Shown here: piece after piece, positions 1 through 64,000 of the stretch
Layout: each line of letters opens with the position of its first letter
How positions within the stretch are numbered: position 1 is the first letter of the stretch
Assembly (NCBI RefSeq): GCF_000158095.2
Contig: NZ_CM011002.1
Location: 3,824,703-3,888,702 of the forward strand
Reading direction: 5' to 3'
Source: Roseibium alexandrii DFL-11
Lineage (GTDB): Bacteria > Pseudomonadota > Alphaproteobacteria > Rhizobiales > Stappiaceae
Length of the DNA: 64,000 bases
Notes under the pieces: model-generated
The model's input: the letters and a program-made list of their open reading frames with translations, nothing else
What the model was told of the DNA's origin: nothing
Databases searched by the model: none
Program-made: the position numbers and the translations under genes

Positions 1-1
1 T

Positions 2-76
2 TTTGCGCAGCTTTACCGCCAGAACATGGCCAACCAGGCCGCAGATCAGCAGGCCGGCGAGCAAAAACCGAACTGA
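2..76 (+). CDS. C-terminal end of an unidentified protein
   Basis: An open frame enters from the left edge and stops with TGA at 74-76, giving 24 residues that end in a polar, Gln/Ala-rich tail (AADQQAGEQKPN). A Rho-independent terminator follows about 20 bp later, which supports this as the true 3' end of a rightward gene convergent with maeB. Too little is present to name the family. Confidence 0.4.
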   Translation, partial: FAQLYRQNMANQAADQQAGEQKPN

Positions 77-98
77 GCTTTTTCGCCATAAAAGACCA

Positions 99-132
99 AA
101 ACCCGCACCGGCCTCACCGATGCGGGTTTTTT
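99..132 (+). terminator. Rho-independent terminator between convergent genes
   Basis: A 9-bp stem (AAACCCGCA at 99-107 with TGCGGGTTT at 121-129) is followed by a T run at 127-132. It serves the gene entering from the left. The A run on its other side could also help stop maeB transcripts. Confidence 0.8.
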
Positions 133-154
133 GTTGCTCGGGTAAGAACCCGTT

Positions 155-2437
155 CTAAGTCACATTGAACGCGGCGATGGCGGCCATGTTGACGATGTCG
201 CTGTCCTTGGCCCCCAGCGGAACAATCTGGATCGACTTGTCAAACCCGACCAGAAGCGGGCCGATCACCGTTGCGCCTCCAAGCTCCTGCAGCATCTTTG
301 TCGAGATGGAGGCAGAGTGGAAGGCCGGCATTACGAGAACATTCGCCGGTCCGGACAAACGGCAGAACGGGTAGGCCGCCATACGGTCCATATCGAGCGC
401 AACGTCAGCAGCCATTTCCCCATCATATTCAAAATCAACCCGGCGCCGGTCGAGGATTTTGACGGCCTCGATGACCTTTTCAGACCGTTCACCACGCGGG
501 TGTCCGAACGTGGAATAGGCAAGCATTGCAACACGCGGCTCATAGCCGAGTTTACGCGCAACATGCGCTGCTTCTTCGGCGATATCCGCCAGTTCTTCAG
601 AATTCGGCATGTCAATCACGGCCGTATCGGCCACCAGAACGGTGCGCCCGCGAGCGAGCGCCAGGGAGACACCGATGACCCGATGACCCGGTTTTGGATC
701 AATGGTTGCCCGGACCGTATCGAGCGCCACGGAATAGTTCCGCGTCAGACCGGTCACCATGGCGTCGGCATCACCGCGCGCCACCATGATCGCGCCCCAA
801 TAATTCCGGTCGTTGTTGACCATGCGCTGGCAGTCCCGCAGCAAGTATCCGCGCCGCTGCATACGGCCATAGAGGTATTGCGCATAGTCGGCGTTCCGGT
901 CAGACAGACGCGCATTTTGAATACTGAGGCCTGGTCGGTTGATGTCGATCCCGGCGCGCTCAGCCATGGACTGGATTTCGTCTTCCCGGCCAATGAGGAT
1001 AGCTTCTCCGAGACCCTGACTGACGAAACTTGTAGCCGCGCGGATGGTCGGCTCTTCCTCACCTTCGGCAAACACGACCCGTTTCGGTTGCTGGCGTACC
1101 TTGGAAAAGATCCGCTGCAAGGTGCCGGCGACCGGGTCACGTCGTGCCGAGAGCTGATGCTTGTAGGCTTCCATGTCGACAATCGGCCGCCGGGCAACGC
1201 CTGAATCCATTGCGGCCTGGGCGACGGCTGGCGGAATTGCATGAATGAGGCGCGGATCGAACGGAACTGGAATGATGTATTCCGGACCGAACTTCGGCCG
1301 ATTACCGCGATAGGCGGCTGCGACTTCATCCGGCACTTCCTCGCGCGCAAGCTCGGCCAGGGCGTTGGCGCAGGCAACCTTCATGTCGTCGTTGATCGTG
1401 ATTGCCTGAACATCCAGCGCCCCACGGAAGATGTACGGAAAGCCAAGGACGTTGTTCACCTGGTTTGGATAATCGGACCGGCCGGTCGCGACTATTGCAT
1501 CATCACGTACTTCTGCGGCTTCCTCCGGTGTGATTTCCGGATCCGGATTGGCCATGGCGAAGATGACCGGGTTTGGCGCCATCACGCGCAGCATGTCCGG
1601 CGTCAGCGCGCCTTTCACTGACACGCCAAAGAAAACATCCGCGCCTTTTAGGGCGTCATACAGCGAACGGGCCTTGGTATCGACCGCATGAGCCGACTTC
1701 CATTGGTTCATGCCCTCTTCGCGGCCCTTATAGATCACACCCTTGGTATCGCAGAGCGTTACGTTCTCGTTGGGAATGCCCATCGCCTTGATCAGTTCGA
1801 TACAGGCGATCCCGGCCGCACCCGCACCGTTACAAACGACTTTCGTGTCCTTCATGTCCCTTCCGGTGAGGTGAAGCGCATTGATCAGGCCGGCCGCGGC
1901 AATGATCGCCGTGCCATGCTGGTCGTCATGGAAGACGGGAATGTCCATCAATTCGCGCAGACGCTGCTCGATGATGAAGCAGTCCGGTGCCTTGATATCT
2001 TCCAGATTGATGCCGCCGAAAGAGGGCCCCATGTAGCGCACGGAGTTGATGAACTCATCGACATCCTGCGTGTCCAGTTCCAGATCGATCGAGTCAACAT
2101 CGGCGAACCGCTTGAACAGAACCGACTTGCCCTCCATCACCGGCTTGGACGCCAAAGCACCGAGATTTCCAAGGCCCAGAATGGCGGACCCGTTGGAGAT
2201 CACCGCCACCAGATTGCCCTTGGTGGTGTAGTCGTATGCCTTGCTCGGATCCTCCGCGATCGCCCGCACCGGAACGGCCACACCCGGCGAGTAGGCGAGC
2301 GATAGATCACGCTGGGTCGCCATCGGCTTGGTCGGGGTGATTTCGAGTTTGCCGGGACGGCCTTGCTGGTGAAACTGCAGGGCTTCCTGATCTGTGAAAC
2401 TGACGGATGTTTTGGAGGAAGTCTTGTCGGCGGACAT
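155..2437 (-). CDS. maeB: NADP-dependent malic enzyme with phosphotransacetylase-like domain
   Basis: Oxidatively decarboxylates malate to pyruvate with reduction of NAD(P), linking the TCA cycle to pyruvate and NADPH supply in the cytoplasm. At 760 residues it has the usual length of the MaeB hybrid family. The malic N-terminal domain and catalytic region include FHDDQHGTA (about 169-177), and the nucleotide-binding motif GAGAAG is at about 204-209. From about residue 435 a phosphate acetyl/butyryl-transferase-like domain follows; in this family it is regulatory rather than catalytic and senses acetyl-CoA. It is transcribed leftward, divergent from mutS across about 240 bp, and probably monocistronic. 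The 295-residue open frame opposite it is a shadow. Confidence 0.95.
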
Positions 2438-2676
2438 TTTGCAGGCGTTTCCTTAAATTATCGGCGCGCTTCTGAAAGGCGGGGTATGACCTTATCGCCG
2501 GAGTATTGATGCCTCAACCCAGAGGATCTAATCCCTTATGCGGATCAAGGCTGACGGCAGTGTGAACGGTACGCCTAAGCGCCTATTCACAACAAACATC
2601 TCTTACCGGCGGCCAATGACGCGGTTCCGCGCTTCGGGAGCTTTCCCTTCAAAGCGCGTTGTTTTAGGTATCGGGG

Positions 2677-5397
2677 ATGACCCAGACGACCGCGCAAAAA
2701 CCGGCTCCGGCGGACACCAAAGTCACGCCGATGATGGCCCAGTTCATCGAAATCAAAACCGCCAACCCGGATAGTCTTTTATTCTATCGGATGGGCGATT
2801 TTTATGAGCTTTTTTTTGAAGATGCTGAAATCGCATCGCGGGCATTGGGCATCACGCTGACCAAACGCGGCAAGCATCAGGGCGAAGATATCCCGATGTG
2901 CGGCGTTCCGGTCCATGCCGCAGATGATTATTTGCAAAAACTGATCGCGCTGGGCCATCGCGTCTCCGTTTGCGAACAGACCGAAGATCCGGCGGAAGCG
3001 AAAAAACGCGGCTCGAAATCCGTTGTCCGGCGCGATGTGGTGCGTCTGGTGACGCCGGGTACACTGACAGAAGAACGGCTTCTTGATGCCGGAGCCAACA
3101 ATTACCTGATGGCACTCACCCGGTTGAAGGGCGGATCGCTCGCGGGCGATGCGGTCTATGGTCTTGCCTGGATCGACATGTCGACCGGGTCGTTTCAGGT
3201 CTCCGAAACAGATCACCAGCGCCTTGCGGCCGATCTTGCACAAGTTGCCCCGCGAGAATTGATCCTTGCGGACAATCTTCTGCAGGAACAAGACGTCCGC
3301 CAGCTTGCAGAGCTCTCGGGCGGGGCTCTGTCGCCCGTACCGCGGGCCTTTTTCGACGGATCGACGGCCGCCGACCGTCTGGCGCATTATTTTGGCGTCA
3401 AAACCCTCGATGGCTTCGGCACCTTCAGCCGGGCCGAACTTTCAGCAGCTGCGGGCATTCTCTCCTACATCGAAAAAACACAGCTCGGCGAACGGCCGCC
3501 GCTCGATCCACCGGTGCGCGAGGCCGGTGCGGGACGGATGCTCATCGACCCTGCAACCCGCGCCAACCTCGAACTCTCCCGCACACTGTCTGGTGAAAAG
3601 CAGGGATCGCTGCTGTCCACAATCGATCGGACCGTCACTGGCGGTGGGTCCCGCCTTTTGGCGAGCCGGTTGGCCGGACCGTTGATCAATGTCGATGCCA
3701 TTCAGCGGCGCCATGATGCGGTGGCATTCTTTCTCAACAACGAAATCATGCGCGAGGGCCTGCGCCAGACCTTGAAAGGCGCGCCGGATATGGCCCGCGC
3801 CTTGTCCCGGATTGCGCTGAATCGCGGAGGCCCGCGCGATATCCTGTCAATCGCGCAAGGGTTGGCCGCAGCACGCGCCGTTCTGGACCAGACCGGTACG
3901 ACACCGTCTGAGATCCCGCCAGAAATCGCAGCGGCGCGCTCGAGCCTCGATCAGGCCCCGCACGAACTGGGAGCTGAGCTGGTGGCCGCCATCAAGGAAG
4001 AGCCACCCCTTTTGAAACGCGACGGCAACTTCGTTGCGACCGGATACAACGCCGACCTCGATGAATTGCGGGCGCTGCGCGATGAAAGCCGCAAGGTGAT
4101 TGCCAAACTTCAGGCCGACTATGCGGAAGAACTCGGCCTGCGCTCTTTAAAGATCAAACACAACAACGTACTCGGCTGGTTCATCGAGGCGCCAACAGCA
4201 CAAACCGAAAAGCTGACGGCAGATCCGGGACGGTTCATCCACCGGCAGACCATGGCGGGCGCCATGCGCTTCACCACAACGGAACTGGCCGATCTGGAAT
4301 CCAAGATCGCCAGTGCCGGGGAGCGATCCCTCGCAATCGAGCTCGAAATTTTTGAACGCCTATCCCAGGCCATCATCGATGCCGGCGATGCGATCAAGGC
4401 CGCCGCGCAGGGCCTCAGCATTCTGGATGTGTCGGCTGCTTTGGCCAAACTTGCCCAGGATGAAAACTATGCCCGTCCACTTGTTGATGACAGCCGCGCC
4501 TTTGACATTAAAGCCGCCCGCCATCCGGTGGTTGAAGTTGCACTAAAAAAAGCGGGCGGGGAAAGTTTCGTTGCCAATGATGCCAATCTCGGGCCGGAAG
4601 CGGATGAAGACATCGGCCATATCTGGCTGATCACCGGTCCGAACATGGCCGGTAAATCGACCTTCCTGCGCCAGAACGCGCTGATCGCCGTCCTCGCCCA
4701 GATGGGCTCCTTCGTTCCGGCAGCCTCTGCGCATATCGGCATTGTCGACCGGCTGTTTTCCCGGGTCGGCGCGGCGGATGACCTGGCACGCGGGCGGTCA
4801 ACCTTCATGGTCGAGATGGTGGAAACCGCCGCGATCCTCAATCAGGCGGGCGACCGCTCACTGGTCATTCTGGATGAAATTGGCCGGGGCACGGCGACCT
4901 TCGACGGGCTTTCCATCGCCTGGGCGACCATCGAACACCTGCATGAGGTCAACAGATCCCGGGCGCTGTTCGCGACCCACTATCACGAACTCACCGCGCT
5001 TTCGGCCAAACTGGAGCGGCTGTCGAACGCCACAGTGTCGGTGAAGGAATGGAACGGCGAGGTAATCTTCCTGCACGAGATCGTGCCGGGCGCCGCCGAC
5101 CGGTCCTACGGCATTCAGGTCGCCAAGCTCGCCGGTCTTCCGGCAACGGTGGTTGAGCGCTCCAAGCAAGTGCTTTCGCAGCTGGAAGAACAGGACCGCA
5201 ACGCACCGTCACAAAATCTGATCGACGAGCTGCCGCTCTTTGCAACCCTCGCCCCACCGCCCAGCGCCCCGGCCGCCGCGCGAGAGGCCGATCCAATCCA
5301 CGAAGCGCTCGGCGAGTTCAACCCCGACGACATGACCCCGCGCGAAGCTTTGGAAGCGCTTTACAAACTGAAGGGATTGCAGGTCAAACAGGGGTAG
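2677..5397 (+). CDS. mutS: DNA mismatch repair ATPase MutS
   Basis: Recognises base mismatches and small loops and starts methyl-independent or MutL-dependent repair. The protein has 906 residues, slightly longer than the E. coli enzyme, as is common in alphaproteobacteria. The N-terminal mismatch-binding domain carries the Phe-x-Glu signature region ([15 protein letters not shown] near residues 37-51). The C-terminal ABC-type ATPase has Walker A GPNMAGKS at about 654-661 and Walker B/signature DEIGRGT near 733. The start is the first in-frame ATG, placed just before the conserved N-terminus. It is followed by a palindromic repeat and appears to be transcribed alone. Confidence 0.97.
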
Positions 5398-5458
5398 GTG
5401 CGGAAGTACCCGCAGCAATCCTCAAGACACAGGATTCACCCCCATCACCTCCATCCAT

Positions 5459-5565
5459 TATTGCCGGACGTGATCCGGCAATCCATGCCGCTTCGTGGCC
5501 ATCCGATCAGCCGCGCTTGTGGCAAGGCCACGGCATGGATTACCCGGTCAAGCCGGGTAATGACG
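5459..5565. repeat. Extragenic palindromic repeat downstream of mutS
   Basis: Two small hairpins (ATTGCCGGA-N3-TCCGGCAAT near 5459-5481 and TTACCCGG-N5-CCGGGTAA at 5540-5560) bracket a larger inverted repeat, AATCCATGCC at 5480-5489 with GGCATGGATT at 5532-5541. This is the usual shape of alphaproteobacterial dispersed palindromes ending in a TAATGACG-like sequence. It lies between mutS and the next gene and has no coding potential. Confidence 0.65.
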
Positions 5566-5679
5566 ACGGAGAGAGAGGCACGGCACGAGCCTTTACAGCT
5601 GCATCTTTGGTAGAGTTGCATCCGTAAACTCTTCTTTTGCGATTTCTTATGATTTTTAAGGGAAGCACCGACTAGGACC

Positions 5680-6333
5680 ATGACGAAACAGAGCGAAGCT
5701 GACGACATCATCTGGATGGTTCGGGGCCATTTATCTGATGCAAACAGCCGCGGATGGCAGCCCGCAGAGTTGTTCGAGGATAACAAAATACGTGCGGAAG
5801 AAATCCTTAAGGCTATCAGGCAAAGCAAAATTGGCTGGCAACTCTCGAAAGACCAATTTCCGAAGGACAATTATCCCCGGCCGGATAATTATCCGGCTAC
5901 AGACAAACAATCCGTGCCACAGATTTTCTCCAGCGGGTTCACTTTCCTCTCCGAAGAGAGTGCGGATGTTGTTGGCCAGTTCGATCTGGGGGACGGCGCG
6001 CTCTATCCGACCCGCCTTTGGCGCTCGGACCGAATTACCCCAATGCCTGGACGCCATTTCTATCTGAATGTCGCGAGTAAAAAAGACGCATTCTTGCCCG
6101 AGCAATCGCTAGGCGCAAAAGACATTAGTCACGGAAAATGGCTTGTTCCCTTGCTTCCCCAGAAAGACACTGAGCTATGGTTCGCGGATATCGTGCTCAA
6201 TGGGCCAGACCTGTGGTTTGACCCGACAATAATCGACAACTTCTTTATCAGCGACCGCCTCAAAAAGGCTCTGGATTCCGGCAAGCTGTCCAAGGACTGG
6301 ATGCTTACGCGGTGTTCGGTTGCCGTTGATTGA
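5680..6333 (+). CDS. Hypothetical protein, DUF1629/immunity-like C-terminus
   Basis: 217 residues, no signal peptide or membrane segment, cytoplasmic by appearance. The C-terminal half (GPDLWFDPTII, then FFISDRLKKALDSG) resembles the DUF1629 family, members of which are proposed immunity proteins of contact-dependent or type VI toxins. That assignment is from memory of the motif and is tentative. No toxin gene is adjacent: mutS lies upstream and a convergent unknown downstream. The gene is framed by palindromic repeats on both sides (5459-5565 and 6418-6540), so it may be an orphan cargo gene. An AGGA element lies just before the ATG. Confidence 0.6.
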   Translation: MTKQSEADDIIWMVRGHLSDANSRGWQPAELFEDNKIRAEEILKAIRQSKIGWQLSKDQFPKDNYPRPDNYPATDKQSVPQIFSSGFTFLSEESADVVGQFDLGDGALYPTRLWRSDRITPMPGRHFYLNVASKKDAFLPEQSLGAKDISHGKWLVPLLPQKDTELWFADIVLNGPDLWFDPTIIDNFFISDRLKKALDSGKLSKDWMLTRCSVAVD

Positions 6334-6417
6334 GGAATATGTTGGTCCGGATTGCTCATGATTTTCCGGGTATCTCCAAAAAGTAAGATTGAGCACATAG
6401 TTGCTATACACTCGGAC

Positions 6418-6540
6418 GTCATCCCCGGCGCAGTGACACGAAGACCGGGGATCCACTCGTTTGCAGAGCGCCCTTGAATTGCACTCAAAATCTGCAGCAA
6501 GCGGGTTTGCGAGTGGATCCCCGCTCGGGGCGGGGATGAC
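6418..6540. repeat. Dispersed palindromic repeat, family A copy 1
   Basis: Outer ends are exact inverted repeats: GTCATCCCCG at 6418-6427 and CGGGGATGAC at 6531-6540. Inner arms GGGGATCCACTCG (6447-6459) and CGAGTGGATCCCC (6510-6522) are also exact complements. A second copy with the same arms and the same TTTGCAGAGCG segment lies at 50713-50825. This is a non-coding, MITE- or REP-like element. Confidence 0.8.
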
Positions 6541-6622
6541 CACAGAACAAACGGTCACGGACTGTGGCTGATCTGGTGGGCACGGCGAAAATCTCGCAGA
6601 CCGATCAAATCCAACAGTCCTC

Positions 6623-7897
6623 CTATCCCGCCTGAACCGCCGACAAAATCTCGGCCAGAGCCTCTTCGTGGATCGGGACGCCGTCCTCGCCCAGCGCCTC
6701 AAGTAAGGTCCAGTCGCCATTGCCGGAAACGGCAAGGCAGAGGGTGGCTGCCGGGTGGCCGTCCCAGTGATAGAAATAAAGATCTCCCGCCAGAACGTTC
6801 TGAACATACCGCGCGATGCCGTTCCGCATACGCCTGTTTTCCTCCTCAATCGCAGAAAGTGTCTGCAGGGGAGACAACAGGGACGTTGCCGGAATGGGCG
6901 GCGGGGGAACCTCCCGGCTTCGGCCCGCCAGCATTGTCCAGTGTGCCAGCCACCATTGCAGTTTCTGGGGCGAGGCAATCAGTTTTAACGCCTTCAGGGC
7001 ACCGGCACGCTCAGCCTCGGTCAGGTTTCTTAAACCCGACTGAACGATATGCAGAATGCGGGCGAAGGAGAGACCTTGGTCCAAAAGCACGCGGATTTGC
7101 AGCGTCTCAGGCCAGTCGGTCTGTTTCAGGATCCTGTCAGTCATCTCGTCCTTCATGCGGACCAGATCTTTCAAATCCTGGGATTCGCTTTTCTGGTTGA
7201 GCGCGGCCTTGAGGGCCCGATGTTCCAGAATGCCGGAGCCAGGCGGAACCTGTTCCAGTAGCGCAAGGAGAGACGGTTCCGGCGTTTGGCCAAGATACCG
7301 GGTGAGTACGACTTCACGTGTTGTTTCGTTAAGGGCTGTTGCGAGTTGCTGGCGTTGTTGCGGACGCGTACGTCCGGCAGCGCAAAAGAGTTCGAGCGTC
7401 AGCGATAACGTTCCAAGCCGTCCAAGTCCGGTTTGCTGATGGACCTTGCGCCACAGGCCCGGCGCACGGCGGAAGAGATCCAAGAGCAGCCATTGCTGGG
7501 CCCCGAACGGTGCGGAGAGCCGGGTCAGGCTCAGCGGCAGGGTCGCTATGTAATCCTGAAACGCCTTGTCCACGCCCGGTCCGGCCGCAATCCCGGTTCC
7601 AAGGGTCTTGGGATGATGGGAGAGGACACTTTTGAGTTCCGCTTTCCGGCCATAATCCGGAGCATCGAGAACCGGCCAATCGGGAAGGAAGTCTTCCGGT
7701 TCCCGGTTCTGTCGCTGGACCTTGCAGCCGAACGGCTGATCCCAATAAGCGTAGATGATCGCGTTTTCGCCCGACCGTTCCGCCAGACCTTCGCTGATCC
7801 AGTCGTAACTTGCATAGGTGGGCGGAAGCGTCCGCTCCGGTTTTTCATCCAACGCGAGCTGTTTCTGCTGGCCCGCCAAGTTTTCCATCATGGCCAT
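6623..7897 (-). CDS. Hypothetical protein with PcfJ-like C-terminus
   Basis: 424 residues, no signal peptide, mostly helical and Leu/Arg-rich. The C-terminal stretch (MRNGIARYVQ, then GDLYFYHWDGHPAATLCL, then WTLLEALGEDGVPI) follows the pattern of PcfJ-like domains, which usually read MRNCV..Y, a Y.F.....ATL strand and a closing Q..G..N. Here the typical Cys and the final Gln/Asn positions differ, so the match is weak. PcfJ homologues are known mainly from conjugative plasmids, but many chromosomal relatives have no known function. Transcribed leftward, convergent with the preceding hypothetical gene and divergent from the MFS gene. Confidence 0.6.
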   Translation of the reverse strand: MAMMENLAGQQKQLALDEKPERTLPPTYASYDWISEGLAERSGENAIIYAYWDQPFGCKVQRQNREPEDFLPDWPVLDAPDYGRKAELKSVLSHHPKTLGTGIAAGPGVDKAFQDYIATLPLSLTRLSAPFGAQQWLLLDLFRRAPGLWRKVHQQTGLGRLGTLSLTLELFCAAGRTRPQQRQQLATALNETTREVVLTRYLGQTPEPSLLALLEQVPPGSGILEHRALKAALNQKSESQDLKDLVRMKDEMTDRILKQTDWPETLQIRVLLDQGLSFARILHIVQSGLRNLTEAERAGALKALKLIASPQKLQWWLAHWTMLAGRSREVPPPPIPATSLLSPLQTLSAIEEENRRMRNGIARYVQNVLAGDLYFYHWDGHPAATLCLAVSGNGDWTLLEALGEDGVPIHEEALAEILSAVQAG

Positions 7898-8134
7898 GTT
7901 GCTCTCTCAAGCGCATCTGCACAGATGAAAACCTTGCGGAACCGTTCAAAAAACGGCAACGGACCGACCAAGCTCGTTTTCCGATATGCACAGGGCACCT
8001 GATGACTGGGCAAAAATTGCCGACTGCTCACGGGAACTCTTCGTTGAGCGCCTCCAAGCCAGTATTGGAGTAAAATTGTATTTTGCCTGATGACACCTCA
8101 GGCGTGCCGGGGTACGGTTTCAACATCTTTCCAG

Positions 8135-9361
8135 ATGCCTGACCCTCCCAAAGGCGATTTCGTGTCCCGTTCCAGATTTTTGCCGCGGCAAGCAATGCTG
8201 ATCATTGCGCTGCAGCTGACCAACAGTATGTGTGTGTCGTCGCTCGTCCCGATGATGGGATATTTCATCGTCGATGGGCTGGGCGCAGATCCATGGCAAA
8301 TCGGGCTCTACACCGGACTTGTGGCACCGCTCACCTTGCTGACCAACCGATGGGCCGGCGAACGGCTGGACCGGGGAGTGTTGGTCCGTCCGCAGCTTTT
8401 TATTGCCGTAATCGCCTTCCTTGCCGTTGCCGGTCTCCTGACACAGACAACAGAACTCTGGCTTTTGCTGGCACTCGTCGCCCCCTTGATGAGCCTTTCC
8501 AACATGGGCTCGGGGATCATCTTCACCTACGGCCGCCTTTATGCAGATCGGGCCGGTGTCGATATCGGCAGAATGAATTCCTGGCTGCGCATGTCGGTTT
8601 CGCTTGCCTGGATGATAGGCCCGGCAGCCGCGTTTTCGATCGCAGCACAGTTCGGCTGTCAGGCTGCCTTTATCAGCGCCTTTGGGCTCGGTCTGGTGTA
8701 TCTCGTGTTGTGGCATGTCGTGATGCCGAAAGGCTTTCGTGCGCCGCCCAAAGACACGTCATCCACCGACAAGGATCCCATCAACTGGGGTCTTATAATG
8801 GCGGGGGTGATCTGCCTTACCTTCGTCATTACCAATTCCCTGTTTGTCTCAGTGATGCCGCTTTACTTCATCGATCAAGTCGGCCTGCCTGGATTTACAC
8901 CCGGTTTGTCGCTGTCGGTGAAATGCCTTCTGGAGGTCATCATCATTCTGGCATCCGTCCGCCTGGCAGAACGGTTTGGTGTCCGTACGATTCTGCTCTT
9001 TTCAGCAGGTCTTGCAGGCATCGACATGTTGTTGTTTGCGCAGGTGACTGAAGTCTGGCAGGTCGCGGCGGTCGCTGTTTTGGAAGGCGTTCATTATGGC
9101 CTCTTCGCCGGGGTGGCGATTACATTCGTGCAGAGCTTCGCACCTGACCGGCCCGGACGAGCGACAGCGGTTTACATGAACAGCCTGTTTTTAGGCGGTA
9201 TGATCGGCAGCGTTTCAATGGGTTTCATCGCCTCGGCTGTCGATTATCGCGCTGTGCTGTTTGTCGCCTCGGCAGTATCTTTGGCAGGAATGGCCGTTTT
9301 GCTCGCCACCGCCCGGTTGAGGCCCTCTCCGGAAACAAAGCCGGTTCGAGGTGCCTTCTAA
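8135..9361 (+). CDS. MFS transporter, sugar-efflux-like
   Basis: About 408 residues with roughly twelve hydrophobic segments, so an inner-membrane major facilitator. The PxxxG-rich second half and the motif DRPGRATAVYMNSLFLGGMIGS near the tenth to eleventh helices resemble the sugar-efflux SetA/SotB branch, though the substrate cannot be told. The frame is open from ATG 8090. I prefer ATG 8135, or GTG 8162, which has an AAAGG eight bases upstream, because the first helix starts only after residue RFLPRQAM. The stop overlaps the stop of the convergent DUF2244 gene by four bases. Confidence 0.8.
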   Translation: MPDPPKGDFVSRSRFLPRQAMLIIALQLTNSMCVSSLVPMMGYFIVDGLGADPWQIGLYTGLVAPLTLLTNRWAGERLDRGVLVRPQLFIAVIAFLAVAGLLTQTTELWLLLALVAPLMSLSNMGSGIIFTYGRLYADRAGVDIGRMNSWLRMSVSLAWMIGPAAAFSIAAQFGCQAAFISAFGLGLVYLVLWHVVMPKGFRAPPKDTSSTDKDPINWGLIMAGVICLTFVITNSLFVSVMPLYFIDQVGLPGFTPGLSLSVKCLLEVIIILASVRLAERFGVRTILLFSAGLAGIDMLLFAQVTEVWQVAAVAVLEGVHYGLFAGVAITFVQSFAPDRPGRATAVYMNSLFLGGMIGSVSMGFIASAVDYRAVLFVASAVSLAGMAVLLATARLRPSPETKPVRGAF

Positions 9362-9879
9362 ACGCCGCCGGCTTTCGCTGTTGCAAGGGCATTTGTCATA
9401 GCGCCAGCAAAGCTCGTGCGGTCTTCCGGGTTTAAGAAATTGCCGAGGTCAACGGTCTCTCCTCGGCTGGTGAGAGAGATCTTGGTCACACCTTCGTCCT
9501 CAATCTTGTCGACGGACAAGCGCACCCACATCGGATTAAACCGGTATTCAAGATTCCGTTTGCCAGGACCGACCTTGCGGACAAGGATTTCATAACGGGA
9601 CAGGCGAATTTCTTCAAACTGCCGCGCGGAGGCGTAATTCAACCGGAACGCCAACCAGATCAAAGCCATGTCGAGGCCAAAGAACCCAAACACCGGCCAG
9701 GCCCCCATGCTCCAGAACACGGCACCGGCAACAAAACTGATAAGGCCCAGACAGAACATGAGGATCAGGAACCCGTTTGGCCCAAGCGACCGGTAGGGCG
9801 TCAGAACAGCTGTAAAAAACGGCCGGTCTTCGCTTTCCGTATTGTCAAAACGGCTCTGATCTGAATTGTTCCCGCTCAT
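9358..9879 (-). CDS. DUF2244 integral membrane protein
   Basis: 173 residues with two adjacent hydrophobic segments (about 32-80: GFLILMFCLGLISFVAGAVF and VFGFFGLDMALIWLAFRL), followed by a soluble beta-rich tail with RYEILVRKVGPGKRN. This architecture and length fit the DUF2244 family, which in alphaproteobacteria is usually found next to nth, as here. Its start is 22 bp from the nth ATG at 9902, so the two genes share a very short divergent promoter region. Function unknown. Confidence 0.85.
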   Translation of the reverse strand: MSGNNSDQSRFDNTESEDRPFFTAVLTPYRSLGPNGFLILMFCLGLISFVAGAVFWSMGAWPVFGFFGLDMALIWLAFRLNYASARQFEEIRLSRYEILVRKVGPGKRNLEYRFNPMWVRLSVDKIEDEGVTKISLTSRGETVDLGNFLNPEDRTSFAGAMTNALATAKAGGV

Positions 9880-9901
9880 GGGAGAGGATTATAGAGAGAA
9901 G

Positions 9902-10723
9902 ATGACGCAAGCAAAGAGCCCAGCTTCCGCCAAACCGGCAAAACGCTCAGTCAAATCGGCGCAGGCCCGAAAAAAGGCGCCATCCGTCGATAACCCCGGC
10001 AAGGTTCTCAAACGGTCCCGCTATACGAAGGCGGAGACCTACGAAATTTTCAGGCGGTTTCATGCGGACAATCCAGAGCCTGAAGGGGAGCTGGATTATA
10101 TCAACGCCTATACGTTGCTGGTCGCGGTGCTTCTGTCTGCCCAGGCGACTGATATCGGCGTCAACCGGGCTACCAAACATTTGTTTCAGATTGCGGACAC
10201 ACCGGAAAAAATGGTCACGCTGGGCGAAGACAAGGTGCGCGAGAAAATCCGGACTATCGGTCTTTTCAAGACCAAGGCCAAGAATGTCATCCTGATGTCG
10301 GAACAGCTGATCCGCGATCATGGCGGTGAAGTGCCGGAAGACCGGGAAGCGCTGGAAAAGCTCCCGGGCGTTGGCCGGAAAACAGCCAATGTTGTGCTCA
10401 ATATCTTCTTTGGCCATCCGACCATCGCGGTCGACACGCATTTGTTCCGGCTCGGCAACCGGATCGGCATTGCACCAGGCAAGACGCCACTGGACGTCGA
10501 GAAGTCGATGGAAAAAGCGGTGCCGAAAGAGTTCTCCCTGCACGCTCACCATTGGCTGATCCTGCATGGACGGTACATCTGCAAGGCCCGCAAGCCAGAG
10601 TGCAAACGTTGCGTGATCTATGACCTTTGCAAAAGCCCGGAAAAAGAAAAGTTCGATGCCGTGCCGGATATCGCTGTTCGGACCAAAGCCATCATCGAGC
10701 GAGAAAAGGGCGGCTTATGTTGA
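9902..10723 (+). CDS. nth: Endonuclease III (DNA glycosylase/AP lyase)
   Basis: Removes oxidised pyrimidines and nicks the resulting abasic site in base excision repair. 273 residues: a basic Lys/Ala-rich N-terminal extension of about 45 residues, then the glycosylase fold. The helix-hairpin-helix LPGVGRKTA is at about 154-162, catalytic Asp is in AVDTH, and the [4Fe-4S] cluster ligands C-X6-C-X2-C-X5-C run from about 227 to 243. The start at 9902 is chosen because an upstream ATG at 9866 would overlap the divergent DUF2244 start. The stop overlaps the next ATG (ATGTTGA), so the acetyltransferase is translationally coupled. Confidence 0.95.
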   Translation: MTQAKSPASAKPAKRSVKSAQARKKAPSVDNPGKVLKRSRYTKAETYEIFRRFHADNPEPEGELDYINAYTLLVAVLLSAQATDIGVNRATKHLFQIADTPEKMVTLGEDKVREKIRTIGLFKTKAKNVILMSEQLIRDHGGEVPEDREALEKLPGVGRKTANVVLNIFFGHPTIAVDTHLFRLGNRIGIAPGKTPLDVEKSMEKAVPKEFSLHAHHWLILHGRYICKARKPECKRCVIYDLCKSPEKEKFDAVPDIAVRTKAIIEREKGGLC

Positions 10724-11253
10724 AACCGGACGGCATGCCGCAAAGCCCAAGACTTCGTTTCCGATTGCCGGAACTCTCTGACGCTGCGTTTTATCAATCG
10801 CTGATGTCCGACCCAGACTACATTCGCTTTATCGCCGACCGCGGCATCACTAGCATCGAAGCCGCACGCGCTTACATCGACGAAAAAGTGCTGCCGGATT
10901 TTGAGGAAAACGAGGGTGTCGGACTTTGGATCATTGCAGAAAAAGACAGCGATGACCCTGTAGGTCTCTGCGGCCTAGTTGTGCGGGACGGGCTGGACAT
11001 GCCGGACCTCGGCTATGCGTTCCACAAAGACCATCGAGGCAAGGGGTATGCCCAGGAGGCAGCCAAAGCCATCATTGCGTTTGCCCGGTCTGAGCTCGGG
11101 TTATCGCAGCTCTGCGCAATCACGCATCCGGAAAACGCGCGGTCTTCGGCTCTTTTGATGAAAATCGGATTTCAGCCAAACGGCCAAAAGTCCTTGCCCA
11201 AGATTGAAGGGATCGCTGACTACTTCGTCGCGGATCTTCAAAGTCTGTCTTGA
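10717..11253 (+). CDS. GNAT-family N-acetyltransferase (RimJ/RimL type)
   Basis: 178 residues. The family fold is visible as LRFRLPELSDAAFYQSLMSD at the N-terminus, the acetyl-CoA-binding segment DHRGKGYAQEAAKAII in the middle, and a closing ITHPENARSSALLMKIGF. Such enzymes acetylate protein N-termini or small amines; the substrate cannot be told. It overlaps nth by seven bases and so shares its transcript. The upstream frame extension from 10627 lies inside nth and is not used. Confidence 0.85.
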   Translation: MLKPDGMPQSPRLRFRLPELSDAAFYQSLMSDPDYIRFIADRGITSIEAARAYIDEKVLPDFEENEGVGLWIIAEKDSDDPVGLCGLVVRDGLDMPDLGYAFHKDHRGKGYAQEAAKAIIAFARSELGLSQLCAITHPENARSSALLMKIGFQPNGQKSLPKIEGIADYFVADLQSLS

Positions 11254-11265
11254 AAGAAGTGAGGC

Positions 11266-11697
11266 TTAGGGCTTTTTGCGCAAGCGCACGACGACATCGA
11301 CGTGCACAACTTCCATGCCTTCGGGAATATCCGGCAATACACCAATGCCGACACCCTCACCGGGAATATCGATCACCTTGTTCTCGCCTTCGATAAAGAA
11401 ATGATGGTGGTCTGAGACCTTGGTATCGAAATAGGTCTTGTTGCCTTCAATCGCGACTTCGCGAAGAAGACCAGCTTCAGTGAATTGGTGCAGCGTATTG
11501 TAGACCGTTGCCAGAGACACCGGGACATCGGCAGCAACAGCTTCTTCGTGCAAGAGTTCAGCAGACAGGTGCCGGTCGCCCTTGGAATACAGAAGTTCGG
11601 CCAATGAGACACGTTGACGGGTCGGCCGAAGGCCTGCGTCCCGGAGCATATCGGTCACATCTTTCCCGGCTGTTTCAGTCACGATCTCTATTGCCAT
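11266..11697 (-). CDS. irr: Fur-family iron response regulator Irr
   Basis: 143 residues: winged-helix DNA-binding domain (LRPTRQRVSLAELLY, then SLATVYNTLHQFTEAGLL) followed by a dimerisation domain with a His-triplet SDHHHFF at about 95-101. In Bradyrhizobium Irr that type of His-rich motif takes part in haem-dependent turnover. Irr rather than Fur or Zur is supported by this motif, by the lack of the C-terminal CxxC pairs of Fur, and by its position divergent from fabA, as in many rhizobia. It would repress or activate iron and haem genes under low iron. Confidence 0.85.
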   Translation of the reverse strand: MAIEIVTETAGKDVTDMLRDAGLRPTRQRVSLAELLYSKGDRHLSAELLHEEAVAADVPVSLATVYNTLHQFTEAGLLREVAIEGNKTYFDTKVSDHHHFFIEGENKVIDIPGEGVGIGVLPDIPEGMEVVHVDVVVRLRKKP

Positions 11698-12041
11698 TCA
11701 GATCCGGTCCAAGTCTTTTTCACCATGTACAGCGTATGCATATCACGCTGATGAGCTCTTCCACGTGCGCTTAAAAGCCACGTACTGGCTTATATCTGCC
11801 ATTTCTTGCACCTTACATGCAAGTTTTTAACGCGGAGCTACTTTCTCCGCCACCTATAAAATTCGTGCAGCGCAGCATTCAATAAGTTCGAAAAACCGCG
11901 GAAAAAGGGGCAAACTTCACGCGTACGACATCTTTCGGTCATGGTTCCCCTGTGTTAGGAAGGCGCCACAATCGAAACGAAAACAAACCCATAACAAGGC
12001 TCTTTCCAAAAAAGAGGCTTGGCCAAAAAGACGGAAAGTGA
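11698..12041. other. Divergent intergenic region irr/fabA
   Basis: 344 bp without a plausible gene. It must hold the promoters of irr (leftward) and of the fab operon (rightward). The only clear structure is a dyad CTTGCA-N7-TGCAAG at 11805-11823, a possible operator. No ICE-box consensus was recognised by eye. Confidence 0.5.
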
Positions 12042-12548
12042 ATGACCGAGCGCCGCTCCAGCTACGACTACGAAGCTCTTCTCGCCTGCGGCCGCGGCGA
12101 GCTGTTTGGCCCCGGCAATGCACAATTGCCTCTCCCGCCGATGTTGATGTTCGACCGGATTACGGAAATTTCCGAAACCGGCGGCGAATTTGACAAGGGC
12201 TACATTCGGGCAGAATTCGATATCAAGCCGGATCTTTGGTTCTTTCCGTGCCATTTCCAAGGCAATCCGATCATGCCGGGCTGTCTGGGGTTGGACGCCC
12301 TATGGCAACTGACTGGTTTTCATCTGGGCTGGCAGGGATTACCGGGCAAAGGCATGGCGCTCTCCACCGGTGAAATCAAATTCAAAGGCATGGTCACGCC
12401 GGAAACCAAGCTCGTCGAATATGGCGTTGATTTCAAACGCGTCATGAAGGGCCGCTTGGTTCTGGGCATTGCAGACGGCTGGCTAAAAGCTGACGGCGAG
12501 CAAATCTACAAGGCAAAAGATCTGCGCGTGGGCCTCTCCACCGCCTAA
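12042..12548 (+). CDS. fabA: 3-hydroxydecanoyl-ACP dehydratase/isomerase FabA
   Basis: Dehydrates 3-hydroxyacyl-ACP and isomerises trans-2- to cis-3-decenoyl-ACP, the branch point to unsaturated fatty acids in the type II pathway. 168 residues, the family's normal length. Active-site His71 lies in [13 protein letters not shown] and Asp85 in [10 protein letters not shown]. First gene of a fabA-fabB-fabI cluster, 127 bp before fabB. Confidence 0.97.
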
Positions 12549-12675
12549 ACTCCGGTTCTGCGGAGCAAGAAAAGTTCTAGCCGGCGCTCCTAAAAAAGGG
12601 ATGCGCCGGTTCATCCATTCTGAGGGCCGGACCAAAGGGTCAAAACAAAGCCCATCGAAACGTTAGGAGACCGCA

Positions 12676-13899
12676 ATGAGACGCGTTGTCGTCACCGGGA
12701 TCGGAATCGTGTCATCCATCGGTTCCAATGCACAAGAAGTTCTGGCAAGCCTCCGGGAAGGAAAATCCGGGATCAGCTTTGCACCAGACTATGCCGAGCA
12801 TGGCTTCCGCAGCCAGGTTCACGGTATGCCGAACATTGACATTCCCGAGCTGATCGACAAGCGCCAGCTGCGGTTCATGGGCGACGGTGCGGCTTACAAT
12901 TACATCTCCATGCAGCAGGCAATCGCAGACAGCGGGTTGGAGGAGAGTGATGTTTCCAACGAGCGCTCGGGCCTGATCATGGGCTCCGGCGGTCCGTCCA
13001 CGAAGAACCTGTTCCAGGCGCACAAGATCGTCATCGAAAAGGGTTCTCCGAAGCGCATGGGCCCGTTCATGGTGACCCGCGGCATGAGCTCAACCAACTC
13101 GGCCTGCCTTGCGACCCCGTTCAAGATCAAGGGCATCAACTATTCCATCACCTCGGCCTGTTCGACGTCCGCGCACTGCATCGGTGCTGCAACGGAACAG
13201 ATCCAGTTCGGCAAGCAGGACGTGATGTTTGCAGGCGGCGGCGAGGAACTCGACTGGACCCTGTCCTGCCTGTTTGACGCTATGGGCGCCATGTCCTCCA
13301 AATACAACGACACTCCGCAAACCGCCTCGCGCGCCTATGATGCGACCCGCGATGGCTTTGTCATAGCCGGCGGCGGCGGTGTCGTGGTTCTGGAAGAACT
13401 GGAACACGCCAAGGCACGCGGCGCGAAAATCTACGCAGAAGTCACCGGCTACGCGGCCAACTCTGACGGTTACGACATGGTGGCCCCATCCGGTGAGGGC
13501 GGTGAGCGCTGCATGCGGATCGCAACGAGCACGCTGGGCGACCGCAAGGTTGACTACATCAACTCACACGGCACCTCGACACCGGTCGGTGATGTCGGTG
13601 AGATCGAGGCAATTCGTCGCGTCTTCGGTGAAAACCAGCCGCCGGTTTCCTCCACCAAGTCCCTGACCGGCCACAGCCTTGGCGCGACCGGTGTTCAGGA
13701 AGCGATCTACTGCCTGCTCATGATGCAGAACGACTTCATCACGGCCTCGGCGAACGTCAATGAACTCGACCCGGCCCTGAAGCCGGAAGAGATCGTGACG
13801 ACACGCGTCGACAATGCCGGTCTCGACACAGTCCTGTCCAACAGCTTCGGCTTCGGCGGCACAAACGCATCGCTTGCGATGTCGCGTTATCACGGCTGA
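12676..13899 (+). CDS. fabB: 3-oxoacyl-ACP synthase I FabB
   Basis: Elongates cis-3-decenoyl-ACP in unsaturated fatty acid synthesis by decarboxylative condensation with malonyl-ACP. 407 residues. The Cys-His-His triad is visible: Cys162 in [10 protein letters not shown], His298 in [10 protein letters not shown] and His333 in [11 protein letters not shown] good GGAGA ribosome site precedes the ATG. It pairs with fabA upstream and fabI ten bases downstream. Confidence 0.97.
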
Positions 13900-13909
13900 G
13901 GAGCGGTAA

Positions 13910-14722
13910 ATGTCTGATTTGATGAAGGGCAAACGCGGCCTGATTATGGGCGTTGCCAACGATCACTCCATTGCCTGGGGTATTGCAAAAACATTGGCTG
14001 AGCATGGCGCAGAGCTCGCCTTCACCTATCAAGGTGAAGCTTTTGGCCGGCGCACAAAGCCGCTTGCCGAAAGTGTTGGGTCTAGCTTGATGCTTCCGTG
14101 TGATGTGGAAGACATCGACAGTGTCGATGCTGTTTTTGCAAAGCTGAAGGAAGAGTGGGGCACCATCGACTTCCTGGTTCATGCGATCGGCTTTTCCGAC
14201 AAGAATGAGCTGAAGGGTAAATATGCCGACACCACTCGAGATAATTTTTCCCGAACCATGGTGATCTCTTGCTTCTCCTTCACAGAAATCACCAAGCGCG
14301 CAGCCGAATTGATGCCAGATGGAGGCTCCATCATCACGCTGACTTATGGCGGCGCCACGAAGGTGATGCCGAACTACAACGTCATGGGTGTTGCAAAGGC
14401 GGCTCTGGAGTCTTCCGTCCGCTATCTTGCCGCTGATTATGGATCGCAGAACATCCGCGTGAATGCCATTTCTGCCGGTCCGGTGCGCACATTGGCCGGT
14501 TCTGGCGTTTCCGACGCCCGGTTGATGTTCAACTTCCAGAAGCGCAATTCGCCGCTTCAGCGCACTGTTTCCCTGGATGAGATTGGTGGAACTGGTCTGT
14601 ACCTTCTGTCGAATTTGTCCGGCGGTGTGACCGGCGAAGTACACTTTGTCGACAGCGGCTACAATATCATGTCCATGCCGCACTTGGACGAACTGAAAGC
14701 CCAGGAAAGCCGGGTGGACTGA
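13910..14722 (+). CDS. fabI: Enoyl-ACP reductase (NADH) FabI
   Basis: Last step of each fatty-acid elongation cycle, reducing trans-2-enoyl-ACP. 270 residues, short-chain dehydrogenase fold. The N-terminal nucleotide site is GVANDHSIAWGIA, and the FabI signature Tyr146 with Tyr156-X6-Lys163 (YNVMGVAK) marks the active site, the region targeted by triclosan-type inhibitors. A strong terminator follows at 14743-14770, closing the fabABI operon. Confidence 0.95.
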   Translation: MSDLMKGKRGLIMGVANDHSIAWGIAKTLAEHGAELAFTYQGEAFGRRTKPLAESVGSSLMLPCDVEDIDSVDAVFAKLKEEWGTIDFLVHAIGFSDKNELKGKYADTTRDNFSRTMVISCFSFTEITKRAAELMPDGGSIITLTYGGATKVMPNYNVMGVAKAALESSVRYLAADYGSQNIRVNAISAGPVRTLAGSGVSDARLMFNFQKRNSPLQRTVSLDEIGGTGLYLLSNLSGGVTGEVHFVDSGYNIMSMPHLDELKAQESRVD

Positions 14723-14742
14723 TTCGCACAATTTCCGAACAA

Positions 14743-14770
14743 AAAAAGGCGGCCGATTGGCCGCCTTTTT
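14743..14770. terminator. Bidirectional terminator fabI / SH3 gene
   Basis: Perfect 12-bp stem AAAAAGGCGGCC (14743-14754), loop GATT, then GGCCGCCTTTTT (14759-14770). With A and T runs on both sides it can end transcription from both convergent genes. Confidence 0.9.
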
Positions 14771-14790
14771 CATAAGAAAGGGATCAAAAC

Positions 14791-15327
14791 TCAGTCCTCG
14801 ATCAACTCGTCTGGATACACACCGAAAAGGCGTGTCTGATCGAGCCAGCCATTGAATTCTTCGCCGCTCACCCGGCACCAGCCGCCTGCACATTCGCCAA
14901 CGGCTGTCAGAACAAAAGGCTCCAGTTCGGCAACGATATCGGCATCGGACTGTGAGCGGGCACGCAGCGGCGTCCGGTTGTCCCTTTCCCAAGGCGTAAC
15001 CAAGGCCGTGCGCCGTCCGGAAAGCAAGGAATGAAATACCCATCCCTGTTTGCCTTCCCAGTCGCGGATGCGCCGCCAGTTTTCAAATTCCTGAATGATT
15101 TCCACGGGCAGGCCGGACTGAACGAAAGTCCAGGAGATGTCATGTTCGCGGGACGGTCCGAGACGGACGTTCACCCGGTCAGACTTCAAACTGACAAAAC
15201 GGGGAACAGGCAAACCGGTTGCGCCGGTGGTTGTGCCTTGAGCAAAGACAGGCGGTGCCATTGACGTGCTACCAGTAATCACCCCGAGAGTAAGCAGGAA
15301 AAACGCAGTCGCGATCGAACGGGCCAT
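14791..15327 (-). CDS. Secreted SH3-domain protein
   Basis: 178 residues with a Sec signal peptide (hydrophobic 5-25, cleavage likely after VFAQ). Two bacterial SH3-like repeats follow. The first begins DRVNVRLGPSREHDISW and contains RIRDWEGKQGWVFHSLLSG; the second contains TPLRARSQSDADIVAEL and GWCRVSGEEFNGWLDQ. Such periplasmic SH3b proteins are thought to bind peptidoglycan or proteins; its precise role is unknown. It is monocistronic and convergent with fabI. Confidence 0.8.
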   Translation of the reverse strand: MARSIATAFFLLTLGVITGSTSMAPPVFAQGTTTGATGLPVPRFVSLKSDRVNVRLGPSREHDISWTFVQSGLPVEIIQEFENWRRIRDWEGKQGWVFHSLLSGRRTALVTPWERDNRTPLRARSQSDADIVAELEPFVLTAVGECAGGWCRVSGEEFNGWLDQTRLFGVYPDELIED

Positions 15328-15573
15328 ATTGTCGGTAAGTCCAATTGTTATCGAACGGTTGTTTAAGGCACACCACTACAGAAAAGTGGACGCGAAAACC
15401 AGTAGGCCAGAATCAGCTTATCTGTTTGGCTGAGGAATGCATCCAATCCCTTGTTTCTGACGGATCATCTGGTAAGGAAAAGGGAGTGGTGTCATCCGCT
15501 TGCGCTCCGCGTAGCGTCAAGGTGAATCCGTTGGGGTTAAGGATTCCTCAACGAAGCCCGAAAGGCAGTTAGT

Positions 15574-16560
15574 ATGGCGAAAAAGAAGCCTGTCGTCGTT
15601 GTGACCCGGAAACTTCCGGATGTGGTCGAAACCCGGATGCGCGAATTGTTTGAAACGCGTCTCAATGAAAGTGACAGGCCCTTCAGCCAAGCAGAACTTG
15701 TGGAAGCCGTACGGACCGCCGATGTTCTGGTTCCAACGGTCACCGACCGGATCGACTCATCCGTCCTGTCCCAGGCCGGAGAGAACCTAAAACTGATCGC
15801 CAACTTCGGGAATGGTGTCGACAACATCGACGTGGTTACGGCCAACAACCGCGGCATCAATGTCACCAACACACCGGGGGTTCTGACCGAAGACACGGCC
15901 GACATGACAATGGCGCTAATGCTCGCCGTGCCGCGCCGTCTATCAGCCGGTATCCACGCGCTAGAAAGTGGTGACTGGGCCGGTTGGTCGCCAACCTGGA
16001 TGCTGGGCCACCGGATCTGGGGCAAGCGCCTCGGCATTATCGGCATGGGACGCATTGGTCAGGCGGTCGCGCGCCGTGCGAAAGCCTTTGGCATGTCGAT
16101 CCACTACCACAACCGCCGGCGCGTTCCAGGCAGTATTGAGGAAGAGCTCGAGGCAACCTACTGGGAAAGCCTCGATCAGATGCTGGCGCGCATGGATGTG
16201 GTTTCGATCCACTGTCCGCATACGCCCGGCACTTTCCACCTTCTCTCTGCCCGCCGCCTGAAGCTTTTGAAAAAAGACGCTTACGTGGTGAACACCGCTC
16301 GCGGCGAAGTGATTGACGAAAACGCCCTAATCCGGATGCTGGAAGCGGGCGAACTCGCAGGTGCAGGCCTCGACGTGTTCGAACATGAGCCGGCGGTCAA
16401 TCCCAAGCTCGTCAAACTCGACAATGTTGTGCTCTTGCCGCATATGGGCTCGGCCACGATCGAAGGCCGCATCGAAATGGGCGAGAAGGTCATCATCAAC
16501 ATAAAGACATTTATGGACGGACACCGTCCGCCGGACCGCGTCCTGCCGTCGATGCTCTGA
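15574..16560 (+). CDS. D-2-hydroxyacid dehydrogenase (glyoxylate/hydroxypyruvate reductase type)
   Basis: Probably NAD(P)H-dependent reduction of glyoxylate or hydroxypyruvate. 328 residues, typical length. The Rossmann motif GMGRIG lies near residues 155-160. Catalytic Arg is in NTARGEVIDE, Glu in DVFEHEP, and His in LLPHMGSAT. The family also contains D-lactate and phosphoglycerate dehydrogenases. The absence of an ACT domain and the PxxW-type loop (GWSPTWMLG) favour the glyoxylate reductase branch. Single gene, ended by a clear terminator. Confidence 0.85.
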   Translation: MAKKKPVVVVTRKLPDVVETRMRELFETRLNESDRPFSQAELVEAVRTADVLVPTVTDRIDSSVLSQAGENLKLIANFGNGVDNIDVVTANNRGINVTNTPGVLTEDTADMTMALMLAVPRRLSAGIHALESGDWAGWSPTWMLGHRIWGKRLGIIGMGRIGQAVARRAKAFGMSIHYHNRRRVPGSIEEELEATYWESLDQMLARMDVVSIHCPHTPGTFHLLSARRLKLLKKDAYVVNTARGEVIDENALIRMLEAGELAGAGLDVFEHEPAVNPKLVKLDNVVLLPHMGSATIEGRIEMGEKVIINIKTFMDGHRPPDRVLPSML

Positions 16561-16581
16561 AGTAATTGAAAATTCACGACC

Positions 16582-16609
16582 AACCCCGGCCAAGCGCCGG
16601 GGTTTTTTA
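16582..16609 (+). terminator. Rho-independent terminator after the 2-hydroxyacid dehydrogenase
   Basis: Stem AACCCCGGC (16582-16590), loop of five, GCCGGGGTT (16596-16604), followed by a T run. Confidence 0.9.
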
Positions 16610-16698
16610 TTATGGAATCTGCACTTTGCAGACGTTTGTCCAACAGCCCGTATCGGGTCCAAGGACGACAGACTCTTAATGCGGGTTTGAAGTCCAGC

Positions 16699-17418
16699 TT
16701 ATCCGACGTATTTCTTCCAAAGCGCGCTGTCGCCCATACCAGCTACAAAGGCCTTGTGAGCAGCGAATTCCTCGCCTCTCAAAAGAGCGCTAAGTGGAGT
16801 GGGACGGGGGCGGGCCTTGAAGGAACCGAGTTCTCCGGGTTCTGATCCTGCGTCTCCCGAACCAATCAGTCCATCCTCTTCATCCGGGTCCAGGATCAGC
16901 GCGCGCTGTTTTCCGCCGATCATTTCCAGATAGACTTCGGCGAGGATCTCCGCATCGAGCAACGCGCCGTGTTTGACACGCTTGGAATTGTCGATGCCAT
17001 ACCTGGAGCAGAGCGCGTCGAGCGAGTTCGGGCCAGAGGGGTGCTTGCGCCGGGCGATCTCGAGTGTATCGATCACCTGGGTGTTCGAGATGGTCCGTCG
17101 GCCGCAGCGTTCCAGCTCCATATTAATGAAGCCCATGTCGAAGGCCGCATTATGGATCACCAACGTGCCATCGCCTACAAATTCCAGAAATTCGTCAGCG
17201 ACTTGTTCAAATAACGGCTTGTCCGACAAAAACTCTTCAGAAAGGCCGTGAACCTTAAAAGCCCCTTCCGGCATGTCCCGCTGCGGGTTGATATAGACGT
17301 GATAGGCGTTGCCGGTCGGAACGTGATTGATCAATTCCACACCGCCGATTTCAACCAGCCTGTCACCACCGCGCGGATTAAGACCCGTCGTTTCCGTATC
17401 GAATGAGATTTCCCGCAT
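16699..17418 (-). CDS. dnaQ: DNA polymerase III epsilon (proofreading exonuclease)
   Basis: 3'-5' exonuclease of the replicative polymerase. 239 residues from the chosen ATG, which gives the family N-terminus MREISFDTETTG; the frame extends twelve residues further upstream without support. DEDDh motifs are DTETTG (ExoI), HNAAFDMGFIN (ExoII) and HGALLDAEILAEVY (ExoIII, H-x4-D). It is the outermost gene of the leftward origin-proximal block dnaQ-coaE-aroE-maf-ppsR, separated from coaE by about 106 bp. Confidence 0.93.
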   Translation of the reverse strand: MREISFDTETTGLNPRGGDRLVEIGGVELINHVPTGNAYHVYINPQRDMPEGAFKVHGLSEEFLSDKPLFEQVADEFLEFVGDGTLVIHNAAFDMGFINMELERCGRRTISNTQVIDTLEIARRKHPSGPNSLDALCSRYGIDNSKRVKHGALLDAEILAEVYLEMIGGKQRALILDPDEEDGLIGSGDAGSEPGELGSFKARPRPTPLSALLRGEEFAAHKAFVAGMGDSALWKKYVG

Positions 17419-17524
17419 GGTTCCGCCTATTTTCCACCTGTCCCATCTGCGCAAGCAGGCAGCCCTGACGCAAGATCAGCGTCAGGTTTTCCCCGGTCTT
17501 CAGCGGAAAAAGCAGCGCAAACCG

Positions 17525-18112
17525 TTAGCCAATTGCGGCCGAGGCTTTCAAGACAGCCAGGACTGACCGGCGTGCAGCGTCCATTCCAAATCCAGTGTCG
17601 ATCAGAAAATGCGCGCGCTTGCGCTTTTCAGCGTCCGGCATTTGTTTCGAAAGGATCGCGTTGAACCGGTCTTCGGTCATTCCCGGCCGGTCTAGGACAC
17701 GCGCTCTTTGGACATCTGCATCCGCCGTTACAACCACGACACCGTCAACTCGTTTGTCGCCACCGGTTTCAAACAACAGCGGAATGTCCAGCACCACCAC
17801 CCGGTGGCGGTCAGCTTTGGCTTTTTCAAAAAAGGCCAATTCTTCTTCGCGCACCAAGGGGTGCACGATGGCCTCCAACCGCTTCATGGCTTCCGGTTTT
17901 CCAAGGACATGCGGGGAGAGCAGGGTTCGATCGACGGTCCCGTCAACCACGGTTCCGGGAAAAGCTGCTTCGATCAATGGTGCCGCGCGTCCTGAATAGA
18001 GCGCGTGCACTGTCGCGTCTGAATCGTGGACGGGCACACCCAGTTCAGCAAACATCTTGGCGGTCGTCGATTTTCCCATCCCAATGGAACCGGTCAATCC
18101 AAGCTTGATCAC
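17525..18112 (-). CDS. coaE: Dephospho-CoA kinase
   Basis: Phosphorylates the 3'-hydroxyl of dephospho-CoA, the final step of coenzyme A synthesis. 195 residues, usual length. The P-loop [13 protein letters not shown] is at about 5-17, with a conserved DSD ([14 protein letters not shown]) and the CoA-binding/lid region [10 protein letters not shown]. It overlaps the aroE stop by four bases (ATGA), so it is coupled to aroE. Confidence 0.95.
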
Positions 18113-18957
18113 GGTGTCACCCCGAGATCCGCCAGAACCAGATCGCGCAATTCCTTATCGACCTCGGGCCGAACGCCAAACCAACGCTCAAATCCGGGCA
18201 CGGCCTGGTGAAGCAGCATGCCCAGGCCATCGACCGTTTTGTTGCCCCGTTTTTGGGCCTGTTTGAGAAGATCGGTTTCCAAAGGCACATAGACAATGTC
18301 TGTCACAAGTGCGGACACCGGCAACGGTTCAAGATCAATTTTCAGCGATGCTTTTCCTGTCATGCCAAGCGCCGTCGTGTTCACCAAGAGATCTGTTTCT
18401 CCAAGAAGTGTCCCCAACTTGTCCCAAGCGTACGCCTTCGTTTTTGAACCAAACTGATACTCAAGAACCTTCGCTTTTTCAAAGGTTCGATTGACAATAT
18501 GCACTGCTGTGAATCCACGGGAGAGCAGAGCCCATATGATGGCCCGGGCCGCGCCGCCGGCGCCCATAACCACTGCTGTCCCGTTAGAAGGATCCCAACC
18601 GGGCGCCAACTGATCCAGATTTCCCAGAAAGCCCAGCCCATCGGTGTTTGCACCACACAAGGCCCCAGTCTCATCCAGCCAGAGTGTGTTGGCGGCACCC
18701 ATGGCTTTGGCCGCATCATCCAGATGTGCACAGGCGGCGGCGGCGACCTCCTTGTGCGGCACTGTCACATTCGCGCCGATCAATCCGGAGGCGGCAAAAT
18801 CCTCGTAAAATGCATCAGCTCTTTCTGGTGTCACCGACACCCGGCCATACTCTCCATCAAGGCCGTGTTTCTTGAGCCAATATCCATGCACGAGCGGAGA
18901 CCGAGATTGATCGACCGGAAAGCCCGTGATCGCGGCTTTTCTGGTCTCCCCACTCAT
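18109..18957 (-). CDS. aroE: Shikimate dehydrogenase
   Basis: NADPH-dependent reduction of 3-dehydroshikimate in aromatic amino-acid synthesis. 282 residues. Substrate-binding [10 protein letters not shown] is at about 18-27, catalytic Lys/Asp are in [10 protein letters not shown] and NTDGLGF, and the dinucleotide motif is GAGGAARAI. Overlaps by four bases with both neighbours (maf stop and coaE start), typical of a tightly coupled operon. Confidence 0.95.
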
Positions 18958-19547
18958 GCCTCGATCACTCCGAGTTCCCGCAGCTGCGCCAACAGCGGCA
19001 GCATCGGTAAACCGAGGATCGTGAAATAGTCACCATCAATCTTTTCAAAGAGTTGGAGACCTAACCCTTCCAGCTGATAAGCACCGACACTCGACAAAAC
19101 GTCGTCGCCCGCCTCAGCCAGATAGTGGCCGACGAATGCCGGCGACAATGTGCGCATGGTCAAACGTGCCGTCGACACGTGCCGCCAAATCACTTCACCA
19201 TCCTTGGAGATCACGCCAGCTGACAGGAGTTCATGAGTTTTTCCGGAAAATGCAAGCAATTGCCGGCGGGCCGCTTCCATATCGTCCGGTTTGGTCCGGC
19301 GCTCGCCTTCAAACGCAAGGATCTGATCTGCACCGATCACCAGTTCGCCCGAGCGGCGCGCACTGACGTCATTTGCCTTTGCTTCCGCCAGAACACTGGC
19401 CAAGTCTTCCGGTGGGAACCCGGCTTTCAGGAGCGGAGCCTCCACGGCGCGTTCGTCCACATTTGCCGGATCGACATCGATGGTCAGACCCGCATTTCTC
19501 ATCAGTTCAGCGCGGATCTTGCTGCCGCTTGCCAAAACCAGTGCCAT
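18954..19547 (-). CDS. maf: Maf-family nucleotide pyrophosphatase
   Basis: House-cleaning pyrophosphatase acting on non-canonical or ordinary nucleoside triphosphates. 197 residues from ATG 19547, chosen because it yields the canonical start [16 protein letters not shown] and has AGAGGA seven bases upstream; the frame runs 17 codons further back. Other motifs are the ANVDERAVE segment and [10 protein letters not shown]. It lies 28 bp after ppsR and overlaps aroE. Confidence 0.92.
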
Positions 19548-19575
19548 GATATCCTCTTGAAATGAAAAGCCCGGA

Positions 19576-20424
19576 TTACTCCGATACTCCGTTTTCACGT
19601 GCTGTCTTGTAGTCTTTGAACAAAGTCAGTATTTCCGCAGCCGTTTCTTCAATCGACCGGCGCGTTACGTCAATCAGAGGCCAATTGTGTTCAGAACACA
19701 GACGCCGGGTCATGTTGATCTCTCGGGAAATCTCCTTTCGGTCAACATACTGATCGTTATAACTTTCTGAATTTAATGATAAAACCCTGTTCCGCCGAAT
19801 CTGTTGGATCCGTTCCGCCGACGCGATCAAACCGATCACCATCGGATTCTTCAAGGATTTGACGCTTTCCGGGAGTGGAATGTCAGGCACCAAAGGCACG
19901 TTTGCCGCCTTGATACCGCGGTTCGCAAGATAGATGCACGTCGGTGTTTTGGACGTTCGTGAAATTCCAAGGAGCACGATATCTGCCGATTCCAGATCGT
20001 CCCAGATCTGTCCGTCGTCATGCATCATAGTGTAGTTCAGCGCCTCCATCCGGCTGAAATACTCCGCATCCATTTCATGCTGCCCGCCTATTCTGTGGGT
20101 CTGCGTGACATTCAGATAGGATTGAAACACCGCGAAAACCGGATCGAGAATATTTACGAAAGGCGTACCCAGCTCCCGGCACTTTTGCTCCAGCCGTTGG
20201 GCAATTTCCTCGTCGACGAGCGTGTAGAGTACAATCCCCGGGGCTTTTTCGATTTCACTGATGACCCGATCCAACTGTTTTTGCGAGCGCACCAGCGGAT
20301 AGACATGCTCGATTTCCTGAACATTCTCATATTGGACCGTGGCCGCCCGCGCGACCGTCATGAGAGTTTCACCGGTGGAATCCGAGACAAGGTGCAGATG
20401 GAAGTAGTGTCTCGTCTTATTCAC
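19576..20424 (-). CDS. ppsR: PPDK/PPS regulatory kinase-phosphorylase (DUF299)
   Basis: Bifunctional ADP-dependent kinase and Pi-dependent phosphorylase that inactivates and reactivates pyruvate phosphate dikinase or PEP synthase. 282 residues. Visible motifs are [14 protein letters not shown] at the N-terminus and the P-loop-like [15 protein letters not shown] followed by [11 protein letters not shown]. This is the gene (formerly RP001/DUF299) that flanks the Caulobacter and rhizobial chromosomal origin opposite hemE, exactly the arrangement here. Confidence 0.93.
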
Positions 20425-20512
20425 GGTATCATCCCCAGGGGTGTTGATGAATTGGGTGTTATCGTCATTATTCTTTGCCTAGCACGTATTTATGCCCGCT
20501 CCGCCGATTTTA

Positions 20513-20527
20513 TTAACAATGTCTAAA
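20513..20527 (+). promoter_or_regulatory. CtrA-like site in oriC
   Basis: TTAA at 20513-20516, seven-base spacer, TAAA at 20524-20527, one base from the full TTAA-N7-TTAA consensus of CtrA. In Caulobacter such sites overlap the origin and block initiation. Confidence 0.4.
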
Positions 20528-20563
20528 CGCCGGGAAACTGAAACCGGAACGGTTGTGGGCTTT

Positions 20564-20572
20564 TGTGGATCA
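20564..20572 (-). promoter_or_regulatory. DnaA box
   Basis: TGATCCACA on the minus strand, one mismatch from the consensus TTATCCACA and identical to the G-box form described for the Caulobacter origin. Confidence 0.6.
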
Positions 20573-20621
20573 ACATGAGGCCTGTGACATTTCGACAGGC
20601 TATCCACCAACGCCCAATTTC

Positions 20622-20636
20622 TTAACGAAAGGTAAA
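20622..20636 (+). promoter_or_regulatory. CtrA-like site in oriC
   Basis: TTAA at 20622-20625, seven-base spacer, TAAA at 20633-20636; same form as the site at 20513. A two-mismatch DnaA box lies just upstream at 20600-20608. Confidence 0.4.
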
Positions 20637-20749
20637 CACTTTTCTAAATCGCTGTAATTGCGCGCGAAATTTTGTTATCGACTCCTGGGGAGGAGTTAGC
20701 GCGTGTTTGCTGCCGGATTTTTCCCTAAACAGATATCGGAGTGATGGAT

Positions 20750-20758
20750 TGTGGATGA
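20750..20758 (-). promoter_or_regulatory. DnaA box
   Basis: TCATCCACA on the minus strand, one mismatch from TTATCCACA. It is the strongest box on the hemE side and lies about 25 bp before the AT-rich stretch. Confidence 0.55.
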
Positions 20759-20784
20759 AAAAGGATCCCGGTAATCCACGCTCT

Positions 20785-20820
20785 AATAAAAGAAACAGAT
20801 TCAAATATAGAATCTTATTA
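20785..20820. repeat. AT-rich hairpin with two GANTC sites beside hemE
   Basis: Nested inverted repeat: outer arms TAATAA(A)AGA / TCTTATTA with one bulged A, inner arms GATTC (20798-20802) and GAATC (20810-20814). The inner arms are themselves GANTC methylation motifs. It lies in the AT-rich end of the putative origin, just upstream of hemE. Confidence 0.55.
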
Positions 20821-20849
20821 GTTTTGAAATGTGGGAAAGGCGCGACCGT

Positions 20850-21878
20850 ATGAAGTCCAAAGACAGAGCCGTAATGCGGGTTCTCTCAGGAGAAAAGATC
20901 TGGCCACCCCCCATCTGGATGATGCGACAAGCTGGCCGCTATCTCCCCGAATACCGGGAAGTCAGAGCCAAGGCGAAAAACTTCCTCGATTTTTGTTACA
21001 CTCCGGATCTTGCAACAGAGGTCACTCTCCAGCCGATCCGCCGGTATGGCTTTGATGCAAGCATTTTGTTCTCGGACATCTTCGTCGTACCCGACGCCAT
21101 CGGATATCCGGTAAGGTTTGAAGAAGGCCGTGGACCGGTACTGGAACCTCTCTCAGCTGATTTGATCGATCGTCTTGAGCAGGACCGAGCCGAGGATCAT
21201 CTCAAACCGGTCATAGAGACGGTTTCGCGACTTCGGGCGGAGCTGCCAGAGGAAACTACTCTTCTCGGCTTTTGTGGGGCTTGCTGGACGGTTGCCTGTT
21301 ATTCGGTTGCCGGTCACACGACGCAGGATCAGGTGGCTGCCCGTGTTGGCGCTTACAAGGATCCGGATCTGATGCAGCGTTTCATTGATGAGTTGGTCAC
21401 AGCGTCGATCTCCTATCTGATCCGGCAGCTGGATGCGGGCGCTGATGCACTTCAAATCTTTGATACCTGGGCAGGTGTTCTGGATGATACCGGGTTTCAG
21501 CGGTGGTGTATTGAACCGACGCGCAAGATTGTTGACGGTGTGAAAGCAGCCCGGCCGGATGCCAAGATCATCGGTTTCCCGAAAGCCTCATCCGCTCGCA
21601 TGCAAGCCTACATCAAAGGCACTGGTGTAGATGCGGTTGGCTTCGACTGGACCGCACCGGACCATTTGGCTCTGGAGATCCAGAAACAGGTACCAATCCA
21701 GGGCAATCTGGATCCAATGCGCCTGGTCGCCGGCGGAAAGGCATTGGAAGACGGTGTTCAGCACATCCTGAAGACGTTTGACAAAGGACCGTTCATCTTC
21801 AATCTCGGCCATGGGGTGACGCCGGACGCGGATCCGGACAACGTTGCGCGGATGGTTGAGATGGTGAAACAGGGATAA
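20850..21878 (+). CDS. hemE: Uroporphyrinogen decarboxylase
   Basis: Decarboxylates uroporphyrinogen III to coproporphyrinogen III in haem synthesis. 342 residues from ATG 20850; the frame also has ATG at 20829, which lacks a ribosome site. The signature PPIWMMRQAGRYLPEYRE lies near the N-terminus and the second signature GFCGACWTVACY in the middle. First gene rightward of the putative origin. hemJ starts three bases after its stop, so the two haem genes are co-expressed. Confidence 0.95.
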   Translation: MKSKDRAVMRVLSGEKIWPPPIWMMRQAGRYLPEYREVRAKAKNFLDFCYTPDLATEVTLQPIRRYGFDASILFSDIFVVPDAIGYPVRFEEGRGPVLEPLSADLIDRLEQDRAEDHLKPVIETVSRLRAELPEETTLLGFCGACWTVACYSVAGHTTQDQVAARVGAYKDPDLMQRFIDELVTASISYLIRQLDAGADALQIFDTWAGVLDDTGFQRWCIEPTRKIVDGVKAARPDAKIIGFPKASSARMQAYIKGTGVDAVGFDWTAPDHLALEIQKQVPIQGNLDPMRLVAGGKALEDGVQHILKTFDKGPFIFNLGHGVTPDADPDNVARMVEMVKQG

Positions 21879-21881
21879 TCG

Positions 21882-22310
21882 ATGGACCTTTATCTCTGGG
21901 TGAAGTCCCTTCACGTCATTTCCATCATCGCTTGGATGGCCGGTTTGCTCTATCTGCCGCGGCTGTTCGTTTATCACGTGGACGCAGAGGTTGGCTCTGT
22001 CCAATCGGAAACGTTCAAGGTAATGGAACGGCGGCTGCTGAAAGCCATTATGACACCGGCCATGATTGCATCATGGGTGTTTGGTCTTTGGACCGCTTAC
22101 GAATTGAACGCCTGGAGCGACGGCTGGTTTCACGCCAAGCTTCTCCTTGTGTTCATCATGTCCGGGTTTCACGGACATCTGTCCAAATGCGTGAAGGCGT
22201 TTGCAGCCGATCAGAATACCCGGTCCACCCGCTATTTCCGGATGATCAATGAGATACCGACAGTGATCATGATTATCGTTGTCATTCTGGTGATTGTGAA
22301 ACCATTCTGA
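21882..22310 (+). CDS. hemJ: Protoporphyrinogen IX oxidase HemJ
   Basis: Oxidises protoporphyrinogen IX to protoporphyrin IX; HemJ replaces HemG/HemY in many alphaproteobacteria and cyanobacteria. 142 residues, four hydrophobic helices, inner membrane. The conserved His-containing first helix reads KSLHVISIIAWMAGLLYLPR, and a Lys-containing helix LLLVFIMSGFHGHLSKC follows. Coupled to hemE and ended by a terminator at 22336-22369. Confidence 0.92.
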   Translation: MDLYLWVKSLHVISIIAWMAGLLYLPRLFVYHVDAEVGSVQSETFKVMERRLLKAIMTPAMIASWVFGLWTAYELNAWSDGWFHAKLLLVFIMSGFHGHLSKCVKAFAADQNTRSTRYFRMINEIPTVIMIIVVILVIVKPF

Positions 22311-22335
22311 TTTCGGTCTGAAAAATGACGTTAAG

Positions 22336-22369
22336 AAAGGCGGCAATCGAACGGATGGCCGCCTTTTTT
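22336..22369 (+). terminator. Rho-independent terminator after hemJ
   Basis: Stem AAAGGCGGC (22336-22344) with GCCGCCTTT (22358-22366), then T to 22369. It separates hemEJ from rho. Confidence 0.88.
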
Positions 22370-22606
22370 GGGTGCGATGCAACAATGCCCAAAGAACCGG
22401 CAGATTTCCTGTCTTGCGCTCGCCGATAAAACAACGTATCTTCGAGCCACTTCAATTTGGTGACGCTGCGTAGCTTAATATCCCGCGTTCACCGGCAATC
22501 TGGACACAGCTAGACGTCTTTCAGATTTTTCCGGCCCTCCCATCTTCCTGGGTCCGGAACGACCTTCCAAACCAATATCCTTATCAACGTTAAGACCCCA
22601 AACTCG

Positions 22607-23872
22607 ATGCGGGAAATGAAACTCAAAGACCTAAAACAAAAAACACCGACCGAGCTCTTGCAAAAAGCGGAAGAGCTTGAAGTCGAAAACGCCAGCACCA
22701 TGCGCAAGCAGGAGCTGATGTTCGCAATCCTGAAGAACCTTGCTGCTCAAGACGTAGAGATCATCGGCGAAGGTGTTGTTGAAGTCCTGCAGGATGGTTT
22801 TGGCTTCCTGCGGTCGCCAGACGCCAATTACCTGCCGGGTCCAGACGACATCTATGTGTCTCCGTCTCAAATCCGGCGGTTCTCACTGCGGACAGGGGAT
22901 ACTGTCGAAGGCCAGATCCGGAGCCCGAAAGAGGGCGAACGGTATTTTGCGCTTTTGAAAGTCAACACGATCAATTTTGAAGACCCGGACAAGGCCCGGC
23001 ACAAGGTTCACTTTGACAACCTGACGCCGCTGTATCCGGATGAAAAGTTCAAGATGGAGATCGAAGATCCGACGATTAAGGATCTGTCCTCCAGGGTGAT
23101 CGATCTGGTTGCTCCGCTTGGTAAGGGCCAGCGTGCATTGATCACGGCGCCGCCGCGGACTGGTAAGACCGTCTTCCTGCAGAATATTGCAAAGTCGATC
23201 ACCAACAATCATCCTGAATGCTATTTGATCGTTCTTTTGATCGATGAGCGTCCGGAAGAGGTGACGGACATGCAACGGACGGTCGACGGCGAAGTGGTCT
23301 CGTCCACATTTGACGAACCGGCCTCCCGCCACGTTCAGGTCGCCGAAATGGTGATCGAGAAGGCAAAGCGTCTCACTGAACATGGCCGTGACGTTGTTAT
23401 CCTGCTGGATTCCATCACTCGCCTTGGCCGCGCCTACAACACGGTTGTGCCGTCTTCCGGTAAGGTTCTGACCGGTGGTGTTGATGCCAATGCGCTGCAA
23501 CGTCCAAAACGCTTCTTTGGTGCGGCTCGTAACATCGAAGAGGGTGGCTCGCTCACCATCATAGCCACGGCGCTGATCGATACCGGCAGTCGGATGGATG
23601 AAGTTATCTTCGAAGAGTTCAAGGGAACGGGTAACTCCGAAATCATCCTTGATCGCAAAATCTCCGACAAGCGTGTTTATCCTGCGATTGATATTCAGCG
23701 GTCCGGTACACGTAAGGAAGAACTGCTGGTTCCACCGGAGCGTCTCAAGAAGACATTCGTTCTGCGCCGGATCCTCAATCCGATGGGAACGGTGGACGCG
23801 GTCGAATTCCTACTCGACAAGCTGAAGCAGACAAAGTCGAACGACGACTTCTTCGACAGCATGAACACCTGA
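22607..23872 (+). CDS. rho: Transcription termination factor Rho
   Basis: Hexameric RNA helicase that ends transcription at Rho-dependent sites. 421 residues. The N-terminal helical domain begins [14 protein letters not shown], as usual for alphaproteobacterial Rho; the RNA-binding cold-shock-like domain includes [30 protein letters not shown]. The ATPase P-loop APPRTGKT is at about 181-188, with the Q-loop/R-loop region [22 protein letters not shown]. About 300 bp separate it from hemJ; that gap ends in the hemJ terminator on one side and presumably holds the rho promoter. Confidence 0.97.
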
Positions 23873-23904
23873 TCGTTTCATCCAACGATCATTGTTACCG
23901 GTGG

Positions 23905-23940
23905 AGGCGTGATCCAGATTGGGTCACGCCTTTACCTTTT
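23905..23940 (+). terminator. Weak terminator-like hairpin after rho
   Basis: Stem AGGCGTGA (23905-23912) with TCACGCCT (23924-23931), followed by a broken T run. Less convincing than the other terminators because the T tract is interrupted. Confidence 0.5.
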
Positions 23941-23950
23941 GTTAAGACCT

Positions 23951-23964
23951 GTTTCACGTGAATC
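23951..23964 (+). promoter_or_regulatory. parS: parS site 1
   Basis: GTTTCACGTGAATC, one base from the universal ParB palindrome GTTTCACGTGAAAC. The substitution creates GAATC, a GANTC site. It lies 25 bp before the GNAT start, between rho and that gene. Confidence 0.85.
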
Positions 23965-23988
23965 CAGTTTTAGATTCGGACCCGTTTT

Positions 23989-24561
23989 ATGACCCAAGAC
24001 ATTCTCCTGGAAACGGAGCGGTTAATCTGCCGCAGTTGGCAGGATGCCGATCTCGAACCATTTGCCCAAATGTGCGCTGACCCTGAGGTCATGCGGTATT
24101 TTCCCGAGCCGCTCACCTACGATCAAACCACCGCTTTGATTGATAAGGCGAAGGCAAAGCAAGAACAGGATGGCTTTTGTTTCGTGCCAGTGGAAACCAA
24201 AGAGACATCGGAGTTTCTTGGGTTTGTCGGCTTGAGTATTCCCGCATACCCCAAGCCGCTTCCATTTGATCCATGCGTGGAAATTGGCTGGCGTTTGAAG
24301 CGTTCAGCCTGGGGAAAGGGTTACGCAAGTGAAGCCGCATTAGCTTGGCTTCGATTCGGTTTTGAAACCATAGGTCTTGACGAAATTGTTTCTTTCACCT
24401 CAGAAACGAACATTCCTTCTCAAAAGGTTATGGCGCGTGTCGGTATGGGTCGGGATCCGGCAGATGACTTTCTCCACCCGATGCTTTCAGATACCGATGT
24501 GCTTGCACTCCATGTTTTGTACCGTCTAGACCGCGAGACTTGGGCTAGCCGTCGGATGTGA
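23989..24561 (+). CDS. GNAT-family N-acetyltransferase (RimJ/RimL type)
   Basis: 190 residues. TERLICRSWQDADLEPFAQM opens the fold, the acetyl-CoA-binding loop is RSAWGKGYASEAALAWL, and SFTSETNIPSQKVMARVGM closes it. Substrate unknown. It sits between rho and mnmE, flanked by parS sites on both sides, and is not an obvious part of either transcription unit. Confidence 0.85.
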   Translation: MTQDILLETERLICRSWQDADLEPFAQMCADPEVMRYFPEPLTYDQTTALIDKAKAKQEQDGFCFVPVETKETSEFLGFVGLSIPAYPKPLPFDPCVEIGWRLKRSAWGKGYASEAALAWLRFGFETIGLDEIVSFTSETNIPSQKVMARVGMGRDPADDFLHPMLSDTDVLALHVLYRLDRETWASRRM

Positions 24562-24596
24562 CCAATGCAGTTGAGCCGGAACTTTTGTGCTTCAGA

Positions 24597-24610
24597 GATT
24601 CACGTGAAAC
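24597..24610 (-). promoter_or_regulatory. parS: parS site 2
   Basis: GATTCACGTGAAAC, the inverse orientation of site 1; the variant half-site contains GATTC (GANTC). Confidence 0.85.
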
Positions 24611-24673
24611 ACACATCCACAGGGTGGGGCGGCTTTTCAGAAACTTGATACCGGAATTGACGATCCGAAAATT

Positions 24674-24687
24674 GTTTCACGTGAATC
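24674..24687 (+). promoter_or_regulatory. parS: parS site 3
   Basis: GTTTCACGTGAATC, identical to site 1, with GAATC in the right half. Confidence 0.85.
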
Positions 24688-24805
24688 CGAACTGAATCGG
24701 GTACGGATTGTTTTTTGGATAAGGCTCCGTAGTTGGGAAGACTGTGATGAGAGCCTCATAATCCCTGTCCTGAGTTGGTCATCTGTGTGACAGACATAGC
24801 CGCTT

Positions 24806-24819
24806 GATTCACGTGAAAC
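24806..24819 (-). promoter_or_regulatory. parS: parS site 4
   Basis: GATTCACGTGAAAC, identical to site 2, with GATTC in the left half. Confidence 0.85.
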
Positions 24820-25000
24820 AGAAAAGTCTATCTATCGTTCTCACGACCTAGTTTGATTCGGCTGTGCAACGTCTCTCTGTTCCAAATCTGGAGAGTTGAT
24901 AAAACTGAGTTCCGATCAGGAACCAGGGCCACGACCATCTTTCGAACGCACGTGCTTCTTGTTAAAGAGGCAGCAGAATACCTCTGAAACGGAAAGTATT

Positions 25001-26350
25001 ATGGCTGACACGATCTATGCGTTGTCGAGTGGTGCAGTGCCTTCGGGGGTCGCTGTAATCCGCGTCTCCGGTCCTGAAGCCAGAACCGCTACAGTGGCGC
25101 TGTGCGGTAGGATACCCGCGCCACGAAAGACCATGCTTTCCAGGCTTCGCGATCCGGCTTCCCAAGAGATCATTGATCAGGCGTTGGTCCTTTTCTTTGA
25201 GGGGCCTGCAAGTTTCACCGGTGAAGATGTTGTCGAGTTTCAGTGCCATGGCGGCCGCGCTGTCGTTGCTGCGATGCTTCGCATATTGGGCGAATTTCCA
25301 AACTGCCGCCCCGCCGAGCCCGGTGAGTTTACCCGCCGGGCCTTTGACCGGGGCCGGATGGATCTGACCGAGGTGGAGGGGCTCGCGGATCTGATTGCCG
25401 CTGAAACAGAAAGCCAGCGGAAACAGGCTGTCCGCCAAATGGGTGGCGCCCTTGGATCGCTTTATGAAGACTGGCGTAAGCGTCTCATACACATGCGGGC
25501 GATGATCGAAGCTGATTTCGATTTCGCCGATGAGGAGGATGTCCCCGGCAGTGTCGCGGATGAAGTCTGGAAAGAGGCCGCCACACTTCAAAGCGAAGTT
25601 ACCCGTCACCTTGAACAATCCAGAAGCGGCGAGCGTTTGCGATCCGGCTTGCAAGTGGTTTTGATGGGGGCTCCCAACGCAGGCAAGTCGAGCTTGCTGA
25701 ATGCGATCGCCGGCCGGGATGTGGCCATCGTCACCGAGGAAGCGGGAACGACCAGGGATGTGATCGAGGTGCATCTTGATCTTGGCGGGTATCCGGTCAC
25801 CCTTGTGGACACCGCAGGCCTTCGGGAGACAGATGGTATTGTCGAGCGGGAAGGCATTCGCCGTGCAGAAGAGCGTGGACGTCAGGCGGACCTCGTTCTT
25901 TGGGCTGTTGAACCCGGTGGTGTTGAACCCGATCACCCGCAGGCAGGTCTTCCGGAGGATGTCGCCGACCGGGTTCCTGTCTGGACGGTGCGGACAAAGG
26001 CCGATCTTGAGACTCTTCCGGAACAAGACTCTTCCGGAATAACCGAGAAAATTCCTGCATCAAGCAAGTCCGATGAGGGAATGAAGGGTCTGTTTGATGC
26101 CCTGACACGTTTTGCAGAGGAAACGATTTCTGTTGGCGAGGCACCCCTGGCAACACGGGCAAGGCACCGCCATTACCTGAACGACTGTCTGTCTGGCCTG
26201 GGTCAGGCCGTATCCTCAGATCATTTGCCAACAGAACTCAGGGCCGAAGATCTGCGGCGGGCTGCGGACAGCCTGGGCCGGATCACGGGTCGGATTGATG
26301 TCGAGGATCTTCTCGATGTGATCTTTCGGGATTTCTGTATCGGGAAGTAG
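25001..26350 (+). CDS. mnmE: tRNA modification GTPase MnmE (TrmE)
   Basis: With MnmG installs the aminomethyl-type group on wobble uridine 34 of certain tRNAs. 449 residues from ATG 25001, chosen because MADTIYALSSGAVPSGVAVIRVSG is the family N-terminus. It binds a folate derivative through its N-terminal domain. The G domain has P-loop GAPNAGKSS near 223, switch EEAGTTRD and DTAGLRE. The C-terminus ends in the universal FCIGK, whose Cys is catalytic. Two parS sites separate it from mnmG. Confidence 0.95.
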   Translation: MADTIYALSSGAVPSGVAVIRVSGPEARTATVALCGRIPAPRKTMLSRLRDPASQEIIDQALVLFFEGPASFTGEDVVEFQCHGGRAVVAAMLRILGEFPNCRPAEPGEFTRRAFDRGRMDLTEVEGLADLIAAETESQRKQAVRQMGGALGSLYEDWRKRLIHMRAMIEADFDFADEEDVPGSVADEVWKEAATLQSEVTRHLEQSRSGERLRSGLQVVLMGAPNAGKSSLLNAIAGRDVAIVTEEAGTTRDVIEVHLDLGGYPVTLVDTAGLRETDGIVEREGIRRAEERGRQADLVLWAVEPGGVEPDHPQAGLPEDVADRVPVWTVRTKADLETLPEQDSSGITEKIPASSKSDEGMKGLFDALTRFAEETISVGEAPLATRARHRHYLNDCLSGLGQAVSSDHLPTELRAEDLRRAADSLGRITGRIDVEDLLDVIFRDFCIGK

Positions 26351-26353
26351 ATT

Positions 26354-26367
26354 GTTTCACGTGAATC
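26354..26367 (+). promoter_or_regulatory. parS: parS site 5
   Basis: GTTTCACGTGAATC, three bases after the mnmE stop codon; contains GAATC. Confidence 0.85.
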
Positions 26368-26406
26368 AATTCAGGGAAAGACTGGATCGGTTCAGAACCG
26401 GAATAT

Positions 26407-26420
26407 GTTTCACGTGAATC
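26407..26420 (+). promoter_or_regulatory. parS: parS site 6
   Basis: GTTTCACGTGAATC, in the same orientation as site 5 and 53 bp from it; contains GAATC. Both sit in the mnmE-mnmG gap, which otherwise shows nothing. Confidence 0.85.
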
Positions 26421-26644
26421 ATGTCCGCTTTTTGAAGCGTGGAGCGACCCTAGCTTCAGCATGGCTGCCTCCCAGTGTCGAAATCTCTTTTGACCTAAGG
26501 GGTAGGTCCGGCGTATAAAGGCGGCAACAAGACCGGCTTTTGCTGTGTCTGACACTCCGGCTCAGATCCGGATATGATCCCGAAATCAGAATGTGAATGG
26601 CCGGGCGCGCGGCAAAAAGAGCGACCCGGACAAGCGGTGAGACT

Positions 26645-28528
26645 ATGAACGATCAGGTTCTATCGTTTGATGTTGTGGTAATTGGCGGCGGCCATGCCGG
26701 CTGCGAAGCAGCAGCTGCCTCGGCTCGCATGGGCGCTAAGACTGCGCTTGTAACGCACAAGTTCGAGACCATTGGCGTGATGTCCTGTAACCCGGCGATC
26801 GGAGGATTGGGGAAGGGCCATCTCGTTCGTGAGATCGATGCACTCGACGGCCTTATGGGACGCGTCGCTGATCAGGGCGGTATTCAGTTCCGAATGCTCA
26901 ACCGCCGCAAAGGTCCAGCCGTCCGTGGTCCGAGAGCGCAAGCGGACCGGAAACTGTACAGGGAAGCAATGCAGCGTGAGATCGCCGCTGTAGAAAATCT
27001 CACCGTTGTGGAGGGCGAAGCTGAGCAGCTCCGGTTCTCTGGTGCAGATGCGAGATCCGTGACAGGCATCGTTCTTGCGTCTGGTCAGGTAATTGACTGC
27101 GGCGCGGTGGTTTTGACAAGCGGGACATTCCTGCGCGGGCTGATCCATATCGGCGACAGAAAGATCCCGGCTGGGCGGTCTGGTGAGGCGCCCGCAATGG
27201 GGCTGTCTCACTCGCTGGAACAGATTGGTTTTGACCTTGGCCGTTTGAAAACGGGTACGCCTGCGCGACTGGATGGCCGGACAATTCACTGGGATCGGCT
27301 GGAAGAGCAGCCGGGCGACGAAGAACCGATCCCGTTCTCTACGCTGACCGACAAGATTTCGATCCCTCAGATCCCGTGTCACATCACGCGGACGACGCCG
27401 GAAACACATCAGATAATCCGGGACAATCTTGATCGCTCTGCAATGTATTCCGGTGAGATCAAGGGCCGCGGTCCTCGCTATTGCCCATCCATTGAAGACA
27501 AAATCGTCCGCTTCGGCGATCGGGATGGCCACCAGATTTTCCTGGAGCCTGAGGGTCTCGATGATCACACGGTTTATCCAAACGGGATTTCCACCTCGTT
27601 GCCGGAAGATGCGCAGATTGCCTTCTTGCGGACTATCCCAGGGCTAGAGAACGTTGAGGTCATTCAGCCGGGATATGCCATCGAGTATGACCACGTCGAC
27701 CCGCGCGAATTGCGGGCAACCCTGGAAGCCAAACGGTGTGCGGGTCTTTACCTCGCAGGTCAGATCAATGGAACGACCGGCTATGAAGAGGCGGGTGCTC
27801 AAGGTCTTGTGGCTGGTTTGAATGCCGCGTTGAAGGTCGCGGACAAGGCGCCGTTTATCGTTGACCGGTCCCAAGGCTATATCGGCGTTATGATCGATGA
27901 TCTCATCACCCGCGGAATCACAGAACCCTATCGCATGTTTACCTCACGGGCGGAGTATAGGTTGTCGCTCAGAGCAGACAATGCGGATCAACGTTTGACG
28001 CCTCTTGGAATTGAGATCGGCTGCGTGTCTGATGACCGCCGTGCCGCCTATGAAGCGAAGATGGAAAAGATCTTGGCTGCGCGCGATTTGCTGCAGAGCC
28101 TGACGGTGACCCCGAACGAAGCGACAAAAAAGGGGTTGCCTGTCAATCAGGATGGCGTCCGCCGTTCCGCCTTCGATCTGTTATCCTATCCGAAAGTCAC
28201 GTTTGATGGGCTGCAAATGGTTTGGCCGGAGCTCGGGCATATGGATCCTGCAGTTGTCGAGCAGGTTACAACGGATGCTCTTTATGCTGTTTACCTAGAG
28301 CGGCAGACGGCCGACATCGAAGCCTTGAAGCGCGATGAGGCTTTGGGAATCCCCGATGATTTCGATTACGAAGCGATTGTCGGGTTGTCCAATGAAGTCA
28401 AACAAAAGCTCGCGGACATTCGGCCTGCGACATTGGGGCAGGCGTCGCGCATGGATGGGATGACCCCTGCAGCTCTGACACTGATCCTCTCCCATTTGAA
28501 ACGTCAGTCTCAGCGCGGGGCGGCCTGA
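26645..28528 (+). CDS. mnmG: tRNA uridine-34 modification enzyme MnmG (GidA)
   Basis: FAD-dependent partner of MnmE in tRNA wobble-uridine modification. 627 residues from ATG 26645, which gives [19 protein letters not shown]; the 16 upstream codons are not family-like. FAD site [10 protein letters not shown] is near residues 13-22. GidA signatures are [13 protein letters not shown] and [17 protein letters not shown]-terminal helical domain that contacts MnmE follows. Its TGA overlaps the rsmG ATG by one base (TGATG). Confidence 0.96.
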
Positions 28529-29184
28529 TGGGGCGCCCGGTGGTGTTGAATGGTTCTGGAGATGCTGTGTATAAGTTTGGGGATGTTTCACGTGAAACGT
28601 TGGATCGTCTCCAGATTTATGTGGATCTGGTTTTGAAGTGGCAACCCGCACAAAACCTCATTGCTCCGTCTACAATTCCGGATATCTGGACCCGCCATGT
28701 AGCGGATAGCCTGCAAACGCAGTGGAGTTATCCAGAGGCGAAGGTCTGGGTGGATATCGGAAGCGGCGGTGGGTTCCCGGGCGTTGTGACGGCGATCCTT
28801 CTGGCAGACGAGCCGGATGCCCATGTCCACATGATCGAGAGCAATCAGCGGAAGGCGGCGTTCCTTCGGACGGCTTTGAGAGAGACCGGATCGAAAGGGA
28901 CTGTCCACGCGGGCCGGATCGAATCGGTTGCGGAAGGGTGGAGCCATGGCCCGGTGGATGCTGTTTCTGCCCGAGCCTTGGCCTCTTTGAATCTGCTTTT
29001 TGATCTTGCCGAGCCGTTTACGGCACAGGGGTCAAAGGCCGTTTTCCACAAAGGCCAGGATTTTCGTCGGGAACTCGATGAAGTGTCTGACTCTTGGCAG
29101 TTCGATCTGGTAGAAAAGGAAAGTGTTGTTGATCCTTTGAGCCGGATGCTCCTCTTTTCAAATATATCAGCCCGGTCAAAGTAG
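28528..29184 (+). CDS. rsmG: 16S rRNA G527 methyltransferase RsmG (GidB)
   Basis: Methylates N7 of G527 in 16S rRNA; loss confers low-level streptomycin resistance in other bacteria. 218 residues. The SAM-binding motif VDIGSGGGFPGV is at about 74-85, with the conserved AENLIAPS-like QNLIAPSTIPDIWTRHVADSL upstream and SARALASLNLL downstream. The segment DVSRETLDRL near residue 20 is encoded across a perfect parS site. Coupled to mnmG by a one-base overlap; parA follows after about 20 bp. Confidence 0.95.
   Translation: MGRPVVLNGSGDAVYKFGDVSRETLDRLQIYVDLVLKWQPAQNLIAPSTIPDIWTRHVADSLQTQWSYPEAKVWVDIGSGGGFPGVVTAILLADEPDAHVHMIESNQRKAAFLRTALRETGSKGTVHAGRIESVAEGWSHGPVDAVSARALASLNLLFDLAEPFTAQGSKAVFHKGQDFRRELDEVSDSWQFDLVEKESVVDPLSRMLLFSNISARSK
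28585..28598. promoter_or_regulatory. parS: parS site 7 (perfect, inside rsmG)
   Basis: GTTTCACGTGAAAC, the exact 14-bp palindrome, embedded in the rsmG coding sequence, where its bases spell Val-Ser-Arg-Glu-Thr. It is the only site of the seven without GANTC. Confidence 0.9.
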
Positions 29185-29203
29185 CCTGGAAGGTGTGGTG
29201 GTA

Positions 29204-30028
29204 ATGAACATACTTCCCGAAATGCCGCGTGTGCTCGCACTCGCGAATCAAAAGGGCGGGGTTGGGAAAACCACCACGGCCATCAACCTCGGAACGGCGC
29301 TTGCCGCAATCGGGGAGAAAGTCCTCGTTATCGATCTTGATCCGCAGGGGAACGCTTCGACGGGTCTTGGGATCGAGCACCGGGACCGCGGCCTGTCGAC
29401 TTATGAAATCCTGAGCGGCGACTGCGCGATGGACGAGGCGATCCGCGAAACCGCGGTTCAACGCTTGTGGGTGGCTCCGTCCACCATGGACCTTCTCGGC
29501 CTAGAGCTTGAAATTGCGTCTACCAGCGACCGGGCGTTCCGGCTGCGCAATGCGATCGAAAACCTGACGCATTCCCGGCTCTTCAAGGAAATTGGCTTTA
29601 CCTACGTCCTTGTAGACTGCCCGCCGTCCTTGAACTTGCTCACGATCAACGCGCTGTCTGCAAGCCACTCGATCCTGGTTCCGCTGCAGTGCGAGTTCTT
29701 TGCGCTTGAAGGTTTGAGCCAGTTGCTGAGCACGGTCGAGCAGGTGAAATCTGCTTTGAACCCGGAGCTCAGCATCCACGGGATCGTTCTGACGATGTAT
29801 GACAGCCGGAACAATCTCTCCAGTCAGGTCGTTGCGGATGTTCGCGAAACGATGGGCGAAGCCGTTTATGACACGATCATACCGCGCAACGTTCGGATCT
29901 CCGAGGCACCGTCCTATGGCAAACCGGCGCTGCTCTATGACCTGAAATGTGCGGGAAGTCAGGCGTATCTCCGCCTTGCTTCTGAAATCATTCAGCGGGA
30001 GCGGCAGCTGCGCAGCGTTGCAGCCTAA
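29204..30028 (+). CDS. parA: Chromosome partitioning ATPase ParA
   Basis: Nucleoid-bound ATPase that pulls ParB-parS complexes apart after replication. 274 residues from ATG 29204; GTG at 29195 is also possible, with GGAAGG just upstream. Deviant Walker A KGGVGKT is at about 17-23, Walker A' is LVIDLDPQGNAS, and Walker B is YVLVDCPPSLNLLT. Adjacent parB and nearby parS sites complete the system. Close to rsmG, so probably read from the mnmG-rsmG transcript. Confidence 0.96.
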   Translation: MNILPEMPRVLALANQKGGVGKTTTAINLGTALAAIGEKVLVIDLDPQGNASTGLGIEHRDRGLSTYEILSGDCAMDEAIRETAVQRLWVAPSTMDLLGLELEIASTSDRAFRLRNAIENLTHSRLFKEIGFTYVLVDCPPSLNLLTINALSASHSILVPLQCEFFALEGLSQLLSTVEQVKSALNPELSIHGIVLTMYDSRNNLSSQVVADVRETMGEAVYDTIIPRNVRISEAPSYGKPALLYDLKCAGSQAYLRLASEIIQRERQLRSVAA

Positions 30029-30132
30029 GAACCGGTTGAATCGGGTCCGAATTGACATGTTGGAAGGATCGGTCAGGCCACATATGAGTTGATCCTTCAT
30101 AACTTATTGAAATAAAAAGAAAAAGGTGCGGA

Positions 30133-31038
30133 ATGGCGGACAAGGACGTCAAAAACAAGCGGCTTGGCCGCGGTCTAGCAGCTCTCATTGGCGATTCAGC
30201 GCAAGAGGCATCTCCAGCACCTGAAAAAGTGGTTCGCGACAGCCGCAGGGTCCCGATTGAGCATATCGAGCCAAACCCGCGCAATCCGCGTAAGACTTTC
30301 ACGGAAAAGGATCTGGCGGACCTTTCCGAATCTCTAAAAGCCAAAGGTATCGTGCAGCCGATCCTTGTTCGCCCTGCAGCCGGGAAAACGAACCGGTTTG
30401 AGATCATCGCCGGCGAGCGGCGCTGGCGGGCCGCGCAGCGGGCTGGGCTTCATGAAGCGCCGATCATTATCCGTGATGTCACGGATCAGGAAGCTCTGGA
30501 GCTGGCGATCATCGAGAACGTGCAGCGGGCGGATCTCAATCCGATCGAAGAAGCGATGGGTTATGAGCAGCTCACTGCCGATTTTAGCTACAGCCAGGGT
30601 GAGTTAGCCAAGGTTATCGGCAAAAGCCGGAGCCATGTTGCCAACACCATGCGGCTGTTGAAGCTGCCGAATTCAGTCAAAGACTATCTGGCTGAGGGGC
30701 TTTTGACGGCTGGTCATGCGCGGGCGCTGATTACGGTTGATGATCCGGCTGCCTTGGCCGAACTGATCGTTGAAAAGGGTCTGACGGTGCGCGATGCGGA
30801 AAAGCTCGCTCAGGACCCCGATGCACTGGCGAAGTTGAAGGGCGAAAAAACCCCGACCGAAAAGCTGCAAAAGGACGCCGATACGAAAGCTTTGGAAAAG
30901 CGGCTGGCAGACACGCTGGGACTGAAAGTCACCGTCGGTCACAAATCCGGTAAAGAGTCTGGCGATCTGAAGATCAAATACACGTCTTTGGAACAGCTCG
31001 ATCAGATTTGCCGGCTGCTGGGCGTTGAAAACCGATGA
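30133..31038 (+). CDS. parB: Chromosome partitioning CTPase ParB
   Basis: Binds parS, loads as a CTP-dependent clamp and spreads on DNA. 301 residues. A short N-terminal ParA-activating segment RLGRGLAALIGD is at about 10-21. The CTPase domain has GERRWRAA at about 94-101 and ENVQRADLNPIEEA at about 128-141. The parS-reading helix-turn-helix SQGELAKVIGKSRSHVANTMRL is near 154-175, and a C-terminal dimerisation domain follows. 104 bp after parA; a terminator closes the unit. Confidence 0.96.
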   Translation: MADKDVKNKRLGRGLAALIGDSAQEASPAPEKVVRDSRRVPIEHIEPNPRNPRKTFTEKDLADLSESLKAKGIVQPILVRPAAGKTNRFEIIAGERRWRAAQRAGLHEAPIIIRDVTDQEALELAIIENVQRADLNPIEEAMGYEQLTADFSYSQGELAKVIGKSRSHVANTMRLLKLPNSVKDYLAEGLLTAGHARALITVDDPAALAELIVEKGLTVRDAEKLAQDPDALAKLKGEKTPTEKLQKDADTKALEKRLADTLGLKVTVGHKSGKESGDLKIKYTSLEQLDQICRLLGVENR

Positions 31039-31068
31039 GAACTGGCGTGAAAGACTTAAGTAATCAAT

Positions 31069-31093
31069 GCCGGGATTTCCCGGCCTTTTCCTT
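31069..31093. terminator. Terminator between parB and holA
   Basis: Stem GCCGGG (31069-31074), loop ATTT, CCCGGC (31079-31084), then CTTTTCCTTT. It lies between convergent stop codons. Confidence 0.75.
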
Positions 31094-31097
31094 TATG

Positions 31098-32138
31098 TCA
31101 GCGGCGTTGGCTGCGCGCGCGCGCGGCGCGGCCGACCGTCAGTAGGGCCTCTGAGAGGACCGGAACTCCCAAATTGTCGTTCAGACGGGACACCCGCGTA
31201 GCCTCACTCAGGATGCCCATTGCACGTTCCAAATCCTTAATGGTCCAAATTCGCAGCTGCTGACTGAATTTCGGTTTGCGGCTGAAGAAAATGGGCGGGC
31301 GCTGACCGTCGACGACTTGCTGGGCACTTTTCCCAGCGTCGATTTCGATTCGCATCCGATGTAAAGATTGGAAATGTTTGAGCGCCTGATTGGCAATCAC
31401 CGAGGCTTTGGATCCGGCATCCGTCAGGCGCTCCAGGCCATGATCGAGTGTCGACAAATCGCCGCCAGCGGCTGCATCGATTAATTCAGATGTTTCAAAT
31501 GCCGAAGCATCGCCGATGATGGCTTCCACGTCCTCGGTGTCAATCCGCTCTTTCTGCATGGCGTACAGACAGAGTTTCTTGAGTTCGCCCCGGCTGGCCA
31601 TCCGATCGCCGCCCAAGAGGCTGTGAAGGGCGGCGCGGGCTTCGCGGGAGATGGTCAGGCCTGCTTCGCGTGTTTCTTCATCAATCAAGTGGTCAATGCC
31701 GCGGTCGTTGTCCGCATAACACGGCAACGCGACAGCCTTTTTATGTGGCTCGATCAGTTTGCGCAGACCAACACCTTTTTTGATGTCGCCGGCTTCCAGA
31801 ACAACCAATGTTTGCCAATCATCCAGCTTTAAGACGGGATCGACCGACGGCACCAGGTTTTTACCGCCGGCATCCTTGACCCACACAATACGGCGGCCAC
31901 CAAACAGCGGAACGGTAAGCACCTCATCGATCAGACGGCTGCTGTCCGAACTGAGTTCAGAGGCGTCAATTTTTATGAGGTTGAACGGATCACTGTCGCC
32001 TTCGGACGCCTTGGCAACAAGGCGGCTGGCACGTTCGGATACCAGACCGGTATCCGGGCCGAACACGAGGACTACGCCGCCGCCATCCGGGGGACTGGCG
32101 ACGAACCGGTCAATCTCCGCGGCCTTGAGCGTGGACAC
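31098..32138 (-). CDS. holA: DNA polymerase III subunit delta
   Basis: Clamp-loader subunit that opens the beta sliding clamp. 346 residues, usual length. The N-terminal part has the alphaproteobacterial form VVLVFGPDTGLVSERASRLV and VPLFGGRRIVWVKDAGGK, with a C-terminal helical collar. Last gene of the leftward leuS-lptE-holA unit and convergent with parB, as in rhizobial origin regions. Confidence 0.92.
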   Translation of the reverse strand: MSTLKAAEIDRFVASPPDGGGVVLVFGPDTGLVSERASRLVAKASEGDSDPFNLIKIDASELSSDSSRLIDEVLTVPLFGGRRIVWVKDAGGKNLVPSVDPVLKLDDWQTLVVLEAGDIKKGVGLRKLIEPHKKAVALPCYADNDRGIDHLIDEETREAGLTISREARAALHSLLGGDRMASRGELKKLCLYAMQKERIDTEDVEAIIGDASAFETSELIDAAAGGDLSTLDHGLERLTDAGSKASVIANQALKHFQSLHRMRIEIDAGKSAQQVVDGQRPPIFFSRKPKFSQQLRIWTIKDLERAMGILSEATRVSRLNDNLGVPVLSEALLTVGRAARARSQRR

Positions 32139-32156
32139 GTGTGTTTAGCCTTTTCT

Positions 32157-32723
32157 TTATGAACCCTGATGGGTTGCGAAGTATCCGGCAATCCGGGCTG
32201 TGATGTCTTCTGCGACCGCCTTTGCAACACGTTCTTCTGCATCCCGTTGCGCCCTTAAGTTGGCGAAACGCTGGCTGGAGAAGTCATATGAGGCGGATTG
32301 GAAGGACCGTCCTGTCATCAGTGTCTTGTCGGTTTCAAGGTCACTCAGGACGAAAGACGCGTTCATGGTCAAAGTATAGGCCGACGGAACATCAGAGAAC
32401 TGTTCGACTGCGACAGAAGCTGTGCTGGTGTCTTCCAGAACCTTCAATCGGTACTTCTTGGCCGGGGCAGTTGTGCCACGCTCAAAATTGAAGGTCAGTT
32501 CGTTGTAAAGTGTGCGGCCAGAGACATCGGTGCCGATGGATTCAATATCGATCGCTGCAAGATCGGAGGACACGGTTTGTGTCCCGCCGAAGCCTGTTGC
32601 TGTGGTGCCATAGAGCGGGCGGATCTGACATCCGCCTGCCAATGTACCAAAGGTCAAAAAGCCCGCCAGAGCAAGGTTTCTGGTAATCCGGCTCGATGTC
32701 AAAACTTGGTCAAACAACGACAT
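32157..32723 (-). CDS. lptE: LPS-assembly lipoprotein LptE
   Basis: Outer-membrane lipoprotein that plugs LptD and delivers lipopolysaccharide to the cell surface. 188 residues from ATG 32723. The signal peptide ends with lipobox LAGGC (Cys about residue 32), followed by [12 protein letters not shown], the typical start of this family in alphaproteobacteria. Overlaps the leuS stop by 14 bases and lies 18 bp before holA; the leuS-lptE-holA order is conserved in many Gram-negatives. Confidence 0.88.
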
Positions 32724-35337
32724 TGACAATCCTTTGTGGCACAACGATCAGCTTCTTCGGTGATTTCCCGTCAAGCGCTTTTTGCACATAGTCCAGCGCC
32801 AAGGTAGCTGCTTCGACCTCCTCTTTGGAGGCCTCTTTTGAAATACTCAGCTCACCGCGCCGTTTGCCGTTAATCTGGATCGGATACGTCACTGTATCTT
32901 CAGCCAACAGCGAGGGATCTGCTTCCGGCCAGGCCGCTTCGGAGATCAGGCTGTCATGACCCAGCTCAGACCAGCATTCCTCAGCGAGGTGCGGCATCAT
33001 GGGCGCCATCATCTGGACGAGGTAATCAACCGTTTCCCGAACCGCGTATTCCTTGCCCTGATCTTCCAGGCCCTCGTTGAACGCTTTGCTCAACGTATTG
33101 ACCAACTCATAAAGGCGCGCAACGGCGCGGTTGAAGCCGAGGCCTTCCAGATCGTTGGAGACAGCAGCTAGGGTTTTGTGGGTCGCGCGGCGCAGGTCTT
33201 CGGCTTTTTGAGACATGGCCGGAACAGAGGAATTTCGCGGCTCTGTCTTTTCGGCGATTTCACCGATCAAACGCCATACGCGTTGAACAAAGCGCCACGC
33301 GCCCTGGACACCATCTTCGGTCCAGATGACATCGCGCTCGGGCGGGCTGTCTGACAACATGAACCAGCGGGCTGTGTCGGCGCCGTAAGTGTCGATGATG
33401 TCCGTCGGATCAACCGTGTTCTTCTTGGACTTCGACATCTTCTCGATGGAGCCGATGGAAACGTTTTCACCGCTGTCCAGCATGGACGCAACGCGCTGAC
33501 CGTCCTTTTCCTCGATCTTGATTTCGGCCGGTGAGACCCACTCGCCATTGGAGCCGTCTCCACCGCGCCGGTAGGTCTCATGCGTAACCATGCCTTGCGT
33601 GAAGAGGCCCTTGAACGGCTCTTTCAGATCAAGCGCACCAACCTTTTGCATCGCCCGTGTGAAGAACCGCGAATACAGCAAGTGCAGGATCGCGTGCTCA
33701 ATTCCGCCGATATACTGATCGACCGGAAGCCAATCGGTTGCAGCTTTCGGGTCGGTCGGCTGATCACAGTCAGGTGCGGTAAAACGCGCGAAATACCAGG
33801 ACGAATCGACAAACGTATCCATCGTGTCGGTTTCACGTTTGGCCGGCTTGCCGCAATTCGGGCAAGTGGTGTCACGCCAAGTTGGATGGCGGTCCAGCGG
33901 ATTGCCTGGCTTGTCGAAATTGATGTCGTCCGGCAGCTGCACTGGCAGATTTTCATCTTTTTCTGGAACAACGCCGCAGTCGTCACAATGGATGACCGGG
34001 ATCGGACAGCCCCAGTAGCGCTGGCGGGAAATGCCCCAGTCGCGCAGGCGGTAATTCACCTGACGCTCGGCTTGCGGCCCATCGTCTACCTTGATGGCTT
34101 CCAACTTTTCCGCAACGGCGTTTTTCGCATCGGCAATCGTCATTCCGTTCATGAAGTCGGAGTTAAAGATCGTGCCGTCGTCGGTGTAGGCCTCGTCGCC
34201 AATTTCAAAAGTTGCCGGATCGGTATCTTTCGGCAGAACAACCGGTTTGACGCAGAGGCCGTATTTGCGGGCAAAATCCAGGTCACGCTGATCGTGTGCC
34301 GGACAGGCGAAGATGGCGCCTGTGCCGTAGTCCATCAGAATGAAATTGGCGACGTATACCGGCAACTCGATGGAAGCGTCCAACGGGTGCTTGACCTTGA
34401 GACCGGTATCGATGCCCTTCTTCTCAGCCTTTTCAATGGCTTCTTCTGACGTGCCGACGCGCCGGCATTCCTCGATGAAGTCCTTTAGCTCCGGATTGGT
34501 CTCCGCCAGCTTCACCGAAATCGGATGATCCGGAGACAGGCCCATGAAGGACGCGCCAAACAAAGTATCCGGCCGTGTGGTGAAGATTTCCAGCGTTGTG
34601 TCGCCCGTCGGGGCAGCCTCGATAAACTCAAAGCGGACACGCAGACCTTCTGATCGGCCGATCCAGTTCTTCTGCATCAGGCGGACTTTGTCCGGCCAGC
34701 GATCAAGTGTCTCGATCGCTTCCAGAAGGTCTTCCGAAAAATCGGAAATCTTGAAAAACCATTGGGTCAGCTCACGCTGCTCGACAAGCGCGCCGGAGCG
34801 CCAGCCGCGGCCATCGATCACCTGCTCGTTGGCAAGGACGGTCATGTCGACCGGGTCCCAGTTGACCTTAGCGTTTTTGCGGTAGACCAGACCGGCTTCC
34901 AAAAACTTCAGGAAAAGCGCCTGCTGCTGCTTGTAGTAGGCAACATCACAGGTCGCGAATTCACGGCTCCAGTCAAGAGACAGACCCATGATCTTGAGTT
35001 GTTCGCGCATGGTGGCGATGTTTTCATAGGTCCAGTCTTTCGGGTGGACCTTGTTCTGCATCGCAGCGTTTTCGGCCGGCATCCCGAAGGCATCCCAACC
35101 CATCGGGTGAAGGACGTTGAAACCCTTGGCACGTTTGAAGCGGGCTACCACATCACCCATGGCATAGTTGCGAACGTGGCCCATATGAATTCGGCCGGAC
35201 GGGTACGGGAACATCTCAAGGACGTAGTATTTGTCGCGTGGATCGTCATTGTGGGTGACGAAGACGTCTTTGTCGTTCCAAGTCTTTTGCCAGCGCGCTT
35301 CTACTTCGCGCGCATTGTACCGTTCCGTTGCCATCAA
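32710..35337 (-). CDS. leuS: Leucyl-tRNA synthetase
   Basis: Class I aminoacyl-tRNA synthetase charging tRNA-Leu. 875 residues. HIGH-type motif [14 protein letters not shown] is at about 44-57. The editing domain (CP1) carries [10 protein letters not shown] and a conserved Asp region. KMSKSKKN is at about 633-640, with a C-terminal anticodon-binding domain. First gene of the unit; the 383-bp upstream gap must hold its promoter. Confidence 0.97.
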
Positions 35338-35720
35338 TTATTGCCGTTTGCTTGCCGCCGGACCCGGCGGATTTTTTGAATGTCTGACTGCGGGACAGTC
35401 ACCAGAAATCGGTGCCGCGGTCAACATGCCTTGAGTGAACTATTGCTACCCTGCTGTTTAATGCGCAGAGCGGGGGCCGTAAAGCTATTGTGTTTGGGAA
35501 TCTGGGCCACAAACAACGGGTTCAATGACCATTAGGCCCCACATGTTCACTTTCAGCATACGGCCCAATTTGGTGCTTTGGCTTCTTGAGCGCGGATCTG
35601 GCTCATCACGACCGCCAAAAGTTGGTTTCGGTTTTTAAGATTTTGAGTCTTCCCTTGTTGGGGTATCACCCTGCGTATATGTCAAAGAGTAAGTTCCATT
35701 CCTAAATCAGAGCAGTCTTC
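35338..35720. other. Divergent intergenic region leuS/yggS
   Basis: 383 bp with no credible gene or tRNA-like fold. A perfect hairpin CCGCCG-N4-CGGCGG at 35355-35370 followed by ATTTTTTG looks like a rightward terminator, yet no rightward gene precedes it. On the leftward strand it would lie in the leuS leader about 18 bases from the ATG. The rest shows no clear structure. Confidence 0.5.
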
Positions 35721-36392
35721 ATGGCCCCCGTTGCAGATCAGCTTTCCAACGTTCTTTCAGACATTCGCAAGGCAGAAGCAGAGTATGGCAGGCCCGAAGG
35801 CGCTGTGACCTTGATCGCCGTGTCCAAGACGTTTGAGGCAGATGCCATCCGCCCGGCGTTGGAGGCAGGTCATCGGGTTTTCGGTGAAAACCGTGTTCAG
35901 GAAGCCATGGGAAAATGGCCGGAGCTGCGTGGATCCTATGACGGGATTGAATTGCATCTCATTGGCCCGTTGCAGTCCAACAAAGCGAAAGAAGCCGTAG
36001 CGACGTTCGATGTCATCCATACGGTGGACCGACAGAAAATCGCAAAAGCCCTCAAAGCTGAAATGGATAAGCAAGGCCGGGATCTGCCGTGCTTCATCCA
36101 GGTGAATACCGGAGAAGAACCGCAGAAGGCCGGAATACCGCCGAAAGAGGTCGATCAGTTCGTAAAGGAATGCAAGGACACGGTCGGTTTGAACATCGTC
36201 GGTCTGATGTGTATTCCGCCGGTTGATGAGGCCCCGGGGGAGCATTTTGCGCTTCTTCAGAAAATCGCTGCGCGCAACGGCCTGTCTCAGATCTCCATGG
36301 GTATGTCATCTGACTACGAGACTGCCGTTGGGTTTGGCGCAACCCATGTGCGTGTCGGATCCGCGATTTTCGGATCGCGGGATTATGCGTAA
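35721..36392 (+). CDS. YggS/PROSC-family PLP homeostasis protein
   Basis: Binds pyridoxal phosphate without known catalysis and balances free B6 vitamers and amino/keto acids. 223 residues. PLP Lys is in LIAVSKTFEADAI (about residue 36), with VFGENRVQEAM, ELHLIGPLQSNKAK and QVNTGEEPQKAG following, and a phosphate-binding end SMGMSSDYETAVGFGATHVRVGSAIFG. Single gene, divergent from leuS. Confidence 0.93.
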   Translation: MAPVADQLSNVLSDIRKAEAEYGRPEGAVTLIAVSKTFEADAIRPALEAGHRVFGENRVQEAMGKWPELRGSYDGIELHLIGPLQSNKAKEAVATFDVIHTVDRQKIAKALKAEMDKQGRDLPCFIQVNTGEEPQKAGIPPKEVDQFVKECKDTVGLNIVGLMCIPPVDEAPGEHFALLQKIAARNGLSQISMGMSSDYETAVGFGATHVRVGSAIFGSRDYA

Positions 36393-36613
36393 ATCTGTGT
36401 CCGCCTTATTGCGGTCCGAAATTGCTACTTTTGACAATAATTTGACCGAGACGTGACTGCCGAAGCCCGGCGGTCACAACAATGCCCCAACAGTTCCTTT
36501 GAGCGGCCTTTTGGCCGTCCCGATCTCAAATCAGTGTTCTCTCGTTCCGGTTCACCGGCCGCAGGGGTCTGGTTGAGCGACGGAGCACAAAGACCAAAAC
36601 TGGAGGTCATATC

Positions 36614-36844
36614 ATGTCCAAGTCTCTCGCAGCTGCCGTGCTTTTCGGTGCCGTTACCGCTTCTTCAGCGGTATTTGCTCAGGGCATGTCTTTTGATGTT
36701 GTCGACAGCGACCGGGACGGATTTGTCAGCTTTGATGAAGTCACTGCCGTCATGCCGGATGTAACAGAGGATGCCTTCAAGGCAGCCGATGCAAACCAGG
36801 ACAACCTGCTCGATCCGGCAGAATTCTCGGCTGTTCAGCCGTAA
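36614..36844 (+). CDS. Small secreted EF-hand protein
   Basis: 76 residues. Signal peptide (1-22, ending SSAVFAQ) then two EF-hand loops, DSDRDGFVSFDE and DANQDNLLDPAE, each twelve residues with Asp at positions 1 and 5 and Glu at 12. Likely a periplasmic calcium-binding protein; partner unknown. An AGGT-rich ribosome site precedes the ATG and a strong terminator follows. Confidence 0.85.
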   Translation: MSKSLAAAVLFGAVTASSAVFAQGMSFDVVDSDRDGFVSFDEVTAVMPDVTEDAFKAADANQDNLLDPAEFSAVQP

Positions 36845-36903
36845 CTGGCTTGGGTGGATCGTAGCTTTCGGACCGCGGAAGGTGCGCGGTCCGCCCAGTA
36901 GGG

Positions 36904-36950
36904 ACCATCGCCGGGAGAGGTCACGCCGGCGATGGTTCTCTTTATTTTTT
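36904..36950 (+). terminator. Rho-independent terminator after EF-hand gene
   Basis: Eleven-base stem ACCATCGCCGG (36904-36914) with CCGGCGATGGT (36926-36936), followed by a T-rich tract. Confidence 0.9.
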
Positions 36951-37051
36951 TATGTTCGATATCTGTATCCTGCCGGTTAGCCGAAAACCCCGGGAAGCTT
37001 ATGTTGATTTCTACGGTCCTGTGCCTGCCGAGGCTGGTCTTTTTGGCCAAG

Positions 37052-37072
37052 TGGTCAAGGATTTGTTGACCA
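37052..37072. promoter_or_regulatory. Dyad upstream of TRAP operon (candidate operator)
   Basis: TGGTCAA at 37052-37058 and TTGACCA at 37066-37072 are exact inverted repeats with a seven-base spacer, 46 bp before the dctP ATG. Size and symmetry fit a dimeric repressor site, such as those of GntR-type regulators. No regulator gene is adjacent. Confidence 0.5.
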
Positions 37073-37118
37073 AAAATTTTTCGTTTGTCAGACTGCCTTC
37101 CATAATTGGGAGGAAATT

Positions 37119-38111
37119 ATGAAACCATTTACGTGGGCTCTTGGAGCCGCGATGGCGCTTAGCATGACTGCCGGCTCATCCTTTGCAGCTGATACAACTC
37201 TGCGTATTTCGTTGCAGCTGCCGCTGACAAGCCACCTTGGTCAAAACCTTACCTTGTTCAAGGAAGAAGTGGAGAAGAACTCCAACGGTGATATAGCGGT
37301 CGAAATCTACGACTCCGCGCAGCTTTATAAAGACAAGGAAGTGCCCGCTGCCGTTGGGTCCGGCGCGATCGAGATGGGCGTGGCGTCCCTGACCCGATAT
37401 GTCGGTGACATTCCAGCGGTCGATATTTTTTATCAGCCGTTTCTTTTTGATACCGAGGACAAGGTCCGCGCAGCTGTTGCTCCAGGTTCTCCTGTCCGCG
37501 GACCGCTCGATGAGGCGATCAAGGACACCGGATCAACTGTCCTGTGGTGGCAGGCCTATGGTGGTGCGATCATGCTGTCTCAGGACGGACCGATCAAAAC
37601 GCCGGAAGACATGAAGGGTAAAAAAGTCCGTGTCTTCGGCAAGACCCTCAGCGATTTCGTGACCGCTGCGGGTGGCGCTCCAACGCTCATTTCCGGATCC
37701 GAACAATACCTCGCCTATCAGCGCGGCACAGTCGATGTCGGCATGACTGGCGTTTCCGGTGTCAAGTCCCGGAAGCTTTGGGAAGTCATGGACACCATTA
37801 CCGTGACCAACCACGCGGACATCGAATTCATTGTCGTTGTGAACACGGATTTCTGGAATGGCCTGCCGGACGCTCACAAGGAAATCATTCAAGCTGCTGC
37901 TTTGACGGCCGAAAATGATGTTCGCGACCGGATGTCCCAGATCGAGGCGGATGCGTATGCAGCTGCGGAAGAAAACGGAATGTCCGTTTACAGGCCGACA
38001 GCTGAGGAAATCTCTGCCTGGAGAGCGGTCAGCCAACCGGTTTACGACGCTTATGGCGAAAAAGCCGGTGACCTTGGCAAGCAAGTCATGGATGCGGCGC
38101 AGAAGCTTTAG
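37119..38111 (+). CDS. TRAP transporter solute-binding protein (DctP family)
   Basis: Periplasmic receptor that hands an organic acid to the TRAP permease. 330 residues: signal peptide to about residue 23 (SSFAA), then a DctP fold. KVRVFGKTLS contains the conserved Arg that usually binds the substrate carboxylate. Other typical blocks are EIYDSAQLYKDKEV and GTVDVGMTGVSGV. GGAGG precedes the start. First gene of a five-gene operon; the ligand is probably a carboxylate, possibly one related to the lyase at the end of the operon. Confidence 0.92.
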   Translation: MKPFTWALGAAMALSMTAGSSFAADTTLRISLQLPLTSHLGQNLTLFKEEVEKNSNGDIAVEIYDSAQLYKDKEVPAAVGSGAIEMGVASLTRYVGDIPAVDIFYQPFLFDTEDKVRAAVAPGSPVRGPLDEAIKDTGSTVLWWQAYGGAIMLSQDGPIKTPEDMKGKKVRVFGKTLSDFVTAAGGAPTLISGSEQYLAYQRGTVDVGMTGVSGVKSRKLWEVMDTITVTNHADIEFIVVVNTDFWNGLPDAHKEIIQAAALTAENDVRDRMSQIEADAYAAAEENGMSVYRPTAEEISAWRAVSQPVYDAYGEKAGDLGKQVMDAAQKL

Positions 38112-38122
38112 GACGTTTCGAC

Positions 38123-38767
38123 GTGTATATCGTTGAAGCCTATGCGGCGGCCCTGATCCTCACGGTCGCCGCGCAAGCTGCGCCAGGTCCAAACCTGGTT
38201 GCCGTTGCAGCTGCCGCCTTGGGGCAAGGCCGCCGTGCGGCCGTTTACGTCACCTTTGGTGTGGCGTCCGGCGTTCTTGTCTGGGTTACGGCAGTTGCGT
38301 TCGGACTGGCTGTTTTACTGGATCTTTTTCCGGCTGTGCTGACAGCCATGAAGATCCTCGGCGGCTGTTATCTTCTTTATGTGGCTGCCAAGGCGGCGCG
38401 TTCGGTTTTATGGCCATCGTCTGGTGGGACGATCCGGGCTGCCGGTAAGAAAGCGTCTGATTTCAGAAACTGGCGGTTTGGCCTCTTCGTTGTGCTCAGC
38501 AATCCGAAAGCGGGTTTGATGTGGATTGCTGTTGCATCCTTTCTGTTTGGCCAGGGTTTAGAAGCACCAGCCGTTCTTGCTTTCGGGCCGCTTGGGGCCG
38601 TTTCAGCCTTCCTTGTCTATGGCGCTTACGCTCTGCTTTTTTCGACGGGCCGTATGACCCTGGCCTATCAAAAATTCCAACGTGGATTTGAGGCTGCATT
38701 CGCTGCTGCCTTCGGCACAATGGGCGCTGCTCTCATTCTTTCAGGATTGCGCGAAGCGCATCGGTAA
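38123..38767 (+). CDS. LysE-family exporter
   Basis: 214 residues with about six membrane helices. Starts with the family pattern AYAAALILTVAAQAAPGPNLVAVAAAALGQGRRAAVYVTFGVASG, which marks RhtB/LysE-type amino-acid or small-molecule exporters. It begins 11 bp after dctP at GTG and ends five bases before dctQ, so it lies inside the TRAP operon, an unusual position for an exporter. Confidence 0.88.
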   Translation: MYIVEAYAAALILTVAAQAAPGPNLVAVAAAALGQGRRAAVYVTFGVASGVLVWVTAVAFGLAVLLDLFPAVLTAMKILGGCYLLYVAAKAARSVLWPSSGGTIRAAGKKASDFRNWRFGLFVVLSNPKAGLMWIAVASFLFGQGLEAPAVLAFGPLGAVSAFLVYGAYALLFSTGRMTLAYQKFQRGFEAAFAAAFGTMGAALILSGLREAHR

Positions 38768-38771
38768 CAAA

Positions 38772-39266
38772 ATGATTGTTTTCTCGAAGCTGACCCTCGC
38801 TCTTGCCTGGGTATCGGCACTCTTGTTTGTTCTGGCCGGCGGCATGCTTACCTTTGAGGTGACGGCCCGATATCTCTTTGTTGCGCCAACAATTTGGGCT
38901 GCGGAGTTGTCCCAGATGAGCCTCATTTGGGGCTCCATGATCGCAATGCCCTGGATCCTCGGCGCTGGGCGGCATATTGCCGTTGATGCGGTGACCAACC
39001 AGCTGGGTTTAACGGCGCAGCGGGTCTGTCAGGGCCTTGCGATGATCTTTGTCGCGGGGTTCAGCGCCATTGTGGCCTGGAAGGGTTTCGGGATTTTCTA
39101 CGATTCCTTTGAGCGTGGCCGGACAACCGGGTCCATGCTGGATTTGCCCACATGGGTTACGGAACTCGCAATTCCGGTTGGCTTTGCACTCTTGTTCCTG
39201 CAGGCGCTGATTGAGCTTGGCAAAGCGGCCAAAGGGCCGGTTTCTCTAGGTGGAGCCGGACATTGA
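38772..39266 (+). CDS. TRAP transporter small permease (DctQ family)
   Basis: 164 residues with four membrane segments; the first is FSKLTLALAWVSALLFVLAGGMLTFEVTARYLF, followed by the family motif WAAELSQMSLIWGSMIAMP. Start at ATG 38772 is preferred to upstream codons inside the LysE gene. Overlaps dctM by four bases. Forms the membrane complex with DctM and has a scaffolding role. Confidence 0.9.
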   Translation: MIVFSKLTLALAWVSALLFVLAGGMLTFEVTARYLFVAPTIWAAELSQMSLIWGSMIAMPWILGAGRHIAVDAVTNQLGLTAQRVCQGLAMIFVAGFSAIVAWKGFGIFYDSFERGRTTGSMLDLPTWVTELAIPVGFALLFLQALIELGKAAKGPVSLGGAGH

Positions 39267-40537
39267 CAACAATCCTTATTCTCTTAGCCCTTTTCACGCT
39301 GCTGCTCATCCGGGTACCTGTTGCCTTTACGCTTGGCGGACTTGGGTTGGCCCTGCTTTTGTTCGGCGGATTTTCACCTCTGATGGCGCCGCAGGCCATC
39401 CTGTCGACACTCGACGGGTTTATTCTGATTGCTGTGCCGTTGTTTTTGCTAATGTCCAATGTCTTGCTGAAAGGCGGGGTCGGAAAAGATCTCTTTGCCG
39501 CCGTGCATGCCTGGGTCGGGCATTGGCCGGGCGGATTGGCGGTAGCCACTATTGTCTCCTGCGGTATCTTTGCAGCGATCTCCGGATCGTCCGTTGCCAC
39601 AGCGGCCACCATCGGCACGGTTGCGATCCCCGAGATGATCAGCCGGGGGTATGAGAAAAAATTCGTCTATGGGCTTCTCGCCGCCGGTGGCACGCTTGGG
39701 ATCCTGATTCCGCCGTCGATCCCGATGATCGTATACGGCTTCGTCACTGAACAGTCGGTAATCGCGCTGTTTTTGGCGGGAATCGGCCCTGGCCTGTTGC
39801 TGGTCGCGCTCTTCATCGCATTTGCCATGATCTACGCCCGTTGGTTTGGCGGCTACACACCGGAACCGCCTACGAGCACCAAGGAGCGGATCTCCAGCAC
39901 GATCCGCGCCCTGCCCTCCATGGTTCTGGCTGGCGTGGTGATCGGTGTTATCTATACTGGGATCGCCACACCGACCGAGGCCGCGGCCATTGGCTTTGCC
40001 GTCGCGCTTTTGATAACCGGCCTTTACCTCAGAACCCTCACCTGGCAGGGCTTCAAGGAAGCAGCTTTTGAGAGCATGGTGACCACCGTTGCGATCCTCT
40101 TGATTGTTGCCGGTGCCAAGGTCTTCGGCAAGGCGATTACGCTTTACCGGATCCCGCAGGAAATCTCGATGTTCATCGGTCAGAACATCGATACGCCGCT
40201 TACCTTCATTCTGGTGGTGTCGGTGGTGCTCTTGATCATGGGTTTGGTGTTCGAGGCGCTCTCCATGGTTTTGATCATGACCCCGGTTCTGTTGCCGGCG
40301 GCAATGGCCCTTGGCTTTGATCCCATCTGGTTCGGGGTCTATATGGTGGTCATGGTGGAATGTGCACTGATCACGCCGCCGGTCGGGCTCAATCTCTATG
40401 TCATCCAGTCGGTGGCGCGATCCAGTTTGGCGGATGTCTCACGTGGGGTTCTCCCCTTCCTGGCACTTATGCTGCTGAGCGTCGTCATACTGTACCTCTG
40501 GACTGATTTGGCCCTCTATATTCCGTTTAAACTCTAA
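39263..40537 (+). CDS. TRAP transporter large permease (DctM family)
   Basis: 424 residues, around twelve hydrophobic segments; the sodium-driven translocating subunit. Typical blocks are PLFLLMSNVLLKGGVGKDLF, SGSSVATAATIGTVAIPEM, GTLGILIPPSIPMIVYG and VVMVECALITPPVGLNLYVI. Coupled to dctQ by overlap; the lyase gene follows ten bases downstream. Confidence 0.94.
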   Translation: MTTILILLALFTLLLIRVPVAFTLGGLGLALLLFGGFSPLMAPQAILSTLDGFILIAVPLFLLMSNVLLKGGVGKDLFAAVHAWVGHWPGGLAVATIVSCGIFAAISGSSVATAATIGTVAIPEMISRGYEKKFVYGLLAAGGTLGILIPPSIPMIVYGFVTEQSVIALFLAGIGPGLLLVALFIAFAMIYARWFGGYTPEPPTSTKERISSTIRALPSMVLAGVVIGVIYTGIATPTEAAAIGFAVALLITGLYLRTLTWQGFKEAAFESMVTTVAILLIVAGAKVFGKAITLYRIPQEISMFIGQNIDTPLTFILVVSVVLLIMGLVFEALSMVLIMTPVLLPAAMALGFDPIWFGVYMVVMVECALITPPVGLNLYVIQSVARSSLADVSRGVLPFLALMLLSVVILYLWTDLALYIPFKL

Positions 40538-40546
40538 GGACATTCC

Positions 40547-41419
40547 ATGCCGTCTCAGGCTGACAAACTCCGCGCCCTTCTGGCGCAAGACAAACTCAAT
40601 GTGATGCCCTGCTGCTTCGATGCGTTGTCAGCAAAGCTGATTGAACAAGCGGGTTTCGGGCTGACCTTCATGTCAGGTTTTGCCACTTCCGCGTCCCGCA
40701 TCGGTCAGCCGGATCTGGGGTTGATGTCTTATGCCGAAGTCCTCGATCAGGCCCGTAACGTCACCGATGCGATCGAGATCCCACTGATTGCAGATGGGGA
40801 TACAGGCTACGGCAACGCCATGAATGTACGCCGTACCGTCACCGGATTTGCCAAGGCGGGCGCTGCCGCCGTCATGATTGAGGATCAGCTCGCGCCAAAA
40901 CGCTGCGGACACACGCCGGGCAAGGCAGTCGTCTCACGCGCAGAAGCCTTTGATCGGATCCGTGCCGCGCAAGATGCCAAGGATGCTGGCGCCGACATCC
41001 TGATCCTCGCCCGGACAGACGCCCGCCATGATCACGGGCTTACCGAAGCGATCGACCGTGCGGCAAAGTTCAAGGAGCTCGGAGCTGACATCCTTTTTGT
41101 CGAGGCGCCGAAGACTGTCTCAGAGATGCAAACCATCTGCCGCGAACTCCCAGGCCCAAAAATGGCTAATATCGTGGAAGGCGGCGAAACGCCGGAGCTC
41201 TCCCACAAGGAACTGGAAGACATAGGGTTTTCCATTGCGGCGTACCCTCTCACCCTGATGGCCAGTGCCATGCAGGCGATGATGGGGACTTTGGCCAAGC
41301 TGAAATCGGATGAAGATCGCACCCCGGATTTGATGAACTTTTCTGAACTCCGCGACCGGATCGGCTTCAATGATTATTACGAAGCGTCAGCGCACTACGA
41401 GACGTCCAAACGGGATTAG
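40547..41419 (+). CDS. Isocitrate lyase/PEP mutase family carboligase-lyase
   Basis: 290 residues with a TIM-barrel fold of the ICL/PEPM superfamily. Metal-binding ADGDTGYGNAMN and VMIEDQ are present, and the gating-loop motif KRCGH (LAPKRCGHTPGK) contains the catalytic Cys of true lyases. That favours a C-C bond-cleaving lyase such as 2-methylisocitrate or 2,3-dimethylmalate lyase over PEP mutase or the Cys-less oxaloacetate decarboxylase. The exact substrate is unknown. Its place at the end of the TRAP operon suggests it acts on the imported acid. Confidence 0.85.
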   Translation: MPSQADKLRALLAQDKLNVMPCCFDALSAKLIEQAGFGLTFMSGFATSASRIGQPDLGLMSYAEVLDQARNVTDAIEIPLIADGDTGYGNAMNVRRTVTGFAKAGAAAVMIEDQLAPKRCGHTPGKAVVSRAEAFDRIRAAQDAKDAGADILILARTDARHDHGLTEAIDRAAKFKELGADILFVEAPKTVSEMQTICRELPGPKMANIVEGGETPELSHKELEDIGFSIAAYPLTLMASAMQAMMGTLAKLKSDEDRTPDLMNFSELRDRIGFNDYYEASAHYETSKRD

Positions 41420-41426
41420 CATTTAG

Positions 41427-41467
41427 AGGGCCGGCGAATGCAAAGCCACACGTAGACCGGCCCTTTT
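41427..41467 (+). terminator. Terminator after TRAP operon
   Basis: Stem AGGGCCGG (41427-41434) with CCGGCCCT (41457-41464), then TTTT; loop of 22 bases. Confidence 0.75.
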
Positions 41468-41480
41468 GCGGGTTGGTTCG

Positions 41481-41677
41481 CCGCCTGATTGCTCGATCAG
41501 GCGGGTCTTGCGCATCTGCAATCAAACTCAGTTGAATTCAGCTCAACTCGGAATGCTTGACCTTGACGCGGAGCTGCGCCATTCACTGGACAGAATTTGG
41601 CAGTAGCCCCATTCCGGGAGACAACTGTGAGAGAACGAAGGCTGGCGGCGCGGCTTGAAAACGCGCAGGGCCAGCCT
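41481..41677 (+). promoter_or_regulatory. Structured leader region of leuC
   Basis: Three inverted repeats precede leuC. They are CCGCCTGAT-N6-ATCAGGCGG (41481-41504), AGTTGA-N7-TCAACT (41530-41548) and AGGCTGGC (41639-41646) with GCCAGCCT (41670-41677), the last holding an inner GCGCG/CGCGC stem. Between the second and third is a 17-codon frame (41553-41606) beginning MLDLDAEL with four Leu codons. The third hairpin lies just before the leuC ribosome site. Possible attenuation or translational control, unproven. Confidence 0.4.
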
Positions 41678-41693
41678 GACTTAGGAGAGACCC

Positions 41694-43106
41694 ATGGCCA
41701 AGGCACGGACGCTTTACGACAAGATTTGGGACGACCACGCGGTCGACATGCAGCCGGACGGAACCGGTCTGCTCTATATTGACCGCCACCTGGTGCATGA
41801 AGTGACCAGCCCGCAGGCGTTTGAAGGTCTGCGCATGACCGGCCGCAAGGTCCGTCAGCCGGGCAAGACCCTTGCCGTGGTCGACCACAATGTGCCGACC
41901 ACCGACCGCCGTCATGGAATTGACGATCCTGAGTCCGCTCTTCAAGTGGAAACCTTGGCCAAAAACGCGGCTGAGTTCGGTGTTGAGTATTACTCTGAGC
42001 TCGATATGCGTCAGGGCGTTGTCCATATCGTTGGCCCGGAGCAAGGCTTTACCCTGCCCGGCATGACCATTGTCTGCGGCGACAGCCACACGTCCACTCA
42101 CGGCGCTTTTGGCTCGCTGGCCCACGGTATCGGTACGTCCGAGGTGGAGCATGTTCTGGCCACCCAGACCCTGATCCAGAAAAAAGCCAAGAACATGCTG
42201 GTGAAGGTCAACGGCCAAATCCCGGCCGGTGTCACGGCCAAGGACATCGTTCTGGCGATCATCGGCAAGATCGGAACGGCCGGCGGCACAGGTTACGTGA
42301 TCGAGTATGCCGGTGAAGCCATTGAGTCCCTGTCAATCGAAGGCCGTATGACGGTCTGCAACATGTCGATCGAAGGCGGTGCACGCGCTGGTCTCATCGC
42401 GCCGGATGAAAAGACCTTCGAATACATCAAGGGTCGCCCAAAAGCGCCGAAAGGCGACGATTGGGACAAGGCGCTTGCCTATTGGAAGACCCTGCATACC
42501 GACGCAGATGCCTATTTCGACAAGGTTATCGAGCTGGATGCAGCCAATCTGCCGCCGATCGTGTCCTGGGGCTCGTCTCCGGAAGACGTTGTTTCCGTTG
42601 AAGGGGTTGTTCCGAATCCGAAGGAGATCGAAGACGAGAACCGCCGTCAATCAAAGTTCCGGGCTCTCGATTACATGGGCCTCGAGCCGGGCACGAAGAT
42701 CACGGACATCAAGATCGACCGCGCCTTTATCGGATCTTGCACCAACGGCCGTATCGAAGACCTGCGCGCCGCTGCAGCTGTTATCGGCAACCACAAGGTC
42801 GCGTCGCACGTCAGCGCAATGGTTGTTCCAGGATCCGGTCTTGTGAAAGAACAGGCGGAAGAAGAAGGCCTCGACGTCATCTTCAAGGAAGCAGGCTTTG
42901 AGTGGCGTGAGCCGGGTTGCTCCATGTGTCTTGCGATGAACGCGGACAAGCTCGCTCCGGGTGAGCGCTGTGCGTCGACGTCCAACCGGAACTTCGAAGG
43001 CCGCCAGGGTCACAAGGGCCGCACCCATCTGGTTTCGCCGGCGATGGCTGCAGCGGCCGCGATTGCTGGTCATTTCGTCGACATTCGCGACTGGACGGCC
43101 AACTGA
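41694..43106 (+). CDS. leuC: 3-isopropylmalate dehydratase large subunit
   Basis: [4Fe-4S] aconitase-family enzyme isomerising 2- to 3-isopropylmalate in leucine synthesis, with LeuD. 470 residues. Conserved blocks are [43 protein letters not shown], the cluster ligands in [12 protein letters not shown] and GCSMCLAMN, and [23 protein letters not shown] precedes the ATG. leuD is not in this window. A terminator follows at 43137. Confidence 0.96.
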
Positions 43107-43136
43107 TTCGTCATTGACCTTTTAGGAAAAAGTCAG

Positions 43137-43160
43137 GGGGCGCGTCAAAGCGCCCCTTTT
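43137..43160 (+). terminator. Rho-independent terminator after leuC
   Basis: Stem GGGGCGC (43137-43143), loop GTCAAA, GCGCCCC (43150-43156), TTTT. Confidence 0.9.
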
Positions 43161-43379
43161 GGTTTGCAAGAAAAAACTGTCACGGCTCAGTGAATTCATC
43201 CGCATTTCGCTAAGTGATTCAGAAAGTTGCCGGATTTTTTTCACGAGTCTTCGGCACCACCCGGCAGGGTGAATAAATGAAATCATTGGTCTTCACAAGA
43301 CTGTCACCTCGGCACTACAATACTCGCGTCGCAAAGGGACATAATCTGCTGTCCGCCTGACTGGACACCAGACGTTCTG

Positions 43380-43958
43380 ATGAAGCGTAAGGAGTGGAAG
43401 GTGACGATAGCGGTATCGCCGGGAGCTCATCCGGCGTTGGTGCTCAATGCGGATTACCGGCCTTTGAGCTACTACCCCTTGTCCTTGTGGAGTTGGCAGG
43501 ACACCATCAAGGCTGTGTTTCTAGACCGGGTGAACATCGTTGCGGAATATGACGCGGCGGTCCGAAGTCCGAGCTTCGAATTCAAACTGCCCAGCGTCGT
43601 TTCCTTAAAAACCTTCGTCAAACCCAGCCGGCACCCCGCCTTTACTCGCTTCAACGTATTCCTTCGCGACAAGTTCCAGTGCCAGTATTGCGGCAGCAAA
43701 GAGGAACTCACCTTCGATCACTTGATCCCGCGCTCCAAAGGGGGCCTGACAACCTGGGAAAACGTGATCACTGCCTGCTCCCCGTGCAACTTGCGCAAAT
43801 CCAACAAGTCCTGCGAACAGCTCAACATGTGGCCCATGCACATGCCGTTCCGGCCGACGATCCAGGATCTGCACAACAACGGCCGCGGCTTCCCGCCAAA
43901 CTATCTGCACGAAAGCTGGATGGACTTCCTTTACTGGGATACAGAGCTGGACCCATAG
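43380..43958 (+). CDS. HNH endonuclease domain protein
   Basis: 192 residues; a GTG at 43401 is an alternative start. The N-terminal half holds PALVLNADYRPLSYYPLSLWSWQDTIKAVFLDRV. The C-terminal HNH/zinc fold is CQYCGSKEELTFDHLIPRSKGG, followed by WENVITACSPCNLRKSNK: two CxxC pairs, the metal-binding DH and the Asn. This form is a common chromosomal protein of bacteria and is not tied to a phage or restriction system here. Role unknown, perhaps DNA repair. Confidence 0.88.
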   Translation: MKRKEWKVTIAVSPGAHPALVLNADYRPLSYYPLSLWSWQDTIKAVFLDRVNIVAEYDAAVRSPSFEFKLPSVVSLKTFVKPSRHPAFTRFNVFLRDKFQCQYCGSKEELTFDHLIPRSKGGLTTWENVITACSPCNLRKSNKSCEQLNMWPMHMPFRPTIQDLHNNGRGFPPNYLHESWMDFLYWDTELDP

Positions 43959-44243
43959 GGTTGTCTCAGAGTTTTCAGCTTGCGATCTTTGAATGACTTC
44001 CATGTGTGTCGGGAGTTGAAGGGTGTGTACTTCCTCAAAATCACTCATGGATTCAGGCGTAAATCGTCGTTTGGCCTGGCAAATCAGAGAAGCGAGTTGA
44101 CGTTTTGTGGCGGTTTGATTCGTAAAAAAAGCGTAAATACTTCAAAAATTCTAGTAGCATTTTAATTGTTTAGGTACTTTTCTTTAGTAGCTATTCCGTA
44201 ACGTGCCTGAAGGGCATTCGTAGAAACGGGATTGCGTGGCTAA

Positions 44244-45641
44244 ATGATAAAAGCCCTGATTTCAAAATTTAACCGAAATCAAGATGGTTCAATCCTGCCG
44301 ATATTTGCGGGAATGGTGTTGGTGCTGGTCGTCATTGGGGGCGCAGCGATCGATATCTCCCGGGCGGTGAATGCACGGGAAAAGCTTGCGTACGCCATTG
44401 ATGCTGCAGCGCTTTCTGTCGCAACGGATCTGTCAACGACTGTTCTTAGGGACAACCAGATCAAAACTCGGATCGAGAACTCATTCCGAGCAAATCTAAG
44501 CGATGCTGAGTTTCTGGACCAGGCGATCGACAATCTAGATTTCGATGTCGACAGCAATGCAGGCACCGTGACGGTGTCGTCTTCTGCCGGATTAAACAAC
44601 TATTTTTTAAATATACCAGGATTTGGAAAAGATGGCCTGGGTCCTGATGTCTTCAACTTCGGCACCAGTGCGGAGGTGAACTACTCTCGGTTCGATGTCG
44701 AGCTTGCCCTGGTTGTTGACGTTACCGGGTCTATGGCAGGCGATATGGGTGCATTGAGAGATGCCGCAGAAGAGGTTGTTGATATCCTGATCGAGGACGA
44801 TGCCTCAAACAGTGCCAGTAAAGTTCGGATTTCACTTGTTCCTTACTCCCAAGGCGTAAACCTTGGTTCTTATGCATCTACGGTCACCAACGGAAGTACG
44901 TCGTGGCGGAATTGCGTCAACGAGCGCGAAGGACAACAAAAATACACAGACGCGGTCTATAATTATGACGGTACAAACTCTGAGTACTTTCATGGCCTTC
45001 AGAGCTATTTCATTTGGGACTATGGGTCCTCTGAAAACTGGTCAAGCGCGAGAGATGACTGCCCGTCGAGCAGTTTGCAGCCTTTAACATCGGATAAAAA
45101 CACTTTGATTTCCGATATCCGGAACTTAAGCTCGGGCGGCGGAACAGGAGGCCAAACAGGCGTTGCTTGGGGCTGGTACACTCTGTCGCCCAACTGGACG
45201 AGCCTTTGGCCCACTGACAGCGATCCGGAACCCTATGGCAACGGCACTCCGGATGATGATGTCAAAAAGTTTGCACTGATCATGACTGATGGTGATTTTA
45301 ACGCTCAGTACGGCAAAGAAGAACGCACCACCTGTACTGGACGCGGCAGGAACCGCGTGTGCACAACCAATGAGTATTGGGTTGAGCGCTATCACAGATA
45401 TTCAGATTACAATGACCCTCCGGCAACCCGTGCGCGGACCCTTTGCGATGCCATGAAAGCAGAAAATATCGAAATCTTCACAGTGTTTTTTGACACCGGT
45501 GGTTCAGCATTCGGTGATGATCTCATGTCATACTGCGCCAGCGGAAGCGACTATTATTATGAAGCCGATAACAAAGACGAGTTGATTACGGCATTCTCCA
45601 ACATCGCAAAGCGGATTCAACAGATTTACTTGTCCCAGTAA
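44244..45641 (+). CDS. TadG-like protein with von Willebrand factor A domain
   Basis: 465 residues. A short basic N-terminus, then a TadE/TadG-type membrane helix (about 17-36: LPIFAGMVLVLVVIGGAAID) followed by the pilin-like ISRAVNAREKLAYAIDAAALSVA. A VWA domain begins near 150 (DVELALVVDVTGSMAG, a D-x-T-x-S MIDAS), and its loops are rich in Ser, Tyr and Asn, with several Cys. Probably a surface or pseudopilus-associated adhesin exported with a Tad system, but no tad genes are near. Its upstream 285 bp are AT-rich compared with neighbours. Confidence 0.82.
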   Translation: MIKALISKFNRNQDGSILPIFAGMVLVLVVIGGAAIDISRAVNAREKLAYAIDAAALSVATDLSTTVLRDNQIKTRIENSFRANLSDAEFLDQAIDNLDFDVDSNAGTVTVSSSAGLNNYFLNIPGFGKDGLGPDVFNFGTSAEVNYSRFDVELALVVDVTGSMAGDMGALRDAAEEVVDILIEDDASNSASKVRISLVPYSQGVNLGSYASTVTNGSTSWRNCVNEREGQQKYTDAVYNYDGTNSEYFHGLQSYFIWDYGSSENWSSARDDCPSSSLQPLTSDKNTLISDIRNLSSGGGTGGQTGVAWGWYTLSPNWTSLWPTDSDPEPYGNGTPDDDVKKFALIMTDGDFNAQYGKEERTTCTGRGRNRVCTTNEYWVERYHRYSDYNDPPATRARTLCDAMKAENIEIFTVFFDTGGSAFGDDLMSYCASGSDYYYEADNKDELITAFSNIAKRIQQIYLSQ

Positions 45642-45668
45642 AGTTTTATAGCTGCTGGATATGAAATA

Positions 45669-45694
45669 GGCCCGCTCATTGGCGGGCCATTTTG
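45669..45694 (+). terminator. Terminator between TadG-like gene and acs
   Basis: Stem GGCCCGC (45669-45675) with GCGGGCC (45682-45688), followed by ATTTTG. It lies between convergent stop codons. Confidence 0.75.
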
Positions 45695-45714
45695 TGCTTA
45701 TTGTCGACTGGCGT

Positions 45715-47652
<1,938 letters not shown>

Positions 47653-47798
47653 TTAAGACCTCCCAGAAACCCCGATTTGAACCGGCGGTCGCATTTGCTC
47701 TCCTCCCGCCAGTCTTATTTGCTGGTGGCCATTATGCGTATGGCCTTCCCCAGCGTCCATAACTTAACATTCGTACTTTCGTAGGCGCGACATTGGTA

Positions 47799-48061
47799 TA
47801 GGGTCAGGGCTTGCTCATCTGATTGATCTGGCGCTAAAAACGGCGATGAGATGCAAGGAAAAGCGCGAGGAGCGGGCAGGTGCCCGGTCGAGCGTTTTGA
47901 CGCCGCATATCGAAGCCGTTTTAGCGTCTATTGATTGGATGAATTTCTTCGGCAACTGCGTTGCAAAGCTTTGAAAACCAGAAGGTTTCCTGCAGCTTCG
48001 CGCCTCGTATCCGAAGCAACTCATTCCAACCAGTTCCATCATATGAGCAAGCCCTGGCCCT
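47799..48061. repeat. MITE-like element with 24-bp terminal inverted repeats
   Basis: About 260 bp bounded by imperfect inverted repeats. The left end contains CAGGGCTTGCTCAT (47805-47818) and the right end its exact complement ATGAGCAAGCCCTG (48043-48056). Extended to 24 bases, the ends differ at two positions. Inside, GCGCTAAAAACGGC (47831-47844) pairs with GCCGTTTTAGCG (47915-47926), and a GGGCA-N-TGCCC hairpin lies near 47876. No transposase frame; no clear target duplication was seen. Confidence 0.6.
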
Positions 48062-48094
48062 GCACGTTCAAATACGTAAGGATTTACGCTTGCG

Positions 48095-48508
48095 TCAGGC
48101 GATCACGAAGGGGGACAGCAAGCCGATCACCACTGCCTGAACCAGTAGAACCAGCAGCCAGTGGCCGCCATCAATTGCAGTCAGGGCCCACGGCTGGTTC
48201 TGGAAGCGATGGTTGATGATCTGAGTCGTCATTACGATCCCGATCCAGACCATGATGGCCGAGATGATGCCTGCACGGACTGTTACCTCGCCGGTGTGAT
48301 AAATAATCCCGGCAAAAACGATGGCCATAACCACTTGGCATAAAAAGGCTATAATCATCGTGACCGAGTTCGGCCGTGTCTGTTCTTCGGTTAAGCCGGC
48401 GGCTTTCATCCAGGCTTTTCCAAGAACGCCGTACCAGATCGCGCCGATGATAAATGAGGCAACTGCTGCGCCTCCGGCTGCCAGCAGATTGATCCCATCG
48501 AACATCAT
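48095..48508 (-). CDS. DUF1761 membrane protein
   Basis: 137 residues with four hydrophobic helices: INLLAAGGAAVASFIIGAIWYGVLG with the family's WYGxLGKxWM, then VTMIIAFLCQVVMAIVFAG, AGIISAIMVWIGIVMTTQI and WLLVLLVQAVVIGLL. This fits DUF1761, an uncharacterised inner-membrane family. It is the last gene before the MITE-like element, 127 bp after the GNAT-like gene, and may be a separate unit. Confidence 0.85.
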   Translation of the reverse strand: MMFDGINLLAAGGAAVASFIIGAIWYGVLGKAWMKAAGLTEEQTRPNSVTMIIAFLCQVVMAIVFAGIIYHTGEVTVRAGIISAIMVWIGIVMTTQIINHRFQNQPWALTAIDGGHWLLVLLVQAVVIGLLSPFVIA

Positions 48509-48635
48509 GTTTGGACTCTCCCTAAAGCACTGCGATGCGCGCTTTTCGATTGGACAATGAAATCAATCAGACCGGAGATCAAGCGCACTGGATAGAAAAG
48601 TACCTGTCAAAAATGCGAGGCATCTGAAGCCAGAA

Positions 48636-49343
48636 TCAAAGCTTTTGCCAGACCGTCAGGGTTCCAACATCTTCAAAACCGATCTGGCGATAGACGGGCA
48701 ACAGCGCTGTGTCGGTCTCATAGGTGCAAATTGGCCGATGCGGGAACGGCTCGATGAGCGCATGGAGGGCTCCATAGAGCCAGCTCTTGCGATGGAAGAT
48801 GTTGGAAATGCCGACGAAATCCTTGCCAGCGTGAGATGGACCGTAATTCAAGACAGCCCCGCCTTGTATCGCGTCGTCCCGCCTGATCGATACAAAATCA
48901 ATGTCCGGAAACTCCAGCAGTTTTGGCGGAAAAAGCGTATGAAGTTTTTCGCTCTTATTCCACGCCGGAAGCCATTTACCGAGCGCCTCCGAGGTCTGTG
49001 CTTTTTGCCAGTCCGGCGGCGAACTGGGTTTTCGTGTGCCTTCTTGTGACCGGAACAGCCAGGTTCCGGTGAGAAGTTTCTCAAAACCGGACGTACGAAG
49101 ATCAAGGCAATCGAAACTGTCCTTCACCGCCGCCTTGGAAGGGAGTGCGGAAAGCGCTGTTGTTAGATCCGCACTGTGCTCTGCGGCCAATGTGACAATG
49201 CTTGGAAACAGAGGGACTTGTTTATTGGAGGCCCGCCAGAAACCGTGGTGAAAACTTGTTTTTGCGCCGGCTGTTCTCAGAACGGCATCGCACCACAGCG
49301 CATTATTCCTTGCGCAAAGCTGAACCGTTTCCCCCGGTGTCAA
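48636..49343 (-). CDS. GNAT-like hypothetical protein at end of urease cluster
   Basis: 235 residues, cytoplasmic. The C-terminal third (DDAIQGGAVLNYGPSHAGKDFVGISNIFHR, then YETDTALLPVYRQIGFEDVGTLTVWQ) follows the acetyltransferase fold, including the ending seen when a GNAT enzyme compares itself with an 'older' relative. The classic acetyl-CoA loop R/Q-x-x-G-x-G/A is not obvious, so activity is uncertain. It starts two bases after the ureG stop and is likely co-transcribed. Link to urease unknown. Confidence 0.65.
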   Translation of the reverse strand: MTPGETVQLCARNNALWCDAVLRTAGAKTSFHHGFWRASNKQVPLFPSIVTLAAEHSADLTTALSALPSKAAVKDSFDCLDLRTSGFEKLLTGTWLFRSQEGTRKPSSPPDWQKAQTSEALGKWLPAWNKSEKLHTLFPPKLLEFPDIDFVSIRRDDAIQGGAVLNYGPSHAGKDFVGISNIFHRKSWLYGALHALIEPFPHRPICTYETDTALLPVYRQIGFEDVGTLTVWQKL

Positions 49344-49345
49344 AG

Positions 49346-49957
49346 CTATAGGCCGCCCTTTTCGATGATGAACTCTACGATCTTATCTACACCATCTCCG
49401 GCTCGCATGTTTGCGAAAACAAACGGCCGTGTTTTGCGCATCTTGGCTGCGTCCCGGTCCATGACTCTAAGATCTGCTCCGACATAAGGCGCAAGATCCG
49501 TCTTGTTGATGACCAGCAAGTCCGAGCGGGTGATGCCGGGACCGCCTTTTCGCGGAATTTCCTCACCCGCCGCCACATCGATGACATAGATCGTCAGATC
49601 CGCAAGCTCCGGTGAGAAAGTGGCCGCCAGATTATCGCCGCCCGATTCAATCAGGATCAGGTCGAGATCGGGGATTTTGTCATTGAGATCCTTGACCGCC
49701 GCCAGATTGATCGAGGCGTCTTCCCGGATGGCCGTATGCGGGCAGCCGCCGGTTTCCACGCCGCGGATCCGGTCGCTGGTCAGGGCCTGCGACCGCATCA
49801 GCGCTTCGGCATCTTCGCTCGTGTAAATGTCGTTGGTGATGACCGCGAGCGAATAGCGTTCGCGCATGGCCTTGCACAGTTTGTCCGTCAGCGTCGTTTT
49901 CCCGGCGCCGACTGGGCCGCCGATGCCGACGCGCAAGGGACCGTTTTGAGATTTCAT
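49346..49957 (-). CDS. ureG: Urease accessory GTPase UreG
   Basis: GTP-dependent nickel delivery to apo-urease with UreD and UreF. 203 residues. P-loop [10 protein letters not shown] is at about 12-21, nickel-binding [12 protein letters not shown] near 69-80, and guanine-specificity VINKTDLA follows. Starts inside the ureF stop (four-base ATGA overlap). Confidence 0.97.
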
Positions 49958-50679
49958 GAGCGGAACAACCTCGAATATTGTGTTTCGTGCGCCATGGAGG
50001 CGATGTCGGCGAGAAAGGTGGAGGTGCCAAGGTCGTCAAGATCGGCGTCCATCGCTTCGGCGGCGATTTCTGAGATGACTGGTTCCAGTGCGGCCAGCAC
50101 CCGTTGGCCTTCGTTTTGTCCAAGCGGTACGGCGCGGACAGCTGCCGAGATGAGATTGGCCGTAAAGGAGTGGAGAAAGGCCGTCAGGCTTGCGTCTTCC
50201 GGCAGCTCATGAGCTGCGCAGATCAGACCCAGCGCGACAGGATAGGGCCACTCGGTCAGGGGCGTTTCAGAATTTCCATTGGTCAAACTGCTGAAAACAG
50301 CTCCTGCTGTAGTTTGTGAGTTCGGCGGCCAGCTTGCGGTCACGGTGTCAATGAACGCCGTGCCTTGGGCGGATGTTTCCAGGTGCCGTTCCTTTGAGGG
50401 CTGAAGCGCGAGGCCAAGCTCTGCCAGTTCCCGGACGTCCTCGTGTGATCCGGCAAGCGCCGCCCGGTAGGTCTGGCTCATCAGGATTGCATCGCTGCGT
50501 CCGGCTCCGTGTGCCAGTATGTCCTTGAGCCAGATCCGGAGTTCTTCGGCGGAGCTGACACCGCCAGCGTGGATGACCTGTTCCAGCCCATGGGAATAGG
50601 TGAAGGCTCCAATCGGAAAGGCCGGGGAGAGGAACGTCAGCAGCCTGTAGAGCGCTGATTGGGTGACGGACCCTGTCAT
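49954..50679 (-). CDS. ureF: Urease accessory protein UreF
   Basis: Scaffold in the UreD-UreF-UreG complex that gates GTPase activity and nickel transfer. 241 residues, all-helical. The family start [27 protein letters not shown] and the later [21 protein letters not shown] are evident. About 170 bp separate it from ureE, and a palindromic repeat fills much of that gap, so ureFG (with the GNAT-like gene) may be expressed at a different level from the upstream genes. Confidence 0.95.
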
Positions 50680-50712
50680 ACTAAAGCCCCTACGGCTACA
50701 GCCTTCTCAAGC

Positions 50713-50825
50713 GTCATCCCCGATTCATGCGGGGATCCACTCGTTTGCAGAGCGATCGAACAAGAAATGCCCGAGCTGCGGCAAGCACAATCGCGAGTGG
50801 ATCCCGGCTCGGGGGCCGGGATGAC
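50713..50825. repeat. Dispersed palindromic repeat, family A copy 2 (between ureE and ureF)
   Basis: Same design as 6418-6540: outer GTCATCCC (from 50713) with GGGATGAC (to 50825), inner GGGGATCCACTCG (50731-50743) with CGAGTGGATCCC (50794-50805), and the shared TTTGCAGAGCG segment. Transcribed within the urease operon, it would form a long stem. Confidence 0.8.
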
Positions 50826-50850
50826 ACATATAAAAAAGGTATGGAAAACA

Positions 50851-51333
50851 TCAGCCATGGGAGTGCGTATGCCCATGATTGTGGCCATGACCGTGCGTCT
50901 GGCCGTGACCGTAGGCGCCGCCCTCCGGATCAAACGGGGCGCTCAAGGCGGTCAGCTTGGCGCCGAGCTTTTTGACCATGTCCTCAATCACGTGATCACG
51001 CCGGATACGCAGCGTATCGCCCATCAGTTGGGTCGGCAAATGCCGGTTGCCGAGATGCCAGGCGATCTTCACAAGATGTGCCGTGTTCTCGGCATGGATC
51101 TCGACCAGGTCTTCCGGTTCCGCCAGCACTTCGATGATCCTGCCGTCTTCCAGAACCAGGCCGTCCCCATGATGAAGATGAACCGCATTAGCCTCATCCA
51201 GAAGGAAAGGGAGGCCGTTGGCTGCCGTCATTGCCGCACGGCGGCGATGCCGGTCTTCGCGATCCAGTGTGATCGTATCTGCGGATTGGCCGGTCCATTC
51301 ACCGGCCGGTTTGATGCTGGCAACCCGGATCAT
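50851..51333 (-). CDS. ureE: Urease nickel metallochaperone UreE
   Basis: Binds and delivers nickel to UreG/urease. 160 residues: N-terminal peptide-binding domain, metal-binding domain with the dimer-interface motif [14 protein letters not shown], and a His-rich tail ([18 protein letters not shown], last 18 residues) able to bind several nickel ions. About 110 bp after the GST gene. Confidence 0.95.
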
Positions 51334-51445
51334 GAAGTCCTTCCTGTTAGATCAGCGGGCGTTTAATCGGGATCGATCTCGCGCCCAAAGCTGATCGCAA
51401 TAAAAGTGGTCGAGCATCGGGCGTTTTCATCAAACGCCCGATGCT

Positions 51446-52057
51446 TTAGGCCGCTGCAGCCGCAACGACCTTGGCCATCATGGCCTTGTAGCCGGGGCGG
51501 TTTCGAAGGGCCTTGAAGTAGTCGTAGATGCGGCCTTCTTTCGGCAGGTCGAATTTGGCGGTCACGGCCCAGGCACCGCAATGGCCGAGGATGACGTCCG
51601 GCACAGTGAAGGTCTCACCCATGACATATGGCCCCTCACCCATGCGCGCGTCGAGGATCCGCAACCCTTCAGCGAATTCCGCCTTGCAGACCGGCTTTAT
51701 CTCCGGAACGCGAAGCTCTTTCGGGTGAATGAAGCTGTTCTTGGCCGCCGTCCAGAGTGCTCCTTCCAGAACGTCGACCGCAAGTTGGGTGAAGCTGTCC
51801 TGAATGGCGCGCTCTTTGGTGCCGGCCGGAAAGGTGAATTTTCCATGCTTGTCAGCAAGATACTGGCAGATGGCGATTGATTCCGGGAGTATCAGATCGC
51901 CGTCGATCAGGACCGGTACTTTTCCGGCCGGATTGACCTCGCGAATGCCCTCTGATTGGGGCATCGCCGGGTCGATGTCATACGGTTCGCCCAGCTCCTC
52001 CAGAAGCCACATGACGCGCATCGCCCGTGTCTGCGGATAGCCAACAATCTTGTACAT
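51446..52057 (-). CDS. Glutathione S-transferase family protein
   Basis: 203 residues. Thioredoxin-like N-terminal domain with YKIVGYPQTRAMRVMWLLEELG and the glutathione-binding NPAGKVPVLIDGDLILPESIAICQYLA, then the helical C-terminal domain with FTVPDVILGHCGAWA. It lies between ureC and ureE on the same strand, 31 bp after ureC, and is presumably co-transcribed. No known role in urease maturation; glutathione or nickel stress handling is speculation. Confidence 0.88.
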   Translation of the reverse strand: MYKIVGYPQTRAMRVMWLLEELGEPYDIDPAMPQSEGIREVNPAGKVPVLIDGDLILPESIAICQYLADKHGKFTFPAGTKERAIQDSFTQLAVDVLEGALWTAAKNSFIHPKELRVPEIKPVCKAEFAEGLRILDARMGEGPYVMGETFTVPDVILGHCGAWAVTAKFDLPKEGRIYDYFKALRNRPGYKAMMAKVVAAAAA

Positions 52058-52088
52058 TTTTCTCTCCCTCTGCGTGTTTTCCGGGAGA

Positions 52089-53801
<1,713 letters not shown>

Positions 53802-53835
53802 TCAGGTCTCCAATCAGCGATCAGAATGTAGTCTG

Positions 53836-54249
53836 TCAACCGCCATAGTCCTCGACCATGGCGTTCAAATCATCGATGCGCTGCATGGTCATCACGATCA
53901 TGCAGTTGCGGTAGAGTTCATTGCCGCGGGTACCGCCTCTGAAGGGAAAACTGTAGGCGGTGCAGTCCTTGTCGCGGAAATCGGTCCAGGCCTCTTGCGC
54001 CGCTTTCAGGGCATTCGGACTACCCTTCAAATGCTCGGGCAGAGAGGTGTCGACTTCCGTCATCTTTTCCAGCGCGCGTTCATAAGCAGCCGTCAGGTCC
54101 TCGTTTGCCTGATCCAGCGCCTTTTCTGCGCAGTAGGTGCGTTCCGAATTATTCAGCGGGTAACCGCAATCAATTTTTTCGTCGGCGAGTGCCGGCGCGC
54201 ATAGGCCCAAAAGAACGGCCGGTAAGACTGCTTGGCTCAAAATACGCAT
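53836..54249 (-). CDS. LprI/DUF1311-family periplasmic protein, second copy
   Basis: 137 residues from ATG 54249. Signal peptide ending CAPALA, then a DUF1311 domain with the spaced Cys pattern: IDCGYPLNNSERTYCAEKALD, KDCTAYSFPFRGGTRG and ELYRNCMIVMTMQRI. Relatives inhibit lysozyme in Mycobacterium, but most are uncharacterised. Its ATG overlaps the stop of the first copy by one base (TGATG). About 34 bp before ureC. Confidence 0.85.
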   Translation of the reverse strand: MRILSQAVLPAVLLGLCAPALADEKIDCGYPLNNSERTYCAEKALDQANEDLTAAYERALEKMTEVDTSLPEHLKGSPNALKAAQEAWTDFRDKDCTAYSFPFRGGTRGNELYRNCMIVMTMQRIDDLNAMVEDYGG

Positions 54250-54662
54250 CAATTCCCAAGCCCCTGTGTCAGGTCTTTCAGCTGGGATGTGCGCTGGCGT
54301 GTCAGATCCGCCCGGCATTGCAACACCAGCATGGGCTCCATGGATCCGCCGCGGGCCAGAAAGCCATAGGATTCACACGCCTTATCGCGGAACGGGATCC
54401 AGGCGCGCTGGGCTGTTGTCAGCGTTTCAGCGGCTCCCTTGAGGTCGTCCGAAAGGTAGCTGTCGGTCTGCTTCATCGCGGCCATGGCTGTCTTGTACGC
54501 CGCATTCAGCTCCGCATCCGCCGCTTCCCAGTCCTTCTTGGCGCAAATGGTCATGTCCAACTGGGTTTGCGGTTCTTTGCAGTTAACATCCTGCGCCTGA
54601 ACAGCAGGTGGCAATGCTGCACCGAAAGCAACAACTGCTAGACTGACAACAAGGAAACGCAT
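54249..54662 (-). CDS. LprI/DUF1311-family periplasmic protein, first copy
   Basis: 137 residues. Signal peptide (1-23, ending AVQAQ), then DUF1311 with VNCKEPQTQLDMTICAKKDWE, DKACESYGFLARGGSMEP and VLQCRADLTRQRTSQL. Same length and Cys spacing as the second copy, so the pair is a tandem duplication that has diverged. It starts a few bases after the ureB stop. Confidence 0.85.
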   Translation of the reverse strand: MRFLVVSLAVVAFGAALPPAVQAQDVNCKEPQTQLDMTICAKKDWEAADAELNAAYKTAMAAMKQTDSYLSDDLKGAAETLTTAQRAWIPFRDKACESYGFLARGGSMEPMLVLQCRADLTRQRTSQLKDLTQGLGN

Positions 54663-54667
54663 TTGGC

Positions 54668-54979
54668 TTACCCTTTAAGCTTGCCCATGACTTTCTGATT
54701 GAAGCCATAGACCGTGCGGTCCCCGCGATAAGGAACAAGGGTCACGGACCGGGTTTGCCCCGGCTCAAATCGCACAGCCGTTCCGGCGGGTATGTCCAGG
54801 CGCATGCCCATGGCCGCATCCCGGTCGAAGGAGAGCCCGGGGTTTGTTTCGGCAAAATGATAGTGACTGCCCACCTGGATCGGCCGGTCGCCGGTGTTCG
54901 ATACATCCAGCGACAGCGTCTCAAGTCCGGCGTTCAGCTCGATCTCACCGTCGGCTGCAAAGATCTCTCCCGGGATCAT
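54668..54979 (-). CDS. ureB: Urease subunit beta
   Basis: Structural subunit of the (alpha-beta-gamma)3 enzyme. 103 residues. Start [18 protein letters not shown] and the conserved [46 protein letters not shown] block identify it. Its ATG overlaps the stop of the small membrane protein by four bases. Confidence 0.97.
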
Positions 54980-55179
54980 TGGTCCAGATCCTTTCTGCGC
55001 TTCATCCAGGCGAGCGTTGCGCCAATAGACAGACCGACGGCAAAGATGAGGAGCGTTTCAACAGTGAAATAGCTGGCCGCATCGGTGTGCGGGTGGGCGT
55101 GCTCCTGGATGCTGGGGTGAGCCAAGGCAGAGCCTGTAGAAAGTGCCAGCGCAGACGCCGTTGCAAAAATCCTGGTCAT
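54976..55179 (-). CDS. Small His-rich membrane protein inside the urease operon
   Basis: 67 residues from ATG 55179, chosen for AAAGGAGAT seven bases upstream; the frame goes back to 55200. Signal peptide (ending GSALA), a short His-rich stretch [14 protein letters not shown] (four His), then a membrane helix [20 protein letters not shown] and a basic tail RRKDLD. The form suggests a periplasm-facing peptide that might bind nickel, perhaps a relict of a UreJ/HupE-type permease, which is an inference. Fits exactly between ureA and ureB. Confidence 0.75.
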
Positions 55180-55201
55180 TATCAAATCTCCTTTGGCCAA
55201 T

Positions 55202-55504
55202 TCAGCGGATCGGTTCGTGCACAGTCACAAGCTTTGTGCCATCCGGAAACGTTGCCTCGACCTGAACATCGTGGATCATTTCTGCGATCCCTTCCATGAC
55301 TTGGTCGCGGGTGAGAACCTTGGCGCCTGCAGCCATCAGATCTGCGACGCTGCGCCCGTCCCGGGCTCCTTCGACGACGAAATCCGTGATTAGGGCAATA
55401 GCCTCAGGGTGGTTCAGCTTGACGCCGCGCTCAAGCCGCCGGCGGGCCACCATGGCTGCCATGGAGACCAGCAGCTTGTCTTTTTCCCTTGGTGTCAGGT
55501 TCAC
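55202..55504 (-). CDS. ureA: Urease subunit gamma
   Basis: Smallest structural urease subunit. 100 residues, standard length: [39 protein letters not shown] and the C-terminal [17 protein letters not shown]. 15 bp after ureD. Confidence 0.97.
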
Positions 55505-55519
55505 GGAAGTCCTCCAGAA

Positions 55520-56374
55520 TTAACAGTACCAAACGCGCGGCAGGCGGGCCGACCGATAGGTTTCAAGAAAGGCCATCAAAGACAGTCTTAGAGCCCGGCT
55601 GTCGGTGGCAACAAAACGTAAGATGAGATGTCCGTTCCAGGCGCTTGCGGCCGCTTGAACGGAGCCAGATGAGGCGCTTTCCAGACAAATTCGGGCATTG
55701 TCCAGTCTGTCTTCGGCGTCAGGCGCGCAGTCCAACAGCGTTGCCATGGCCTTTGCGCCCTGGCCGGTTGCCGGACCGGAAAAGAAGTCGCTCGGGTCAC
55801 CGTTCAGACGCAGATCGTCGGCGAAGACAAGCTTGCCGTCCCGGCGGATCCGCCAGCTGTCCTTGAAAAACACGCGGGTCAACTGCTCGCCCATCGCTGC
55901 GCGACCCAGAACAACACTTTCAAGGATGAGTAGCCGGGCGGAGCCGGTAAGCTCTGCAGTGATCCGGCGCGAAACGCTCGAGTTTTCAAACAGAATCGTC
56001 TCCTGGGGCAACCATTCCAGCGTGGCTTCCGCTCCGACAGACAGGTGACCTGTTACTTCTGCGGAAGTCCCGAGACTGCGGTAAGCGCGTTCGGCGGTCT
56101 GTGTTGTCACGATTGCGTGAGCATCCGCGCCGATTGCGATGTCATAGTCCATGCGATCGCCGCCGGTCAGACCACCGGCTGTGTTGATCAGGACGGCCGT
56201 CGCGGGTTCACCATAGACCTTGGGGAGGCGAACTTTCGCGGAGCCGCTTTGGAAGAGATCTTTCAACCGGGTTTGGCCAGCCGTATTCACGAAGCCGACG
56301 CGTGCAGTGCCACGCACCCGCTGCATTGCAGGCGCGGTTTTTCCAATTTCCGATGCTGTTGCAGCATCATACAT
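55520..56374 (-). CDS. ureD: Urease accessory protein UreD
   Basis: Docks on apo-urease and channels nickel with UreF and UreG. 284 residues. Typical blocks are GFVNTAGQTRLKDLFQSGSAKVRLP, NTAGGLTGGDRMDYDIAIG, VTTQTAERAYRS and LEWLPQETILFENS. First gene of the urease operon, divergent from dac. Confidence 0.93.
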   Translation of the reverse strand: MYDAATASEIGKTAPAMQRVRGTARVGFVNTAGQTRLKDLFQSGSAKVRLPKVYGEPATAVLINTAGGLTGGDRMDYDIAIGADAHAIVTTQTAERAYRSLGTSAEVTGHLSVGAEATLEWLPQETILFENSSVSRRITAELTGSARLLILESVVLGRAAMGEQLTRVFFKDSWRIRRDGKLVFADDLRLNGDPSDFFSGPATGQGAKAMATLLDCAPDAEDRLDNARICLESASSGSVQAAASAWNGHLILRFVATDSRALRLSLMAFLETYRSARLPRVWYC

Positions 56375-56723
56375 CCTGGAAGCCTCCCCGCTTCTGACCT
56401 GTCTCGTTCTTCTTTCTACCGTGCCCGCTCTATGTTTGATTGTCCACGGTCAGGCGAAACCGGCATCCTGTCGTTTCCAACATTAGCAACAACCGGGCCA
56501 ATACAGCTCTTGGATAAAACTGGCGGCAAGTAGCCTTCAAAGTGCTGATAAATCGAAACTATTCTTGTTTTCAGGTAGCTGATCTGCACAAAAAATATGC
56601 GGTTGCTCAAAAGATTGCCGCTGGATGACTCCTTCGCAAGGGTTGCTCTTGTGTTTATGATCCTTTTTTTTAAGTGGAGCTTTCCGTTAAGGTGCTTTTG
56701 ATTTGAAACAGTCGTGTTCGCCC
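56375..56723. other. Divergent intergenic region ureD / D,D-carboxypeptidase
   Basis: About 350 bp without a gene, AT-rich toward the right end. It should contain the urease promoter (leftward) and the dac promoter (rightward). No NtrC- or sigma-54-type motif was recognised by eye. Confidence 0.5.
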
Positions 56724-58169
56724 ATGGGAAGACAGCGAGGATTTCCGGTGTACGCAAGCTTATTCGGCCGTCGATCAGCCCTGCCCATTCTGGCGGCAGC
56801 TCTCGGATTTTTTCTGATGGCAGCGCCAGCTCGAGCGGAAATCGGCACCTACATCCTCGTGGATGCCCGCAATGGCGCCGTGGTGGATCAGAAAAACGCG
56901 ACCCGCAAATGGTATCCGGCATCCTTGACCAAGATGATGACAGCCTACGTGACCTTCAAGGCGATCCGCGAAGGACGAGTGGCGCTTGATTCCGCTGTTG
57001 TACAATCCAAAAACTCGGCAGCTGAACCGCCCAGTAAAATGGGTTTCAAGGTTGGCACGAAGTTTACCATCGACACGGCGCTTAAGATCATTCTGATCAA
57101 ATCGGCCAATGATGTGTCTGTCGCGCTGGGCGAAGCAGTCTCTGGATCAGAAAACGCCTTTCTGGCAGAGATGAATGCCGAAGCCCGCCGTTTGGGAATG
57201 ACCAACACGCGTTTTACAAATCCGCATGGCCTGCCGGACAACCGCCAGGTTACGACAGCGCGAGATATGGCGATCCTTGCTATGGCACTGCGCAAGGATT
57301 TTCCGGAAGCGCGAGAGTTTTACAAGCATCCAGGCATCCGGTTCGGTAAGAAAACCTTGCGCTCTGCCAACCGGGAGTTCCTGCTCCGGGTCCCAGGCGC
57401 CAACGGTATGAAAACCGGCTACATCTGCAATTCCGGCTTTAATGTGGCGTCCTCGGTGACGCGCCGGGGGAGAACGCTCATTGCAATCATCATGGGCGCG
57501 TCTTCGGGTCTTGAGCGGACAGCTTTTGCCCGGCAATTGTTTGATGAAGGGTTTCGAAAGGGCAGCCGCGGCCAGAATGTAAAGAGCCTCAGCGGTTCGT
57601 CCGGCAATCCGCCCGCCGACGGATATTGCCGCCGGAACAAGAAGCTGAGTTCCAAGCAGTATATGGCCCGGTACGACATGCAGAATGAGCCCAGCGGTGG
57701 CGGGTTGCTGTTCTTCGGTAAACAAAAGAACCCGACAGTGGCGAAGGTCGATACCAGCAGCTTTACCAAGTCGAACGGTAAGCCGGACTGGGCCAAGATC
57801 CTCGATCGAACTTTGGGACCACGCCGGGTTGCATACAAACCGTTGCCGGTTGGCCTCGGTAATCCGAAAGGCACACCGGTCGTCAGTGCTTCGGTTCCTG
57901 CCGAGGACATTCCGTTGCCGACTGCCAATCCGATCCGTTTGGCAGAAATCAAGATCCGCAATCAGTTGCAAACAGCCCAACCCGTTGGGGCAACTGGTAC
58001 CCCGCAGACTGCACAGGCGGGCGCCGGATCAATCCCTCAAGTCGAGGCGACAGCGCAACAACCTGGATCTGCGGTGGACACGTCGCGGACGGCCCCTGGC
58101 TCGATCTTTAGGAAAGGGCTTGATTTCACGGTGCCCGTTCCTGCGCCCAGTCCGTCGCGATCCAACTAA
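56724..58169 (+). CDS. D-alanyl-D-alanine carboxypeptidase (penicillin-binding protein)
   Basis: Trims the terminal D-Ala from peptidoglycan stem peptides in the periplasm. 481 residues from ATG 56724; GTG 56748, with AGGA upstream, is also possible, and the frame opens at a TTG at 56703. Signal peptide ends PARA. Serine-protease-like triad motifs are SLTK (about 67-70), SAN (about 127-129) and KTG (about 230-232). A Pro/Gln-rich C-terminal tail with no membrane anchor follows. Upstream of the acidic protein by about 190 bp. Confidence 0.92.
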   Translation: MGRQRGFPVYASLFGRRSALPILAAALGFFLMAAPARAEIGTYILVDARNGAVVDQKNATRKWYPASLTKMMTAYVTFKAIREGRVALDSAVVQSKNSAAEPPSKMGFKVGTKFTIDTALKIILIKSANDVSVALGEAVSGSENAFLAEMNAEARRLGMTNTRFTNPHGLPDNRQVTTARDMAILAMALRKDFPEAREFYKHPGIRFGKKTLRSANREFLLRVPGANGMKTGYICNSGFNVASSVTRRGRTLIAIIMGASSGLERTAFARQLFDEGFRKGSRGQNVKSLSGSSGNPPADGYCRRNKKLSSKQYMARYDMQNEPSGGGLLFFGKQKNPTVAKVDTSSFTKSNGKPDWAKILDRTLGPRRVAYKPLPVGLGNPKGTPVVSASVPAEDIPLPTANPIRLAEIKIRNQLQTAQPVGATGTPQTAQAGAGSIPQVEATAQQPGSAVDTSRTAPGSIFRKGLDFTVPVPAPSPSRSN

Positions 58170-58214
58170 ATCCCGTTGATTTGAAAGCGGGAACCGGATC
58201 ACTCTCAGGTCTGC

Positions 58215-58229
58215 TTAACTTATTTTTAA
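58215..58229. promoter_or_regulatory. Perfect CtrA-like site TTAA-N7-TTAA
   Basis: TTAA at 58215-58218, seven bases, TTAA at 58226-58229, with C following as in the strong CtrA consensus. 133 bp before the acidic protein gene; a near match (TTAA-N7-GTAA) begins about 11 bp later. Confidence 0.45.
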
Positions 58230-58362
58230 CGCTGTTCTTTAACGATGCGGTAAGCGTCGATCTGAATTGAGGCCATCGCCTTGCCGGATCGTCAGCTGCA
58301 GCACAAGAGGTGCTGCTATAGGCGAAGAAACGCCGTGATGATGAGGATCGAGAGATCACCGC

Positions 58363-58659
58363 ATGATAGAACCGAGATCAACTGCCACAATCCGCGCCCT
58401 TGCGAGCCTTGCAGAATTGTCTGCAGACCAGCTGGAAGAAGGCACATCGGTCGAAGACGTTATCGCAACTTTGCGAAAAGCTGCGGAAGCTGTCCGTATG
58501 GTGATTGACGAGACAGAAACGGAAGACGGTGCGCCGGAAGAAGCAGATCTGGCGCAAGATCTGACGCCGATGGATCTTTCCGGCGATGACGCTGCTGAGC
58601 TGTCGGACGACGATAGCGAGACAAAGAGCGGCGAGATCCACGTTCTCAACGCTGGCTGA
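58363..58659 (+). CDS. Acidic hypothetical protein
   Basis: 98 residues, strongly acidic in its second half (many Glu/Asp, e.g. DETETEDGAPEEADLAQDL), with an amphipathic helical first half ATIRALASLAELSADQLEE. No signal peptide, Cys or known motif. GAGAG precedes the ATG. It stands alone between dac and the COG0523 gene, behind a CtrA-like motif. Function unrecognised. Confidence 0.65.
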   Translation: MIEPRSTATIRALASLAELSADQLEEGTSVEDVIATLRKAAEAVRMVIDETETEDGAPEEADLAQDLTPMDLSGDDAAELSDDDSETKSGEIHVLNAG

Positions 58660-58837
58660 TATCGTCCAGCGAGACTCCAATCATTCGACGCCTCCAAGCA
58701 TCGGGCTTTCTGCTTTGACGCTGCGCCCTCACAGATGCTAGCCATAGCCCCTTGTGGAGCACAGGCGGTTTTTTCACGTCCGCCACACCTCATTTCATCA
58801 ATGAGAGTATGCTCCGGGTTTCTATGGAGCGAAATGT

Positions 58838-60058
58838 ATGAGCGTTGCGGACGCATCCCCCGTATCTGAAAAGCCGGCGAGAGGTCCAAAGCCTCCGATC
58901 CCTGTGTCTGTCCTGACCGGGTTTCTGGGTGCTGGAAAGACAACGCTCCTAAACCGCATTCTTCAGGATCCGGCCATGGCCGATACGGCCGTCATCATCA
59001 ACGAATTCGGTGAAATCGGCCTGGACCATTTGTTTGTCGATCAGGCAGGCGATGGCATTGTCGAGTTGTCTTCGGGGTGTTTGTGCTGCACGATCCGGGG
59101 CGATCTGGTAACCACGCTTGAAAACTTGCTGCGTCATCTGGACAACGGGCGGACCGAACGGCTGACCCGGGTGGTGATTGAAACCACGGGTCTTGCCGAT
59201 CCTGCGCCAATCCTCCACACGATCATGCTGCACCCCTATCTGGTGATGCGCTACCGGCTGGACAGCGTTGTGACCCTGGTGGATGCGGTGAACGGGCTCT
59301 CCACGCTTGATGAGCATGAAGAAGCCAAAAAACAAGCCGCCGTTGCGGACCGGATCGTTCTCACCAAGACGGATCTGCTCAACAGTGAGGAGAGCCAAAG
59401 GAGCTTTTCAGATCTGAAATCCCGGCTTCTTGCCTTGAATCCGGGCGCCAGGGTGCTTGATACGCAAACTGGAGAAGCGACCCCGGATACGCTCTTCAAT
59501 GCAGGGCTCTATAATCCGGAGACCAAGATCCCGGATGTTGCCAACTGGCTGAACGCGGAAGCCTATGAGCCAAACCACCACGATGATTCTCATGGCCATC
59601 ATCACCATGATGGCGATCACCACCATGGACACCACCATCACCGCCACGATCATGCGCATGACATAAACCGGCATAGCGACGCGATCCGGGCCTTTACCCT
59701 GTCGACCGACCGTCCGGTCTCGGCGTCCGCGCTGGAAATGTTTCTGGATCTGCTGCGCTCAGCGCACGGCCCAAAGCTTCTGCGGGTCAAGGGCATCGTT
59801 CAGATCTCCGAGGACCCGGACCGGCCCGTCGTCATTCACGGCGTTCAACACGTCTTCCATCCACCGGCAACGCTGGACGCCTGGCCGGATGAGGACCGGC
59901 GGACCCGGATGGTTTTCATCACCAAGGATCTGCCCGAAGGGTTCGTCCGCAAGATGTTCGAGGCTTTTTCCGGTGCGCTCCGGCCTGACACTCCGGACAG
60001 CGATGCCATGCTGAACAACCCGCTCGCTGTTACCGGATTTACAAGTCCGCCGCGTTAG
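58838..60058 (+). CDS. COG0523 (CobW/Zng-type) metallochaperone GTPase
   Basis: GTPase family delivering zinc, cobalt or other metals to client enzymes. 406 residues. P-loop GFLGAGKTT is at about 28-36, the metal-binding GCLCC at about 80-84, and guanine motif LTKTD follows. A His-rich insert (about 246-275, HDDSHGHHHHDGDHHHGHH) precedes the C-terminal CobW_C domain. The metal cannot be assigned: it could serve zinc, the cobalamin gene at 63.8 kb or, less likely, the urease. No Zur box was recognised upstream. Confidence 0.9.
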   Translation: MSVADASPVSEKPARGPKPPIPVSVLTGFLGAGKTTLLNRILQDPAMADTAVIINEFGEIGLDHLFVDQAGDGIVELSSGCLCCTIRGDLVTTLENLLRHLDNGRTERLTRVVIETTGLADPAPILHTIMLHPYLVMRYRLDSVVTLVDAVNGLSTLDEHEEAKKQAAVADRIVLTKTDLLNSEESQRSFSDLKSRLLALNPGARVLDTQTGEATPDTLFNAGLYNPETKIPDVANWLNAEAYEPNHHDDSHGHHHHDGDHHHGHHHHRHDHAHDINRHSDAIRAFTLSTDRPVSASALEMFLDLLRSAHGPKLLRVKGIVQISEDPDRPVVIHGVQHVFHPPATLDAWPDEDRRTRMVFITKDLPEGFVRKMFEAFSGALRPDTPDSDAMLNNPLAVTGFTSPPR

Positions 60059-60236
60059 CGCTGTTTTGTGGTCTTGGCATGCTTGCGCGGATGCAATCCT
60101 TTCCGCGCGGCCCGGCCTTCAAGGCAAAATTGGAACACCCTGCACTGCAGAGCTCCCCCTTCCGAAGGGAGAGATGACTTGCCACAAGATACGGTGTTTC
60201 AGCAATAATTCAGCCGCCGCCAACTACTCCATGCTT

Positions 60237-60290
60237 CCCCGGCCTTGAGTCGGGGTCATATTTAGTAGGTCCCGGCTCAAGGCCGGGACG
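60237..60290. repeat. Extragenic palindrome after the COG0523 gene
   Basis: CCGGCCTTGAG (60239-60249) pairs exactly with CTCAAGGCCGG (60276-60286). The right arm also forms its own palindrome, GTCCCGGC-TCAAG-GCCGGGAC (60269-60289). Non-coding, between convergent genes; same general style as the repeat at 5459. Confidence 0.65.
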
Positions 60291-60308
60291 GCGACTTACA
60301 AAGCGACT

Positions 60309-61181
60309 TTACTCAGCCTCTTTCTTCCGCAACCGGATCAGTCCTTCCTGGGCCGTTGAGGCGATCAGCTTGCCGTCCTGGGTGTAGAGCAGGCCGCGGT
60401 TCATGCCGCGGGATCCGGAGGAGCTGGTGCTGTCCGTGGCGTAAAGGAGCCACTCATCCGCGCGGAACGGATGATGAAACCACATGGCATGATCAAGGCT
60501 GGCGGCCTGGATTTTTGGGCTGAAAACCGACGTGCCGTGCGGAAACAGAGACGTGTCGAGCAGCGTCATGTCTGAGGCATAGGCCAAAACACACTGGTGA
60601 ATGCGCTCATCATCCGGCAAGGGATCGCTCGCGCGCACCCAGACATATTGCTGGGCAGGCAGCGGTTTCTTGCTGAAATAGTGGGTCATGTCGACTGGGC
60701 GCATTTCAATCGGCCGTTCGCGCTCCCAGTAGCGTTTGACGTTCTCCGGGGCAAACTCCAGGAATTTTTCCTTCAATTCCTGTTCGCTCGGCAGGTCATC
60801 CGGTCCCGGCACAGCCGGCATGTCGGCCTGGTATTCCAGCCCCTCTTCGCGCACCTGGAAGGATGCGGACATGGAGAAAATCGCGTGGCCATGTTGAATG
60901 GCGACGACCCGGCGGGTGGTGAAGCTGCCGCCATCGCGGATACGATCGACTTCATAAATGATCGGCACCGACGGATCGCCGGGCCGCAAAAAATACCCAT
61001 GTAGTGAGTGGACGTGACGGTCTTCGACCACCGTGCGCGAGGCGGCGACCAGCGCCTGACCAATCACCTGGCCGCCAAAAACACGCTGCCAGCCGACTTG
61101 GGGGCTGCGACCACGAAACAGATTGTGTTCCAGAGGTTCGAGGTCGAGAATGTGCAGAAGGTTGTCAATGGCCGTATTCAT
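60309..61181 (-). CDS. tesB: Acyl-CoA thioesterase II
   Basis: Hydrolyses medium- and long-chain acyl-CoAs. 290 residues from ATG 61181; the frame runs nine codons further upstream. Double hot-dog fold with FRGRSPQVGWQRVFGGQVIGQALVAAS at the N-terminus, HSLHGYFLRPGD, and catalytic Asp/Gln regions in ASLDHAMWFHHPFRADEWLLY. Divergent from the UbiH-family gene. Confidence 0.93.
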   Translation of the reverse strand: MNTAIDNLLHILDLEPLEHNLFRGRSPQVGWQRVFGGQVIGQALVAASRTVVEDRHVHSLHGYFLRPGDPSVPIIYEVDRIRDGGSFTTRRVVAIQHGHAIFSMSASFQVREEGLEYQADMPAVPGPDDLPSEQELKEKFLEFAPENVKRYWERERPIEMRPVDMTHYFSKKPLPAQQYVWVRASDPLPDDERIHQCVLAYASDMTLLDTSLFPHGTSVFSPKIQAASLDHAMWFHHPFRADEWLLYATDSTSSSGSRGMNRGLLYTQDGKLIASTAQEGLIRLRKKEAE

Positions 61182-61315
61182 CGGCGCGGTTCCTGTTAAA
61201 TAGAACAATGGGGACGGTGGCCGGGTGAGCCGCCGGTTTGATGAAGTCTTGGACGTGTGTTGACGTTAAAGTCAAGATGCCCCAACGGAAACGAGGGGCG
61301 AGGAGTTTGAAAGCA

Positions 61316-62554
61316 ATGGCAAGACCCAAAAAGAGCGACGAGATGTACGATGTCGTCATCGCAGGTGGCGGCTATGTCGGACTGTCGCTGGCGCTCGCGC
61401 TGAAGCAAGGGGATCCGGGCCTCAAATGCGCTGTTGTTGATCCAAAGCCGATGAACACGCTCGACAGGGATCCGCGCGCATCCGCCATTGCAGCGGCCGC
61501 GTCCCGAATGCTGACCCAGTTGGGTATTTGGGACAAAATCTCGGACAAAGGCCAACCGATCAACGAGATGATCGTTACCGACAGCAAACTGCGCGATGCA
61601 GTGCGTCCTGTTTTTCTGACCTTTGATGGCGAAGCGACCGACGGTGAGCCGTTCGCGACCATGATGCCCAACGGTGTCATGATGCCGGCGCTCTACAAAG
61701 CAGCGAAGGCGCTCGGAACAGTGTTTTTTGCGCCTAACAGTGCCGCGACGTTCCGGAACAACCCGGATCACGTGGACCTGGAACTCAACGACGGCAAGGT
61801 TCTGAAAACCCGCCTCTTGATCGCTGCCGATGGTGTCCGTTCCAAATTGCGGGATCTTGCAGGTATCCGTACGGTCAACTGGGACTACAAGCAGTCGGGC
61901 ATTGTGACAACAATCAAGCACGAGCGTCCGCACAATGGCCGTGCTGAAGAACACTTTCTGCCTGCCGGACCCTTTGCCATTTTACCGCTGCCGGGAAACC
62001 GCTCGTCTCTTGTCTGGACGGAAAGGACGTCAGATGCCGACCGCTTGGTCCGCTCTGATGATTTCACCTTCGAGCTGGAGTTGGAACGCCGCTTTGGTCA
62101 TCACCTTGGGACTTTGGAAGTTGACGGCCCGCGCCAAGCCTATCCGCTTGGTTTGAAGCTGGCACGGGAATTCGTAAAATCGCGGTTCGCCCTGATCGGT
62201 GATTCGGCCCACGGCATTCATCCCATCGCAGGTCAGGGGCTGAACCTTGGGTTCAAGGATGTGGCAGCGCTTGCGGAAGTCATCATTGATGCCCGCCGTC
62301 TTGGCCAGGACATTGGCGCATTTGACGTTCTGGAGCGGTATCAGCGGTGGCGCCGGTTTGACACATTCCAGATGGGTGTTGTGACGGATGTTCTTAACCG
62401 GTTGTTTTCAAACGATATCGATCTCCTCAGGGCTGCGCGTGACTTTGGCCTTGGGCTGGTCGACCGGATGCCCAGCCTGAAAAGCCAGTTCATCAAGGAG
62501 GCATCCGGCTTTGCCGGACCGGTGCCGAAATTGCTTTCTGGAGACCCGATCTGA
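61316..62554 (+). CDS. UbiH/UbiF/VisC-family FAD monooxygenase
   Basis: Probably hydroxylates a ring position in ubiquinone synthesis. 412 residues from ATG 61316, which has GAGGAG upstream. FAD Rossmann motif VVIAGGGYVGLSLALAL starts near residue 12. The second FAD motif is LIGDSAHGIHPIAGQGLNLGFKDVAAL near 294-320. Which ring position it modifies (UbiH, UbiF or UbiI/UbiL role) cannot be told from sequence alone. Confidence 0.88.
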   Translation: MARPKKSDEMYDVVIAGGGYVGLSLALALKQGDPGLKCAVVDPKPMNTLDRDPRASAIAAAASRMLTQLGIWDKISDKGQPINEMIVTDSKLRDAVRPVFLTFDGEATDGEPFATMMPNGVMMPALYKAAKALGTVFFAPNSAATFRNNPDHVDLELNDGKVLKTRLLIAADGVRSKLRDLAGIRTVNWDYKQSGIVTTIKHERPHNGRAEEHFLPAGPFAILPLPGNRSSLVWTERTSDADRLVRSDDFTFELELERRFGHHLGTLEVDGPRQAYPLGLKLAREFVKSRFALIGDSAHGIHPIAGQGLNLGFKDVAALAEVIIDARRLGQDIGAFDVLERYQRWRRFDTFQMGVVTDVLNRLFSNDIDLLRAARDFGLGLVDRMPSLKSQFIKEASGFAGPVPKLLSGDPI

Positions 62555-62596
62555 TAGGAGATGACGTCTCCGCTTGGTTTCCTGGGCAGCGCTTGC

Positions 62597-63469
62597 ATGA
62601 ACGATCAAAATTCCAGCTATCCGCAGCACCGGTCCATTTTGATGACTGGCTGCTCCTCCGGGATTGGCGAAACATCAGCTCGCCTTCTCCGCGGACGCAA
62701 CTGGCGCGTCTTCGCAACCGCGCGCAAGCTGGAAGATGTTCAACGCCTGAAGGATGAGGGCTTTGAGTCCTTTCAGCTCGATTATGAAGACCCGGATTCG
62801 ATCCGTGTGACGGCTGACGCCGTTCTGGAAGCCACAAACGGCGAACTGGATGCCATCTTCAACAATGGCGCCTACGCGATCCCGGGGGCTTTGGAGGATC
62901 TGCCGACCGATGGTCTCAGAGCCCTTTTCGAAGCCAATTTCATCGGCTGGCACGATTTGACGCGTCAGTTTATTCCCGCAATGCGCGCCCAGAAGTCCGG
63001 ACGAATTGTGCAGTGTTCGTCCGTTCTCGGGTTTGTGGCGCTCAAGTATCGGGGCGCCTACACGGCCTCCAAGTTTGCACTCGAGGCTTACACCGACACC
63101 TTGCGGCAGGAGCTTGCGGGCACGGGAATCCATGTGTCGCTTATTGAGCCCGGGCCGATCGACACTAGGTTCACGCAGAACACAATCGCAAACTTTGACC
63201 GGTGGATTGGCGAAGAGGGGTCCAAGCAGTCCGTTCACCGCGAGACTTACGAAAAACGCCGGATCCGGATGGAAGCTGGAGAGCCGGGTCCCTTCAAATT
63301 GCCGCCGAGCGCAGTCACCAAACCTCTGATCCATGCCCTTGAGTCACATCGGCCAAGGGCGAGATACCGTGTCACCATCCCGACAAAGGTGATGGCGATT
63401 GCAAAACGGCTCCTGCCGACACGCATTCTGGACAGATTCTGCATCTGGGCGGCCGACGGCGAAGAATAA
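62597..63469 (+). CDS. Short-chain dehydrogenase/reductase
   Basis: NAD(P)-dependent oxidoreductase of unknown substrate. 290 residues; an ATG at 62561 is an alternative, but its AGGAG touches the start codon. Cofactor motif TGCSSGIGE is near residues 17-25; catalytic Ser is in QCSSVLGFVA and Tyr-x3-Lys in YTASK. A longer C-terminus (about 80 residues after the core) is typical of the 17-beta-HSD-like branch. 42 bp after the UbiH-family gene. Confidence 0.88.
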   Translation: MNDQNSSYPQHRSILMTGCSSGIGETSARLLRGRNWRVFATARKLEDVQRLKDEGFESFQLDYEDPDSIRVTADAVLEATNGELDAIFNNGAYAIPGALEDLPTDGLRALFEANFIGWHDLTRQFIPAMRAQKSGRIVQCSSVLGFVALKYRGAYTASKFALEAYTDTLRQELAGTGIHVSLIEPGPIDTRFTQNTIANFDRWIGEEGSKQSVHRETYEKRRIRMEAGEPGPFKLPPSAVTKPLIHALESHRPRARYRVTIPTKVMAIAKRLLPTRILDRFCIWAADGEE

Positions 63470-63530
63470 ACCCGGATCCGGCCTACAAAATGGGTGCTGG
63501 ACAACGCGGGAAACGACAAGGACGTACTTG

Positions 63531-63725
63531 ATGGAACAAATCTACGACATTTTAATTTTCGTCGGCATGGCAGCTGTGGCGCTTGTGCTCTTTGCGGGGC
63601 TGTTGAACATGTTCCGCAATGGTCCGGCCAATCGTTCTCAAAAATTAATGCGCTGGCGGGTCGGATTGCAGTTCCTGGTGATTGTCCTTGTGATGGGTGG
63701 GCTCTACTTCTTCGGCAAAGGCTGA
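63531..63725 (+). CDS. Twin-transmembrane HIG1-like protein
   Basis: 64 residues: helix ILIFVGMAAVALVLFAGLLNMF, a polar loop NRSQKLMRWRVGLQ that matches the HIG1 loop pattern, then helix FLVIVLVMGGLYFFG. Inner-membrane; relatives of HIG1 assist cytochrome oxidase in mitochondria, but the bacterial role is not established. 43 bp before the cobalamin gene, as commonly seen in alphaproteobacteria. The frame is open upstream from 63399 inside the SDR gene. Confidence 0.8.
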   Translation: MEQIYDILIFVGMAAVALVLFAGLLNMFRNGPANRSQKLMRWRVGLQFLVIVLVMGGLYFFGKG

Positions 63726-63768
63726 CAAGCCAGTTGAAAACACGAACATTTCTGCGGGATGGGATTTC

Positions 63769-64000
63769 ATGGTCGTACTGAATAAAATCTACACGAAAAC
63801 CGGCGACAATGGCACGACCGCGCTGGGCTCTGGTGAGCGGCGGCCAAAATACGATCTGAGGATCGACGCTTACGGCACTGTGGATGAAACCAATGCGATT
63901 GTCGGCATGGCCCGGTTGCATACCGCAAGCGTTGTTCCGGACATCGATGCCGTGCTGAACCGAATCCAGAATGATTTATTCGACCTCGGTGCGGATCTTG
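63769..64000 (+). CDS. Cob(I)yrinic acid a,c-diamide adenosyltransferase, PduO type (partial)
   Basis: Adenosylates cobalamin using ATP. Only the first 77 residues are in the window; the 3' end is cut off. IYTKTGDNGTTALGSGERRPKYDLRIDAYGTVDETNA contains the ATP-binding TKTGDxGxT and the conserved DxxGxxDExNA of PduO enzymes. Co-oriented with the HIG1-like gene. Confidence 0.9.
   Translation, partial: MVVLNKIYTKTGDNGTTALGSGERRPKYDLRIDAYGTVDETNAIVGMARLHTASVVPDIDAVLNRIQNDLFDLGADL

Follow-up and report, generated by a model that had tools for sequence, protein, structure and literature searches.

How the segregation of replication origins is coupled to replication in bacteria is still an open question. 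The window analysed here, a stretch of 64,000 nucleotides of Roseibium alexandrii DFL-11, raises it in a specific form: why do six of its seven predicted parS sites contain GANTC, the target of the CcrM methyltransferase, inside the ParB site itself? If parS does bear a methyl mark that is reset by replication, the coupling of segregation to replication becomes directly testable. Even without a role for methylation, an asymmetric, non-consensus half-site is, on the present data, maintained by selection across many genera, and such a half-site is not predicted by the usual picture of parS as a palindrome.

Composite parS sites in the Roseibium window

We searched the whole genome (5.46 Mb in 3 contigs) and found seven sites with at most one mismatch from the canonical parS, GTTTCACGTGAAAC, all of them in the window. 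They are given below with the neighbouring features; GATTCACGTGAAAC is GTTTCACGTGAATC inverted.

23951..23964, plus strand: predicted parS of GANTC type, reads GTTTCACGTGAATC, GANTC at 23960-23964, in the gap between rho and the GNAT-like ORF
23973..23977, unstranded: extra GANTC beside parS, with similar ones at 24694 and 24855, in the context GATTCGG or GAATCGG, a Roseibium habit
24597..24610, minus strand: predicted parS of GANTC type, inverted, reads GATTCACGTGAAAC, GANTC at 24597-24601, in the gap between the GNAT-like ORF and mnmE
24674..24687, plus strand: predicted parS of GANTC type, reads GTTTCACGTGAATC, GANTC at 24683-24687, in the gap between the GNAT-like ORF and mnmE
24806..24819, minus strand: predicted parS of GANTC type, inverted, reads GATTCACGTGAAAC, GANTC at 24806-24810, in the gap between the GNAT-like ORF and mnmE
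26354..26367, plus strand: predicted parS of GANTC type, reads GTTTCACGTGAATC, GANTC at 26363-26367, in the mnmE-mnmG intergenic region
26407..26420, plus strand: predicted parS of GANTC type, reads GTTTCACGTGAATC, GANTC at 26416-26420, in the mnmE-mnmG gap, 53 bp from the 26354 site
28528..29184, plus strand: rsmG (gidB), which contains the canonical parS
28585..28598, unstranded: predicted canonical palindromic parS without GANTC, within the rsmG coding region
29195..30028, plus strand: ParA ATPase (Pfam AAA_31)
30133..31038, plus strand: chromosomal ParB with ParB_N, HTH_ParB and ParB_C, each above its Pfam cut-off

The names rho, GNAT-like, mnmE and mnmG are assumed from recognition of the ORFs, and those of parA, parB, rsmG and ccrM come from searches. 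The original prediction had placed six sites at these coordinates and described a single shared substitution, in either half, that breaks the palindrome and makes GANTC. Both points proved correct: six of the seven sites are imperfect palindromes, each broken at one base, with GANTC in one half only. The seven sites span 4.65 kb and lie 1.5-6.2 kb upstream of parB, clustered near the origin. Six more sites with two mismatches are scattered over the genome, and a reversed-pattern control gave two sites with at most one mismatch in the whole genome. Single changes in parS are generally tolerated. If each single substitution out of the 42 that exist had the same chance, finding 6/6 in the two classes that make GANTC would have p ~1.2e-8, a crude null given that ParB tolerance is unequal across substitutions and that the six sites may share descent. 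Across positions 1-64000, GANTC occurs 91 times, where dinucleotide shuffles give 326 on average (sd 18), and is thus under-represented ~3.6-fold.

The lack of a ccrM gene, which the original prediction had named as evidence against itself, is not what the genome shows. A putative full-length CcrM gene is present: a RAMA-domain gene scores 78 bits (cut-off 35.2), and the putative CcrM, a 386-residue ORF, matches NF050803 over 348/350 positions with 625 bits, under the model cut-off of 830. We take the region 20527..20828, between PPDK-regulator-like and hemE-like genes, to be the probable oriC; its placement and these gene names are our assumption. The region holds GANTC at 20680, 20798 and 20810, and the predicted parS sites would lie ~3-8 kb away from it.

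In most respects the locus resembles chromosomal ParABS systems such as that of Caulobacter (ParB-parS structures 6t1f and 6s6h): its ParB has the three domains and the equivalents of R173 and G201, parA-parB sit beside rsmG/mnmG near the origin, and one parS is perfect. It differs from them in that 6/7 of the Roseibium sites are non-palindromic and carry a CcrM site, a type rare outside the order in our samples. This ParB is closest, at 97-98% identity, to that of an alphaproteobacterial bin and to those of Labrenzia records, and the remaining near group is Roseibium. A search of the openly licensed literature, literal 14-mers included, turned up no earlier account of a GANTC within a ParB site, and no measurement of ParB binding at different methylation states.

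Distribution of the GANTC-type parS

The original prediction had proposed counting the variant in related genomes, and the count was in its favour. In 249 Hyphomicrobiales genomes, the GANTC-type pattern, GANTCACGTGAAAC, was matched 358 times. The matches fall in 124 genomes, representing 52/107 genera and 23/48 families, and the other 125 genomes lack any such site. A control pattern with G or C at the deviant base (GSNTC, GSNTCACGTGAAAC), which covers twice as many possible sequences, has 38 matches in 36/249 genomes, and the reversed-pattern control has 3 across the same 249. In 80 named loci, picked by ParB similarity, there are 369 sites with at most one mismatch: 256 are of GANTC type, 102 are canonical, and the remaining 11 carry some other single change. 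Of these loci, 77/80 have one or more sites of GANTC type, the exceptions being two Methylobrevis and L208, where the short contig (3.7 kb left of parB) accounts for the absence. In each of the 13 loci of the Agrobacterium group, of which C58 is not one, a pair of GANTC-type sites is accompanied by a single canonical site.

The picture is different in the class as a whole. Among 303 sites in 140 class-wide loci, 262 are canonical and 41 carry non-canonical single changes (17 A11G, 10 G8A, 6 T9G, 5 A13T, and 3 others); the GANTC type occurs in 4/140 loci. In a sample of the phylum, the pattern was found in 19/38 genomes of the order, 1/50 other alphaproteobacteria and 11/161 non-alphaproteobacteria, with a single match per positive genome outside the order. 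The predicted GANTC-type parS is thus order-wide but patchy, and not fully confined to Hyphomicrobiales. One non-alphaproteobacterial genus was positive in 4 of the 6 genomes sampled (G544, G553, G560, G563), with one GATTCACGTGAAAC each.

Presence of CcrM can be ruled out as a predictor of the variant. A RAMA/CcrM match was found in 248/249 genomes of the order and the variant in 124/249, and since CcrM is nearly universal there, it cannot explain which genomes have it. It fails also at the level of the class, where 138/192 genomes are positive and the variant is nearly restricted to the order. Outside the order the two are unlinked: the variant is found in 1/24 CcrM-minus loci (the complement of the listed matches) and in 3/107 CcrM-plus loci, a figure that includes one locus of the order.

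Selection on one half-site

To the selection that the original prediction had read into the repeated deviation, three lines of evidence lend weight: the 358 matches against 38 for the control, the invariance of the deviant T in Roseibium, and the change of opposite halves at one slot. For the second, we aligned the mnmE-mnmG region of the window with that of 30 Roseibium loci (2 of 32 were left out, the mnmE-mnmG gap not having been found in them). The deviant T13 is invariant at both sites in 31/31 sequences, which are related and hence amount to fewer than 31 independent observations. All 14 bases of the 26354 site are invariant across the 31 sequences. The flanks drift, with a mean column identity of 0.66 in the region. 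Since a tolerated change is expected to revert occasionally, the conservation of T13 suggests more than tolerance.

For the third, Roseibium carries GANTC on the right side of the site in the slot before mnmG, and Agrobacterium and its relatives carry it on the left; the site in this mnmE-mnmG slot follows the canonical sequence in Stappia, Pseudovibrio, Breoghania and Hongsoonwoonella. At least three changes at the slot are required on the ParB tree. The original prediction had counted it as contrary evidence if related species had parS without GANTC in the corresponding positions; in these four genera that is the case for this slot, and Roseibium keeps GANTC. The change is also restricted to one half: of the 287 sites that lie outside rsmG, a single one is altered on both sides, where independence of the halves would predict ~58.

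Variation within the changed half points to GANTC as well. The free base of the motif, N, varies between T and C in many families, and its neighbour, a variable base in canonical sites, is mostly fixed there. GACTC is found in 11/150 of the listed order matches (families f6, f23 and f158); it is frequent in f24 among the matches listed and occurs in Pseudovibrio and one Rhizobium among the named loci. A or G was never seen at this base among the order matches listed, which suggests that ParB still constrains it. Single changes of T3 and T4 were found in 0 and 17 loci, respectively, in the canonical context, and in 6 and 2 in the GANTC context (Fisher p 0.00016, or 0.03 when Pseudovibrio is entered as one). 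This test uses locus counts and leaves out the loci with two changes, 10 with GTCC and 2 with GACC. Two cases are contrary: GTTTCACGTGGGAC, in ten Agrobacterium-group loci, has both T3 and T4 changed without GANTC, and a single T3C site without GANTC, GTCTCACGTGAAAC, is found in G423 among the matches listed.

The parS within rsmG is never of GANTC type (0/80 sites in named loci, 0/123 in class loci), an absence that could be explained by coding constraint too. From sequence comparison we consider it established that the predicted sites are of composite design, and that this design is conserved, confined to one half and distributed over the order Hyphomicrobiales; selection on the predicted parS/GANTC composite is well supported. 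Two further sites may be mentioned. GTTTCACGTGGGAC is a conserved two-mismatch parS-like site ~7.2 kb right of the parB start (in L269, L270, L271, L274, L277, L279 and L281-L284). In L205, 5459 bases left of parB, GATTCACGTGAATC carries a GANTC in each half, and no other site of the 80 named loci does.

Possible roles of methylation and of ParB preference

What the composite is for is a matter of graded plausibility. Our preferred reading, held tentatively and at a little short of an even chance, is that these are main-chromosome ParB loading sites in which one half has been selected into a CcrM site, so that ParB loading is modestly tuned by methylation. The intact half would be kept to anchor ParB. 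As the predicted sites are ~3-8 kb from the probable oriC, they would pass from the fully methylated to the hemimethylated state early in replication, and would remain so until CcrM acts late in the cell cycle, following the timing of CcrM in the literature. The methyl groups would fall on the changed half-site and tune ParB affinity modestly there. A centromere would then offer one number of strong loading sites before replication and another just after it, and loading at the GANTC-free rsmG site would stay the same throughout. The direction of the effect, i.e. whether methylation aids or hinders ParB or whether ParB blocks CcrM, cannot be read from sequence.

A bolder version, which we think unlikely, is that the Hyphomicrobiales centromere senses its own replication: CcrM would mark one half of every intergenic parS, hemimethylation would alter ParB loading, and the rsmG site would be a constitutive backup. 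Replication would then set segregation or the strength of the ParB cluster. A possible chemistry is that the N6-methyl on the adenine opposite T13 would replace, in the major groove, the thymine methyl of the canonical A13:T; ParB would then see the methylated half-site as nearly canonical. Sisters could even differ, as each keeps a different methylated strand. In Agrobacterium tumefaciens, PMC11514494 reports 'no obvious difference' in ori1 duplication and partitioning on CcrM depletion, and no significant difference in ori1 on CcrM over-expression. This speaks against an obligatory hemimethylation gate. The one canonical parS could mask an effect of CcrM on partitioning, and methylation tuning is probably redundant rather than essential. 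The same excerpts describe a lower methylation signal at origin-near GANTC, consistent with long hemimethylation (PMC11514494). A. tumefaciens ParB1 binds its parS1 sites, whose letters are not given in the portion of text available for PMC9239152.

The idea of reading newly replicated, origin-near DNA through hemimethylation has a precedent in the SeqA/GATC origin sequestration of E. coli. The present case is unlike it in that no SeqA-like reader was identified and the mark would lie within the centromere site itself. In the GcrA/CcrM switches of A. tumefaciens (gcrA, repABC-Ch2), a GANTC state changed by the fork likewise serves as a cell-cycle signal; as described in the excerpts of PMC11514494, those switches work via GcrA at promoters and not at a site where ParB loads. 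The repABC parS of pAMI4 is another alphaproteobacterial case of centromere-like sites near an excess of GANTC, which there, in the section consulted of PMC9040568, lies ~500 bp from the parS of RepB and here lies inside the ParB site.

The main rival to methylation tuning, from which sequence cannot fully separate it, is a preference of ParB alone. The ParB of the order would tolerate or prefer an asymmetric T2A half as a weaker loading site, GANTC would be a by-product, and methylation would be irrelevant. We regard this as a serious candidate, though not a likely one. In the 211 of 219 ParB loci kept for the comparison of residues, i.e. those having a site, the equivalent of Caulobacter position 184 is K or R in 80/80 named loci and in 7/131 class loci, and the window's ParB has R, T, K and G at the equivalents of 173, 179, 184 and 201. 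In the passages available from PMC7383237, R173 reads G1, lysine 184 contacts the base-2 phosphate in the Noc-NBS complex, and a Caulobacter ParB with K184 (the RTKG set) is promiscuous and binds several site types. The variant is bound to the order and CcrM is not, and both the 11 positive non-alphaproteobacteria and the restriction of N to T or C among the matches listed also fit a ParB preference. Against it, bare tolerance leaves the T kept in 31/31 Roseibium sequences unexplained, G or C at the same base is ~10 times rarer despite twice the possible sequences, and the T3/T4 reversal fits GANTC better. Moreover, K184 does not predict the variant within the order: it is found in 8/9 readable genomes without the variant and in 4/5 with it, the fifth having N. 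We thus reject it as the determinant, since the trait runs through the whole order and does not tell genomes with the variant from those lacking it (independent pairs on the ParB tree have no power for this association); K/R184 is at most a permissive background.

Two other explanations fare worse. In the first, which we find improbable, ParB bound to parS would exclude CcrM, and the persistently under-methylated island would mark the centromere for another factor. MucR is a known case of a protein that blocks GANTC by binding over it (PMC5172544), but the sole parS-locus methylation measurement mentioned in excerpts of that paper is a Caulobacter control whose value they do not give, and no methylome covering a GANTC-type parS was found in the openly licensed literature. 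In the second, equally hard to credit, GANTC would serve the CcrM/GcrA-controlled transcription of the GNAT-like gene, mnmE and mnmG, and parS would merely share their short promoters; the GANTC-type sites are mostly intergenic and further GANTC are clustered beside them in Roseibium (the 80 named loci hold 173 flanking motifs, 147 of them in Roseibium loci and 26 elsewhere), yet a promoter motif needs no fixed place inside parS, in either orientation and in different intergenic slots, and the Rhizobiaceae loci have no flanking motif and hence no such enrichment.

Tuning of ParB loading by methylation remains the reading that we prefer, in the modest form given above. Two further ideas were rejected. 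Sister discrimination through the orientation of sites is not borne out: four of the six sites in the window point one way and two the other, each orientation occurs once in Agrobacterium, and no consistent strand bias speaks for it. A general GANTC island around parS holds in Roseibium only, once two-mismatch parS are removed; the uncorrected density, which falls from 12-15 per kb at a distance of 8-60 bp to 3 per kb at long range, included GANTC inside two-mismatch parS. In the Roseibium loci (L205-L235, L260 and L263), more GANTC, often as GATTCGG(A), are found 14-30 bp beside the GANTC-type parS, and many species of the genus have a third GANTC between the two mnmE-mnmG sites.
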